Shown here piece by piece: positions 1-64,000 of a stretch of DNA of 64,000 nt. A model generated the notes under the pieces. The model saw only the letters and a list, made by a program, of their open reading frames with translations. It made no database searches and had not been told where the DNA came from. Every line of letters starts with the position of its first letter. Position 1 is the stretch's first letter. The translations under genes were made by a program, and so were the position numbers. This DNA is from Fennellomyces sp. T-0311 (taxonomy: Eukaryota > Mucoromycota > Mucoromycetes > Mucorales > Lichtheimiaceae), in contig JALLLT010000011.1 in the NCBI GenBank assembly GCA_025266875.1, forward strand, positions 806,001 to 870,000. Reading direction: 5' to 3'.

Positions 1-149
1 CATATTGACATACGCAAGGGCATTGTCACACCACTGGCACACAAATCAGCACTGGCACATACAAGACATCTATGGCATACAAGAGACAAACATTTGCATC
101 ACACACGCGCTCACGCACGCAATATGCATACACCGAAAAAAAGGAACAC

Positions 150-345
150 AAGAGACTCCAAAAAAAAAAAGCACAAAAAAGCACAAAAAAAGCACAAGAA
201 AAAAAAGCACAAAAAAAAAGCACAAGAAAAAAAAGCACAAAAAAAAAACAAGTAAAAAAGCACAAGAGAAGGTTTCAAGGAAAAAAAAACAGAAGAGAAG
301 GTTTCAAGAAAAATACAGAAGAAAAGAAACTTTCATAAAAAAAAG
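150..345. repeat. A-rich simple repeat (AAAAAAGCACAA-like units)
   Basis: Imperfect tandem units of a run of A followed by GCACAA or GCACAAGA repeat through this stretch, followed by AGAAGAGAAGGTTTC-like units. The lysine-rich open frames across it are by-products of the composition, so I call no gene here. Confidence 0.8.
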
Positions 346-971
346 ACACAAGAGAAGAAAAAACACGACATCCCACGCAAGAAGCATTCATTCGAAAATG
401 ACCCACTCAAGAAGCATCCATACAAGGCATCCACACAAGGCATCCACAGATATGGAAGCGCGAAAGTGCGCTGCTCGAACAAAACAAACACACAGTAAGT
501 ATAGTACTTTGGCCCGTAAAATATTTCTAGATGATTAACGAACATCCAATTTAGAAAGAAAAGCTCATATGTAGCCTTTGGGAACATGATGCTTAAGCGC
601 GAAAATGCGCTATCTGAACAAAAACCAAATGTATTATACAAAACCATAAAGAATCTGTGATTCCGAAAGTGTAGGATCCTGTTCTGGAATGCAAAACACC
701 CTTGATATACTGGTATAAGATAGTTTTTGTATGTAGTATTGTATTCATAATTATTAAATCGTAAATTCATAATTTACTTTTCACTATGCACAGATGATGC
801 ATACATAGCTATGTGTTGTATACATAAAACACACGAGGGCGTCTCAGTTATCCTTCGAGGCAGTAGAATCTATCCAACTGACCGATCCTCCAGGAAGCAC
901 AAGAGTTGCAAAATAGCATTTTGGTTTATATAGTATCATCGACCATTGATGTTAGATTCTGCAGTAGTTTT
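346..971. other. Gene-free stretch with a duplicated hairpin motif
   Basis: No gene is recognisable. Short repeats of GGCATCCACA and CAAGAAGCAT occur at 385-450. A 16-nt hairpin (AGCGC-GAAAGT-GCGCT at 457-472) recurs with one loop change at 596-611. Each copy is followed by a GAACAAAA-type tail, so about 35 bp is duplicated. Confidence 0.5.
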
Positions 972-1842
972 TCAGCGGTTATATCCCCTTTTTTCTGGTT
1001 CTTCCATTACAACGTCAGTGTCCTCTGCCGGCTCCTCTTTCACATCCATTGCGCCTGGATCAGGTATCTTTTGATCAGGATCAAGCAGTCATAGCGTGGT
1101 TTCCTCCCCAAAGGCCTGGAGTATCTGTAACGTTTCTTTGCTCTTACTAGCGATATGGGTCTTTGCCTTTTCCGTGTGCTCAGTGTGTAACCATGTACCT
1201 CATCAGCTTGGCTGCCATTCGCTTCTTCTTTGCTATTTGGTTTTCCATCAGTAGGCGCAATGTTTCTCAAGTCTAGAAATGTCCGTTGACCTGGAGACCT
1301 GCTCCCTAATGAAATCGAGACCGGATGCGGTCTGTATTCGTTGAGGATATAATGCATGTTGATGAATATGGCGCTAATGTTTTCTATCCGCTCGCCATAC
1401 TATCATCGCTCAGGTTAGTTACTGAGGTCCATCGAGGCGCACAAGTCCATCCTGATCTGGATCGTTTACAAGGATGTCAAGTAGATCAAGAAACTTTGCA
1501 ATGAGTGCGCGATTCAGCTTTTTGAGTTCCTGGATACGATCTTTAAGATTGCTACTGCCAGAAACAAGCGATCGCGTCTTTTTGCATAGTTGTTACCGAT
1601 TGTTCAGATGGAAACAGCTGCTTGACACCTAATTCGCTTAATGGCTGCAGCTGTTCATGAACTTGCCATCGCTGGTCGAAAATAGTATATAAATCGGTAG
1701 ATGGCGGTTCGAGGGATTTTAAAGTGAAATCGCGACCTGTTGGCTGGCTGGCGGGTTCGTCTAGGAATTGATCTGTCGTGTATCGCTTGTATAGATATAG
1801 CTGGTCCGGCCACGTGGTGCCTGTGGTTTGTTGTTCGCTCAT
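972..1842 (-). CDS. MED7: Mediator complex subunit 7 (MED7), model uncertain at C-terminus
   Basis: MED7 is a middle-module subunit of Mediator, linking activators to RNA polymerase II in the nucleus. The chosen ATG (1840-1842) opens MSEQQTTGTTWPDQLYLYK. The family signature follows: an LxPP segment, YTIFDQRW, and LGVKQLFP near residues 70-80. Exon 1 (1597-1842) joins in phase across a 67-nt intron (1530-1596) to [20 protein letters not shown], which aligns with human [21 protein letters not shown]. A further exon carries the hallmark NEYRPH motif (about 1313-1390). Beyond NEYRPH the frame is disturbed by one base near 1307. A plausible C-terminal helix (SKETLQILQAFGEE) and an acidic tail ending at 972 lie in the shifted frame. 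The gene is either mis-assembled, mutated, or has a splice I could not place. Identity is firm; the 3' structure is not. Confidence 0.82.
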
Positions 1843-2974
1843 AAAAGAAAGAGTCGTATGAAACCAGCGAATTGGCCGTCCGTTGCCAACTTTTAGACTG
1901 TGAGCAAATGGATCAACGTCGACTACGAGACGTTGGCTTTGCGAGATTCGCTGTTCGTGTTTGCACCTGTTAATGGTCGCTCTCTGAAAGCTTATACAGC
2001 CATCGTGGCCAACGTTTGGAGCTTTTGCAAGCAGTACTGTGCGTCGGTAAGTTTCTCTTTTAGACTGATGAACGTGGAAGCTCAAAGTGCATGCTCCATG
2101 CACTTTTACTATGACAGTAGAAGTCCGCTTTATAGTTTACGAAAAGTTACTTGCCACGTAGGAATAGGTCTATTGTCAGAAGAGATCTCCGTATTGCTTT
2201 ATATATACATTGATCGCCTTTGTTGCTATGTTCCGATTTATGTATACCATAGAAACGCTTCTCTCCTTACTAGTAGGTGTCTGAGCCTCTAAATTATATG
2301 CCATTTGAATGCTGAAGATTCTGATTCTACTATTAAAAGATGCGTACAAAATAGCTTAAGGAGTTTAGACAGATCAGGTAATAGCTGTAAAGAAATATGA
2401 CGAGGCCCGGTAATTTTAAATTTTCGGCGGTGCTTTTTGGCAGCTGTATGAACATTTCGTCACAACTGCCCTGAATTAATGTGTTTGTTACAGTATCAGA
2501 GGAACTCTCATAGAACTATGCGTCATAATGATCTTTTTCGGAGGATATATATTGGTGTTTGTACCGATACATTCGTTGCTACTATTATTATGTGTAGATT
2601 CCAAAGGGTGCTTGATATATAGCTACTTCCATGTGATGATTGTGTAGCACAGCCCTCATTCAGCTTTTCTTCTTCGGTTGTTTGTCAATGGCAACTTGGA
2701 TGACCAGGGAAGCGACCTTGTATTGGTGAGAAAGGAGCAAGATTACCATCGATGGGCTACATAAAATAGCTAGAGAGCTAGTAGACAAGTCGTCCAGGAA
2801 GCTCGATTGCACGGTTAACGACTTTTAGATCAAATAAATGTACAGCATCACTATGACAGTGTCGACTCACTCACTGGCAGGAGCTCAACTTTTCATTGGC
2901 TGAACAGACTATGAATTTTGAAAGCAAGCACGCGAAATTGTTGGCTGTGCGTTTGCGGTCTCCTCCATCCAACC
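1843..2974. other. Intergenic region between MED7 and EMC6
   Basis: These 1.1 kb separate the divergent MED7 and EMC6 genes and presumably hold both promoters. I see no further gene. Open frames here lack family resemblance. Confidence 0.5.
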
Positions 2975-3319
2975 ATGAATGCCAACGTCAATCCGCCGAA
3001 TCAAGACGCGCACAAATTCTTCCAACCTCATGTGGTGCACAACAACAAGCAACTGCAGTTCATTCGGTCATGTTTTGCCGCCATTGCAGGATCTGCCGCG
3101 GGCATTCTCGGATTAACAAACTGGTCAGGGTTCTTGTTCTACGCTCTCAGCTGGTCAACGCTTGCCGTCCTGCTTGTCGTGTTTAAATGTCGACATCAGC
3201 CTGGCACTTACTTTATTCATGGCGTGCGAGAACTTGTGGTAGACGGCGCGGTGAATGGCATGTTATCCTATATCTTGTTTCATACCTTCCTTTTCGGCCT
3301 CGTCCACCTGTACCAATAA
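2975..3319 (+). CDS. EMC6: ER membrane protein complex subunit 6 (EMC6)
   Basis: EMC6 is a small core subunit of the ER membrane protein complex, which inserts tail-anchored and multi-pass proteins into the ER membrane. The frame from ATG 2975 gives 114 residues, close to the family length of about 110. It has a polar N-terminus, then two adjacent hydrophobic helices with the conserved AGILGLTNWSGFLFY stretch (about residues 44-58). A basic turn follows, and a last hydrophobic segment ends MLSYILFHTFLFGLVHLYQ, matching the family FxYVLFxTFLYGxVHxY ending. An in-frame ATG lies further upstream, but only the sequence after 2975 resembles the family. It is a single exon, tail-to-tail with the aspartate aminotransferase gene with 117 bp between stops. 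Confidence 0.93.
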   Translation: MNANVNPPNQDAHKFFQPHVVHNNKQLQFIRSCFAAIAGSAAGILGLTNWSGFLFYALSWSTLAVLLVVFKCRHQPGTYFIHGVRELVVDGAVNGMLSYILFHTFLFGLVHLYQ

Positions 3320-3436
3320 TAATAATTACAAACATACATAGCGCGCTTTTTATTCTGTTTCTTTTTGTGATATATATATACTGCGAGAACAAGAGGGGAG
3401 CTTTGTAAAAAGAGAGAAAAAGAGAGAGAGAGATAT

Positions 3437-4906
<1,470 letters not shown>

Positions 4907-7140
4907 GATGCGGTATTGAGAAGAAAGGGAAAAAGGTCTTAAAATATGCAAACTGCCCAATGCTCCCAGCTTTTTATAGATCGGTTTAAAGGGCCGATGA
5001 AAAGTTTTGACTTTTTTCCTGCTTCCTCACAAGGTTTTCCCGCCCCTTATCCGTAAAGGCAAATAATCTCCTTGGCCTTTGAAAAAAATGTCGTGATGAT
5101 GTTGAGCCGCATAGATAGATCGATTACATGGACACGGTCCCTGGTCCACTTGTTTCCAAGTTAAAATTGAGTTCTGACAAGCGGGGAACCAGTCGGTGCT
5201 TTTTTTTTCTGTAACGCGATAAACACTCTTGGTTTTTATTTCCAAAACCACTTTTATATTCCCTTTGCGCCAACGACCCGTACGATGCTAATCGAAATAG
5301 CGGCAGAAAATCCTTGGAAAGTCTTGCGGACCCACACCTGCAATTTTACCCGGTTCAGGACCGGGCCCGCGTGAGTCATGCCATGAAAAAAAAAATAGGC
5401 TGCGCTCTCTATGACTCTTGAGGAATAGAACGTGGGCAAAAAAAAACAGGTGCCAGCCACTGATTGACTCAAAACAAATAATGGGGGTGATGGTACAACG
5501 ATAACCAATAACGCGTTTCGGCAATATTACCACGCACGGAAGCCGTCTTCTGATTATCAACAAGATTGCTGTCATCGTTACGAAGTGCGACGATCGGAAA
5601 CCGTAATGTACGGCATTTGCAGGCCAATAGGCGTGTGAAGAATTCTCTCCTCTTTTTTTTTTCTTTTGGCGATGGGAAGTAACACGGCCTCGCCACGTGG
5701 ATGTTCCAATTTTATTCGACAACATTGAGGTTTCCATGGAGATTAGTTTCTGTATTTTATTCGACAGGCAATTATCGTCTCAAACAACGTAAAGTTTCAT
5801 AACGTGTTTTCGTCGATCACTTTCTTTTTTCGGAATCAGTTCAATTGGATAGCGCCATCCATCGAAGCGATGGCACGTACGACTTTATTTTTTGGTATGT
5901 ATTACGGTGTGAATGTATGATCCACCTTGGAAAAAAAAGATTCAGCCCTATCATGTATGCGCATATCTGATCGGTGATCGCTAATGACACTTGAAAGTGT
6001 ATACTTCTTTGGTGTGCTCCCATATTTGGGCACTGACCATGCTACATTATGGTTATCTTACAGATTATGTAATTCGTGCGAGGTTGGGAATTAGTCCGAT
6101 GCAACAATAAGATCTCATAATGTGTGCTTTTCTTTGCAGATAACGGGAATGGACAGGGCTACGCGTCCTGGGTAGGTACTTGGATTCGGTGCACTATTAC
6201 GTCGTGGCCCGCTTGAATGACCGACAACATTATAGGCGGGCGCTCGTGTCTGTGCGTGCGAAAGTTTGGACCTTCGGATAAAAAGGGCCAAAATATGTGG
6301 TTTTGGAACAAAAACGAGTAAATCTTCTTCATTCAGGAAAAAGTCGTAATGCACGCCTTCTTGTGTGTAGTGTATCCATTAATATCTTGGCTGGTTGGTT
6401 GTGGAAAAAGTACAAAATTGCATCAGCAACGTACAATACCACCTTCACTTTTTTCCAAAAGGCCTGGGGAATGCCGCATCATGTTCCAACACATTGTTGT
6501 ATCAACATTAACGGTATGTGATTGAACTCTACGCAGATACGTAGATACTTGATTAGCAGCAATGGCTCCTTTGGAAGCTACCTGTCAAAGCGATTGGTCA
6601 TTGCGTGAAACAACAAACTATTCGTAACACAGGGTTGCCGCTGAAGTCAAATGACTCCTATAGTACACTGTTGAGGATTATCCTCCGCCAGATATGTAGC
6701 GGCGATATTTTTAATTTGTTAGAGGAGCCGCTTTAGGCCACGGGGATCCCGATCGAGCGCTCCTTGTTGCCCATGGTTTTCTCGGTGTAAATTGCCAACA
6801 TCCTATTAATCTTCGACGGTCATTGGTAGCAAACAGTTGATGATTGGAAAAGGACATATACGGATTATTTAGCTGTATACGCAGCTAAAAAGGAGATTGG
6901 ATATGTCAATAGTGAAAGGCAGAGGTAGATCCAACTCCCATCCGCTGTGGATCGACAACCTGCTTTATTAAATCCTAGGGACAACAGCAGCTTACCATAC
7001 GCTAATAAGAAAAGGTACGGAAAATGACAACCATTTCATGTATGCAAACAAGCGTGACTGGATTGAGGTTAATATCATAAGCCATCGGGAGCCTGTGAGC
7101 GTGGCCATTTCGCTTTTGCACCAAAGTGTGAACAAAAAAA
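4907..7140. other. Gene-poor intergenic region
   Basis: Apart from the aminotransferase promoter I see no gene in these 2.2 kb. Several open frames exist on both strands (for example 5288-5737 minus), but none has family resemblance or a convincing start. Homopolymer A/T runs are common. Confidence 0.5.
4970..4978 (-). promoter_or_regulatory. TATA box of the aspartate aminotransferase gene
   Basis: TATAAAAAG on the minus strand, about 65 nt upstream of the ATG at 4906. The position suits a core promoter with a short leader. This is inferred from sequence only. Confidence 0.5.
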
Positions 7141-7690
7141 ATGGCAGCGGCGGAATTTCTCAACCTCTTCTTGCTTGACCTTCAACCAGCTATGGATCAG
7201 TGTCTCCAAAGATCGCTCAAACGTACCCGTACAGAGGAATTGGATGTCGACGAGCCTCTCAAGCGTTTGAAAATACATTCGATCCCGTGCGTGCCTTCAT
7301 CATGTTGTCAATGAACATGTTGCTCATTCTATATGATCGCATTCTAGGTCCCCCACCGTGCACCCAGCGTTTTCAGCCGCACAAGCTTTACAAAGTCCTG
7401 ATCAAAGCTTGGATGGCTCAACCAGTAGCCGATTCGATCAATCAGTGCTAAAACCGTTCACGATCACGACCAAAAAGAACATGGAGTACAGCCAAATCAA
7501 CGAATTGTTGCACACCGTACACGTCATGCGACATGGAGATCCGGAAGCCAGAGAAAGTTGGTGGGAGCATAGTGGCAATGTGGACATCAACATGGACGAG
7601 GACACACGGATAGCAGCAGCAACAGGATACGAGTCTGTCAATGCAGCGTTACGGCAGGCTTTCCTTCAACGTCATCATCACAATCTCTAA
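7141..7690 (+). CDS. Hypothetical small protein, two exons
   Basis: I do not recognise the family. Exon 1 (7141-7286) starts MAAAEFLNLFLLDLQP and carries a basic/acidic stretch (KRTRTEELDVDEPLKRLK) that looks nuclear. A 61-nt intron (7287-7347, donor GTGCGT, acceptor TTCTAG) joins in phase to exon 2 (7348-7690), giving 162 residues. Exon 2 has an S/Q-rich linker, a helical segment (EYSQINELLHTVHVMRHG), an acidic DINMDEDT patch and a helical end (SVNAALRQAFLQRHHHNL). The matching phase and a spliced product without stops support a real gene. The donor is unusual. Function is unknown; a nuclear regulatory role is only a guess from composition. Confidence 0.55.
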
Positions 7691-10600
7691 GGGACCACAT
7701 ATACCTTCTTCCTCCCCCCCCCTTCTCGATACCATCACCATCACCATCATCAACTTGTTTGCTGACTTGCGCAAACAATAACCTTGCTAACCATATCTTC
7801 TGTACAAAAAAAAAACTCAGTCTTCAACATATATACTCATTTCATTAAGCCGTATTGCCGTTTACGGACGATGCGCTTAGCATTAAAACCACACTTTGCT
7901 TTCCCTTGAAAATTTATATGCGTTCCTGGATCTCGTCCTTTTTTGTTTGTTTTTATGCTTCGGTCTTATGCATGCACTGCACAGTCAATGTTGCTGTCCC
8001 CACGTCAACACCTCTTCCATGTAGCTATTCTTAATGCGTGGTGACACACAAACGCCCTATTTGGATGCATACGTAAGATTTCGAATGTGATCCCATTTTG
8101 GTGGGCTCACCACACACTGCCATCGATAACTCAACGTACCACGTCGCCTTTTCTTGCCAGAAGAAACTTTTGTCCTCTCTGACTTCCACGATGACACGTA
8201 TCCTTTACAGCGGCAAGTACTGGTGTTTCAACCTGCGAACAGAGCATATTTGTCGCTATTAAAACGTTGTCAGTGTTGCTCGGTACGTGGCAACCTGCAG
8301 GACTAACGAATCCGTATCTAGCCTTTGCTTTTACACATCTGTCAGCTGCAGTAGCGAACACCCATTAAGCCAGTGTAATAATCCAACCAAGCGCTTGACC
8401 TATTATAATAAATATATGAGCATGGCAGCATGATAAACCCGTCCTCCATTAGCGCTCATAATATTAAACTTTCAAGTACACTTACGAGAAGAAGCTGTCT
8501 TAAAGCAATGCCTGAAGTCTTTTTAAGCTCAATGAACCAATACACATACATTCGGATGAGGTTGACTAAAAAATCCTTAAGGTGAGAGGCAGAAGTAACA
8601 ACTTACTTTGCATGAAATTTGAGGTTGTCTGGCAAAAACTGCACGGGGCGCTAATTCCTACTTTCTTCCATCATGGATCCGCAATTGGAAATGAGTTCAA
8701 ATTCATAATTAGGGCGTCGTGCGTATAAAGTGATTCATTGTTGAAAAATGCACCATTGACAACTGCGTCTCAAACACTGTCCTCATGTCGATTGGTCTAC
8801 GGTGTTACGAGTGCCTGAATTTTTGCGCACTGTCCCACCTTGCCCGTCTCGTTCATCTTCAGTCCTTGGGTATGACCTGACTATGGGTGAGCGGCGACCA
8901 GTGGTCCACATTTGTCCCAGGCCCTATCGCTCAGGATTACACAGCAGCAATGGACATGAGGCACAAGAACTATTATCTCTACTAAATCATTTGATTTCAA
9001 CTTGATCAAGGAAACCTCTCATGCTCTTTGGAAAAAATTAGCCTGTAATAGCTCAAAGCAAAACCAATTGGTTTTTATTGTACTAAATTAACATGCATAA
9101 AGATACCTTTTTCTCTCTTCTAATTACTTCAACTGAACAGCTCTGAAAGATACTACGACCATAGTTTTCTTTTCTTGTTATCCGCTAATCGCAAACGAAA
9201 ACCTGAACCGCGGCTATAAGCTGCAAAGAAAGAACACTCTCGCAACAGTACGTTTTATACGATCATTGATAACTTTGAAAGATATGTTCTGAGGTTTTAC
9301 TATGACTACTGAATAGTCATGATACAGTGAACCCTCGTTTTATCTCCTCCATTTTCCCCTTTTTCTTGTTTCGGCTATATGTACTACCCGTTCGAATCAG
9401 GCTGAAGGTAGTAGGGTGGCGGGATATTAGAACCAGAAGCATCCTTAGGCACGGCATCCACGTTGTCAGACATCAAAAGTAGGATGTAGTGAGGGGAAAG
9501 TAGGTTTGTTCTTGAACTCACGGGATATCAAAGCGGCACATAAGGACAGTACTGGCTCCAGTTGGTACAATTACTCACCCATTGAGCCATCTGAGTTGCT
9601 GGGCGTAGCAACCGAAGAATCAAAGAACTTGGCGAGTATGGCTGTAGAATCAGAAATGTGTTGTTCAAAGTATATTTGGAAGGTATAGTCGAGAGCTTGA
9701 CATTTTACTCCAGTTAAATAGGATTTTTATTCTCGATTAAGAGAACAGAACGCTATAAACCAACATTAATAAAAAGCACAAGCAACGTGATCAGCCTTAA
9801 AATTCAAGCAAACTTGATTTAAGATAAATTATAAGTGTCACGATTCTTTTTTAGAAAATAAATCAACAGACGCCACACTTTAGATGCTCCCACTTTGATA
9901 ATCTAACGAAGAGGACCTCATAATATATACATATCGTTCTTTTGATAACATGGAATGCCATTTATTGTCATTGGAGACTGTAGTATGATTTCATTAAATA
10001 GCAGTAGTAAAAAGATATGTGGACACGAACGATACAAAAACGGTTGACTGGGACTTTCCAGTGGTAGGAGGAATATGAAGGATAAACAAGCACTTGCATC
10101 CTTATGCTGGTGATCGTTCCCACGCCTTTGAGTTCCCTAAATATATCGATGCCAAGTAACGTCGATAACAGTGTTGATTTGGGCGTTAGCAATTATATAA
10201 AAAAAAAAGGCAACGGAATAGTCTATAAATATTCACTTGCGTTCACTCGGCACTGGAAATCCCGTTAACCGACAGTGTATTGATTATTTTGAACAAGATA
10301 GATGACACTGCTGCTGTCCTTTACAGCTTTTCTGAAGAATCATCTTTTCACTAATAGCTGCATATTATTGTCAATGAGACTGTCTTTAGGAGGTAACGAA
10401 TATTTATGTCAATTGGCATCAATAGTGATATAAAAAAGCGCACGGACGAAAAAGAAAGATCGTGTTGAGGTATTTATTCACACGAATTGACCAATGCTTT
10501 TTATACAAACAAACTCCACTTTTTTTGTTTATGGCCGAGAATCACGATCACTTCTCACAGGATTATAAGAGACGAGCGGTCCTCTAACTGATTTGGTACG

Positions 10601-10962
10601 AACGGTAAGTATTCATTCACACGTTGCTAACCATAAGATAAAAAGAAACTTCATCGATTGAAATGCTATAAAGCGAACGCAGAGATGCGCAATTGAGGTA
10701 AAACTAAGGGCAATATGACGACGCCTGATACCGCCAGTTTTATCGTTAGAAACAGCAGTATTCTTGGTCTGAGGATAGTACTTAATTGCTGGGCCAGACC
10801 ACTCTATGTTTATCGTGTCAATAAGAAAAGCGCGTACAAATTGGAAACGAAAATAGAAGAGCGTAATCTGCGGAAACAGATAAAAGGCATACACGCTTAT
10901 TGAATGTGGGCCTCATACCTTTTTTCATTTTTCTAGTACATATCATTAACAGTAACCCTGCA
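7691..10962. other. Long AT-rich region without recognisable genes
   Basis: Over 3.2 kb I see only short open frames without family features. A CACCAT/CATCAC microsatellite follows the 7141-7690 gene at about 7730-7752. Upstream of the 10963 gene, the T-rich tract ending in TTTCTAG at 10936 looks like a splice acceptor, so part of 10.5-10.9 kb may be a 5' leader exon. Confidence 0.5.
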
Positions 10963-11328
10963 ATGCCTGCACACGAACGAGAACAAGACCCAATGGCTTT
11001 CTGGATCCAATCCGTGACTGAAGAAGTTGAGAGAGTGCTTTTGGACTTGATGGAGAGGTTCATCACAAATGAAGAACAGATCCGGAAGACAGTAGAAGGA
11101 CGTGTCTCACTTTGTCGCAGGCTGAGCAAATTGGTCTACAGCGACCCAGCTTTCGCCACGGCTCTCGAATCTCATGACAACACAGAGCGACTGAACTTAC
11201 TGAAGCAATACTTTGACTTATACGGTGTAGGCACGGTCATGCTGCAAGAAAACCACCCGTTTTACAAAAAGCTGGTGGAGATGCTGGCCGAGGAAAGAGC
11301 TGAATGGCAACAACGCCAAAAACAGTGA
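10963..11328 (+). CDS. Hypothetical helical protein
   Basis: A 121-residue product from the ATG at 10963 (MPAHEREQDPMAFWIQSV) is almost wholly alpha-helical in pattern. It has charged amphipathic segments such as VTEEVERVLLDLMERF and LVEMLAEERAEWQQRQKQ, with no membrane segment or signal peptide. I cannot name the family. The start is chosen because a T-rich acceptor (TAG at 10934-10936) lies just upstream, suggesting the open frame above it is intron. An N-terminal extension from the in-frame ATG at 10900 is less likely, because it would include that pyrimidine tract as coding sequence. Base composition is clearly more balanced than in the flanks, supporting coding. Confidence 0.5.
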   Translation: MPAHEREQDPMAFWIQSVTEEVERVLLDLMERFITNEEQIRKTVEGRVSLCRRLSKLVYSDPAFATALESHDNTERLNLLKQYFDLYGVGTVMLQENHPFYKKLVEMLAEERAEWQQRQKQ

Positions 11329-13428
11329 AGCTTTATCAAGTCTGGTCGATCATATTGTATTTGTTGAACACGGAGTGACTACAGACATTTGGGATAAGTC
11401 ATCGTTTTACAATAAACTCAAGAGAGTCGTTGCCTTGCAGAATTATTTGTTGAATGCTGTATGTAGTGATGTCTTTTTGAATCAATCGTGCAGTAAGCCA
11501 ACGACATTCATTTAATACGCATGTTGTCTTTCTATCCTAATACTAGAGTTGCAGTGACATAATGAGACGGAGCGATATCGGAAAGCACCAGTAGAAAACA
11601 TTAGTGAGGTATTATTCAACGCTGCTTCGTAAGTATCGTAGCGTGTATGATACTTGATTGTCCCTCACGTATTCGCGTCACCGTAAGCTATAATAGTCTG
11701 CCTATTCTCAACTTGATGAAGGCCTCTTTGTCGATCCATGTGACGTTGCTGATTTAGAGCTGACGTCGTCTGTTGCGTCTTGCTGCCATTGACTCCTTGT
11801 CAACTCGCTGAAAAAATGGAATTTGAAAATACCCTTGGTTTGGTTTGAATAATTTCGTTTGCTGTGGTATCCGGTACCATACGGCGACTCGAGGATGTGC
11901 GTTCACGCCATTCACAATACCCAAAATGGCAGTTGAAGAAGTATATCCTAGGAAAAATTTGTTAAAAAGTGCCAAAATATAATATATGGAAAAGTAATTA
12001 CTGCTGATGGACTCGGTGCAAAGTACAGAGATGATTAAGGAACGCGGCACTGGTTACCACCCTTGCTGGCGCCAATGATAACTGATCGTATATCAGTTGG
12101 ATATTGTAGTCCCTCCTGACACGTAATGTATGCTGTGGCGAGGCTCTGAACATTGATCTTTGTCTATATAATGATGCGCAGTTAATACATGAGAATGTGC
12201 GAGATATACACATTTAATTTACTGGTACTTTCCATTGGGGATCTTTTTGATATGCCTTCTGCGCCAATCAACGTTTTGAAAGATGAATTTCTAGGTTCCT
12301 ATCTATAGCAGTAAAGATATACCGATATCTTTGAAACATAAATATAACTCAGTATATGCATCCAACTACACAAATCACAAAAAACATAAAATAGCATATC
12401 GGATCAATGCCGATAATGCGAAGATCTCCGCCTTCGAAATTGCGCTCATTTGGAGTAAAAGTAGGGTCAATGCCTTGCGGTTGTTTTGTTCAGGATATAG
12501 ATTCCAGCAAAACCCCACGCGCTTATATCGATATTCCGAAGGAGACGTTGGATCTCTTGGTATGTTTAGGGATAGTACTTTAACAATCCCAAGTAAGTAT
12601 AATCGTTTATCAAGGAGCCAAATCTGTTAAGATCGAAAAGTTGTTCACAAAATTGTTTTTTGCTCAAAGGGTTCCGCATATCTATTTTGAATTCAATGAT
12701 GCTTTTCATAACATTCCGCAGGTGCTCATTCTATAATAGCAAACTGTAAGTTAATAACGCTTAGAACTTTGCGTAGACGCTCTTATCATAATCTGAGTTC
12801 GGAATAAGTCGTTGGGAATAGAACTCAATGGGCGATAGGTCAGGGCCAGATGAAACAACAGATACAGCGAGTCAGTGTTGAATGACATAGCCACCAGTAT
12901 AAATAAGGCACTAGATTAGCGTATGAAAGCATCATAGTAACAGAGATTATTTCACAGTCTCAGTTACCCTCCATTGATACCAATTGAACCTTCTTCAACG
13001 CACTCTAATCTAAGCAGGTCAATGGCTACCACATTGGCCTAAACCCTTGGTTGGCTCAGCACATTGATATTTTCACCGGCTTAGTCTAAGCCCACCACTA
13101 CAACTATTAGGTAATATTAGCCTCATCAGTCGTTTTTATTGTTACTAAAACCCCGGGACATTTAGGAGTGTAGGAAATGCAGTGAACGGCACTTAAATAT
13201 ATTCTGACATGACTCCCGCGAGCCACTTTCTTTCTTTTTGACCTTTTGGCAGCTCCTGGCAATCAAGCCTTCCTGTGGTCCAAACCAAAAGTACTCCAGT
13301 TAAATCACATCGATCGGGCGCACCCACCACCACTGCACGATCACAAATCCCATTTGGTTGTAACTGAGCTGTCAATTACCAACCCCTTTCTCGCTGCATC
13401 TCTTTACATACAACGCACGAATAACATT
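11329..13428. other. AT-rich intergenic region
   Basis: No gene recognised in 2.1 kb. The last few hundred bases are presumably the promoter of the CK1-type kinase. Open frames such as 11754-12050 minus are low-complexity and unsupported. Confidence 0.5.
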
Positions 13429-15691
13429 ATGACCGACCCACTCGCATGCAGCAATTCGTCTATTCGAACCACAAACACCGATCTATCCGAGACGAGCCGT
13501 AATGTGATTGTCAACGATCGCTGGCTGATCTTGGGCAAGATAGGCGAAGGCTCCTTTGGTGAAGTGTTTGAAGGTAGAGGTCACTTGATTTCTATAACGG
13601 ATCGGCGGTGTGTAACCGCTTTATGGTTCTAGCTCAAGACATCAACGATGGCAAGCTTTATGCGATCAAGCGCGAGCGCAAGAGCATGCGGCACCCGCAA
13701 CTTAAGCGCGAAAGCGAGCACTATGCGGCACTGGGGAATCGACGTGAGTTTGTGGAAGGAGGGCACCGGCAGGATAGCTTACGTTGATTGTCATAGCTGG
13801 GATTCCCCAATGTCACTGGTATGGCGAGTTTGACGAATTCAATTGCATTGTCCTTGATCTCCTGGGCCCCAGTCTGAAGGACGTACGCCAATGCATGACG
13901 CCGCTGCCCTTTGATATTATTATCGAGCTGATCTACCAAATGGTATGTGAATGACGCAGACCTGGGTGGATCGGGCGTCTCACACCGCTGATGAATTAGG
14001 TCGATATCATCCAGCACGTGCATCAAAGCGGCCTCGTCTTCCGCGACATCAAACCCGACAACTTTTTATTTGGATACGCATGCAAGCTGCCTGAAGTCAA
14101 GATGGTCAAGATGGAACGCGAGATGCCGCATTACCAGTACGAGGTTGCCAACGCACGCTCGGTGTTTGAGACCTGGGGAAAGCGAAACACGCAGATGCAT
14201 ATCATTGACCTTGGCCTCGCCACGCGCTGGCGCGATCCCGATACAGACAAGCCGCTGCCGGAAGCCAAGCCGAAGCGGCGCAACAAGATTGGCACAGCAC
14301 GCTACGCATCGATCCGGGTGCACCGGGGGAGAATGCATGCCCGGGGAGATGATCTGGAAGGGATCGCCTATATTCTGCTGGATATGGTGCTTGGCACGTT
14401 GCCATGGACGGGGATCCAGGCCAAAAACTCGGCCGCAGGATGGGATCGGATGCGCGTCATGAAGCTGGACGCAGAGATGGCCGACTTGCTGGACGGTTAT
14501 CCCGAAGGTGTTGTCAAATTTATCAACTATACCCGAGAACTGCGCTTTTCCGAGGAGCCTGACTATGATTTATTGAAGCAGTATCTCAAAGGCGCCCTGC
14601 CTGGTGGCGCTCACTCGAAACCCACCCGGACACCCTTCGAACGAACCGATAAGTCCGAGCCGCGACGGCGTCACCGTCTTGCCGCCGATATGACACCCTA
14701 CAGTGGCCAGACCACGCAGCAGGATGGCTGGCAGCAACACGTCACTGATCTTCCACCCCCGCAGGATGAATCAAGCGGCTCTGGCTCAAATGCCAAGAAG
14801 AAGTGGAGTACGCAAGAGCAGCGGGTCGGTTGGTACACATACAAGCATGATGAGGAGCCATGGAAGCCTGAAATCGACTGGGACCCCAATGAAGCCAAAC
14901 ATAACGCGGCGACTGCTTCTTGGGGAGAAGACAAGGCGGATGCAGCGTGGGGACCCAAGGAAGAAACTGGCTGGCCTAGCTCGGTGGCGCGAACAGATAG
15001 TGGAACTGGATGGGATTGTCAACCATCCTCTCAAGAAACCAAAGGCGACTCCTGGGGAGTCAAGCCTGATAGCAACACCGCATGGAGACTCGATGCCAAC
15101 GACAACTCATGGAGGGTTGATACCAAGAGCAGCTCCTGGGCAACGGATGCCGGACAAGGGTGGGGCAATGAGCCGGCTAAATCTGCACCCTGGGGCAGCA
15201 CAAAGCCTGATAATTCTGCATGGCCAAAAGAAAACGATAATACCAAAGGCTGGGGCGCAGAACCCAACCATACCAACCGTGGCCAACCGCTCACATCCAC
15301 GAACAACCGCACAACCAACTCCTGGGGAGCCAAACTTGAGGCCAAGCCAGGCACCACGTGGGAATCCATGCAGAATGACGCGAAACCACGATCCAATCCA
15401 CAACCAAAACCACGCAGCGAAGCATCTGGATCAGCCAAGTGGAACGCTTGGGCCGCCAGCACCAGCGCAAAAACTCAATCTCCAACCAGCTCATCTAATA
15501 CCCGCACAGGGCGCCATCCCTCATCTCAACAAACACACCAAGCATCTGAACAGCAACTCTGGGCCACGCAAAACGCCGATGGTGGATGGACGACGCCCGC
15601 AGATAAAGACGGATGGAACACAAAAGTATCAAGGCACGATAACCGGCAATCACAAGGCCGGGGACGACGAAAGCCGCAACAACACTGGTGA
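13429..15691 (+). CDS. Casein-kinase-1-type Ser/Thr kinase with GW/WG-rich C-terminal tail
   Basis: Four exons (13429-13573, 13633-13743, 13797-13942, 14000-15691) join in phase to give 697 residues. Residues about 25-330 form a CK1 kinase: glycine loop KIGEGSFGEVFE, ATP lysine in YAIKRE, catalytic loop FRDIKPDNFLFG, DLG in place of DFG (HIIDLGLATRW), and the CK1 signature GTARYASI followed by DDLEGIAYILLDMVLGTLPW. From about residue 395 to the end the protein is disordered in character and rich in Trp, with about 25 Trp. Roughly a dozen sit in GW, WG or GWG context between S/N/D/K residues (for example GQGWGNEP, TKGWGAEP). It ends in an RGR-type basic segment. Such tails resemble Argonaute-binding 'Ago hooks'. 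Kinase identity is sure; the Argonaute link is inference. All spliced exons are free of stops. Confidence 0.9.
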
Positions 15692-16508
15692 CTTCATTTA
15701 GCATTTAAGCCTCCCTTGTATCTATTATAATCATACACAGTGCCTGCTGGAAGGGTGATTGCTTTTTAACCGCATGGACAAACAAATACAATGATTCTTT
15801 CCAGTGTTTCCAAATCTGTCCAGTAGCTTAAATGAAAGTTTGCATCGATCTGTCATACGTGCATATGGCTATCCAAACCTAAATCTTTGTGCCTTGGTTC
15901 ATGCCACTTTCGAAGTGGGAGATGTTGTCAGATAGAAACAGAGAATTGGTAAACTTTCTCGCGCAGCAACAAATGCTCGTGTTGGTCATATGATGGAAAG
16001 GCGGGCATCAACAATGCAAGTGATGATCATTCCGAACAAGCAAGAACGTTTTTCCTGGGACAGGTTTCTTGGAAACTTGGTCCGACGGGACACATTTTCT
16101 TACAAATGAACGAGCCAATCGCCAAACAGAGCAATCATAATCCAAATGCTATTCGGTACTTGAAACAAACTTTATTATTCAACCCAAGGGAAGGCGTAAA
16201 TATATTTCCGGACATCCCAGCCAGCTTTTATGCATGCAGCAGGGGCCTGCAACGTCCAGAACCATGACTACAAAAGAAAAATGCCGTAATTGGTGTTGTC
16301 ATGGCAAAGGATACGTCCATAGTGACAAGGGTTGTCAAATGGGCAGCCTAGCAACTCCCACACTCGCGGATCAAAAAAGGGTGGGAGAAAATGCGGGGAC
16401 CGGCACACAAGTCCGGAAAAATCCGATTCCATTTTTGACCATCCCATATAAAAGCTTGTCAAAAAGTCAGGCCCAAGAAGTGTTGTCTGTCTCCTCTTAT
16501 ACCATACA
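15692..16508. other. Intergenic region with GCDH promoter
   Basis: No gene seen. A TATAAAAG element at 16447-16454 lies 62 nt before the glutaryl-CoA dehydrogenase ATG and is a likely core promoter. Confidence 0.5.
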
Positions 16509-18074
16509 ATGTTCGCCCGTGTCGCTCGTCCCTTGTCGTCCTCTGTCTCCGTCGCTGCCAAGCGCACTGTCGGTGTCCGTGCCGGTAGCACATTCGCCAA
16601 GTACAACTGGCAAGATCCCTTGAACCTCGAGAAGCTCTTGACCGATGAGGAGATTATGGTCAGGTAAGTCGTGTTTACTACCTCGTTACCGTCTTGTCAT
16701 GGTTTACTCATCTTTGTAACAGAGATGCTGCCCGTGATTACTGCCAGGAAAAGCTTTTGCCCCGTGTCTTGAACGGTTACCGCAATGAAGGTAAGCCAAA
16801 AGAAAACGCGTTTATGCTTGTCGATCCTAATACATGATATATAGTTTTTGACCGCGAGATCATGTCTGAAATGGGTGAACTTGGTTTCCTTGGTTCCACC
16901 ATCCAGACTCACGGCTGTGCTGGTGTCTCTTCCGTCGCATATGGTTTGACAGCACGCGAAGTTGAGCGGTAAGTTGTCTATACCAGCCCAATTAGCTAAA
17001 TACAATGTGGTATACTAATACACATATTTAGTGTTGACTCTGGTTACCGTTCGGCCATGTCGGTTCAGTCCTCTTTGGTCATGCACCCCATCAACGCCTA
17101 CGGTACCGAAGCACAGAAAGACAAGTACTTGCCCGAACTTGGTAAAGTTTTGAATAGGATGGGATATTTTGGAACTGGAAAACTGATTTTTTGTAATTAG
17201 CCAAGGGTAACATTGTTGGTGCTTTCGGTTTGACCGAGCCCAACCACGGCTCGGACCCCGCTGGTATGGAAACCACTGCTAAGAAGGTCAACGGTCACTA
17301 CGTTTTGAACGGTAGCAAGACCTGGATTACCAACTCTCCCATCGCCGACGTTTTCATTGTCTGGGCTAAGAACTTGGAGGAAGATGGTGCTATCCGTGGT
17401 TTCATTTTGGAGAAGGTAGGGAAAAAAAGGATAAAGTGAGGACAAATGAGAATCAGATCCAACTAAACATTATTTTTTGAAAACAGGGTATGAAGGGTTT
17501 GGAAGCTCCTGCCATCAAGGGCAAGTTCTCTCTCCGTGCCTCCATCACTGGTATGATCATGATGGATAACGTTGAGGTCCCCGTCGACAACATGCTGCCC
17601 GCTGTCAAGGGTCTCAAGGGTCCCTTTGGCTGCTTGAACAACGCTCGTTATGGTATTGCCTGGGGTGCTCTGGGTGCTGCCGAAGCCTGTCTTCAAGTTG
17701 CCCGCGATTACACTTTGGACAGAAAGCAGTTTGGCAAGCCTTTGGCTAGCAAGCAATTGATCCAGCAAAAGATGGCCGATGCACACACCGAAATTGCTCT
17801 TGGTCTCCAAGCCTGTCTCCAGGTCGGTCGCCTCAAGGACTCTGGTGAATTGGCCCCCGAAATGATCTCCATGATCAAGCGCAACTCCTGCGGTAAGGCC
17901 ATCAACATTGCTCGCGACTGCAGAGATATGTTGGGTGGTAACGGTATCAGTGACGAGTACCACGTCATCCGTCACGCCGCTAATCTCGAGGCAGTCAACA
18001 CTTACGAAGGAACTTCGAGTGTGCACGCCCTTATCTTGGGCAAGGCTATCACTGGCATTCCTGCATTCGCCTAA
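16509..18074 (+). CDS. GCDH: Glutaryl-CoA dehydrogenase, mitochondrial
   Basis: This FAD enzyme oxidises and decarboxylates glutaryl-CoA to crotonyl-CoA in lysine/tryptophan breakdown in the mitochondrial matrix. The start [19 protein letters not shown] is a typical Arg/Ser-rich presequence. The mature part opens [20 protein letters not shown]. Seen family motifs are [18 protein letters not shown], whose Arg binds the glutaryl carboxylate in the known enzyme, then [38 protein letters not shown] and [13 protein letters not shown]. The catalytic Glu is in [15 protein letters not shown]. Five short introns interrupt the gene (near 16.66, 16.79, 16.97, 17.14 and 17.42 kb). Length is typical of the family (about 430 aa). 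ETF is the expected electron acceptor. No PTS1. Confidence 0.95.
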
Positions 18075-21000
18075 GCATCTTGTTTTGCCATTTTCATTAT
18101 TACAAACCACTTCTGTACATACTGATTCCGAATAAATACATCATTCAATTATTTTACTATCCGCAATTTTACATGTCATTTGTATACGTGTATGTGCTTG
18201 TATGAAGTGAGAATATACTCCTACCATAAGATCCATCCAAAATCTGTAGAGTACTTGAACTGTCTAATGGTAGGAAATATGATCGTTTACTGCTACGTAA
18301 AGGCGCGGAGCTTGATCTATTTTCCATTAACTAAGCTAATTTGGCCGCTTGTGAGTTCGTCATCCTAATATAAATGCCTCGGTGTTATCTCTTGATGGAT
18401 GCCAAGCCTCGATAAAGATTAAGGGACGGATCTTCAGTCGGAGTTGATCCGATTGTGCGATTACCTAATACTGTATTGATGCACTGATATTTCATCCATG
18501 GTCGACCTTTGACAGTGATGATCGACCAAGTCTATTACATTATCGAAAAATATAGATTATTCTACAATCGTTTAAACATGACTTTTATGGTCAAATATGA
18601 AAAGTGGTCCGAGTATAACTAGATACACGCGCAGATAAAAAAGAATACCAACGACGCCAAATCTAAAGCATCCACCAAATTAATGACTTTAAACAAACAT
18701 ACTACTACTAGTAAAAATGCATACGTAACACTTGCAGTCAATGCTTCCATTCTTTTAATCGTAGAAGTAACAGAGAATTCACTTTATGCAGAATCATAAT
18801 CTGTACAGAAGTGCTTTGAAATACTTAAAAGAAAAAACCAAGGCAAGGCGCTTAAGCGAATGTTGGATTACTAGTAATGACTTTATCGGAGCTCAAAGCA
18901 TGGACCGAGCCGGTGCCTTCGTATGTACCATTAAAAGCGTGAGGTAGCCAAGATATAGATATGTAAAGCTTGATGATTTAGTAAGTCAAAGTGGAATGTC
19001 AAAATATTTGCGTTATAGTTTATTTCGATCCATATTACTTAAGGTTCTAAACATACCAGGGCACTTTCAATTGCTATTTTTTATGCTCTTCTTTTATTTA
19101 ATAAAGCTATCATTGTTTCGATGCACTCTATTAATCTTTACTTTTACTCCTGCTTGTACAATGTTGGCTGGAAATTACCTTCACTCGTACATATTTACCT
19201 TTCACACTAAGGTTAATCCTTATCCAAGGTTTAAGTCATTTGTGGATTAGCATGCTCTGGGTAATTCGAATAATGCTAATTGATGTAGCAGCCTTTCATT
19301 GTCACGGCTCAGTCCACCAGCACCAATCTTCGTGTAACTATTTTGTGGTAGAAACTGCCCAACCATTTGACAATCATATTCACTCAAAGATGCATACTTA
19401 GTTGATGTACCCTTATTAGCAATACACAGTTTTAATGACATCAAATTACATTCGATAGTAATGTTCTCATTTAAATAAATGTTTCACTGAGAAAGGCATG
19501 TTTTGCATTCGAGCACTCGTTCGAGCCACTTCCCTTGTCCCATGCTCGTGAATGCCCGACCAAAACGGGCGGTCTACGGGACTGCCAGCCTGTATTTAGA
19601 GCCCTGTTTTGATCTGTTGCTCTACTTCTTTGTCTAATAAACTATCCTTCTTGAAGTTATATTAATGTTCACTCTATATATCTTCAAGGTTGTATATTGA
19701 CTTAGGGAAGACAGTTTATTATTACCTATGTACGATTTTGCATTTTACATCTGACCATCTTTAGACAGTATACCCCTATATTCTTACGTATGCACCACGC
19801 AAATAAATAAAGTTTAGTTTCAGTGTCTGTCGACAAAAAAGAATTAGACAACCATATGGCATCCCATAGCACGGACATTCAGTTATGAAGTGATCTAGAT
19901 TATCCAATACAACGATAGGAATTTAGGATAAGGGTTTCGGAATTGGTATGCACGTAGCACAACTATAATGTATATATTCAAAGCTCAAATATGGAATATC
20001 TGGATTATAACACATCGTAGAAAAGGTGTATATATTATGTGTGCCTTCTTTACTATTACAGGTGTTTACTATTTTAAGCGTAGCAGTTTCCTCGAAAAAT
20101 GACATTATAATTTATAGTCAGTATATGCTGACATTGAGATTTTGCACATTGATGAGATCGTCATACTATATTATGTGGATATTCGATATATAAGTGAACC
20201 ATTAATGCTGTAATAGAGCACGCCTACGATCCATCTGAACGCTTATGGATGCCCGTGAGCAGTGTTATAAAGCCACATTATAAATAGTCAAGGGTGAGTC
20301 ATGGTACGATAGGAGTCCGGAAGAGCTTAATATAGAAAATACCGTTGTGTTTCATTTAAAACGATCTACGTAGTGTCAATATAACGTTACATAAATCATC
20401 ACATTATAGCGTGCTAATCAAGCCCGTGCCCACTACCAATATTAATAACTTCCTCCTATAATGTTATTCGAATAAGAAAATTACCATTGGAGTGTTATAG
20501 TATGCGATCAGCAGTGCCTCATAGGAGCCCAAAGGTATCTTATCATTCGCGGGATCTCGGTGAATTTGCCATGATGCACACCATTTCATTACTTGCCTTG
20601 TCCCCGGTGCCATCGACACGGCTTTCCGTTAGATCCTGCATACGCATATATGTAGTAGAATCTTGAAAAGCGATGCAATGCATATGCAGAAAGTAAGGTC
20701 CTCTGGTCCTTTCTGCATTAAACTTCCTCGGAAGAAGGAGAGAGGAAGGGGTTCACGAAAAACGGCACATAATTTGCTAACTTTACCAACTAGTTTATAG
20801 TGTTAGAAGTATCATTTCACCATAGAACGGGATGGCCCTGAAAGAAAAGGGTCATTCTCATAAAATTGTCAACGCCCTCAGAACCCCTTTACATAGCACG
20901 AGAAGATCCATCCATATGGCTACTTCTCGTCACTTTAGCTGAATTTCATGCAAAGGTATGTTAGAGATCAACGTTGTGAGTACCAAGATAGGTGCAACAC

Positions 21001-21610
21001 AGACATCGGGTAAGGCGTGGCTCGATGTCTTTGATCTTCTGACAATCTTCCGTACACATCTTTGTGCGACTCCTGCGATAATTAGATAAAAGATAGTTAG
21101 AACCAATATTCAATTAACAACTGGTGTATTGCTTTGTAGGGTCAATAGGCGTTGAAAAGCCGATCGAGACAAGTTGGCTGTCATGCATGTTCACCCTGCG
21201 TGCGCTTACCTGCGGTCTATGAAATGTGGAAAGAGCGTTGCTTCAAAGTACGTATGATAGCTCTCCAAAAAGCATATTAACTATGTTGGACAACTAGTAC
21301 AGTGAACGCAGATTAATGAAACATCTCGAAAAAAGAGCATAAACTTGTTGCTTAGGAACACTTTACATTTTTCTAACCCCCGCCATGGCAATGGGCCCTC
21401 GTTTTGCCTTTCCCTCAGCACCAACCTGACCATCGCTTGACCCTGACGGTACTGTGAACAAGTGCGGTCCTTAATGTTCCCTTTTCGTGCTCCTGGAACC
21501 CCTAACTGCAAGTATTCTCGGTCTATGGGTTATTTGTTCTTAGCTCGAGCAATCGCTCGTCCACCATTCTTTACCTCCCTTCCTCTCTCTTACACATTGT
21601 CCACCTAATC
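18075..21610. other. Long AT-rich region without recognisable genes
   Basis: In 3.5 kb I find no supported gene on either strand. A short GC-richer patch at about 19500-19610 and another at 20700-20760 stand out, but encode nothing recognisable. Either could be remnants of mobile DNA. Confidence 0.5.
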
Positions 21611-22595
21611 ATGCTTCATGTACAGGAATCTACCCACAGCAGTTTGCTGCTCGCGCCGATGCTCACTCCTCCATCAGTACATCCTCAACCAACCACGTCG
21701 ACGTCTACGCGAACGACTCGGGTAGTCGAGCAATTGCAGGACACACTCGACAATCTGCAAAAAGAACTAATCTCGACTCGAGCTCAGGTAAATACAGGCT
21801 TGGTTTTGTTTGTGTGCGCTCTCGTTGAAAGCGGAGGTGCTTGCGGGAATCCCTGTGTGCTCCTATCGAACCCCTTCTAATGCTATTTTTCTTATTCAGC
21901 TCGAAGCGGCACGCCAAACGAAAGCACAATACGAGCTCGACGCACACAACTACGTTGAATCCAACAAGAAATTTCGATCGGACATACAAGAATTGATGCA
22001 AACGTTAGAAACCAAGCAACAAGTGTTAGATACAACGAAAAAGTCATCCATGGCAATGGAGGCACAAGTCAAAAAACTCAGAGACGAAGCGCTGGCATCG
22101 CGCAAAAAGCTCGAAGAACTCCGCCGAAAAGAGCAGGTACTCGAACGCGATCGAAACGCAGCAGTCGCGGAAAAGGAGCAGACCGAGCGTCAGCACATTG
22201 TATTGAAGGAGTCGGTGAAGCGTCTGGAGACACGGTTCGAACGAGAGGTTGCCGGATTACGGCAAAATCTGGTGTCAGTACAGGAACAGGTGCATCACAT
22301 GTCTGAACAAAGCAAAGCCATCGCAAAGCTGTCAGAGCAGAAGATCAAACACTGTGCGTCAGAACGTAAAGAGCTGATAGCTGGGCTGGAGGTGATGCGT
22401 ACCAAGATGCAGGACAATCTACAGCGCTTTGTCCAGCAAATGCGATTGGAAATGGCTCCGCTCTTACAAGACGTCAATCGATCGATATCGACCACCAAAG
22501 ACTTCGAATACGCTGTGTTACGGTGCCGTGGCGAAGTGAATGGGCTCGTAGCAAGGATCCGCGCATACACAGCAGAGGCCTACGGAGTCGAATGA
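21611..22595 (+). CDS. Coiled-coil protein, possibly She3-like
   Basis: Two exons (21611-21787 and 21900-22595) join in phase 0 to give 290 residues. After a Ser/Thr/Pro-rich start, an almost unbroken coiled coil begins at RVVEQLQDTLDNLQKELIST. It runs through heptad-like segments (EAQVKKLRDEALASRKKLEEL) to about residue 240. The end is a less charged helix with a NGLVARIRAYTAEAYGVE terminus. The opening segment recalls the N-terminal coiled coil of fungal She3-type mRNA-transport adaptors, but I would not assign the name without a profile search. It has no signal peptide or membrane segment. A cytoskeletal or vesicle adaptor is a reasonable guess. Confidence 0.7.
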
Positions 22596-23351
22596 TCACA
22601 TCCTTCCTTCCTCCTGACCCATCCCTCTAATCTGAAATGGTAATTTTTCATATAGTAGTCCCTTGCACACACACACAATACTTGCATACACAAGCACCCG
22701 CACATTCACAAACAACAGCCTAATACCCCCCCCCTCTCTGTTTCCGACTCTCTTTCTTTACTCCAGACACTGTAATGAGCAGACTATAATGCGTACATAA
22801 TGTTAATGAAAATTTATTATATGTGAGCTGTAACTGCCGTGTTGTGGCGTTCTGCACGTTCTATCGATCAGGCCTTCGTAGATGTAGATGCGTCTTCCTT
22901 GGGTAAAACTTGTGCCACAAAGTCCACCTACCATTGGGATTACCCAGAAAGGAAAAGTGCGGTTTTGTCATCCCCGGTCAAGAACTCGGTTGTGAAATTT
23001 AGCACCGAAAATGGGTAAAAGAATTTATCAGATCTTTTTGTGTTTTTGCCTTTGCAGATTATGCCTCACAGGACACTCTGCAATGTTTGGGCGGGGTTAT
23101 AACGTTTAAAACAATAGAGTATCCTTATCTACGATCAATGGCAAGCCATCAACATCTTCCCTTCATTTATTACCATGTGGTGGCCACCCACGCTCGATCG
23201 CTTTGTCCAGGATCCCCCTCGCTGAAAAGCGTCTGCATGTGATCTCCGACCTTACACAAAGTATCAAGTGCAACCTGGGAGGATCAGATACTATTTCATC
23301 TCTCTTAACCTTGGCTGAGTTCCTTTCTTTCCTTTAACTGCACTTGTTGAC
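22596..23351. other. Intergenic region upstream of the permease pair
   Basis: No gene seen. It contains a CA-rich stretch at about 22663-22700 and presumably the promoter of the first permease. Confidence 0.4.
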
Positions 23352-24681
23352 ATGGTAGCAGAAGATAGTAGCTCATCATTGCAACCCGACCTTGACTGGT
23401 GGCATGTTGCCGAGTCATCCGTCTTCGTGCTTGTCGCTGGTATGTCTCTGATATCTCTTTCCACGCGTGTTACTTATATATCTGGAAATACAGCCCTGAT
23501 CAGCTTTTGCATGGGTACCCGGTTAGAGCTCTCGTTGATAATTTCAGGCATCCGATGCGTCGTCCAGCTTACTATAATGGTGAGTAATACACACAGGCGC
23601 CGTATTGGGATCGCTAACACGTTATATTGCTCAGGGCTATGTCCTAGACGACGTCTTGGGCTCGAATAATCCGGGTATCGTCATGTTAATGACTTGTAAG
23701 CAATGATATTCGCACGGCCAAAAAAAATAATTAAAAATTTTTTATCGCAGTGGTTCTGATCCTTCTGGGTGCATACGAAACGACATTCAACAGAGCAAAG
23801 AAAACGTTTAGTGGACTGGTACGTATCTGCTGGTATGATATACTTGTCCTCCAATACTATTTTTTTTTTTACTTTCGGCGCCGACTAACTATAATACACA
23901 TGATATACAGTTCGTGAACATGCTTGTGATTTTACTGGTCAGCAATGTGTTCATAGCCTTCCTGGGGTCCGCCTTTGCGCTGCAAGAACATCCGTTCTGG
24001 TCACCACCAAAGTTTATACCTATTATAGGCATGCTTCTTGGCAACTCGATGGGCAGTATCGCCATGGCGACGGAACAGTGCCTGGATAATATCACGTAAG
24101 GTTACTGGTAAATCGGTAAAAATAATTAGTCGCTTATGGAAAAAAACAACTTTAGGTTAAACGGGCCTATTATCGAGACTCGACTTGCGTTTGGCGCAAC
24201 ACGATTCGAAGCAGTAAAGCCACTTGCTGTAGAAGCTATCCGAGTATCAATGTTGCCTATTATTACTCAGCTCAGTGTGATGGGTTTGATCAACATTCCA
24301 GGCATGATGGTTGGTCAACTCATGGCGGGGATGTCTATAAAAGACGCAGTTGTTTATCAACAATGCATCATGTTTATGATTGCAGCCAGTAGTGCACTTG
24401 GCGCTGTCATGGCAGTCATTGTATGTCCCTTAAAATTCACATGCCTGTCCTTTTTTTTGCATTGCTAATCGAGCACTTTATAGGCATGTTTGATAGTGCT
24501 TGTGGATAAGCACCATTCATTGCGCTCTGAAAAGATCGAGGACAATCTCCCCATCATCCGATTGCAGACCATTCTAGACTTGAGCCAAGCCGTAGGCAGC
24601 AAACTTGGGCCGACTGTATGTCTTGCGAAGTGCCGAAGTCATCGTCACGAACCAAAGTATGAAGAGGTGGAACTGCGTTGA
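23352..24681 (+). CDS. UPF0014 / FetB / ALS3-type ABC permease, copy 1
   Basis: This multi-pass membrane protein belongs to UPF0014, the family of bacterial FetB (iron-export permease working with the FetA ATPase) and plant ALS3/STAR2. Seven exons can be read with matching phases. The ordered motifs are MGTRLELSLIISGIRCVVQL, LILLGAYETTFNRAKKTF, KFIPIIGMLLGNSMGSIAMA, the permease coupling motif FGATRFEAVKP, and SVMGLINIPGMMVGQLMAGM then VVYQQCIMFMIAASSALGAV. About seven hydrophobic helices are visible, with a hydrophilic C-terminal tail. The start MVAEDSSSSLQPDLDWWHV is followed directly by the first helix. It sits 740 bp upstream of a paralogue in the same orientation with identical intron positions. 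No cognate ATPase lies in the window. Substrate is unknown; metal homeostasis is inferred from the family. Confidence 0.88.
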
Positions 24682-25421
24682 ACTTTATAGACGGAACAGT
24701 CGTGGTCGATCGAACTTCAGGGAAGATCTCATGGGCCATAACGAAACTGTATATTTGAACTCCCCAAAAAAACCTGTATATCTTTTGTTTTCCTTTCTCC
24801 TACAGACATATTCTTTTTGCTTTTTCTTTACATAACTACGTTACGTTGTATATTTTCTGTATCTCATTTTCTACTTCTTACTTGTATTGCTGCACTATAT
24901 GATCGTGTGTCTATCACGCAAATACAGTGTATTTTTATATAAATTTTACTTTTCGCTAAAGAAAATCCTCAGCAGCTGAGGGGTATGAAAATATGGACTA
25001 ATCTGTATTCATATGTGACACAACGCTGTTGAATATCGGGGTCAAGGGCATCGCAATTACACAAAAGCCGCAAATAGAATACGCGTAAGTGTGAGAAACA
25101 GACACACGCGACTTAATCTGATTAGCAAAGATGCCATAATATTTGTTGCTTGTATCAGAATATATTTTGCTTTACTTGTGTGGCTATTGTAAAATTGGGC
25201 TGGGGTCTGTCTCTGATTTCGCAGCAACTTTCTTGCTTTTGCAGATCGGGATACAGAATATACGGCAAAACTTGCATCCTCATGTTTCAGCATGATCAGT
25301 GGTAAACCTAAAAACAACAACCAATGCAATGGAATTTTGCACTTCCTTATACATAAACCATCGTACCTTCTTCGTACTTTCTCCTTTTTTTCATTGAGCT
25401 TTTATATCAATTCGTAAAAAC
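24682..25421. other. Spacer between the two UPF0014 copies
   Basis: No gene seen. The 740 bp carries the 3' end of copy 1 and the promoter of copy 2. Confidence 0.4.
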
Positions 25422-26903
25422 ATGGGAGCAGCAGATAATACTACCTTAAACACAATGCCGGATGAACTATCCGATTCTGAGCAGCAATATCTAGTCAGCT
25501 GGTACAATGTTGGCGAAGCCTGGATCTTCATCCTTATATCTGGTCAGATAAAAATGGCATTAATTACTTAAAACGACAACTTGTCCTCATTTTTCTTCTC
25601 ATCAGTGTCCGTCAGCTACGGTATAGGCACGCACTTGGAAATCCCAATTATAGTATCATCGCTACGATGTTTAATTCAATTAACACTCATGGTACGTAAC
25701 TGATTGTGCCTCTGTATCTTGCAAATCAGACACGCCCTCGAATGACGTACGGTGCTCAACAATAAGCTAGGGTCTTGTGTTGGACGGTGTATTGCGGTCT
25801 GAAAGCATTTTTTTTGTAATGCTTATGTCTTGTGAGTATGCGTTTATCATCTGCATGTCATCAGCCGCAGAAGATAAACACAAAGGCGCTGATAGCTGGT
25901 CTATAATAGTGATACTTGTTCTACTCGGTGCATACGAATTGTCCTTTATTCAAGCAAAAAATACAATTCGTCACCTTGTAAGGAGCGTAGTTATCAATTT
26001 TAAAGTTTATAGTAACTTTTTTTATAGTTTATCATTACCTTATCGATCTTGCTGATCAGTAATGTATCAATTGCTATCCTCGGGACAGCACTTTCACTAC
26101 AGGAGAGACCGTTTTGGGCGCCGTCAAAATTCATACCTGTCTTGGGAATTTTACTTGGCAAATCAATGAGCACTATAGCCATGGCAACGCATCAATGCCT
26201 TGATACCATAAAGTAAGTGGAATACATCAACATGGAAGACGAAAAGGAGCATTATTAAACAAGCATGTTTCTGATTGACGATCAGTATCCATGGGCCGAT
26301 CCTCGAGGCTAAACTCGCCATGGGCGCTTCGCGTTACGAAGCCGTTAAACCATTTGCTATTGATGTAATACGGTTATCACTGCTGCCAGTAATTACACAA
26401 CTCAGTGTCATTGGGTTAATCAATATTCCTGGTACCATGACTGGACAGCTAATGGCTGGAAGTACAATGACAGATGCAGTCGTTTATCAGCAATGCACCA
26501 TGTTGATGATCACTGCAAGCAGTGCACTTGGAGTTGTGATGGCTGTGGCGGTGAGATAAAAAAGAAAACTTAAAGGGTACAAATATTATTAATTGCAAAA
26601 CTATATTTATAGACGTATATGCTCACGATTGTCAACAAAAGACATGCATTATGTTTGGGCGAAATTGTAGAACGAAATCCCTTATTGAACTTCAATATAA
26701 TCCGCGAGACGGTCCGTTCGATAACGAGCCGCTTATCATTCCGTTGCATACTTCTACGCGGAAGAAATCGACGAGCCAGTCAAAAGTATATAAAGTATCG
26801 ATATGAACAAGTCGAACTGCATCACGTGCCTTCAGAAAAGGAATTATATGATCTGGAAGTTGTGATGCCGGTCGAAATCCATGGGTATATAAAATCTGGC
26901 TAG
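25422..26903 (+). CDS. UPF0014 / FetB / ALS3-type ABC permease, copy 2
   Basis: This is a paralogue of the gene at 23352 with the same seven-exon layout and phases. It shares GTHLEIPIIVSSLRCLIQL, LVLLGAYELSFIQAKNTI, KFIPVLGILLGKSMSTIAMA, the coupling-loop motif MGASRYEAVKP, SVIGLINIPGTMTGQLMAGS and VVYQQCTMLMITASSALGVV. The N-terminus (MGAADNTTLNTMPDELSDSE) is longer than copy 1. The C-terminal tail is also extended (about 90 residues against 60), with basic patches RSITSRLSFR and RGRNRRASQK. The two copies differ most at both cytosolic ends, which suggests different partners or sorting. No ATPase subunit is seen nearby. Confidence 0.88.
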
Positions 26904-27649
26904 CATGTAGTACTAACAGCTCTCTACCTTTGTCGAATCTTGTAAGCATCTATGTACTATTATACGTAACTAAAATCAGAGTAATAAATACTCTTGATAA
27001 CTTTGGGGCAACTGAGCAGGAGATAGCCTTTATATACTTGTGCTTCTTGGAAGTCTGAATCGTATAAAAACTGATGCAGGTATGCTTTGTAACAGGTTCG
27101 CAAAAGAGAGTAGTCATAATATCATCTTTATGCGCTAACGTACTTTTTGGCGCCAACGTAAGGCAAAGGGTCCGTTATTAAGTATGAACCTGAGCAGAAC
27201 TCACATTTACTGATGTACACAAAGCCCACCCGCGATTTTTGCAACTTTAAAAAATTCCGGAGATCGTTTGCAGAAGTCGATGTTTTGCAGACATCGGGTG
27301 AGACGCTACTTTGACAAGAGACAAAGAGACGAAAGTATACGTACTGTGCCAAATATGGTGATAGTTGTAAACAAAGAAGTACGTTCTTATCGTGCAGCAT
27401 ACACGAGCAGCATTCAAATTAAAATCCCCGGCCCATTCCTCATAAATTTACCCTCAATAACATGTACATCATGAACAGACACTGTAGAGTGCAGGGTATA
27501 GGGTACAAAATTACTATGCTTTAATGAGAAATCTAATATCTCGGTCCAGTTACGTATCGTAGAGTGTCCATACGATAGGTGTGGGGACTTGGGCTAACTG
27601 TATGATGGACGTACTCCTTTTTATATATGAGGTGGATCAAATGACACAA
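26904..27649. other. Intergenic, start of the repeat/relic block
   Basis: No gene is recognised here. Composition becomes AT-rich and degenerate relics begin just downstream. Confidence 0.4.
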
Positions 27650-28110
27650 AGAATAAATAATTATCTTTGAAGTTTCGGATATCCTTTATTGAATGCAATG
27701 CTCTATACATTTATATCTTTCTGTGTATTAAATCAGTGATAACCGTTTAGATAGTGTTTCGTCGTCAGGATTGCATGAATGGAGAGCGGAAGTGTATAAT
27801 CCTTTCTTTTGTTCTAATCATGCGGATCTGAGTAAGTCTTTGACATCCAACGTGAAATGTAATGACCTTATTGTTATATTGGGAATCACTCCATGCCCTG
27901 TTGATTTTATCTACTTTGTCCAAATGGCATAATCCTGAACCTACGTAGACAGGATCTATGTAAGTACACTTTGTAATAGTGTTGAACCAATAGGTATGTG
28001 TTATCCGACAGGAAATGTCCTCTATTATTATAACCTGCGGTTGTTTCACCACAATGTAGATAAGAAATTAATTCGGGCATCATAAATAGCAGTATTTTGA
28101 TAAAAGAAGT
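27650..28110 (-). repeat. Diverged inverted duplication, left copy
   Basis: Read on the minus strand, this segment is clearly similar along its length to 30860-31330 on the plus strand. Shared blocks include TTGTGGTGAAACA, TCGGATAACACATA-like, AAGTGTACTTACATAG, ATCCGCATGAT.AGAACAAA, GAAAGATATAAA, and ATATCCGAAACTTCAAAGATA. A 95-residue frame (27765-28052 minus) survives here but is broken in the other copy. The encoded product is not recognisable. The two copies flank the D..ExK relic and the fold-back element. Confidence 0.75.
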
Positions 28111-28359
28111 ATCACGCTAAATATCTAATTACTACAGCTTGTTATCGGCTTCTATCTACCTTAGTATGCGGATAGTTCGAGCCGCCACACGATTGGGACA
28201 GAAACGCTTGTCGTCAAAAACGAACTGCCAATGCGCACGCCATATTTCCGGAAATGTGCAGACGATGACTGTTTTTGCATAGGCGTGTGTAAGGTCGTGA
28301 ACTCTGAGTTATGAAGGCGAGATCGGGAGGTGTGCTTAATGAATACATACAACGTGAAA

Positions 28360-28885
28360 CAAGGATGTCATATTTTTCCAGTGAGAGCACCTATGTGGTA
28401 CTCAAGCGACGTAGCTCATCAAGCACAGCTCAAACGGTTGGCCAGTCACTAGCTCAAAGACGAGGCAGACAACATTACCAACAACGCTGAGTCCATACGA
28501 TTACAAGTACTAGTAGACTAACTCGCCGACCTTATCAAGATCTTTGCCGCATGGGGCACTCATTGGAAAGCACGCATATAGCCCCAACATTTGACATTTT
28601 TTTGTAGCATTTGTACGATCCTGCCAGAAAGCTCAAGATTTGTGAAGGAGAGGCGCAACTAAGAAATATATTTCTATATCTAAGCTTAAAGACTAATTAC
28701 ATTGTATACTATGAATGTACCACAGGAAATATTTTCTACATGCTCACGGTTGAGATCAGGGCACCTTGCCTTGGCACATTGAATCAGCTTCAAAGTAATC
28801 TAATAAAGTTGCTAAATAAAGAAAAGCGCTTTATCAGTCAAGTTATTCGACGGGGTATAATCAAACACAAAGCATGTGAGGTATT
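28360..28885 (+). pseudogene. D..ExK nuclease-like family relic, copy 1 (5' part, interrupted)
   Basis: The frame at 28611-28885 is similar to the better-preserved copy at 34948. Shared segments include RKLKICEGEAQLRN against RNAKIDEGETHLVN, YIVYYECTTGNIF against YVIYHECATGDIF, and QVIRRGIIKHKACEVL against RMIRRGIVQPKACGIL. Upstream DNA similarity extends back to about 28.36 kb but contains stops. At the position of the putative D and ExK residues, this copy has N (NYIVYY) and EIR (TVEIRAP), so a catalytic site would be lost. The gene is broken at 28886 by the fold-back element and resumes at 30191. This is a dead gene. Confidence 0.7.
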
Positions 28886-30190
28886 GGATGACTTCCAAAA
28901 CGTTTATACAGAATCAATAGATGGGGTGATACAAAGTAGAATAAAGTTTATTCGCTTTCTATTTCCAAGAAGACTTCCAAAACTCGGTTTATCCATGATA
29001 GACGTACTTCTTTAGTTTCCTCTATTTCTTTCTCTCCAAACACCATAAAATACAGTGCGTATCTGGCTGATACCAACCTCAGGCACACAGAAATTGTGTG
29101 ATTTGAACAATACATGCAAGATTTGTCTATGATGATGCTCATCGGATGTCAACATCTTTTTTTACAGAAGACGTAGATCCATACGATGATGCAGGATGTG
29201 CACAGGATGGTGAGAGGCATGGACAGCACTCTCTGCATCCAGCTGGAGGAGATCCGGAGCAGATTGGCCGAATTAGAGCGCAAGATGGAAGCCAAGGTCG
29301 GAAATCAATAAATGGCAAAAGTTTATTGAGGGGGGTCAGAGGGGGTCAATGGATGACTTCCAAAACGTTTATACACTGCGCGATAAAATAAAATAAACGA
29401 GAATTGTTACACGGATTTCCTAATTCGACGATGGATAAACCTTAATCACCCCTCGATAAACAGCATTGGGGGGACGGGGATAACTTTTTTTTACTTAGTG
29501 TTTATCCGCGATAAACTTGGATATACCCGACGGTCTATTGACCCCCTCTGACCCCCCTCAATAAACTTTTGCCATTTATTGATTTCCGACCTTGGCTTCC
29601 ATCTTGCGCTCTAATTCGGCCAATCTGCTCCGGATCTCCTCCAGCTGGATGCAGAGAGTGCTGTCCATGCCTCTCACCATCCTGTGCACATCCTGCATCA
29701 TCGTATGGATCTACGTCTTCTGTAAAAAAAGATGTTGACATCCGATGAGCATCATCATAGACAAATCTTGCATGTATTGTTCAAATCACACAATTTCTGT
29801 GTGCCTGAGGTTGGTATCAGCCAGATACGCACTGTATTTTATGGTGTTTGGAGAGAAAGAAATAGAGGAAACTAAAGAAGTACGTCTATCATGGATAAAC
29901 CGAGTTTTGGAAGTCTTCTTGGAAATAGAAAGCGAATAAACTTTATTCTACTTTGTATCACCCCATCTATTGATTCTGTATAAACGTTTTGGAAGTCATC
30001 CAATAGACCGTCGGGTATATCCAAGTTTATCGCGGATAAACACTAAGTAAAAAAAAGTTATCCCCGTCCCCCCAATGCTGTTTATCGAGGGGTGATTAAG
30101 GTTTATCCATCGTCGAATTAGGAAATCCGTGTAACAATTCTCGTTTATTTTATTTTATCGCGCAGTGTATAAACGTTTTGGAAGTCATCC
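28886..30190. mobile_element. Fold-back element of overlapping perfect inverted repeats (A-X-A'-X')
   Basis: Arm A (28883-29350, 468 bp) is repeated perfectly and inverted as A' (29537-30004). The 186-bp spacer X (29351-29536) is itself repeated inverted as X' directly after A' (30005-30190). Both outer ends and the internal X start carry the same 24-bp terminal sequence beginning GGATGACTTCC and ending CGTTTATAC. A trinucleotide ATT flanks both ends (28883-28885, 30191-30193), a possible target duplication. X is studded with GATAAAC/GTTTATC motifs and holds a CACTG/CAGTG pair just inside the 24-bp end. No transposase is encoded, so it would be non-autonomous. The superfamily is not assigned. 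Confidence 0.85.
29186..29311 (+). CDS. Coiled-coil ORF fragment inside arm A (duplicated in A')
   Basis: A 41-residue frame starts MMQDVHRMVRGMDST and continues as a heptad-patterned helix (LEEIRSRLAELERKMEAKV) to a stop. A pyrimidine tract ending TTACAG lies just upstream, like a splice acceptor, so this may be the last exon of a captured gene. Because the arm is perfectly inverted, the same frame exists on the minus strand at 29576-29701. Other frames through the same DNA are less gene-like. It could equally be part of the original element's coding region. Function unknown. Confidence 0.4.
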   Translation: MMQDVHRMVRGMDSTLCIQLEEIRSRLAELERKMEAKVGNQ

Positions 30191-30560
30191 ATTGATCAAT
30201 AACTATCATAATTCTATCTTTGGCACACAGCTATAGAAAAATGGAGTTCATTTTATGTTACGCTACCATGGCTCCATTGAATTATTACTAAACTTCCAAA
30301 GATATTCCAGTATTTCGAAAATCATCCAGTATCTGTCACGGAGACTGGCTTCTAGAGCGCACGATATGAAGACAAATTCGGACGACAGGTAGTGTCCAAC
30401 GATTCTAACAAAGCGTTAATACCTTGCACAAGAGAATTAGTTGGTTTACCTTGAAAAACGGATAAGCTGCGAGAATAGCTACTTTTTCCTTGTGTACATT
30501 GATCACTTGTACCTTACTGTTTATACATTAATCATATCATCATATAGTTCAGTATTAGCA
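30191..30560 (+). pseudogene. D..ExK family relic, copy 1 (3' part)
   Basis: DNA immediately after the fold-back element aligns with 35240-35520 of copy 2. Shared blocks include ATGGCTCC, a TTCCAAAGATAT/CCCAACGATAT block, and AAAATC.TCCAGTAT. This shows that 28885 and 30191 were once contiguous. No usable frame remains. The similarity to copy 2 resumes weakly again at 31340-31460 (against 35695-35810). Confidence 0.65.
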
Positions 30561-30859
30561 CTAATAACCCCGGAAACATGAAATTGGCAAAAATTGTGAG
30601 TACCATCGTTGTATTATATGTAGTAGGGGAGTTCAGTGAAAATCCATTAGATCATGAACATAAAAGGTCGAATTGGCAATCTGACCATTTTTTACACAGA
30701 AGATTTTTATGCTTTCGAAAAGGTACACGGCAGTTATAACATAAACTTTTACAAAGCTATCAAAGCAAAGTTCAATTCCCTTGCTTTTTTTACGCTTTAA
30801 GTGGAAGGATTTTCTCTTATGTTTATAACTTTATGCACGTTTATCGAACTCCACTAGAA

Positions 30860-31330
30860 TATGTACTGCACTTGTGCCGTTGGACTTGCCACATTTACTA
30901 CCTATTGTGGTGAAACATCCACAGATGATAATAATAGAAGATATTTCCTATCAGATAACACATATCGGTTCAACATCATCACGAAGTGTACTTACATAGT
31001 AACTTGTCTACACGGACTAAGGATTACATCGTATGAACGAATGGGATAAGCTCAACGAGACATGGAATTGACTCCAATATAACAATGCGGTCATTACACT
31101 GCATGGCGGATGTCAAGGACATCCTCGGATCCGCATGATCAGAACAAAGGAAAGGATCCTATACGTCCTCTATCCATTCAGGCGATTCTGAAGACGAAGC
31201 ACTATCTAAACTGCCATCGCTGATTCAATACACAAAAAGATATAAAAGCATAGAGCGTTGCGTTCAATAACGCATATCCGAAACTTCAAAGATACTTTTA
31301 TAAGTCTCTTCTCATTCTTTGTACTGTTGA
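30860..31330 (+). repeat. Diverged inverted duplication, right copy
   Basis: This is the counterpart of 27650-28110 in opposite orientation. The reading frame equivalent to the one at 27765-28052 is disrupted here. Divergence of the two copies, visible as many substitutions and small indels, shows the duplication is old compared with the perfect fold-back element between them. Confidence 0.75.
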
Positions 31331-31936
31331 TTTACTTCACCTATAAAGAATGTTGCAGAAGCAATTTGCAGCAGGGCTATCTACATATCCATCAGTCAAG
31401 ATACTTATCACAGAGAAGGGTAGTGCTAACTTTGCGTAATACATATCTAAAAATTACATAGGCTCATGCTTCTTCAAGCGCCAGGAACCATCACCTTGGA
31501 TATCTTAAGGTCATATTTTGCTCTCAAAATGGAACTGATCACCTTTACAGATATGTCGTGTGGGGAGCGGTCTTAGTTATTGATAAACTTTCGTGTGAAC
31601 ACTTTGGTACTTAAATAAAGCGTGTTCGTTACATTCATAGAAGCTTTAATGGGACAATTAAAAAGTTACTTTAAGTGATACTGAAGTAAAAAACTGTACT
31701 TGAGTTAATAATAGTAGCTTCAGTAGTTTATTATTACAGCGGTGTCGTAGCAGTTGGCGCAAATTCAGTAGGACGACTATTGGCGTTTCGTACGTACATA
31801 TATATTGTTTTAGTTGCACGCTCATAAAGCAGTTGATACTGACATCTTTACACATCACTGGACGATTCGACGTCAAGATGGGCAGAAGCATCATTAGTAT
31901 AGTCCTTATCAGACACAAGCCTACATTTTATTTATA
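31331..31936. other. Degenerate region before the LINE
   Basis: 31340-31460 resembles 35695-35810 downstream, and is thus part of the same old duplication. The rest shows nothing recognisable. Confidence 0.4.
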
Positions 31937-31950
31937 TAAAGTAAAGCCAG

Positions 31951-32903
31951 TCCATGAAGCTGCGCGCACGTACATTACAGCTCAAATTCGCCACCAGGCT
32001 CCAATCGCTCCCAGTGTCTACTATGGCCCGTGCGATTGAGCTTTCTTTCCTATGGAACGGCCGGACCTCTAGCGACCTCCAATGGCGGAAATTAACGGCC
32101 ACCAACCCCCTACATCAGCAGTACTGGAAGCTACGAAACGACTTGACCTCAACCAAGGACCCGGTGGCAGCGGCGATTGATAAGAAACGAGACAAAGAGT
32201 TTACAGCTCGATCTTCCAAGTACAAATCAATTCGGTGTCTAAGGCCATATCGCCTTGTCGACCCCATCTTGTACTTGGCAGCCTCATCTAAGGATCGACA
32301 CCGACTGGTTAAATGGCGTATGCATTGGCTCCCCTCATACCCACTGAAGGATTGCGAATGCGGTACAGTTGCTGCCCCCCCCCGAGAACATTACGCCACC
32401 TGTCCATTGCTTCGGGCAGAGCTTCAAGAACTACTCCTAGCATTTGGACCAGTCCCTGACCAGCAAAGCAATACACGGGTGATCGACTTTATATTGAACA
32501 GCCTTCCGCGTTCAAATAATGGACTGACCCGGGGCAAATGGAAGAAGGCGTGGCCCGCACTTTTGCATGTCCTCCGCAAGGTTGATAAACTGAGCCATAA
32601 AGACGAGCAGTACGATGACGATGAACCGGCACCGGAAGAAGCTCTTCAAGGCGGATCATCAGCACGTATGTACAAACCACCACACTTAGGGTGATACCCA
32701 CGTTTACACTGTTTTTCTTCTCTCTATTTCTATAACTATTCACAACGTTTCTACATCGGCCTGTCTTTTTCCCCGTACGGGGTTTTTTCAGGCATGGCAC
32801 CAGATACCCTTTTATATCTACACATTTGTACCGCAAGGAAGCGGCCATATACCTATTGGAGCAGGCCAAAAAGTCTTCCAAATAAAATTTATACTTTTTC
32901 AAC
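31951..32903 (+). mobile_element. 5'-truncated LINE (non-LTR retrotransposon) with target-site duplication
   Basis: A 14-bp direct repeat, TAAAGTAAAGCCAG, flanks this segment exactly (31937-31950 and 32904-32917). The insert starts inside coding sequence and runs through the C-terminal part of a reverse-transcriptase polyprotein to a short 3' untranslated region ending in an A/T-rich tail. The lack of the upstream RT domains is the usual result of 5' truncation during target-primed reverse transcription. The perfect TSD suggests a fairly recent insertion. Confidence 0.85.
31954..32694 (+). pseudogene. LINE ORF2 C-terminal fragment
   Basis: The 246-residue open frame has no RT catalytic domain left. 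It shows the region after the RT domain: a segment MKLRARTLQLKFATRLQSLP typical of the LINE thumb/linker, and a later zinc-knuckle-like cluster C-E-C...H-Y-A-T-C within DCECGTVAAPPREHYATC. It ends in an acidic, disordered tail. The ATG is simply the first Met after the truncation point and is not the native start. Confidence 0.75.
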
Positions 32904-32917
32904 TAAAGTAAAGCCAG

Positions 32918-33949
32918 GTGCTCTTCGTTGAAATTATAGCATACACTTGTCACGCTATGTTTTTGAAATAGAAAATTTGTCTGAGTGGCGTCATTGACGT
33001 AAGTAGAAACTAAATTCACGAAGTAGTATACCTCTCTCGAACACATTCAATAATTCATTGTTCTCCACATTGACTTCCATGTTCCTACAGAATTGGGACG
33101 AAGATATGTCCATATACATGAAATAATATCTAGTATACAGGCTATGATTGTCTTATAATCACATATTATTTAGCTTAACTAACGAGTCCGAGTATGCATC
33201 AGACCAAATAACCGTTGGAATTGACTCACCTTTCGACTGGTAGTGCATATTAATCTCGATCGGAAGGAGCATACCTGGGCAAGTAGACATGTAAACCATC
33301 CCAGCCGTTTGGGACTATGGCAATCAACTAAAGCCAGCGGTGGCGGTGTATTGGTGACGCGCGTCCTCACGATCTCTGGGCTTACAGGTATTTATTCACA
33401 TAGTGACATTTGATTAAGCTAGGCTCTGGTTAAATTATGTATATCTGCTTACATTTCTCAAAAAACAGAAAGACTTTGTGACAAAAAGAGAAAAGTGAAA
33501 AGGAGTTAAGATCTTACAACAATAGAAAGTAAAAAGGAGCTAATACGTCTTTCTAAAATAATGTTCCTGGAGTTCATATCGTGACTTTCCTTTGCAGTAC
33601 TTCATTCGGCTTCCTTTTTCTGAGCGCGAAAAGGCGAGATAAGTCAAAGTTTGGCTTCTCTCACTACTTACCTCATTTTTCGCCGCATGGAATACCTAGT
33701 TCAAAATCATGCCAACTTTTCGGTAATAGGCTACTTTGAATCTATTCAGGCAGCAGATCGTCAACATGATGAAAGCAAGTTCAAAGCTGATGTTGATGCG
33801 TTGGCGATATTAAAGGCGCGTTCGGATGCAGAAGTCATTTTCAAAAAGTCATTTTGGAAATATCGACTCCATCAGCCAAGAAATTGCTTTCTTTTCTGAT
33901 AATGCATTTTAAAAAAGTACTTTTGAGAGAGAAGTCATTCTGATTCAAA
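32918..33949. other. AT-rich region, no recognisable gene
   Basis: No supported gene. A 33651-33899 frame is open but unrecognisable. TTTTTC/GAAAAA runs and duplicated GTCATTTT words occur at 33830-33960. Confidence 0.4.
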
Positions 33950-34711
33950 ATGACTTTTTTTTACTCAAATGGCAACCAAAAAACATTCTGGTGGCCACCC
34001 GAACACGCTCTAAAGAAGAAGGAAAAACTTGCTACGCTGTCGCATGGGCATATGAACGGCCGCGGGATTATCAGGTACACTTTCCATTCAGATTGGAGTA
34101 AATCGGCATTTGCTCACCTTTCTACTGTCAAATTGCGTCTGTTAGTGTTTGCGAAGCGGCGCAGCCCAGAATTTTGGGCACGCCGCGAAGCAGCACTGAG
34201 CGGCCGGTGCGAAGTGGCATCGAAAGCTAATGCATCAGCTATTCGTGGAAAACAAATATACGATGAAGCTAGTGAGTTTTAAGGTCGGACGTGTGGTACT
34301 GGAACATCTCTAACGCTTATACCAATATATTAGCCGCCCCACCATCATCAAGTTCCACAATCACCAAGATGGCCTCCGTTGAAATGCGACGGAGGTCCGC
34401 GAAATCGCGGAATTAGCTGCTCTAGCAGAGATCGAAGAGAAAAGGCAAAAGCGGAGCTTCGACTCGCATGAACGGCGGAAGTATATTTACAAATATAACC
34501 ACGAATCCGTCCGGCAATGGGGCCCTGCCGACCATTGGATACTGGGAAAACGGGATATAACTGTCACGTTAAGAAAATTATCGAGATATCAGTATCGAAC
34601 GTGAGATGCGCGAGCATTATCACTCAGCCACGTGTTCCTAGTTACGGCACATCAGGCAATGTCATGTCTGCAGCGACACCATTTCGCGTATCACAGCGCC
34701 GTTCTGAATGA
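33950..34711 (+). pseudogene. Relic of a spliced gene upstream of the D..ExK copy 2
   Basis: An open segment (about 33950-34270) encodes a basic region with LSTVKLRLLVFAKRRSPEFW and KANASAIRGKQIYDEA. It is followed by a normal-looking intron (GTGAGT donor near 34272, CTCTAAC branch, TATTAG acceptor at about 34333). The next exon runs into a frame change near 34390. After this the helical segment EIAELAALAEIEEKRQKRSF is readable up to about 34500. It could be the 5' portion of the gene whose 3' part is at 34948. I cannot name it. Confidence 0.45.
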
Positions 34712-34789
34712 CTACAAGTTAAAGTAAGGATGACCCAACTTCCTTATGGTCACGCGTACCTGGTACTCAATATTTGACGATTTTATATC

Positions 34790-35530
34790 AGCCATGTCGT
34801 TATACCTCAAGATGAGATCGACGATTAAGTGACACTGTGGAATCGACGAAACTGGAAGGATTATTGGACTTGCTTTCCGATCTTACAAAGATCTTTATCT
34901 CATGGAGCACCAACTGAACTCTGGAAAGCACCTTTATCGCCCAACATTTGACACCACTCTTACGCCATATGCACGATCCTTCCAGAAACGCAAAGATCGA
35001 CGAAGGAGAAACACACTTAGTAAACGATCCCGCAAATTTGATGGCTGATTATGTCATATATCACGAATGCGCAACAGGTGACATTTTCGATTTGATAACT
35101 GTGGAAGTCAAGGCTACCAGTCGTAGTTCTTCGAGTCAACTCCAAAGCGATCTTGTCAAGGTTGGCAAGCAAACGAAGGATCTTATTGATCGGATGATTC
35201 GACGGGGGATAGTGCAACCCAAAGCGTGTGGGATACTGGTCAATGGATATCACATTTCGACCTTCAGTACACAATTGGTATGAGACGCAATTTACCTGAT
35301 ATTGCCCCATGGCTCCTTCGAACTTTTACGGACTCCCAACGATATCTCCAATGTTCCAAAAATCGTCCAGTATTTATCACAACTACATGTTCTTTTGGAG
35401 CCCACGATAGAAGAGCTTGATCGATGTGTAACATCAGATGCCCCGAACAAAGCACCGTTGTCATGGATTAAGCATTCAGCTGATCTGCCGCGACGAACTG
35501 ATGAACTTCGAAAATAGCTAATTCTCCTCA
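34790..35530 (+). pseudogene. D..ExK nuclease-like family relic, copy 2
   Basis: The best-preserved part (34948-35283) has a PD-(D/E)XK-like pattern. ADYVIYHECATGDIF supplies an Asp, and after a turn DLITVEVKAT supplies E-x-K, followed by a helical SQLQSDLVKVGKQTKDLI segment. The family resembles hypothetical proteins that are expanded in Mucoromycota genomes. That resemblance is from memory, not tested. Frame breaks at 34.91 and 35.28 kb separate further recognisable pieces (GLLDLLSDLTKIFISW upstream; NLPDIAPWLLRTFTDS and VPKIVQYLSQLHVLLEPT downstream in different frames). Thus it is a pseudogene, or has introns I did not find. Confidence 0.6.
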
Positions 35531-37113
35531 TGTAAATTCACCTCTTTCATTTTACCCTTTATACAGTCATCATTGCATAAAATATTGATATTAAAGCTAA
35601 ACAGCTGAAAGCATTCAGTTTGGTAATAAGATGTTTGAAAAATATACGTATATAGCGTGCCATATTAGTGAAATTGAATATGTCACGTTTACTATAATGT
35701 TGCAGACGTAACTTGAACGTAGCAGGGCATCAATCAATTTATACACCTGTTGCAGAAAAGTGTAGTGCTAGCTTTCCCATACCACATATGAAGTAAAATT
35801 TTCTACTCTTAGATCTAGCAGCACAGGATTCTGCGTTGGTTCGACTGGTAATGTTCGAATTGGAGACTACATTTGTTCAAAAACACCACGGTCGTTTTAA
35901 ATGCTGTCTTGTGCTACCCGACTTGTGCTCCAATATGGCTCGTGACGTTTGCAGCTCCTCAGGCGAATTACAATATATGTCCGCTGGACCGATGATGATG
36001 TCCAAACTTTATCTTTATTTACAATGGGATTTGGCAGTGATTACGTTTTGGCGCATCGAAAATCGCATCGAAAATCGGATCGTTATATCGAATTATCGTT
36101 ATATAAAATATAATTATAGGAAGCGCCACTGTTAGCAAAGTTGGCAAATAAAAAGGTGCTTTTTTTTGTTAATCGATTGGCTCGAAAACCATAGGAAACG
36201 GAAGACATGTGTAATACTGGTGTAGGAACAGATATGTCAACCTTCCAAAATAAACTCATAACTTTTTATCTATATGAGAACCACTAGCATGATGGAATTG
36301 ACAAATGAAACGATCTACAGTCATGATTGCATAGTTTGTATTAAGAATCAAGGATGCCAAAAAAGTATAAAAGTATAATTGAAAGGGTTCATTATAAAAT
36401 GTATATATGCTTTGCTGTGGTTATGCTGTGTTGTCAGCCTTCGAAACGAGAGCAATTAAGGATATCACAACTATTTCAAAATGCTACTGTTTCCATATTT
36501 TAGGTGTGCTGTTATATCTTCAACCGCTGAGTATAATTACTATAGCTGACATTTCGCTCTACCTCTGCATGATCGGTCCTCCACACCGGTGCTTGGGTTA
36601 TAAAATTGGACTAGTCACCTGAGAATGCAGTCATAACTTCATATCCGTTGGCGGACTCAAAAGATGGGTAGCTGCAAGTATTAGTTGAATTTTGCCTTTT
36701 TAGCTTTTTAGGCGTTCTAACGGCGTTTGAAACAGCCTTTAGGGATTGGTCGATACGGCTGGCTGGGTGTCTGTCACGCTTTTTACTGCGAGATATTCTA
36801 CTTAAACGGAAGCTGGTGGGTTGCGCCGTCTATGCATATCATTGGTTGCCGATAGCATTCATGCGCAGAAACAGTTGATCCGTGCATACCATACATGAAG
36901 GGTGTGCCTCGTTCGCATACTGAAACAATAGCGATGGCCAATAGGGTTGACCATTATGATAGATACTACAAATGAAAGTAACAATGCTTGGATGTCAACG
37001 TTAGCCTAACTTAATAAGGAAGTACCAAATAAAATACACCTCCAATTGCGTGCTTGCGTCGTCTCTCTTTTTTCGCGTTTCGCGTTTCATGCTGTACCAC
37101 ATTCTTTCCAACT
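35531..37113. other. AT-rich region upstream of the Fanzor gene
   Basis: No gene recognised. 35695-35810 is similar to 31340-31460. An imperfect ATCGAAAATCG repeat occurs at 36056-36080. Any left end of a Fanzor-bearing element would lie here, but I found no matching terminal repeat. Confidence 0.4.
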
Positions 37114-40100
37114 ATGAATCCTACGCTTGTACAGAAGATCTTTGGTCATTCGGAAGAGGTACAGATCGAAGCACCACCCATCTCAGCCAACCGGCTGGAG
37201 AACACCTTCAGTGGTCTGCATAACTTTGTTCCCGATGCCGAGAACCTGCGCAAACCAACCAAGGCCTTTAAAAGAAGCGGCATGGATATTCTCCAATCCA
37301 CGGCATTGACACGGCTGCTTTCCGGCGACTCTGATCATACCATTTTCTTGCGAACCGCGCCACCAACTAAAGCAAAAGGGTTGATGTTCCTCATAGCCAT
37401 TGCTCATCAAAAGGATCTGCGTGTTTTCTACTTTTCCACCAGAAAGCATGCGCAGCTGATCAATCCGATTGGTAAGACAACTGTTAATGTGCTGCAGCAT
37501 ACCGACTCATACCTTGGCGAGAAGACCAAACGGTTCCAACTTTGCGACTTGCCCGAGTACAAGGTTGGCTTTTGACTAACCATTTAAAGTAATGATATAC
37601 TCAAATCGACTTCTTTTGAAGCCTCCGAAGCTGGTAAAGTGTCAGCCAACGCCCGCACCAGCTCCAACATCGTCTACTGTAGCCACGATTACAGACCATG
37701 ACGAGAATGACGTGGACAACGAAGAGGTGACAATGTTTCGGACAGGTATTACCCGAGACCAGGTCATCAGCGAGTTTGAGGCCGGGGTCAGGCGGTTCCA
37801 TCGTCAAGTGATTGAAGAGGCATTTAAAGGAGCGGAAAGCAAGCAAAAAACTGTCAAGATGCTAGAAAAGCTGCACAACAAGCACGACAAAAGAAAAAAC
37901 GTTCCTCGCATCTATGACGAGATCCAAGCATCCATCCTAAAACGGCATCCCATGGACGTGGCTCCTAACTGGTTCGCTGACCGGATAAAAAGTTATAAAG
38001 ATTACGACCGATTTCAATACTTCAAAAGTGAAGGGTATCGGCTGCATGAGGAATTACAGGGTTTCTTGGACTCATGTACGTGGGACGAAGTCATGGGTTA
38101 CCAGGACAGCGATCAAGAAGCCAATAACAGTGATGACCGAGAAACCGACGACGAAGGTAGCCAAGCGGTCAAAAACAAAGACACTTCAATACGCGAAACA
38201 GTAACTTTCACAGAAACTATGACGTTTTCATTGCGGTCTATTTTACGAGGGGAAATCGCCTACGACGGGTTCTTGAACCGATTGGAGAACGAGAAATTGC
38301 GCGTCGGTCGATGTATGGCACAGCTTTCGAACGGGGTATCAGCTTTGACTGATATGATCGCCAGCGGAAGAATGGCCCGACTGTGCCGTACTGTTGTCGA
38401 CGACACAATTTTCGATATCCAAGCTCTGGTACCTGGTTTTGATTTCGGACCAGAGGCGAAAACGGCTGTCCATGTGTCACCTATACCGCCAAATCTGGAC
38501 AAGTTGGAAGATGCCCGCGTGTATCAGTTTGAACATCTCTCGAACATACTGTCAGGTACGTCATCGCAGTGTACACTTTCCGTTTCCATCAATCAACGTG
38601 TTATGTTTTATGCTTAGGGTGCGTCGGTTCAAGCGTGAACCAAAAGATGGAATCATTTGTTTTTCATGAATCGCGCAAGACGATCGTGGATACTGGTGTT
38701 GTCACCAAGCAGGATGACTTTGCCTTCAACGGTGCCATGAACAATGCTCTTCGGGAGTTCAAGACAGCTGCACACAACCTCTGGCCGCGGAAGCGCCACG
38801 ACAGAGATCTCCGAGTCCTAACAACTGCTCTCATTCGGCTGAGGCTTGCACCAGATCGCGTCCGCCGTTATCTTGCGCGGATTGCAGCTGAGAAGAGAAA
38901 AAAGGAGGAGACAGACGCCAGCAATCCCGTGGATCGGCGTATCAGCATAGCAGATGCTAAGAGTAAGGCAGATTACCACCGGAAAGAGCTTGAGAATTCG
39001 ATTGTTCGCTGAAGAGACGATGCTGTGATCGAAATGTTATTCGAAAAGCTAAACAACTGGGTCGCGAAGGTAGATCGACAGAATTTTTTTTGTGTGCTTA
39101 CTTTTCGCACTAACAGAGTTATTCTAAAAGCTTGACAAGCTGTCCCGTTCATCAAAAGCTCTTAGTAGCAAAGAGGAGGTCGAGAAAGAAGAAAAGCACA
39201 AACAGGATTGCACTCTTCCCAAGAAGCTTGACAAGGACAATCCGATTAGTACGAAGACCAACGACGCCGACGAGGAAGAAGTGGAAGAGTCTGCCGTAGA
39301 TGCCCAAGAAAAAGAAGTTACCACCCGTCAAGTTCGAGCACTGGTAGCCATTATCAAACGAGTCCTGTTCACCACCGCCAAGCAGGTGTCTGCCAGAGCA
39401 ATTCGCGATGCAGCCTACAAGGGGAGCGACCTGACAGATAAGCAGTGTTAGGCTGCTGCCAAAATCGCCAACGCAGTTCGACCATACTACCACCCCGAAC
39501 CAGATCAATACGATAGCGCAGAAGACGACGATGACGACGAAGCGGATGTTCTGTCAGTGCATAAATGCGTCCCTCTGGCTTATATCACAAACGCTGTCGT
39601 TAAATTGTGGTCCCGCAACAGAATATCTGGGCGATCGTCCCAGACGTCGACTGCAAAAACCCCTCCATCCATATTGGAGCAGATGTGCTTTACACATTAT
39701 TCTCCGGTACTTACACGATCCCATCTACCAGCGCCAAGGGGAAAGTCACCAACAAACGAGAGGCGGGCCTGCCAGAGAGGCGCGATGACGTTTTTGGTGC
39801 CTTTTTCCGCTTACCGAAGATAACACAAGCTCTCAAAACCAAGAACCTTGTCTTCAAGCACCGTTTGACCTATGTTAACAAGTATCAGGTCCGGGTGCTT
39901 GGTCGTGGTCGCAAGACCGCTGACCCGAATGATACCAGCCAAGCAAAGAAAGAAGCAAGTAGCGTCCAGTCCGCCGATCAAAATGAAGAATTTAGCTCCT
40001 CTGATTCCAGTGCGGACGAAGTGCTTCCTGTTCGCAAAGGGAAGGGTAGGGCTGTGGTGACGCCTTCCACAGCAAAGAACAAGGCTGGTAAAGGAATGGC

Positions 40101-41404
40101 TGGCAAAGGAAAGGCCAGGAAGGCTCGAAAACGAAAAAAGAAGAAGGCGATCAAGGCAGCCGGGCAGAAAAGGCCGCACCCCTCAGCAGCCGAATCTGGG
40201 TCGATAAGGGCTAACATCGATCTAAATCTCAACCAACAACTTCTGGAAGAGAAGGAGAAACAGGTCAAGGAGCTACAGGCCGAGCTCACATTGGTACGCA
40301 AGAAATGCAATAAGTACGAGATCGAGCGTGCAGACCTGGGTCGTACATTTCGGAACGGGAAAAAGAACAAGGGGAAGAAGGATTGGGATCGTGGTGTTTA
40401 CGCGAAGCTATGGGCAGTGCGAAGAACTGTCCGGGAATTTGAAAAAGACATCTGATTGAAGCAAAGGAAATTGGCGGATTTGTGTGCCGAGCTGTTTCGG
40501 ATGCAAGCGTTAAAATCGAGCAAAACAGTTCGGCCTCAAGAAACAATAGAACAGGTAAAGCGCTTGGACCAAAGGCGCGTTATATGTATGCTTATCACTG
40601 TGTTTATAGAAACGTATCCAAAAGACGATCATCGACAGCTTCAACAGCCAGAAACCGCTGGGCGTCATTGGAATCGATCCAGGGATAGTTGTCGCGGCAA
40701 CCGCTGCCTTTTTTATTGATGATGTATACTTTTTCGCTTTGGGTGGGCGTGTTGTCTGTTGCGGCGGTTGCTGCTCAGGTGATGGTGGTGAGGTGTACCT
40801 TCGCACAACGCTCATCACGGCGTCAAAGGTGGTGGTAACCGCGACCTTCGAAACAAAGCATACCAAGCGACGCGAACGCGACAAGGAAAAGGACGACGGC
40901 AACAGGAGGAATAAAGAGTCAAGGACGAGGGAGATCCGTCACTTTATCCTGCATCGAAAGCTTGCAACATCTTGGCGCGTTCAGCAATCGATAGCAACAC
41001 TGACTTTCTATGGCGCATATCGTGCAGTCAACAGTCGCATCAAGAAGCATGCTAGAGGCGCGAACGCAAAACTGAGACAGGCACTTGAGCCATGCGAGTA
41101 TGATATCGTTATCGTCACCAATGAATATCGCTCGTCTAAAACATGCCCTGAATGCCATGCACCGACAAAACTGCAGAAGTACCGAGTAGATGGAAAACTC
41201 AAGGCAACTAACGGCGCCATCAGGTGCACGAATCCGGACTGCCCTCTCCACCATGCGAATACTTTCAACCGTGATGCAGCAGCATCATTCAACATCGCTG
41301 TCAGTGGCCTTTCGAAAACTGTATCTCACAACAATTTACCCATCCCACCCTTCTCCCGCTCCCACGGCCAAACCTTCCAACTCGCTGCCTCGATGAGCGA
41401 TTGA
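37114..41404 (+). pseudogene. Fanzor (eukaryotic TnpB-like RuvC nuclease), three in-frame stops
   Basis: Six exons fit in phase: 37114-37471, 37590-38555, 38618-39069, 39131-39556, 39622-40554, 40610-41404. The product would be about 1,309 codons. The C-terminus is the TnpB/Fanzor nuclease. RuvC-I Asp is in GVIGIDPG (Asp codon 40676, residue about 1068). A Glu sits in TNEYRSSKTCPECH (about 1217). A four-Cys zinc ribbon (about 1224, 1227, 1251, 1256) lies between it and the RuvC-III Asp in FNRDAAASFNI (about 1267). Upstream are long N-terminal helical regions, acidic patches and a KRKKKK-type nuclear signal near 40130. TGA at 39010, TAG at 39449 and TGA at 40453 interrupt an otherwise clean frame, so the copy is probably inactive. 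Length suggests Fanzor1. The 37114-37575 piece could be a separate small gene. No transposase is adjacent. Confidence 0.88.
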
Positions 41405-41450
41405 CGGAACACCAGCGCTAGGTGCTTTTTGTCTCCCCCGTGACGGTGGA

Positions 41451-41465
41451 TTTAAAGTAGTATAG
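41451..41465 (+). repeat. 15-bp direct repeat, left copy (TTTAAAGTAGTATAG)
   Basis: The same 15-mer recurs at 41947-41961, bounding 481 bp. The left edge of the enclosed DNA begins with a small hairpin (CTCAAAA...TTTTGAG at 41466-41490). The layout looks like a target-site duplication around a short insertion, but no known element is recognisable inside. Confidence 0.5.
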
Positions 41466-41946
41466 CTCAAAAGTTATAATTTATTTTGAGAGGTAATAGA
41501 CCCGCTCCTAAAGGTATTAGGTCTCTCCCTTGCGGTTCGAAGGTGTCGTTAAATTTGTACAAAAGAATGAGAAAATCCATGCTTGAAAAAAAAACCATAT
41601 TGGTGAACGAAAAAAAAGCAGGTCAGTGTAGCCCAAGATGGTAGATAGCGGGGTGGCACTGCCATATTGCAAGTAGACCCTTACAAAACCAAACATGTCA
41701 CGTGTGGTTTCCTTGGGGGGAATCTGTCGAATTTTGGATGGACCGTCCGGTGCTTGATTTGCTGCTTTGTTCGTTATCCGCATTCGGGTGGATCAGGTTG
41801 TCGATCCTGTGTAGAAATTGGAGTAGTGCTGGCCAAGTGTGCTTCCATTTACCACGGGCGAGACCGACATCTGAACGCGGAAGGCAATTCAGTATATAGT
41901 CGATCAGGTTGGATATCAGGATCGAGCTCAGTAATGGCGCCGAAAG

Positions 41947-41961
41947 TTTAAAGTAGTATAG
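41947..41961 (+). repeat. 15-bp direct repeat, right copy (TTTAAAGTAGTATAG)
   Basis: Second copy of the 15-mer found at 41451-41465. A perfect 15-bp match at this distance is unlikely by chance even in AT-rich DNA. Confidence 0.5.
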
Positions 41962-42945
41962 AACGTCTGACTTTCGACACGTTTACACTCTCGCAAAAAG
42001 TAATATCATGCTTAGAAGCCAGTAGTAGCAAAAGAAAGGCAGTATAAAAACTATCGGATCAACCTCTGTATGTAAATTAGCGACATTAATTTCTAAGTAT
42101 ATGCGCGGCATTTATTCAGAATAGCAATACTCCATCCTCATCAAACAAGGGCGCTTTAGCTTGTTTGGAAAGATACACATCATCAATAACATATTGGTGA
42201 TCGATGATGACGTATAGTAGAAATAATATACTTTGAGATTTTTGCTAGCTACATTTTCTCTAAAGGGTATAGGCTCTATCAAGTTTGCTTTTGTTTTGCA
42301 GATCGCCGAGTACCGGTACAGAAATAAAAAGGCAGCTCCCGGTCAATTTTCTTTGCAGTCGCGTTCTTCCGTCATCCTATGTGAGATGATAAAAACCTTA
42401 AGCTGAGCCAGTGAGCATGGTTACTGCGAGCATGCGTGCGGTAAATAGAAATTTCTAAAGGGTTCCCAGAACCAAACAAATAAGCGAATGTTGGTGCGAG
42501 TCATTGGGGCCGTGAATTGTGTACATACAGGTGTCTGTGTACGATGCACTTGTAAGGCGTCGATTGCCACCGAGCTACTTGCTTTAAGTTTATCCGATAT
42601 CTTTATCGGTCTTCGGGATCGGTGACATTGCGTAACAACGGTGGTTTCTCACGTTTAATCACCTAAAAGTGCTCAAGAAAAGCAAGAGCGACCTCAAAAA
42701 TTATGCCATGTCACAATGGTGGGCGTTAATTAGTGCGTGTATATGCTGATCTAAATGACCTGTGCTTTATTCAAAATATTTGTATTGTTCTGTAACATAT
42801 GCTTGTCTAGCTCCATACTGGCTCCTATCTGTTTACGGAAACAATGCAACTGTGTTACACCAACAAAAGAGGCACTTATATAACTGTGTGTGCCCTCTTT
42901 TTTTAACGTTTTCATTCGCAATTTTCTCTTGCTGCCTCCTTTGTG

Positions 42946-45808
42946 ATGCCGCAGGATTACGCTGCAGTAAATCAACAGGATGGAGACTTGGAGCAAAGAC
43001 AAGGCCCTTCCTCCTCCTCGTCCAAACCTACTTCCTCCTATTTAGAACCCGCACTCAAATGGATAGCTGAGGCTGTTGGCTCATCCAAAGGTGAAAATGC
43101 GCCGCTGATCAACCGCGGAAAAGGAACTTTGGACCTTCCTCGTAAAACGATCCGAAAGATCATCGTGACAGTATGCTCTATCGTTGGCGTGATATTTATC
43201 ATTGGTGCCGTTATAACATGGGCTGTGATGTGCAACGGTGAAGAACCTAAAGGTAACGAAGGAAAAAAAATGACGAGTCTCCGGAAACTCACAGTGGCAA
43301 CGCATACGTAATAGCTCCACCCAAGAAAAAGCTGACGGACCCTGAAAAGATAGTCGTGGGCGTTCCTTCAAGCGACTCAGTACGCGAATACCTGCGAACG
43401 TACACCTCTGAGCCTCATTTAGCCGGAACGGATGCCGATAAACGCCAAGCCGAATGGACCCGTGACAAATTTCTTGAGTTTGGCATCAGCGATACCAAGA
43501 TTGAGACATATTACCCGCTACTTAACTATCCTCTTGAACAACGACTGGCCATTGTATCTGGTCCCGAAGAACTGCGCTATGAAGCTTCTTTAAAGGAGGA
43601 TATCGTGGATGAAGATAAAACCAGCTCCAACCCGAATGCAACTGCAATTTTTCATGGTAACGTGGCGAATGAGCGTGTTTCGAAAGAAAATGTGCTCATT
43701 TTTTTGTTTATTCTTGCTGTAGGTTATTCCAAAAATGGTACAGCGCTAGGTCCTGTAGTCTATGCTAATTACGGCCGCTTCGAAGATTTCCAATTACTTG
43801 TTGACCGGGGTATCAACCTGCAGGGAACCATTGCATTGATGCGTTATGGGGGTGCTTTCCGTGGTTTAAAGTTACGTGCAGCCGAGCAATTTGGTTGTAT
43901 CGGTGGATTAGTGTATTCGGATCCGTTGGATGATGGACCGGTTGCCAAGCAAAATTATGACAGTCCTGCCAAGGCTTACCCCGAAGGACCATGGTAAGAA
44001 CATTGGTATGGATAGCATGTGATTCCGTAGTTGCTAAATACTACTTATTAGGCGCCCTCCTTCCTCTGTGCAGCGAGGATCTGTTCAATATGCATCTATT
44101 GTAACGGGTGATCCAACTACTCCAGGTTGGGCTGCAACTGAAAACGCGGAGCGCATTGAACGTGATGAATCCCCTGGAATGACACAGATTCCATCTTTGC
44201 CCCTTTCCTACAAGGATGCTCTTCCGCTTTTGCGCGCAACCCAGAGTCGTGGCGTGTGTGATGGAGAGGATTGGGCTGGTGGTTTGGAAGGCATCGAGTA
44301 TTGCAGCGGCCCTACCGAAGGTGATGTGTACTTGGCAAACATTGTTGAGGACAAAATCACACCTATTTGGAATGTCATTGGTCGTATCGAAGGCAATGAA
44401 GAACCGGACCGTGCAATCATCCTTGGTGAGTGTATTCTTCGTTCTTTCAATATATATTCTAATTTATGTGTCTCGAAACTTAGGAAATCATAGAGATGCC
44501 TGGGTATTCGGTGCTGTCGATCCGTCATCCGGTTCTGCTGCAATGGTAAATAGGCTTCATATTCCTTTTCAACACTCTCCCACTCACTTTCTGATAGCTT
44601 GAGCTAGTGCGTACCTTGGGTATATTGGTCAAAAAAGGTTGGAAACCACGTCGAACTATCATCATTGCCTCTTGGGACGCCGAGGAATATGGTAAAGCAG
44701 AAATGTCAAAGTCAACCGTTTCCACTGATAATTTCTGCTTTGTGATATGTAGGCATGGTTGGTTCTACTGAATGGGTTGAAGACCACCGTGATTGGCTAA
44801 ACGAGGAAGCCATCGCATATGTAAATGTTGATATGGGAGTCGGTGGATCCCAATTTATGGCGAGAGGGTGTCCGTCTCTGCGACAAGTGGTGTATGAAGT
44901 AACACGCGAAGTTCTCGACCCTGGATCCAACAATGATCAAACAATTTATGAAGCTTGGAGACAACAGACCAATGAGGATACTCCCGAGTTTGGGCTTCTT
45001 GGATCCGGATCTGACTTTATCGGATTCATCAGTCATATTGGCATCAGCAGTCTTGATTTTGCATTCAGGGGTGACTACGGTGTCTACCATAGCAACTATG
45101 ACAGGTGAAACAAAAAAAGGACATACAATGGCTAGCATCATAGTAACATACACGCATAGTTTCCACTGGATGGAAAAATTCGGCGACCCAACTTTCAAAT
45201 ACCACGAGACTCTTGTCAAGATCTGGGGGTTATTGGCACTTCGTCTTGCAGATGATCGTATCTTGCCATTGTATCCTGGAGACTATTCGACAGAGCTCGG
45301 AAAGTACGTCAAGAAGCTACCTATATACGAGTCATTCGCAGGCCCTTTAGAGACCTATGAAACTTTTGGAGGACCTTACAAGCCTTTCTTCAAGTCACTC
45401 AAAAAGTTAGCCAAGGCAACTCGTCGATTCGAGCGGCGCCGAGGTCGCCTTGAAGGACGACTAGAAGATGAATTTGGCAACGCTACCGATACCGAGCTTC
45501 CTAGTGTTATCTTCAAGCGCATGAAAGAAGCTAATGAACGGTTGATGCACTTTGAACGTGGATTCATTGACCCCGATGGCTTAAAAGACCGTCCATGGTT
45601 CAAGCACGTCATTTACGCTCCGGAAATAGACACTGGCTATTCTTCACAGGTATTCCCAGCCCTTGCGGAGGCATTCAAATCGGGTGACACCGAACAAATC
45701 GGTTTGGCAATCCAGCAGACAACGAGTCGTATCGCTGCAGCCACTGAATTACTGAAGGCTGATTATGATGGTGACGACGACGAAGACGATGATGATGATG
45801 ATGATTAG
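42946..45808 (+). CDS. Glutamate carboxypeptidase II-like M28 peptidase (type II membrane protein)
   Basis: This zinc peptidase belongs to the GCPII / transferrin-receptor-like group. The start [12 protein letters not shown] leads a cytosolic tail of about 70 residues. One membrane helix follows ([21 protein letters not shown]), then the lumenal/extracellular part: [20 protein letters not shown], a PA-type insert ([28 protein letters not shown]), and the peptidase domain. All zinc and catalytic residues are visible: [10 protein letters not shown] (His, Asp), SWDAEEYG (Glu, Glu), AYVNVDMG (Asp) and YHSNYD (His). A helical dimerisation domain follows, and the protein ends in a run of Asp ([11 protein letters not shown]). 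Short introns separate the exons with matching phases, for example just before [15 protein letters not shown]. Its stop is 13 bp from the convergent mitochondrial IF-3 gene. Confidence 0.93.
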
Positions 45809-45821
45809 TTATTTTTATTGT

Positions 45822-46484
45822 TCACTTTCTTTCATATTGCATAATACAGTTTCCACCAGCCATTGATGGCTTCTTTGAAATTTTGTATTCGCCCAAATGC
45901 GCGGCTACACGATCGATCACCTCGGCCTTTTCGTCCTTGTCAAGACGTTGCTGGCCCTTCTTGGTAACGATTTCAATCTTGACCTTGTTGCCCTTTTCCA
46001 GAAACTGCTTGGCTCTTCCCAATTTATGTTCCATGTCATGTTCACTGACGTTCCATCCAAATACGATCTCCTTGACAACGGCCTCAGGGTTTCCTTGCTT
46101 TGACTTTTTCTTTTGCTTCTGCTTCTCAAACATGGCCTTCTTGTCAAATAGTCGACACACTGGCACTTTTCCAGGTTGGACTTCCATCAAAAAGTAGAGG
46201 GTTCGATCCATCTTTTGCAGGATATCGCTTAAACGCGCTCGCTGTTCGACCACGTCTCCCTTTTCGTCAACAAACGTGATATAACGTGCTGTGATTTCTT
46301 CGTCGCGTCGTGGTCGCCCCATGGGCTTGGGACTTGCCGATTGTCCCGGCAATGGTGGTGGAGGTTTGGTCGCGAATGACCGAAGTGGCGTAAGCTGAAC
46401 AGCAGGCACACATTGTGCCAGCGGTTGTCGTGAAAAACTTAAGCGTGCACACACACAGAGTGGTCGTGCTAAGGCTCGGTACAT
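45822..46484 (-). CDS. Mitochondrial translation initiation factor IF-3
   Basis: The 220-residue single-exon product starts MYRALARPLCVCARLSFSRQ, a strong mitochondrial presequence with Arg and no acidic residues. The IF-3 N-domain follows (RRDEEITARYITFVDEKGDV, then MEVQPGKVPVCRLFDKKAMF, matching the family PPVCKIMDY region). A basic linker (KQKQKKKSKQG) comes next, then the C-domain (VVKEIVFGWNVSEHDMEHKL, KGNKVKIEIVTKKGQQ). IF-3 binds the small mitoribosomal subunit and helps start-codon selection. The gene is convergent with the M28 peptidase (13-bp gap) and lies 275 bp downstream of eIF3j in the same orientation. Confidence 0.9.
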   Translation of the reverse strand: MYRALARPLCVCARLSFSRQPLAQCVPAVQLTPLRSFATKPPPPLPGQSASPKPMGRPRRDEEITARYITFVDEKGDVVEQRARLSDILQKMDRTLYFLMEVQPGKVPVCRLFDKKAMFEKQKQKKKSKQGNPEAVVKEIVFGWNVSEHDMEHKLGRAKQFLEKGNKVKIEIVTKKGQQRLDKDEKAEVIDRVAAHLGEYKISKKPSMAGGNCIMQYERK

Positions 46485-46759
46485 TGTGTGTGGGTGTAAG
46501 AGAAGTGGAACAAATAAAGCGAACGTGCGATTCTTCTGACTTGCAATAATCTATAAAGAACTGTCGCGTCACCACCTGAAACGCATTTACAGCTTTTGTT
46601 GTCATGACAGTCGATGATGGCTGTAAATAGATACGGTGGTAGCTCGGGGTACCGGTTTCTATGGACATACTTGAGAAGTTTACCACCTTGGTCATTAACA
46701 TGGACCCATAGCAACTCGTTTGATGCTTTACTTTTGTTTTGGTTTTATTGAAGTATCTT

Positions 46760-47694
46760 TTACATGAAATCATCAAAATCATCGTACACGTCTCGATAGG
46801 CTGGGCTTTCATCCAACGCAGAGCTCTTGCCAGCAGCAGCAAGCTGGGGCTTTCCTTTCTTCTTGGCCTTGGTGGCCTCCTTTGCCTGTCGCTGCTTGTC
46901 GTTGGCCATGGCGGTCAAGGAAGAAGCGGCCTTACGGATATCCATATCCTTGCATGGAACGGCGATTTCGCGAACAAGTGCGTCAAGGAATACGCCGTAG
47001 TGTGGGCTTTTCTGTAGGAAGCAACTGTCAATTTCAGTAGCAAAGTGGATCAAGAGAAGTTACGTACTGAGTTGGCAAGGATGACTTCGGACAAACGCTT
47101 GGCATAGTCAGTGTACTCCACTCTGGTCTTGGGCTTGAAATCCTCAATGGACTTCTTATCATCCTCTGCAGAACAGGTCAGGAGGCAATTGCAGATGGCA
47201 CAGGTCGGGACTTACTGGACACCGAGACACCAGAGAACAGATCAGTAGCGTTGTTCATATCAGCCTCCAATTCGAGTTGACGCATTCTCTGCTTTCGCTC
47301 GAAAGCATCCTCATCCGTCTCCTCCTCTTGGGCGCGCTGATAAAAAGAAATCATCATGTTACTGATACGTTCATACGGCAGCTTAAAAAACCAACTTACG
47401 ATAGCAGCCTTCTTGGCCTCCATGATCTTTTTCTTCTCTTCTTCTGCTGCCTTCTTCTCAGCAATCTTTTGAGCGAGAGGGACCTTCTTTCTGACGGGAG
47501 GGAGCTTCTTCTCCTCCTTTTCTTCCTCTTCAGATTCCTCCTCCCAATCGTCCTTCACGTCGTCCTCGACGTCTTCGTCATCCCACTTTGACTTTTTAGG
47601 GACAGCAACCTCGAACTCTTTTTCGTCCTCTATCGATCCATTGTGAATTGTCAATGCATAAAAGCACGCATTCGGCATTACCCCAATCGCTCAT
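46760..47694 (-). CDS. HCR1: Eukaryotic translation initiation factor 3 subunit J (eIF3j/Hcr1)
   Basis: eIF3j binds the 40S decoding site and eIF3, and aids initiation and ribosome recycling. The first exon encodes only MSDW and is joined across an intron (donor GTAATG) to EDEKEFEVAVPKKSKWDDED. An acidic region, a basic helical segment (VPLAQKIAEKKAAEEEKKK), and LELEADMNNATDLFSGVSV follow. A conserved part with KTRVEYTDYAKRLSEVI and the C-terminal HYGVFLDALVREIAVPCKDM then lead to an end at DDFDDFM. Introns lie near 47.05, 47.21, 47.37 and 47.65 kb. The ATG at 47692-47694 is chosen because MSDWE is the usual family start. Confidence 0.92.
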
Positions 47695-47827
47695 TGTGTG
47701 TTTGGAATGTCACAAGCTTTGAAAAAAAAAGTTGTGGAAGGCTTTGACTCAAAAATCAATCGAGTGATTCCGACCACGGAACGCGAAAATAGGCATGTCA
47801 GTTGCTTAGGGTTTACCTTTCAACACC

Positions 47828-49728
47828 ATGCTCCAACCTCGACATTTGCTTAGGTGTCGGGTATCCATCACCCTGCACAATGCTCCTCGAATACACCAGT
47901 CAGTGCGCTGCTTCGTAACCCAAAAGACCGGCAAGAGCAACACCGTCTTGACAGAATATGTTTACGGACGCACTCGGATCTACACGAACCTGCAGACCAT
48001 GGCCAAAGGCAAGCCAGCGACAAGTGGAAAGACACGCATCGGATCGCCGGTAACATCGCCTCCATTGTCATGGAAATGGCTTCAGACATCAGAAAACAAA
48101 GTAGCATCGTCGAGCACCGAGATCGGCGGCGATAAGTCCGAGCAAAACAATCAAGTCCATATCCTGGGCTCACTGAAGCAAAGCATGCGTGAGATGTTTC
48201 TGCCTGTTGGGTATGCCAATGACTATGCTTCTGTGCTTGTTGCTTATGTCGGTCATGCAGATATCCGGAATCCGTGCATAGTTGCTACAAGAAATTCCAC
48301 ATGTGGCTAGCCTTGGAAACGTACGTTGGATCCGCCGTAAGTTTTGTTTACTTCGTTGTTCGATCAGCCAACTCAGCCGCCGTGAAATAGATTGGTGTGC
48401 TGTGTTCCCAAGCCATGCTTTCGTCGCTAGGTCTGGGAGCCGCAGAGGCTACGGGAGGTGCTGTTGCTATCCAATGGTTTGTTTTGTTTGCCAGAGATAA
48501 GGGAGTGTCACTTAAATTTTCGCTTGGAACAGGGTTTTGAAGGATGGCATTGGCGAATTCGGCAAATTGTTCTTTATCAAGCAGTTTGCCAGTTCGTTTG
48601 ACTCTCACCCGAAAAGCTGGAAAATCGTAAGTGTTTCGCCATAGCATGTTGCCGTAGTAACATATGTGCTGTTTAAGGTCTGCGAATTCTTTTCGGCTGT
48701 GGGCTGCTTCCTCCAACTATGCACATCGGTGGCTTCTCCAAAGCTCTTCCTTCCTCTCGCAGCAGGTAACCCACAGCGTGTTCATCCTGTGTCATTCCAT
48801 TAACAACAGCTGCTCTTCAGTGGGTAACATGTTCAACTTGGTTCACGAAAGTATCTGGGTCGCAAGTCATATGACTTTTACCAAGCACTTTGCGTTAAAC
48901 GGAAACATTGGCGATATCGTTGCCAAGGATGATGCGCAAATGTCTACTGCCCATCTTTTGGGTATGCTGACTGGCGTTGGTGTGATCTCCTTGTCCCACG
49001 AACCACTTTACCTCTTTGGTGCGTTTGCCGTACTGACACCTTTCAACATTTGGTCTACCATCAAAATGCTCCACGCCGCCGACTTTGAAGTCCTCAACCA
49101 AGCCAAGCTAACATTACTGAGTCGAACATTCATTGATACAGGCAAGGCCGTCGACTATAAAGAGCTGAAGCCACGGGAAATCGGTTTTGGCGAATGGATT
49201 AAACCCGGCGCACACGGAGCGATCAATCTCAAGTTGGGCTGCAGTGCGGAGCAATCGTTTGATTCTGTGGCCGAGGTTCAGGATACCGTAAACGTGCTCA
49301 AGGTAGAAACTACTGATGCTCACAGTGAACCGTTGTTTGTAACAGGCATTATTAGAATGAAAACTACCTTTTGAGCTATCGCAAAGGAACAATGCGAGTG
49401 CTCTTCCATGATGATGCTGAGGCGCCCGATGTCATCCAGTCTATATTGCATGCACTCAAGTTCCACGATACCCTTGCTAAGAACGACATCCGGAAAGACA
49501 AAGACTGGTCGGGATATATGGCTGCGCTGGACGACAGCTTGAAATGGACTAGACAGAACGTAGATACATTCCAAGAATCATTAGATGAACATGACTGGCA
49601 GAGCGAAACAGTGTATTGGAACGACGGGTAAGTGGTATGGATTGAAAGAGTAGAACGATTTGCTAAGCATACTGTATAGTGGTGTACGTTTGAGCTGGGA
49701 AGGCCACAAATCACAAGAAGCATCATAA
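47828..49728 (+). CDS. RUS family (DUF647) protein
   Basis: RUS proteins (plant Root UV-B Sensitive, human RUSF1) are poorly understood membrane-associated proteins linked in plants to vitamin B6 and light responses. The start MLQPRHLLRCRVSITLH is Arg-rich and may target mitochondria. Family segments in order are MFLPVGYANDYASV, GLGAAEATGGAVAIQWVLKD with GIGEFGKLFF, SFDSHPKSWKIVCEFFSAVG, NMFNLVHESIWVASHMTFTK, and DIVAKDDAQMSTAHLLGMLT. After a small helix (AFAVLTPFNIWSTIKMLHAA) the variable C-terminal region ends VRLSWEGHKSQEAS. At least seven short introns are needed. The splice near 48.23-48.29 kb (between YASV and the next exon) is the one I could not place. The last intron (49629-49680) joins in phase. 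Confidence 0.85.
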
Positions 49729-51007
49729 CATCCCCTTTCTATTCCTTTACCACAATTTGCGACTATACAAACTGTATACGGGCATTTCATTATTGTACAA
49801 CTACATTACATCTAGATTATAAATGATAAAACTCTTTTTATAATATCCAAGCAGGATAGTGAACGTCAGTAATTACGCTTACTTTACGATTTCGACATAC
49901 ATTGGAAAACATTCGCGGCCCCTGCCGAGGCAGTGACAGCACCTGAATGCAACAGCGAATGAGTGAATCTCCATCAAGGCTTTGGATGGTTAGCACACAG
50001 GCATAAACAGCTTTCTGGGTGCAGGTGCAACGTGGGACAGGGAAGAATACTTCTCATGTCAGTCTGTACATCCTAACGCATAAGTACAAAGGCTACTTGA
50101 CCTTTCGAAGGAAAATCGCTCGTACTAATTTGGTACATTGTGCTTACGAATATTCCTGAGGTCCCACGTTAAAGCGTATCTTTTTTTTAAACAAGGGAAA
50201 GATCAGGTGTTGCTTTTCTGATATCGCTTTTTCTTCTGTGTCTCGACCCTTGCTGTCAATGCAAGCTAATGTTCAATCGCCTGTTACACACCATTCGCGG
50301 AGTACTACAATAATGATAGTGGACGCAAGCATAAAGATGTGTACACCGGGTAATGTTGTATTACTGTTTCGCTGCTACTTTCATCGATTATGTACGTCAA
50401 AAATCAATACATTACCTGGTTTTATAAAGATACGGGCGCTTGCTGTACGACAATAAAAGAAAGAAGCTTACTTGTTTTGCTCGTCTTACTGAATCCGCAG
50501 TATCTCAATTTAGTATTAAAGAAATCTTAGATTTTTTTATATACGGTCATTTCACGAGATCCATGTATCTTTTGTGTTTCCGCATGACAGCTCTTGTCAC
50601 TTTTCTAGTGATTGGTACGTGACACTCCGACTAGGCACATAAATCCAGGCGTAAACGTAAAGAGTATAACTCCTACCGCAGAAAACGTGTGTGCTTTTAC
50701 CGTCCCAAACTCTATTTAGACGGCTGGTCAAGGGTTTCAGCTTCTGGTAGAACCTTGGTGGGAATGGTTTGTTGACTATTAAGGCATCCAAAGATGATGT
50801 TTGGTGATACATTATGCTTTACCAGAAGAACCCCGCTTTTAACCAACGACCGTCTGTGCACCGTCAGTAATTAATAGATGGAAAAGACGCCCCTGTTCAG
50901 AGAAAGTGACTGGTGAACGTAATAGTTCGTCTCACGATGCATAAGCGCGTATATATATGCTACACTTTCTTCTTTTTCCTGTACTTCGGTAACTTTTTCC
51001 TTCCATC
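49729..51007. other. Intergenic region between RUS and ALDH genes
   Basis: No gene seen in 1.3 kb. A TATATATATG element at about 50950 is about 55 nt before the ALDH ATG and may be its core promoter. Confidence 0.45.
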
Positions 51008-53019
51008 ATGTCCTTCGTAACAGAATACACTACTCCCTCTGGTTTCAAGCTTAGCTGTAAGTCTCTCTCGTCTTGCCTACACAAAAAATCCGATACTAAC
51101 CTGGATCGAATTAGTGCAAACTGGCTTGTTCATCAACAACGAGTTTGTTGCTGGTGGTAGCACTATTGATACCATCAACCCTGTCACCGGTGAAGTTATT
51201 GCGTCCGTCCAAGCAGGTGAATTTGGGTGTCACGTTTTTTTAACATAGAGTTGCAAACTGACATAATTATTACAAGCCGAACGTGAGCAGGTTGATTTGG
51301 CTGTGGAGGCAGCAGAGAAGGCATATTATGGTGGTTGGAAAAAGACGAGTGCTCGCGAGCGTGCTCGATTATTGAACAAGCTTGCCGATCTTTGCGAACG
51401 CGACGCTGAAGAACTTGCCCAAATTGAAACCTTGGACAATGGCAAACCTCTTTCCAACTCCCGCATGTTGGATGTGTCAGTCGTCCTTACCCAGCTGTAA
51501 GGATTTTCAATAGCACGTTGTTGACACTTTTCCTAATTTCCGACATAGGCGCTATTTTGCAGGATGGTGTGACAAAAACCATGGCAAGGTTATCGAAACT
51601 GAAGGCAAGTTGTCGTACACTGTTCATGAGCCTATTGGCGTGTGTGCAGGCATCATGTAAGTAGATTTTCATGAATGATTTTGCTTTCATTGCTGATACT
51701 TATGCTTCTTTTCTTTTTTAGCCCATGGAACCTTCCGTAAATGTTACTTTGGAATATCCATCTTGCAAGGGATACTAATATTTTGTGTAATGACTAGCAT
51801 GGGTATGCTTTCGTGGAAGATTGCCCCAGCTCTGGCCACGGGTAACACTGTCATCATCAAGACTTCCGAATTGACTCCTTTGTCTGGCCTGAAGATTGCA
51901 TCCCTGATCAAGGAAGCTGGCTTCCCACCAGGTGTTGTCAATATCATCACTGGTTACGGTCACATTGCTGGTGATGCTTTGTCGCGCCACATGAAGGTTA
52001 ACAAGGTTGCTTTCACTGGAAGTCTTGCTGTGGGTCGTGAAATCTTGCGTGCCGCCGCCGACTCCAACCTGAAGAAGGTGACGCTCGAATTGGGTGGCAA
52101 GTCGCCCAACATTATCTTTGATGATGTCGAAAACTTGGACGAAGTTGTGTTCTGGTCCCGCATGGGTATTTTCTTCAATGCTGGTCAGGCCTGCTGGTAA
52201 GTCACATAAGTAACGCTATAATCTTCGTCAAGTAAGTTAACCTTTATCATTACAAAGCGCTGGTTCACGTATCTTTGTCCAGGAAGGCATCTACGATCAA
52301 TTCATCGAGAAGTTCAAGGCCCTGGCTGCATCTGGCAAGGTCGGTGATCCATACGATCCCGAAACTTTCCAAGGACCTCAGATTTCTCAGCGCCAGTTTG
52401 ATCGCGTCATGGATTATATTAAGGCAGGCAAGGAAGGAGGTGCTACTTGCTTGCAGGGTGGCGAACGTGTTGGTGACACCGGCTACTTTATTGAGCCTAC
52501 CATCTTCACTGGTAATGTCTGGACAAAATATATCAAGTTGATACTGAGCCCCTTTTTTTGCTCAAGATGTCACCACCGATATGAAGATTATGCAAGAAGA
52601 AATCTTTGGCCCTGTTGTCGCCATTGCCAAGTTTAAGGATGTTGAGGATGTACTCAAGATGGCTCATGACACCATCTATGGACTTGCGGCTGCCGTTTTC
52701 ACCTCTAGCATTACCCGCGCTATCACCATGTCCAATGAGTTAGAAGCTGGCTCCGTTTGTAAGTGAAATTTTGAGAGTGTTCATATCATCGGATTATTGA
52801 CAAGCAATTGCTGTGTAGGGGTCAACTGCTATAACATCATCAACGAAAACAGGTAAGGAAAATGATAGGGATGCAGCTGACGTTGGATGCTAAACGACAT
52901 TGGATAGTCCTTTTGGCGGTTACAAGATGAGTGGCATTGGTCGTGAAAACGGCGAGTATGCCCTTGCAAACTATACCCAGGTTAAAGCCATCAAGATCAA
53001 CATTGGAAACCCAATGTAA
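51008..53019 (+). CDS. NAD(P)-dependent aldehyde dehydrogenase
   Basis: This class 1/2-type ALDH starts [16 protein letters not shown], then across an intron [12 protein letters not shown]. The cofactor-binding segments are [20 protein letters not shown] and [12 protein letters not shown] (GSxxxG-type). The general base Glu is in [11 protein letters not shown] and the catalytic Cys in NAGQACCAGSRIF. Downstream come [13 protein letters not shown] and the terminal [20 protein letters not shown] with end KINIGNPM. About nine short introns occur, including one splitting PWNLP from MGMLSW (donor GTAAAT near 51737, acceptor at about 51798). No N-terminal presequence or PTS1 is visible, so a cytosolic enzyme is likely. 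The length (about 500 aa) matches the family. Confidence 0.94.
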
Positions 53020-53224
53020 ACTAGTTTTATATTTATTTATTATACCGAACTATATAGCGACGACAATTTGCGTTACGTAATAATATAAGTTGTTTTAAGA
53101 AACCACGTTCCTATATAAGATCCAATGGCAATATGCTAGTCGATTAGTGAGCACACAAGAGGCTTGTGAAAATGTAAGCATTGGATTCAACTAAAGGTTC
53201 AGCAAAAAAGAACTTTGACATATT
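53020..53224. other. Convergent 3' region between ALDH and the HET-domain gene
   Basis: 205 bp of AT-rich DNA between the two stop codons; nothing coding. Confidence 0.4.
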
Positions 53225-54841
53225 TCACTTTATATTAAATTCATCAAACGTACAAGGAAGATTGCTAAATACTTTCTCCAAGAATTTTGCCGGCGGCTCG
53301 TATGACTGATTAGGTAGGAAATGCTTCAATAGTACGATACCGATAGCCTTAAATACCGAGCCATCGACGGATTTTTTAATAACAGGCAAGTAGTAAAAGT
53401 GAAAGTACCCAGAGATGATGATGCCTTCGTCATCGGTTTCGAGAGACATCGGTAATGCGATATGGTACAGGATCTCCAATATAATGCATTCGTCATCAAC
53501 TTCATCAGTTAATGAGAACGGTATGATTGGAGAGCAGAATGAAAGCTGGTTCTGTCTCCAATAACGAGTGGGTTTGCAGTTTGCGCCTACGTACATACAC
53601 CACTGGCTCCAATCCAATGCTGATGTTTCATCTTCGAAGGCATCCATGGATTCTACTAACTTGAAACACTTGTCTCGTGCTTGGCGGCATCGGTCATCGC
53701 TGGAAGCAAGGACATCGTCGGGATACTTGGTCGGTAGTAAAGTATACCCTCTGCACTTGATGTGTAAGCACATATCCGTGTCTACATCGTAGTTGCTGTC
53801 CTTGTTCAATATAATCTCGTCGATGGTACGACTGGGATGGAATCCAAATACTCCTGTCCAAGAAGGAAGATTGTGGGAAAACATTGTCGAATTGTACCGA
53901 GGCTCTCCAGAACTGCCCAAGATTGAGCCGAAACACATGATAGAAAGGTCATGTCGAACCAATTGTAAGTAAAACATGTTCATTGTAGCCGACACGCTGG
54001 TATCATAGTTTATGTCGATGGAAATAATACCGTTGAAAATGTTGGCCAATGCAAATATCTTGTCGTGTGCTTTCGAACTTGTTCGAAAATGTGCAAGATG
54101 CAAAACTTCATTGGCTGCATGCTTTACCTTTCGATCTTTGAACCCAAGATACTCTTGAGACATAAAATCTTCTTCCTTGACTTTGTTGGCTTCTTGTTTG
54201 TCTCTTGCCAGGCACCAAAAGTGTGTATTTTGTCCAACGACCAACATTCTTGTAGACATCATCATCTCTTCGAGTGTCCAGCTTCGTTTCCACCATAGAG
54301 AGTTTTCCATTTGTTTCAAGGCTTCCTTTGTCGCTTCGGTTTTTGTCGCAATCCAGTGTCTGCGTTCAAATAACTCGGGATCATCGATGACGATTTCGGG
54401 AACCAAGGCAACAGTATAGCATGCATTGCTATATATAAGATGCATTTGCTTGATTTCGCGATGTTTTTCTTCCTTGTTCGTCTGGTCAATGCAAATCTTG
54501 TCGTACCACAGATAATCAATGCCAAAATCTTTGCATAGTTGCTGTATAAGGATATCATAGGTAACATCTTCTGTGATCGACTGTCCGTTTTTCTGCTTTA
54601 TAATTCGATGATGACCTGCATCGTTTAAGCCGAATTCTCCATCTGCCTTCTGAAACATATCACCCGACTGCTCCCAGCAATACGATAAGGTGTGATAGCC
54701 ATGGGTCGCTTCGGCTCCTCGAACCTTCTGCCAGTCCGAAGTACGGATGAGCCACATTGGTCTGTATTCGCCTCCGTTTGACTGGTAGTCGGTGAAGTTT
54801 GTGTCCGCTATTCGTTGCGGTGTGATATACTTTATGTACAT
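53225..54841 (-). CDS. HET-domain (heterokaryon-incompatibility-type) protein
   Basis: An uninterrupted 538-residue frame begins MYIKYITPQRIADTNF. The HET domain spans about residues 45-220. It opens GYHTLSYCWEQSG, has the core DYLWYDKICIDQTNKEEKHR with EIKQMHLIYSNACYTVALV, and the last block SLWWKRSWTLEEMMMSTRML. The C-terminal 300 residues have no recognisable effector domain, NACHT or repeats. In Ascomycota, HET domains trigger cell death on non-self recognition, and resemblance to TIR folds has been proposed. The role in Mucoromycota is unknown. It is intronless amid intron-rich neighbours and lies between an ALDH gene (convergent) and FOL3, which fits late arrival or a rapidly evolving family. 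Confidence 0.9.
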   Translation of the reverse strand: MYIKYITPQRIADTNFTDYQSNGGEYRPMWLIRTSDWQKVRGAEATHGYHTLSYCWEQSGDMFQKADGEFGLNDAGHHRIIKQKNGQSITEDVTYDILIQQLCKDFGIDYLWYDKICIDQTNKEEKHREIKQMHLIYSNACYTVALVPEIVIDDPELFERRHWIATKTEATKEALKQMENSLWWKRSWTLEEMMMSTRMLVVGQNTHFWCLARDKQEANKVKEEDFMSQEYLGFKDRKVKHAANEVLHLAHFRTSSKAHDKIFALANIFNGIISIDINYDTSVSATMNMFYLQLVRHDLSIMCFGSILGSSGEPRYNSTMFSHNLPSWTGVFGFHPSRTIDEIILNKDSNYDVDTDMCLHIKCRGYTLLPTKYPDDVLASSDDRCRQARDKCFKLVESMDAFEDETSALDWSQWCMYVGANCKPTRYWRQNQLSFCSPIIPFSLTDEVDDECIILEILYHIALPMSLETDDEGIIISGYFHFYYLPVIKKSVDGSVFKAIGIVLLKHFLPNQSYEPPAKFLEKVFSNLPCTFDEFNIK

Positions 54842-54909
54842 TCTTGTGGTAGTGGCACTATGAAAACAACTGCTAGTGCTTTAAAGTAAGTATATATAGT
54901 GCTTTATTA

Positions 54910-55158
54910 GTGTTCCAAGATGAGGACCCCAAGTATTGTGTCTTTGAGCTGTACTTTTCAGTGGTGGGAAAAAAGCTGCGTGGAAAGGCCAAACGAGATG
55001 CAAAGATTGCAGCTTGGCTTGGCGTAAGCACTGCAGCCGAGACCCAAATAATGCAAACCGTAATACGTATAGCTGTCAATATTTGGATGGTACTGCTTCA
55101 TCAGATGTCATTGGTGTATTGTACAGGTAGCACTAAACTTAAGACACTTGATATGTAA
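54910..55158 (+). CDS. Unrecognised small ORF or gene fragment
   Basis: An 82-codon frame starts MFQDEDPKYCVFELYFSVVG and has a gene-like basic helix (KKLRGKAKRDAKIAAWLGVS). The second half looks less like coding sequence. It lies in the 350-bp space between the HET gene start and the FOL3 stop, overlapping where the HET promoter should be. It may be a fragment of a former gene. No family assigned. Confidence 0.3.
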   Translation: MFQDEDPKYCVFELYFSVVGKKLRGKAKRDAKIAAWLGVSTAAETQIMQTVIRIAVNIWMVLLHQMSLVYCTGSTKLKTLDM

Positions 55159-55193
55159 ATACATGCAGGTTTATTATGCATGGTATTCCGTGC

Positions 55194-56444
55194 TCATGAT
55201 TGAAAGTTCAAGAGTCTGAAAAAATCAGCTACGAGATACAAAGAGCCGCATAATACAACACGTGATGATGAAGAAGTGGATGAGAGGGTTTCTAGCGCGG
55301 GTAACAAGCTATCAAAAGCATGTGCATCGGTAATTATCTTACGAGCACATGCCTCAATTTCTGTAGGTGAAACGCATTGAATCCAAGGCATTCCATCTGG
55401 TTGGGAAAATGGCACGGCAAGTACAGTATCTTGGGGACGCAACAGAATTTGCAACATCTCGTCAATGTCTTTGCCTGTAGTCGCTCCAATGATCCATATG
55501 ACGCTTTGTGGACAAAGATAGTCGACATGCTTTCGCAAAGCACGCGTGGCCGGTGGATTGTGTGCGCCGTCAACAAGAATTGATGGGAGTTCAAGGCCAT
55601 TGACGATAGGTTTCGGTATATGTTCGAGTCTACCTGGCCATCGAGTGGCTGCCATACCTTCCTGCAGTTGTGTTTCCGTAAACTGGATCTCTCCGACATC
55701 GCGCAACCATACGAGGGCAGTGACGGCCGCCGCAGAGTTGGCACGCTGATAGTCGCCACGCAAAGGAACCGGGTATCGATGCACTTGCCCATTCAAGTCG
55801 AGACGACATGCACCATCACCTTCCCACTCGGCCTCCTTGACCAATTTCCACGGTGCGCCTACTGTCTCTGCATATTTGACAAGCGTATTCAGGACAGACG
55901 GGTCGTCCTGAGGCGCAAACACAGCTGGACAACCTTGCTTCATGATGCCGGCCTTTGCTTGGGCAATCGATTCGATTGTTCCACCCAAGATACCGGCATG
56001 ATCCCAGCCGATTGCCGTGACAACAGTCATGTTTGGTTGCTTGAACACGTTTGTTGCATCCAACGCGCCACCTAATCCAACTTCGATGACGACCCAGTCG
56101 AGTTTGTGGTTGCGAAAGATACAAAGAGCGGAAGCAACGAGCTGCTCGAACGAAGAAGCTGCGAGTTGGTTCTCATTGTTGACGCGTTCGACATGAGCAC
56201 AAGTATTTTTGTATTCGTCTTTGGAGACCGGGCTATTGTTGATCTGTATACTGTCATGAGGCTCCAACAGGTGCGGTGAATTGAAACGACCGACGGCTAG
56301 ACCGAGCTGACGCAAAACGGAAGCAGTATAGGCGCACACGGATCCTTTGCCATTGGTACCAGCAACATGAATGACACGTAGTTGATCCTGAGGATTGCCG
56401 AGCGCGTTGAGTAGTGATTGTATACGTTCAAGACCGAGGTCCAT
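55194..56444 (-). CDS. FOL3: Dihydrofolate synthase (FOL3/FolC family)
   Basis: This Mur-ligase-family enzyme joins glutamate to dihydropteroate to make dihydrofolate. The ATG at 56442-56444 begins MDLGLERIQSLLNALG, the usual family start. The P-loop is VIHVAGTNGKGSVCAYTA. Further motifs are GRFNSPHLLEPHDSIQIN, WVVIEVGLGGALDATNVF, AIGWDHAGILGGTIESIAQA with KAGIMK, and the C-terminal ATRWPGRLEHI and LVDGAHNPPATRAL. The 416-residue single exon is close to yeast FOL3 (about 430) and shorter than folylpolyglutamate synthase MET7, so FOL3 is preferred. A longer in-frame upstream extension overlaps the primase gene and is Arg-rich low complexity, so I rejected it. It is divergent from the DNA primase gene with 111 bp between ATGs. 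Confidence 0.93.
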   Translation of the reverse strand: MDLGLERIQSLLNALGNPQDQLRVIHVAGTNGKGSVCAYTASVLRQLGLAVGRFNSPHLLEPHDSIQINNSPVSKDEYKNTCAHVERVNNENQLAASSFEQLVASALCIFRNHKLDWVVIEVGLGGALDATNVFKQPNMTVVTAIGWDHAGILGGTIESIAQAKAGIMKQGCPAVFAPQDDPSVLNTLVKYAETVGAPWKLVKEAEWEGDGACRLDLNGQVHRYPVPLRGDYQRANSAAAVTALVWLRDVGEIQFTETQLQEGMAATRWPGRLEHIPKPIVNGLELPSILVDGAHNPPATRALRKHVDYLCPQSVIWIIGATTGKDIDEMLQILLRPQDTVLAVPFSQPDGMPWIQCVSPTEIEACARKIITDAHAFDSLLPALETLSSTSSSSRVVLCGSLYLVADFFRLLNFQS

Positions 56445-56542
56445 AGGAGTAGTGATAAAATTGGTGACCGTGTTCGTGTTAGAAGGCGCGTCGCGTGTGG
56501 ACCTAGGATATTTTTCACTCTTTTTTTTTTCCTTTACTCGTG

Positions 56543-56550
56543 TTTCCCGC
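56543..56550 (+). promoter_or_regulatory. E2F-type site (TTTCCCGC) in the FOL3-primase divergent promoter
   Basis: TTTCCCGC is a perfect match to the animal/plant E2F consensus TTTSSCGC. It lies 5 bp upstream of the primase ATG in a 111-bp divergent promoter. A CGCG-rich word (GCGCGTCGCGT, 56486-56496), similar to the MCB/SCB core bound by fungal SBF/MBF, lies 47 bp away. Function is inferred. Confidence 0.45.
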
Positions 56551-56555
56551 CCACA

Positions 56556-58577
56556 ATGACAGATGCTTTGCAGCACCAGCAAGGTACCACGACATCCTCC
56601 ACGTGCGAATCGATAATAATGCTTATCATGATGTAGTCGAAGACGAATTGAAGGACGTCGATATGGACGCCTTCTTCGACGACGACATGGACGACGGAAT
56701 GGATCATGTTGACAGCCACCTAGCCAGCGTCCATTTGCAAACACCCGAACGACCTCAAGCTCAATGGATCGGAAAGACACAGTACGCTTGCCTTGTCATC
56801 GAAATCCGTGGCCTGGCTATTGACACTTTAGTAGATCTGGCGCAGATCAACACAATCAAGTAATGCAGATGCGAGTATTCTACGATCGTTTCTTTCCCTT
56901 CAAACCATACTTTAACTGGCTCAATTATGGCCACGGTAAGATTACAACTTCCGAGAAAAGGGGTAGCAGAGTAACGGTTGTTTGTTGTCATAGAAATCAG
57001 CAGTTATTTTACACATAGAGAGTTCAGTTTCACGCTACGAAACGACGTTTATATCCGTTACAACTCATTCAGCGACATTGAAAACATGAAAAAAGAGATT
57101 CGACGATTGCAGCCTGTAAAAATTGATATTGGTGCAGTATATAATGTCAGAGTAAGTATATATCACGATGGATACAAGCAAGGTACATTGCCTTACCCGA
57201 GATTATCCAGCCAAAAGACAAAAAGACTGTGAATGGAAAGGCCTTCCGGCCATTGGAAAAGGAGCTAGTGTTCGATATTGATATGACGGACTACGATGAG
57301 ATCCGGACGTGCTGCAGTGGTGGTGATATATGTCACAAGTGCTGGGAATTTATGACCATCGCCATCAAGGTTATTGACATTGCTCTGCGCGGTTAGCTTG
57401 GTTCATGGGATATATAGGACTGGATGCTCATATCACATGGATAGAGGACTTTGGCTTCAAGCATTTGTTATGGGTATATTCAGGTCGTCGTGGTGTCCAT
57501 TGTTGGGTATCAGATGAACGTGCACGAAAACTAGATAATACGAGTCGAAAAGCTATTGTTAGCTTCCTGGAAGTAATCAAGGTTGGTAACGCCTGCTTGG
57601 AGGACCATGCACGTGTTTCTCACTACGGGAGCAGGGAGGCGCAAAAGCATCACGAAAAGTCAAACTACCATCTATTCTACACCCGTCTCTTGCGTAAGTT
57701 ACCGTCAGGATATCGTATAGTAGAAACTGATTACATCTGTAGTCGGTCGTTGGAGATTGTCAAGCCGTACTTTGGATCACTTGTGCTTGAAGAGCAAGGA
57801 GTACTGGATACACCTGAAGAATGGAAAAAAGTGCTGGACTTTTTACCGGATGCAGGTAAACTAAAGCACTGTAATCCTCGGGGAAACTGCATGTCTCACC
57901 AAGCATATAAAGCCATACAGGAAGCATTGGATGAAATGTGGAGCGAGTCTCCGTCACGATCGGGCGTGGAGAAATGGCAAGACTTGCGCAACGCATTGAA
58001 AAACATGAAGAAAACAGTAAGTGTTTTGGTTCATTCAGTGCGAAGAGAGCATGTTTATCCACCTGCTCTATGGCAAACAAGGATCAAGACAACCTGGCAC
58101 GAGATTTGATTTTCCAGTACACGTATCCACGCCTCGACGACAAAGTGTCTATTCAAATTAATCATTTGCTAAAGAGTCCGTTCTGCGTTCATCCCAAGAC
58201 TGGTATGTATCTAGACGTTGGCCGTCGCTATGCGCTAATTGTTGCTTTTATCAGAACGCGTATGTGTCCCCATCAAGCCCGAAAACTGTGAAGACTTTGA
58301 TCCTTTAAATGTGCCAACACTCACTCGCCTATCGGAAGAACTCAACGAGTACAACGCCAAACATGGCGCGGAAGAAGATCGCAAGCAACCAGGTATGGCG
58401 TGGCTGTCAAAGCTAGAGCGCAGTATATTAAGTACGCCCTTCCTACTCGTAGACTATAAGAAAACGTCGCTGCGGCCGTACGTCGAAACGTTTGAAAAGT
58501 TTGTCAATGCACTCATTCTCGAAAAACAGCGGGAAAAGAGAGGTATGGAGAGTATGCGCTTCCATGATCCAGGCTAA
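56556..58577 (+). CDS. PRI1: DNA primase small (catalytic) subunit
   Basis: The catalytic subunit of polymerase alpha-primase makes RNA primers. Family blocks are visible: [48 protein letters not shown], and the metal-binding active site [17 protein letters not shown] followed by the zinc motif [12 protein letters not shown]. Then come [51 protein letters not shown] and [18 protein letters not shown]. Short in-phase introns include 57582-57634 (donor GTTGGT) and 57694-57742. With both removed, the middle reads [20 protein letters not shown] and aligns with human PRIM1. An acidic N-terminal leader ([20 protein letters not shown]) precedes the usual start and is joined by introns at about 56585 and 56782. 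Confidence 0.93.
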
Positions 58578-58743
58578 CGAGTGTCATAGATGATGCGCAG
58601 ACGAGCATGGAGTTTTAGTTCGCTGGTACAAAATAATAAACACACTTTTTTTCCTGCAAAATCTATCTGCGCTTTTTTAAACAGTCGATCAAGCGGAGCC
58701 TAACACGCACGTTACACCTTACTCTTTTGCTTTCTCAATCTCC

Positions 58744-60239
58744 ATGGACATTACGAAACGCCTCCGAGATTGCGTAGTCCAGCCACAGCAAAAGGACAAG
58801 CTCGATGGTTTCCGAAGTGTACTAGACGACATTCTGTCCTCGGCACCACTGGGCCCCGATCAAGTCCAAAACCTGAAGGATTACGTGGAATGCGTGTTGG
58901 ACGAGCAAGTTGGATTGGTAGTAGCGCGCCAGCTTTTGGGCGAATTCATCGGACTCTTTGACGGTCGCATTGCCGATATAGAAATACAAAAGCAGCTGTT
59001 GTCATTTGCCATTGAGCAAGCGCAACCTCGAGCCGTGAGCTTTGAGGAGCAGGTGAGAGAACTGCGGAACGCGTTATATCCACGCATTGGGAATCACTAA
59101 GATAAGCCAAGTAGCTGTCGCAACTCCGAGACAAATTGGCTGGTGTCTACGAATCCGAGGAAGAGTTTCTCGAGGCCGCCAAAGTGCTCCAGTCTATCCA
59201 GCTTGATTCCGGCCATCGGTAAGCATCAAACGCAGAGACAAAGAGAACTTGTGGTTGAACTCACACCCTTGCTAGTGCCATCTCAGACGATTATAAGCTT
59301 CAGGTCTACATCCGCATTGTGCAGCTGCTTCTTGAGGTGGATGAGGCTGTCTCTGCTGAAACATATCTCAACCGCGCCGCATTGCTGATCCCCAACTCGA
59401 CTGATTTTGTTCTTGGGCTCAAGTTCAAATTATCTCAGGCACGTATCCTGGATGCTAAGCGTCGGTTCTTGGAAGCCGCATCAAAGTATCACGAACTCAG
59501 CTATGTGGCTCAAATTGATGAAGATGAGCGTATCCAGTGTTTGTAAGTGAAAAGCACTCTCTACTTTCCTCTGAAAGCACCGAGTTAACAACATGACAGA
59601 ACTGCTGCTGTCCAATGCGCCGTCCTTGCCGGCGCCGGTCCGCAACGTTCCCGTACCCTAGCAACATTGTACAAAGATGAACGAACACACCATCTTCCAT
59701 CCTTCCCTGTGCTGGAGAAGACGTATATTGAGCGAGTGATTCGACCCGAACAAGTCGCCGAATTCTTCTCTACGCTCAAGCCTCACCATCGCGCAAAGTT
59801 GGGTGACGGTACAACTGTGTTTGATCGGGCTATCCGCGAACACAACCTGCTTTCTGCATCAAAGATCTACAACAACATCACATTCGACGAACTGGCTTCT
59901 TTGCTCAGCGTGTCCAGCGATAAGGCCGAGGAGATTGCGTGTCAGATGATTACAGAAAACCGGATGGTTGGCAGTATCGATCAATTGGAGCGACTTATCT
60001 CGTTCGAATCAGGGGGTGCGGCCCATAATGAACGTAATACCGATTCAGCCATCACTGTGGCTGCTGCGGTTGCCAACGGAACACCTCAAACGAACCGACG
60101 AATCGAACCATCCATGCTGGAGATATCGAAATGGGACTCGGCCATTCAGACCCTTTGCCATGACATTGATTCGATCATTGCTGTCATTAATGAAAAATAC
60201 CCAGAATACGTCTCGAACAACTTTGAAGCCATAGCATAG
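58744..60239 (+). CDS. CSN4: COP9 signalosome complex subunit 4 (CSN4)
   Basis: CSN4 is a PCI-domain subunit of the COP9 signalosome, which removes NEDD8 from cullins. The start [20 protein letters not shown] leads a helical-repeat N-terminus ([19 protein letters not shown]). Then come [40 protein letters not shown] with YLNRAALL, and [20 protein letters not shown]. The PCI region is highly typical: [58 protein letters not shown], and [20 protein letters not shown]. The final helix ends [15 protein letters not shown]. Introns lie near 59.05, 59.22 and 59.54 kb with matching frames. It is downstream of the primase gene in the same orientation, 166 bp apart. Confidence 0.95.
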
Positions 60240-60745
60240 CGTTGACTATCTCCTCTTTGTAAATATATATCTGATATGCTTGGGTCACGGTCTTGTTTAG
60301 TGCTTGTACGTATGCTGCAAAACACGGGATAACCTGAAAACTGGGGACTCGACATCTACAATGCTCTGGAAACACACAGGCAAGAAAGTGGCTGCCATGT
60401 GTGAAGTCAGTTGGACGCTTCCGTTTGTAATGAAAAGTTTCTAGAAGATGACAAGATGCTGCAAGACACTGTTGCCAGGAGGTGGGAACCGATTGACATA
60501 AAGAATCGGTTTAATGTGGGACAGGTGCGATTGGCAGGGGCGGGTAACTCTCCGAACTTTCATGCGTAGCAACGATAGTCTATCCACGCGCCGATGGCAG
60601 TACCACAAACACCATGCTTCGTAGTAAGATCCGGGCGGACCGACAACGCTATGGGAAAAAGCAACAATAATGACATTTCGTCGGGTTTTCATTTACCAGC
60701 ATAAAAGGCTTCTCTTCGACACAATTTACCTTTCCCTTCCGCATT
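60240..60745. other. Intergenic region between CSN4 and the hydrolase gene
   Basis: No gene seen. A CATAAAAGG word at about 60699-60707 could serve as core promoter of the hydrolase gene. Confidence 0.4.
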
Positions 60746-62161
60746 ATGACTCGTCTGGTACCTGTTCTGACCACCGCTATTCCTGTCCACCCGTCGACCG
60801 TTGGATCCGATATCCAGCGTTTGGCTGTCGAGAAGCATGAGTTTCCTGCACCTACGCAACCTGCCACAGCCAAAGTGGCATTCCTTTGGTCTCATGCCAA
60901 TGGATTCCATAAGGAAATGCTACACCCACTCATGCGCCGGACGCTGGACCAATTACGCACATTGCCACGTTATAACCAGACAGACTTTCACTTTTACGCC
61001 TGGGACAGCCGTAACCACGGTGATTCAGCTCGGCTGAACGACGGACATGTCCATATCCCCACGTGTAAGCAGACAAGTTTCCCCGCACAAAAAGGTTAAA
61101 GAAAAATTCACATGGGATTACTCTTTTAGTCGGCTGGATTGATAATGCCATGGATACGATCCAGGTGATCGAGGAAATGGAACTCAAAGAGAATTACGAT
61201 AAGCTGATTGGTGTGGGACACAGCTTTGGTGGATCTGCCATGTAAACCATTCCGCAAGTTTAGCCTGAATTCAAGATGACTAATGTTCAACAAACACTTT
61301 TAGGATCATAGCGGAATTTCTATTCCCCAAGACTTTCGATGGTCTGTGCATTCCAGAGCCAGTCATCGCCAAGGTGATCGCTCCCCATGAACTACGCAAG
61401 CAGGCTCCACCTATTGTCGGTGCCCTGAAGCGCCGTGACACATGGAAGAGTCGGTACGACAGTAAAATCATCCAGAAATTAGGACTATGCGCTAAACTAT
61501 TATGTATCCATCTTATTAGTGATGCTTGCTTCAAGTCCTTGGATGGCCGTCCCTTCTGGCGCGACCTGCATCCAGAAGTACTTGAGAATTATGTGGTAGG
61601 TTACTACTATACCTAATAGTACAAAATGGCGTTTCTAACCTGCAAAAAGAACTATGGTCTTTACGAAACTTCGGATGGATCCGTCAAATTAAAATGCCCG
61701 AAGACAGAAGAGCACGTAAGTTAACAATAATTTCAATACTTTTTCTTTGTAACGTGTTTTTCTCCATTAGCTTGTTTACATGGCTGGCCAATTCGGTTCT
61801 CCTGTGGCGTATGGCAGTTTGCGATCTTTGACAATTCCCGTTCACATTGTTCATGCCAACAAGTCCACATTGTAAGCGATATCATTGACTTTTATACGTT
61901 ATTTGAATGTGAACTGATTATCTTTTTTTTACAGTACTGATCCAGACACTGGCGCAGATATTCTTGCGCAGTCTCCAATGTTAACCAATGCATTCGTTGA
62001 GGGCTCTCACATGGTCCCCGGCGAACGCAACCTCGATGTTCTTGGTATGTCTGCTTTTCACCTTTCGTAATCATTTACACTAACATTGGCTTTTAGTCCC
62101 AGAAATCATAGGCTTGACCAATAGAACCATGGATTTTTCAGGAAGTCGCGCCAAACTCTGA
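60746..62161 (+). CDS. Peroxisomal alpha/beta hydrolase (LPX1-like)
   Basis: Start MTRLVPVLTTAIPVHPSTVG. The alpha/beta fold is shown by FLWSHANGFHKEMLHPLMRR (oxyanion region) and YAWDSRNHGDSARL. The nucleophile elbow is LIGVGHSFGGSAM (G-H-S-F-G), and a late His sits in FVEGSHMVPGERN. The product ends SRAKL, whose last three residues AKL fit the type 1 peroxisomal signal (S/A/C-K/R/H-L/M). Yeast Lpx1, a peroxisomal lipase of this superfamily, is the closest characterised analogue by layout. Six short introns occur, one in the middle of an Arg codon near 61453. The last short exon (VPEIIGLTNRTMDFSG then SRAKL) supplies the targeting signal. Substrate is unknown; a lipid or acyl ester is likely. 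Confidence 0.85.
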
Positions 62162-64000
62162 GTGAATTCAAACATCCTATCCGATATGTCGATTTTCCTT
62201 AATGTGACATCATCGTTACTGTTTTTCACTTTTGCTTGATATGTATGTTGAACGCGCTCAAACAAGCACTGTAATCCTTATTAGAAATTTTGATTATAAA
62301 TTACGAGCAACTTGTAAAAATGGACAATTGTGCAATCTAATATAATGTACCAGCTTCTTGTTATCGAGAGCTCCAAAGTGTGTACGTACTGTGGTGACTC
62401 CAAACTTTGCATACCCGACGGCAGCTTCTGTGAATGGCGTTATCGATGGCGCAATTGGCTACCACTAAAATTTTCAGGATATTTGCTATGCAATAGAGAA
62501 GCCAATTGATAACTAATAGTCAAACTTACCTCGTACCAGCATATCGTACCACTTTCACAGACATGATCTATAGGAGGCGCTGCCAACGTGAATGCACGTC
62601 AGTCTTGAAGCCGACGAGTTATTATTCAAATGAAATTTATCTCATACAGGGTAACACATATTGTAATGACTTAGGTTCTACATAGTCTGCATATTCAATC
62701 AAGTCATTAGACGAAGGAGTCACCACAAAACATAGTGGTAGTAATTACGCTTTGGATACTCATCGGTAATTCTTCGGGTATGATGCCAATGCGTAATTGA
62801 TACATAATGCTGTATATACACGGGTCATGGTTCATCCAAGAACCGGTAGCAACGCTCTGCTGGTGAACTTATCCAAAGTATCTATCCGTCTATGCACATC
62901 AAGCATCATCTGATTGACGTTGTACGTACGTACATTCTGAAAAGACTTACCCGTGAGTAAAATAGTTGCTCATAAACTTGCTATGGAAACCATTCATTTT
63001 GGAAACACATGGGCTTACCGTTGGTACCTTTCAAAAAGCTCACCGGACTCATATAATCAAGCGACCATGAAACGTAGTAAAACTCTCGATATGTAAGAAC
63101 ATGAAAAGGACCCAGCGCTCGCTTCTGTTGCATAAAAATTAGTGTGGCGTATTATCACGTGCAAAATTGTTTGGAAGTGTTCCTTAATGCAGCCGGAGGA
63201 ATTAAGATCAAGCGTAATGGAATACATGGCAAGTCGTCGCGCCGATAAATTTTCATAAGCTCCGTAGGAGCGCAGAGCACATGATGCTATCGATGTTTCC
63301 CTGCAATCTCTACATGTTATCTGTTGATATTCCTTCTATCTCTTTCTGTATCAGCTGTCACACGGAAGCTTTGCTGCTAGCTTTTGCAATTGCGCAGATA
63401 TCTGAGCGATGGTGCCATAAAATTCCGAAAAAGATAACATCATTAGGCACTAGATCCTGTGCTTTACCGATTTTGTTATCGGCCTCCATACAAGGTATCA
63501 TGGCCCAAAGTTTTGCTTTATAAGCTCTGCCACTTATCCAAATCTTATTGTTATAAACAGTGCATCTACTTAACTGGATATCAAGCTGCAGCAACTTACA
63601 TACTCAAGCTGGTACGGAATATAATGAAGCACAATTTCTTTTAATTATTAGGCCACAACCACTTGTTGGTGCTATCAGTGCTACCATCAAATAAAATACC
63701 CGTGTCATTTTCTTCTGGGATTGGTATTGGTGGCAATTGACATATGTACGCATGTGAACAGTTCCGGATGGTAGATGGCGTGTGTTGATGTCTGAGCAGT
63801 CGTACTTGAAATGTATATTATCCAGTGCATGATACATGGGATCAAAAAAATGAAGGTGTAGGATAGAGTTGTACCACGTAAACAAAAGAATCACGACCCT
63901 GATAATACAGCAACGCTAAGAAAAAATTGATACGAAACAAACTTATACGTGATACGACCTAGTAAGGGATGCAATGCATATTGAGTAGCAAAGGAATCCC
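62162..64000. other. Right-edge region without recognisable genes
   Basis: No supported gene in 1.8 kb. A minus-strand frame at 63358-63594 has a somewhat coding-like stretch (KIWISGRAYKAKLWAMIP), and may be part of a transposon-derived or degraded gene, but I cannot identify it. Confidence 0.45.

Follow-up and report, generated by a model that had tools for sequence, protein, structure and literature searches.

A giant Fanzor, probably of the Fanzor1 kind, in a multi-copy Fennellomyces element whose ends are shared with a Helentron

The 64,000-nucleotide stretch of Fennellomyces sp. T-0311 DNA analyzed here (the window) includes one copy, now decayed, of a repeated element whose gene encodes a giant Fanzor, a member of the programmable, RNA-guided nucleases of eukaryotes. 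We consider it probable (about 0.8) that the protein is a Fanzor1 carried by a non-autonomous element of the Helitron2 type, which is moved by a Helentron and in which the nuclease acts in the manner of TnpB. The protein bears the Fanzor fingerprints, uninterrupted copies of its gene are under selection, the element shares its ends with a Helentron, and empty insertion sites were found.

The giant Fanzor gene, exon 2 of which served as query in a genome search, is itself a repeat with many copies across the genome. The copies have common ends and different flanks, as is the case for a mobile element. Barring truncated or rearranged ones, 18 fetched copies could be aligned from 36704 to 41465, and the window contains a decayed copy of this ~4.8-kb element at about 36,709-41,974. 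Similarity to the other copies starts at 36704; if the T-run is counted as target, the element starts at the last T, 36709. The parts of the window copy are:

36709-41974, + strand: whole interrupted element copy, from the alignment of fetched copies; displaced last bases at 41953-41974
36704-36783, + strand: left end, CTTTTT-AGGCGTTC..., ~80 bp common to the F2 Fanzor elements and weaker in a Helentron
40702-40843, no strand assigned: 142-bp inversion, only in the window copy; the segment is the other way round in all 18 copies that were fetched
41466-41946, no strand assigned: inserted dispersed repeat, retroposon-like, with a 15-bp flanking duplication (41451-41465 and 41947-41961)
41953-41974, + strand: displaced right end, with the inverted repeat GAACGTCT

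The gene model was built from uninterrupted sister copies and comprises five exons with a modelled length of 1,352 codons; exon 5 stays open for a few codons past the model, to about 1,357. Projected on the window, the exons are:

37114-37563, + strand: exon 1, 150 codons; open in uninterrupted copies, with conserved splice sites
37622-38555, + strand: exon 2, from the sister-copy model
38618-39069, + strand: exon 3, interrupted in the window copy by an in-frame stop (39010)
39131-40554, + strand: exon 4, interrupted in the window copy by two in-frame stops (39449, 40453) and by a frameshift that falls between 39452 and 39604
40610-41404, + strand: exon 5, with the RuvC motifs and the zinc ribbon (DPG, alternative Glu, C4, NRD)

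The first-pass annotation had proposed one intact frame of six exons and 1,309 codons. Its ATG at 37114 was retained, but the frame as a whole had to be abandoned in favor of the sister model. The window copy carries three in-frame stops, a frameshift relative to the uninterrupted sister copies, the inversion, which adjoins RuvC-I and by chance leaves the reading frame open, and the inserted repeat, which sits within the right end of the element. This copy of the gene is a pseudogene. The locus has long open stretches and introns that look plausible, which would also suit a single functional six-exon host gene; this reading is scarcely credible in view of the stops and the frameshift, an inversion that all 18 other copies lack, the repeat inserted into the element end, and the many genomic copies.

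Among the 11 modelled sister copies of the same genome, three were stop-free over all 1,352 codons; L009, L011, and L016 are uninterrupted copies. Pairwise comparison of five near-intact copies (10 pairs) gave dN/dS values of 0.26-0.38, and constraint was present in every segment of the protein, the N-terminus included. As judged from these substitution patterns, the uninterrupted copies are under purifying selection, which indicates that they encode a working protein. The claim that more than 1,000 residues precede RuvC-I was borne out: the long N-terminus is real and constrained in the sister copies. The basic signal noted earlier was likewise recovered as a Lys/Arg-rich segment before RuvC-I, with 19 Lys/Arg among 60 residues of sister copy L011. 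The constrained N-terminus of ~1,100 residues did not match any known domain. Most Fanzor1 proteins comprise 600-700 residues (PMC11423790); the giant Fanzor is roughly double that size, with some 700 extra N-terminal residues.

All motifs on which the earlier TnpB/Fanzor assignment was founded were located within the single open frame 40610-41401: GIDPG of RuvC-I (Asp codon 40676-40678), NEYRSSKTCPEC (Glu codon 41123-41125), the second Cys pair in CTNPDC (41225-41242), and NRDA of RuvC-III (Asp codon 41273-41275). Counting the window copy, DPG was kept in 13 of 19 copies, the Glu plus CxxC as well as the second Cys pair in 18, and NRDA in 16. Because it recurs across the copies of the family, this constellation of motifs is more than chance. 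Both published Fanzor fingerprints are present in the C-terminus. As described for Fanzors (PMC10711439), L011 has a DPG motif in RuvC-I (D1110-P-G) and, six residues upstream of the zinc finger, an alternative catalytic Glu (E1259 and C1266); the rearranged catalytic Glu proposed earlier was right. L011 also conforms to the pattern D-X(125,275)-[TS][TS]-X-X-C4-X(5,50)-RD given for Fanzors (PMC3627910), with D1110, 151 intervening residues, SS at 1262-1263, Cys at 1266, 1269, 1293, and 1298, and RD at 1308-1309.

Profile searches also supported the assignment. When the PDB was searched with a family profile, the Fanzor1 structures SpuFz1 (3.6e-5) and PpFz1 (6.5e-4) were the sole matches at E<=0.01, with the catalytic Glu, Cys, and Asp aligned; a second profile yielded 2.2e-4 and 3.6e-4, respectively. 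Pfam PF07282 (OrfB zinc-ribbon/TNB) was matched with an E-value of 4.3e-5 and 24.0 bits, under its gathering score of 26.3. With the window exon as a single query sequence, no significant match was obtained (Fanzor 0.37 and TnpB 2, each ranked second in its search). Structure predictions were too poor to show the WED-REC-RuvC fold of Fanzors or to serve for a fold search (mean pLDDT 40.4 for the Circinella minor relative P0004 described below and 42.8 for L011 exon 5). From its motifs and profile matches the giant protein is firmly placed among the Fanzors. It is probably of the Fanzor1 kind; this second assignment is held at lower strength because the TDG motif, described as characteristic of the Fanzor1 WED domain rather than as the defining fingerprint (PMC10711439), is absent from L011, the one copy checked.

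SpuFz1 of Spizellomyces punctatus (PDB 8gkh; PMC10432273) aligns with the giant Fanzor at the catalytic Glu, across the zinc ribbon, and at the final Asp, but has 633 amino acids; its element is 2.1 kb long and has inverted repeats of 33 bp as well as TA duplications (PMC3627910). PpFz1 of Parasitella parasitica (PDB 9cf0) is, like the host considered here, mucoralean, and its alignment spans the RuvC end and zinc ribbon, although PpFz1 is much shorter (PMC11423790). No kinship is claimed between its FRI domain and the insert that separates RuvC-I from RuvC-II in the giant Fanzor.

Protein searches, two of which scored only about 8,000 candidates, found at least five relatives, and more may exist. 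The best matches came from Circinella and Zychaea, which indirectly supports the earlier placement of the DNA in Mucoromycota: P0001 and P0003 (Circinella umbellata), P0002 and P0004 (C. minor), and P0005 (Zychaea mexicana). P0001 was the nearest full-length relative (39% identity over 97%), whereas P0003 and P0004 shared just 25-27% identity over the alignment. Homology of the Circinella and Zychaea proteins to the giant Fanzor reaches into the N-terminus; thus, the giant form constitutes a family. A search for relatives in viral contigs gave five pattern matches, none of which was confirmed.

P0001 differs from the giant Fanzor in harboring Lys where the alternative catalytic Glu is expected. 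This substitution, the large constrained N-terminus without an assigned domain, and the failure to see a guide-RNA fold (none of six folds at either element end was better than shuffles) would all agree with a Fanzor-derived factor that has lost its nuclease role and, e.g., regulates or targets transposition. We regard such a loss as unlikely, as 16-18 of the 19 copies, decayed ones among them, keep the catalytic Glu, the zinc-binding residues, and the final Asp, and 13 keep DPG. Rfam at gathering scores gave no match within the window.

The Fanzor elements contain the Fanzor as their sole gene and do not encode RepHel; they are thus non-autonomous. Their left end was 94-96% identical to nine loci and 76-79% to five others, including a Helentron (C120) that encodes Rep, Pif1, and endonuclease domains and whose left end matched with 77% identity over 88 bp (E 9.8e-10). 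At the right, AGTATAGAACGYCT occurs in both Helentron and Fanzor elements, and the Fanzor element reads ..GAACGTCTGATTTT before the flank. The Helentron and certain related left ends have a perfect 5' hairpin, AGGCGTTC/GAACGCCT, which is degenerate in the family of the window copy. As in Helitron2, the 3' inverted repeat of the Helentron, located 31 bp from the end, is followed by a hairpin, TGTTTCGAGAAACA. In contrast, the 3' repeat of the Fanzor elements lies 6-8 bp from the end instead of the 20-40 bp of Helitron2, and no 3' hairpin follows it. We therefore describe the Fanzor elements as having Helitron2-like ends rather than as full members. Another locus considered as autonomous partner, C150:182850, proved to be a truncated F2 copy adjoining other sequence.

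Empty sites of the Helentron, represented by five relatives, showed insertion at TTTT^ without duplication (four TTTT-T, one TTTT-C). For the Fanzor copies L019 and L012, the empty sites, paralogues with 77-83% identity that fix the insertion point to within about one base, also pointed to insertion into a T-run with no duplication beyond it. These data bear on the possibility of a cut-and-paste (MuDR-like) or Crypton element whose resemblance to Helentron ends stems from a shared target or recombination. Other Mucorales Fanzor1 elements have been assigned to MuDR-like elements that show duplications of 9 bp, or found close to a Crypton (Bao & Jurka, PMC3627910), the ends combine short inverted repeats with direct repeats formed by T-runs, and a Crypton-type recombinase is present in the genome. 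However, no 9-bp duplication was seen at the Fanzor empty sites, and the left end is common to a Rep-Pif1-endonuclease element. The Crypton recombinase (PF12012) was rejected as mobilizer: its two loci, which share 99.9% identity across 2,029 bp, have ends unlike those of the Fanzor elements. An origin of this type appears quite improbable.

The Helitron2-type reading has a precedent in CRe-1, CRe-2, and CRe-3 of Chlamydomonas reinhardtii, in which multi-exon Fanzor1 genes are non-autonomous Helitron2-type cargo, 5' ends match autonomous Helitrons, insertion follows TTTT, and some copies, as here, carry additional DNA ahead of the usual 5' end (Bao & Jurka 2013, PMC3627910). The host there is an alga and here a fungus, and many CRe copies have 7-19-bp duplications (PMC3627910), whereas none of three truncated copies here did so convincingly (longest shared words of 7, none, and 6 bases around L022, L025, and L026).

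In the mechanism that we favor, the multi-copy element with its five-exon, about 1,352-amino acid Fanzor, most likely a Fanzor1, would enter T-runs (TTTT^T/C) without target duplication, most likely copied in trans by the same-genome Helentron (Rep-Pif1 helicase-endonuclease) through rolling-circle replication. The Fanzor most likely acts like TnpB. A transcript across the right end into flanking DNA would serve as guide RNA, by which the RuvC nuclease would find the empty site that matches it, and CC-TTTT at the left end is a candidate adjacent motif; the window's own left flank has no CC ahead of CTTTTT. The cut empty site would then be refilled from the filled one, and the copy may be retained.

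Since Fanzors in Helitron2 elements were reported earlier for an alga, the kind as such is known. In the literature searched, we found no giant size, fungal host, or endonuclease-bearing partner for Helitron2-borne Fanzors; the MCi-2 Fanzors, from 6-kb regions (PMC3627910), may also be giant. A double-size, constrained family with native uninterrupted copies, Helentron-shared ends, and empty sites offers a natural system in which to test how a transposon benefits from its Fanzor, and points to a candidate adjacent motif and to where a guide may lie. More speculatively, the extra N-terminal residues of Helentron-borne Mucorales Fanzors might form a new functional module that links RNA-guided cutting with rolling-circle transposition, e.g. 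one that binds the CC-TTTT target, the left end common to both elements, or RepHel. If this is true, eukaryotes would have their own counterpart to the partnership of TnpA and TnpB, with the two activities linked.

The giant Fanzor gene of the window (positions 806001-870000 of contig C13; the genome measures 45.6 Mb in 182 contigs) is carried by a repeated element. A genome search with its last exon returned 114 matches at E ≤ 0.001, some loci being matched more than once, and the window was compared with 18 further loci fetched from the same genome (L-numbers). Similarity to these sister copies extends from ~36704 to 41465. The flanks are unlike between copies, apart from those of L015 and L021, which form a pair, and a few repeats that are short or weak. 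The gene is therefore cargo of a repeated element of ~4.8 kb. Nucleotide identity to the window is 94-97% in most copies, 91-92% in L023 and 86-90% in L025, and the left end is truncated or starts late in five of the 18 (L010, L022, L023, L025, and L026). Two internal deletions, each with ~9-bp repeats at its ends, are common to several copies (window 37366-37660 in L015, L021, L024, and L026; 38772-39134 in L020 and L024). Thus, deleted forms of the element were probably themselves copied.

The surroundings of the element hold ordinary genes, judging from the look of five long frames, which we assigned by eye and take to be as follows. A repeat that splits the right end of the element is listed with them.
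3528-4337 (-), presumably aminotransferase-like
14000-15688 (+), presumably protein kinase-like
17481-18071 (+), presumably acyl-CoA dehydrogenase-like
41466-41946, dispersed retroposon-like repeat of ~480 bp with a 15-bp flanking direct repeat
43257-43994 (+), presumably peptidase-like
47181-47690 (-), presumably translation factor-like

The Fanzor motifs are present in the window where the first-pass annotation had placed them. The continuous six-exon frame it had described was not recovered: besides the split right end, stop codons interrupt the frame of the window copy at 39010, 39449, and 40453, a frameshift lies between 39452 and 39604, and a 142-bp segment (40702-40843) directly past the DPG motif is inverted. 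All 18 fetched copies have this segment in the other orientation. CGC/GCG was seen at the breakpoints of this private inversion. The reading frame across it stays open by chance, so that gene prediction would be misled. The inserted repeat has at least 41 matches in the genome, its own included (40 of 173 candidates scored), many of them shortened at one end. The window copy is a dead transposon copy, an ordinary fate.

Five-exon models were obtained for 11 of the 18 sister copies; the other seven, with large deletions or truncation, were set aside. L009, L011, and L016 showed no stop across 1,352 codons, L013 and L017 had one each, and six reached at least 12 through stop codons or frameshifts. 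In the uninterrupted copies the last exon stays open for a few codons beyond the window's stop, to ~1,357 residues. Across the 10 pairs formed by the five best copies, dN/dS was 0.26-0.38; ratios pooled per segment were 0.26-0.49. By these ratios, the long N-terminus belonged to a functional protein during the spread of the family.

The identity of the protein was assessed with uninterrupted copy L011, in which D1110-P-G is separated by 151 residues from SS, four cysteines follow (1266/1269/1293/1298), and RD occupies 1308-1309. E1259 lies six residues ahead of C1266, in agreement with the rearranged glutamate proposed beside the zinc ribbon. L011 shows the Fanzor pattern described by Bao & Jurka 2013 (PMC3627910) as well as the DPG plus alternative-Glu fingerprint reported in PMC10711439. 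The expected profile matches were borne out for the family profile and remained weak for the window exon. As a query, this inversion-bearing exon reached SpuFz1 at E = 0.37, second to an unrelated chain at 0.19, and NCBIfam TnpB at E = 2, second to an unrelated model at 0.057. Pfam TNB was matched by the last exon of L011 at 4.3e-5, short of the gathering score. A four-sequence family profile matched the Fanzor1 structures SpuFz1 (3.6e-5) and PpFz1 (6.5e-4) and no other PDB chain at E ≤ 0.01; in the alignments the catalytic Glu, Cys, and final Asp fall opposite their counterparts. Four more chains at E ≤ 1, two of them Cas12f, presumably arose by chance. A 13-sequence profile gave 2.2e-4 and 3.6e-4 for the two structures, and a full-length profile found SpuFz1 at 8.2e-5. 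The TDG motif said to mark WED domains of Fanzor1 (PMC10711439) was not found in L011, the only copy examined. Fingerprints and profile matches, weighed with the missing TDG, firmly support the Fanzor assignment put forward by the first-pass annotation and make Fanzor1 the probable class.

Over its first 80 bp, the element shares 94-96% identity with nine further loci. Four of these, fetched with the left end (L035-L038), represent a second family, F2, with a Fanzor of ~45% identity at the C-terminus. Members of F2 include L035, an element of the long form, and L036 and L037, which are short deletion derivatives sharing its ends. Five more left ends match at 76-79%, one of them on contig C120. 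There, the shared left end is followed by a Rep frame (PF14214, 1.2e-23) and, 46 bases on and out of register, by another frame, in which Pif1 helicase (4.9e-29) and exonuclease-endonuclease-phosphatase (3.5e-10) domains were detected; past it come GAACGCCT and a hairpin. Either an intron or decay may account for the break between the two frames. This combination marks the C120 element, by its sequence, as a Helentron. Because the ends are shared, we infer that the Fanzor element would have been moved in trans by the Helentron. Counting against a Helitron2-type reading, the Fanzor right ends have no hairpin after their repeat, which sits 6-8 bp from the terminus, and the window's family has a degenerate 5' hairpin. 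Folding of the element ends revealed no outstanding guide-RNA structure, a further point against. Elsewhere in the genome, a Crypton-type element of 2.03 kb occurs in two copies, L046 and L047, that are 99.9% identical; it has a recombinase frame of 466 aa and the ends ATAAATGATAGTTATCACAC and GTGTGATAA, and it looks recently active.

Insertion sites bear on the same question. Element-free relatives of the Helentron flanks (n = 5) read CC-TTTT-T-AGATAC in four cases and CC-TTTT-C-AGATAC in one, and compared with them the Helentron was inserted past TTTT with no duplication. The joined flanks of Fanzor copies L019 and L012 were seen as one piece in 13 places and 1 place, respectively; in the empty sites fetched (6 and 1) merely 5-6 T-rich bases part the flanks, with about one base uncertain as these sites are 77-83% paralogues. 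The Helitron2 rule is given as TTTT^T/C (PMC5148889), also reported for Helitrons akin to the CRe elements that carry Fanzors in Chlamydomonas (Bao & Jurka, PMC3627910). Ahead of CTTTTT, C occupied -1 in 14 and -2 in 13 of 16 left flanks, a count excluding the window, the truncated copies, and L021 (flank shared with L015). In the window itself, the left flank departs from the CC pattern with AG, possibly a short local duplication. No convincing duplications were seen at three truncated copies, which also counts against a Helitron2-type reading. L015 and L021 have at least 2.5 kb upstream in common at ≥98%, an F2 right end included, and diverge exactly at the element's right end, which suggests one-ended copying; extra upstream DNA reported for CRe elements resembles this stretch.

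The majority of Fz1 proteins are described as having 600-700 residues (PMC11423790). Protein searches found at least five relatives in Circinella and Zychaea, none of them a named protein: P0001 (1,415 aa; 39% identity over 97%; Lys where the catalytic Glu is expected), P0002, P0003 (1,434 aa), P0004, and P0005. Outside the C-terminus, the four Circinella proteins and three segments from the N-terminal or middle part of the window copy showed no credible Pfam domain, the best N-terminal scores falling far short of cut-offs. Bao & Jurka (PMC3627910) list Fanzor1 families for Mucor, Rhizopus, and Phycomyces. The giant fungal variant was not found among the open-access main texts listed on Fanzor, Helitron, TnpB, and fungi, a comparison that leaves aside the protein sizes of these three genera. 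Helitron2-type elements carrying Fanzor1 are described from a single alga, Chlamydomonas (PMC3627910). The gene is unusual: a giant Fanzor, with uninterrupted kin elsewhere in the genome and a Helentron as its likely helper.
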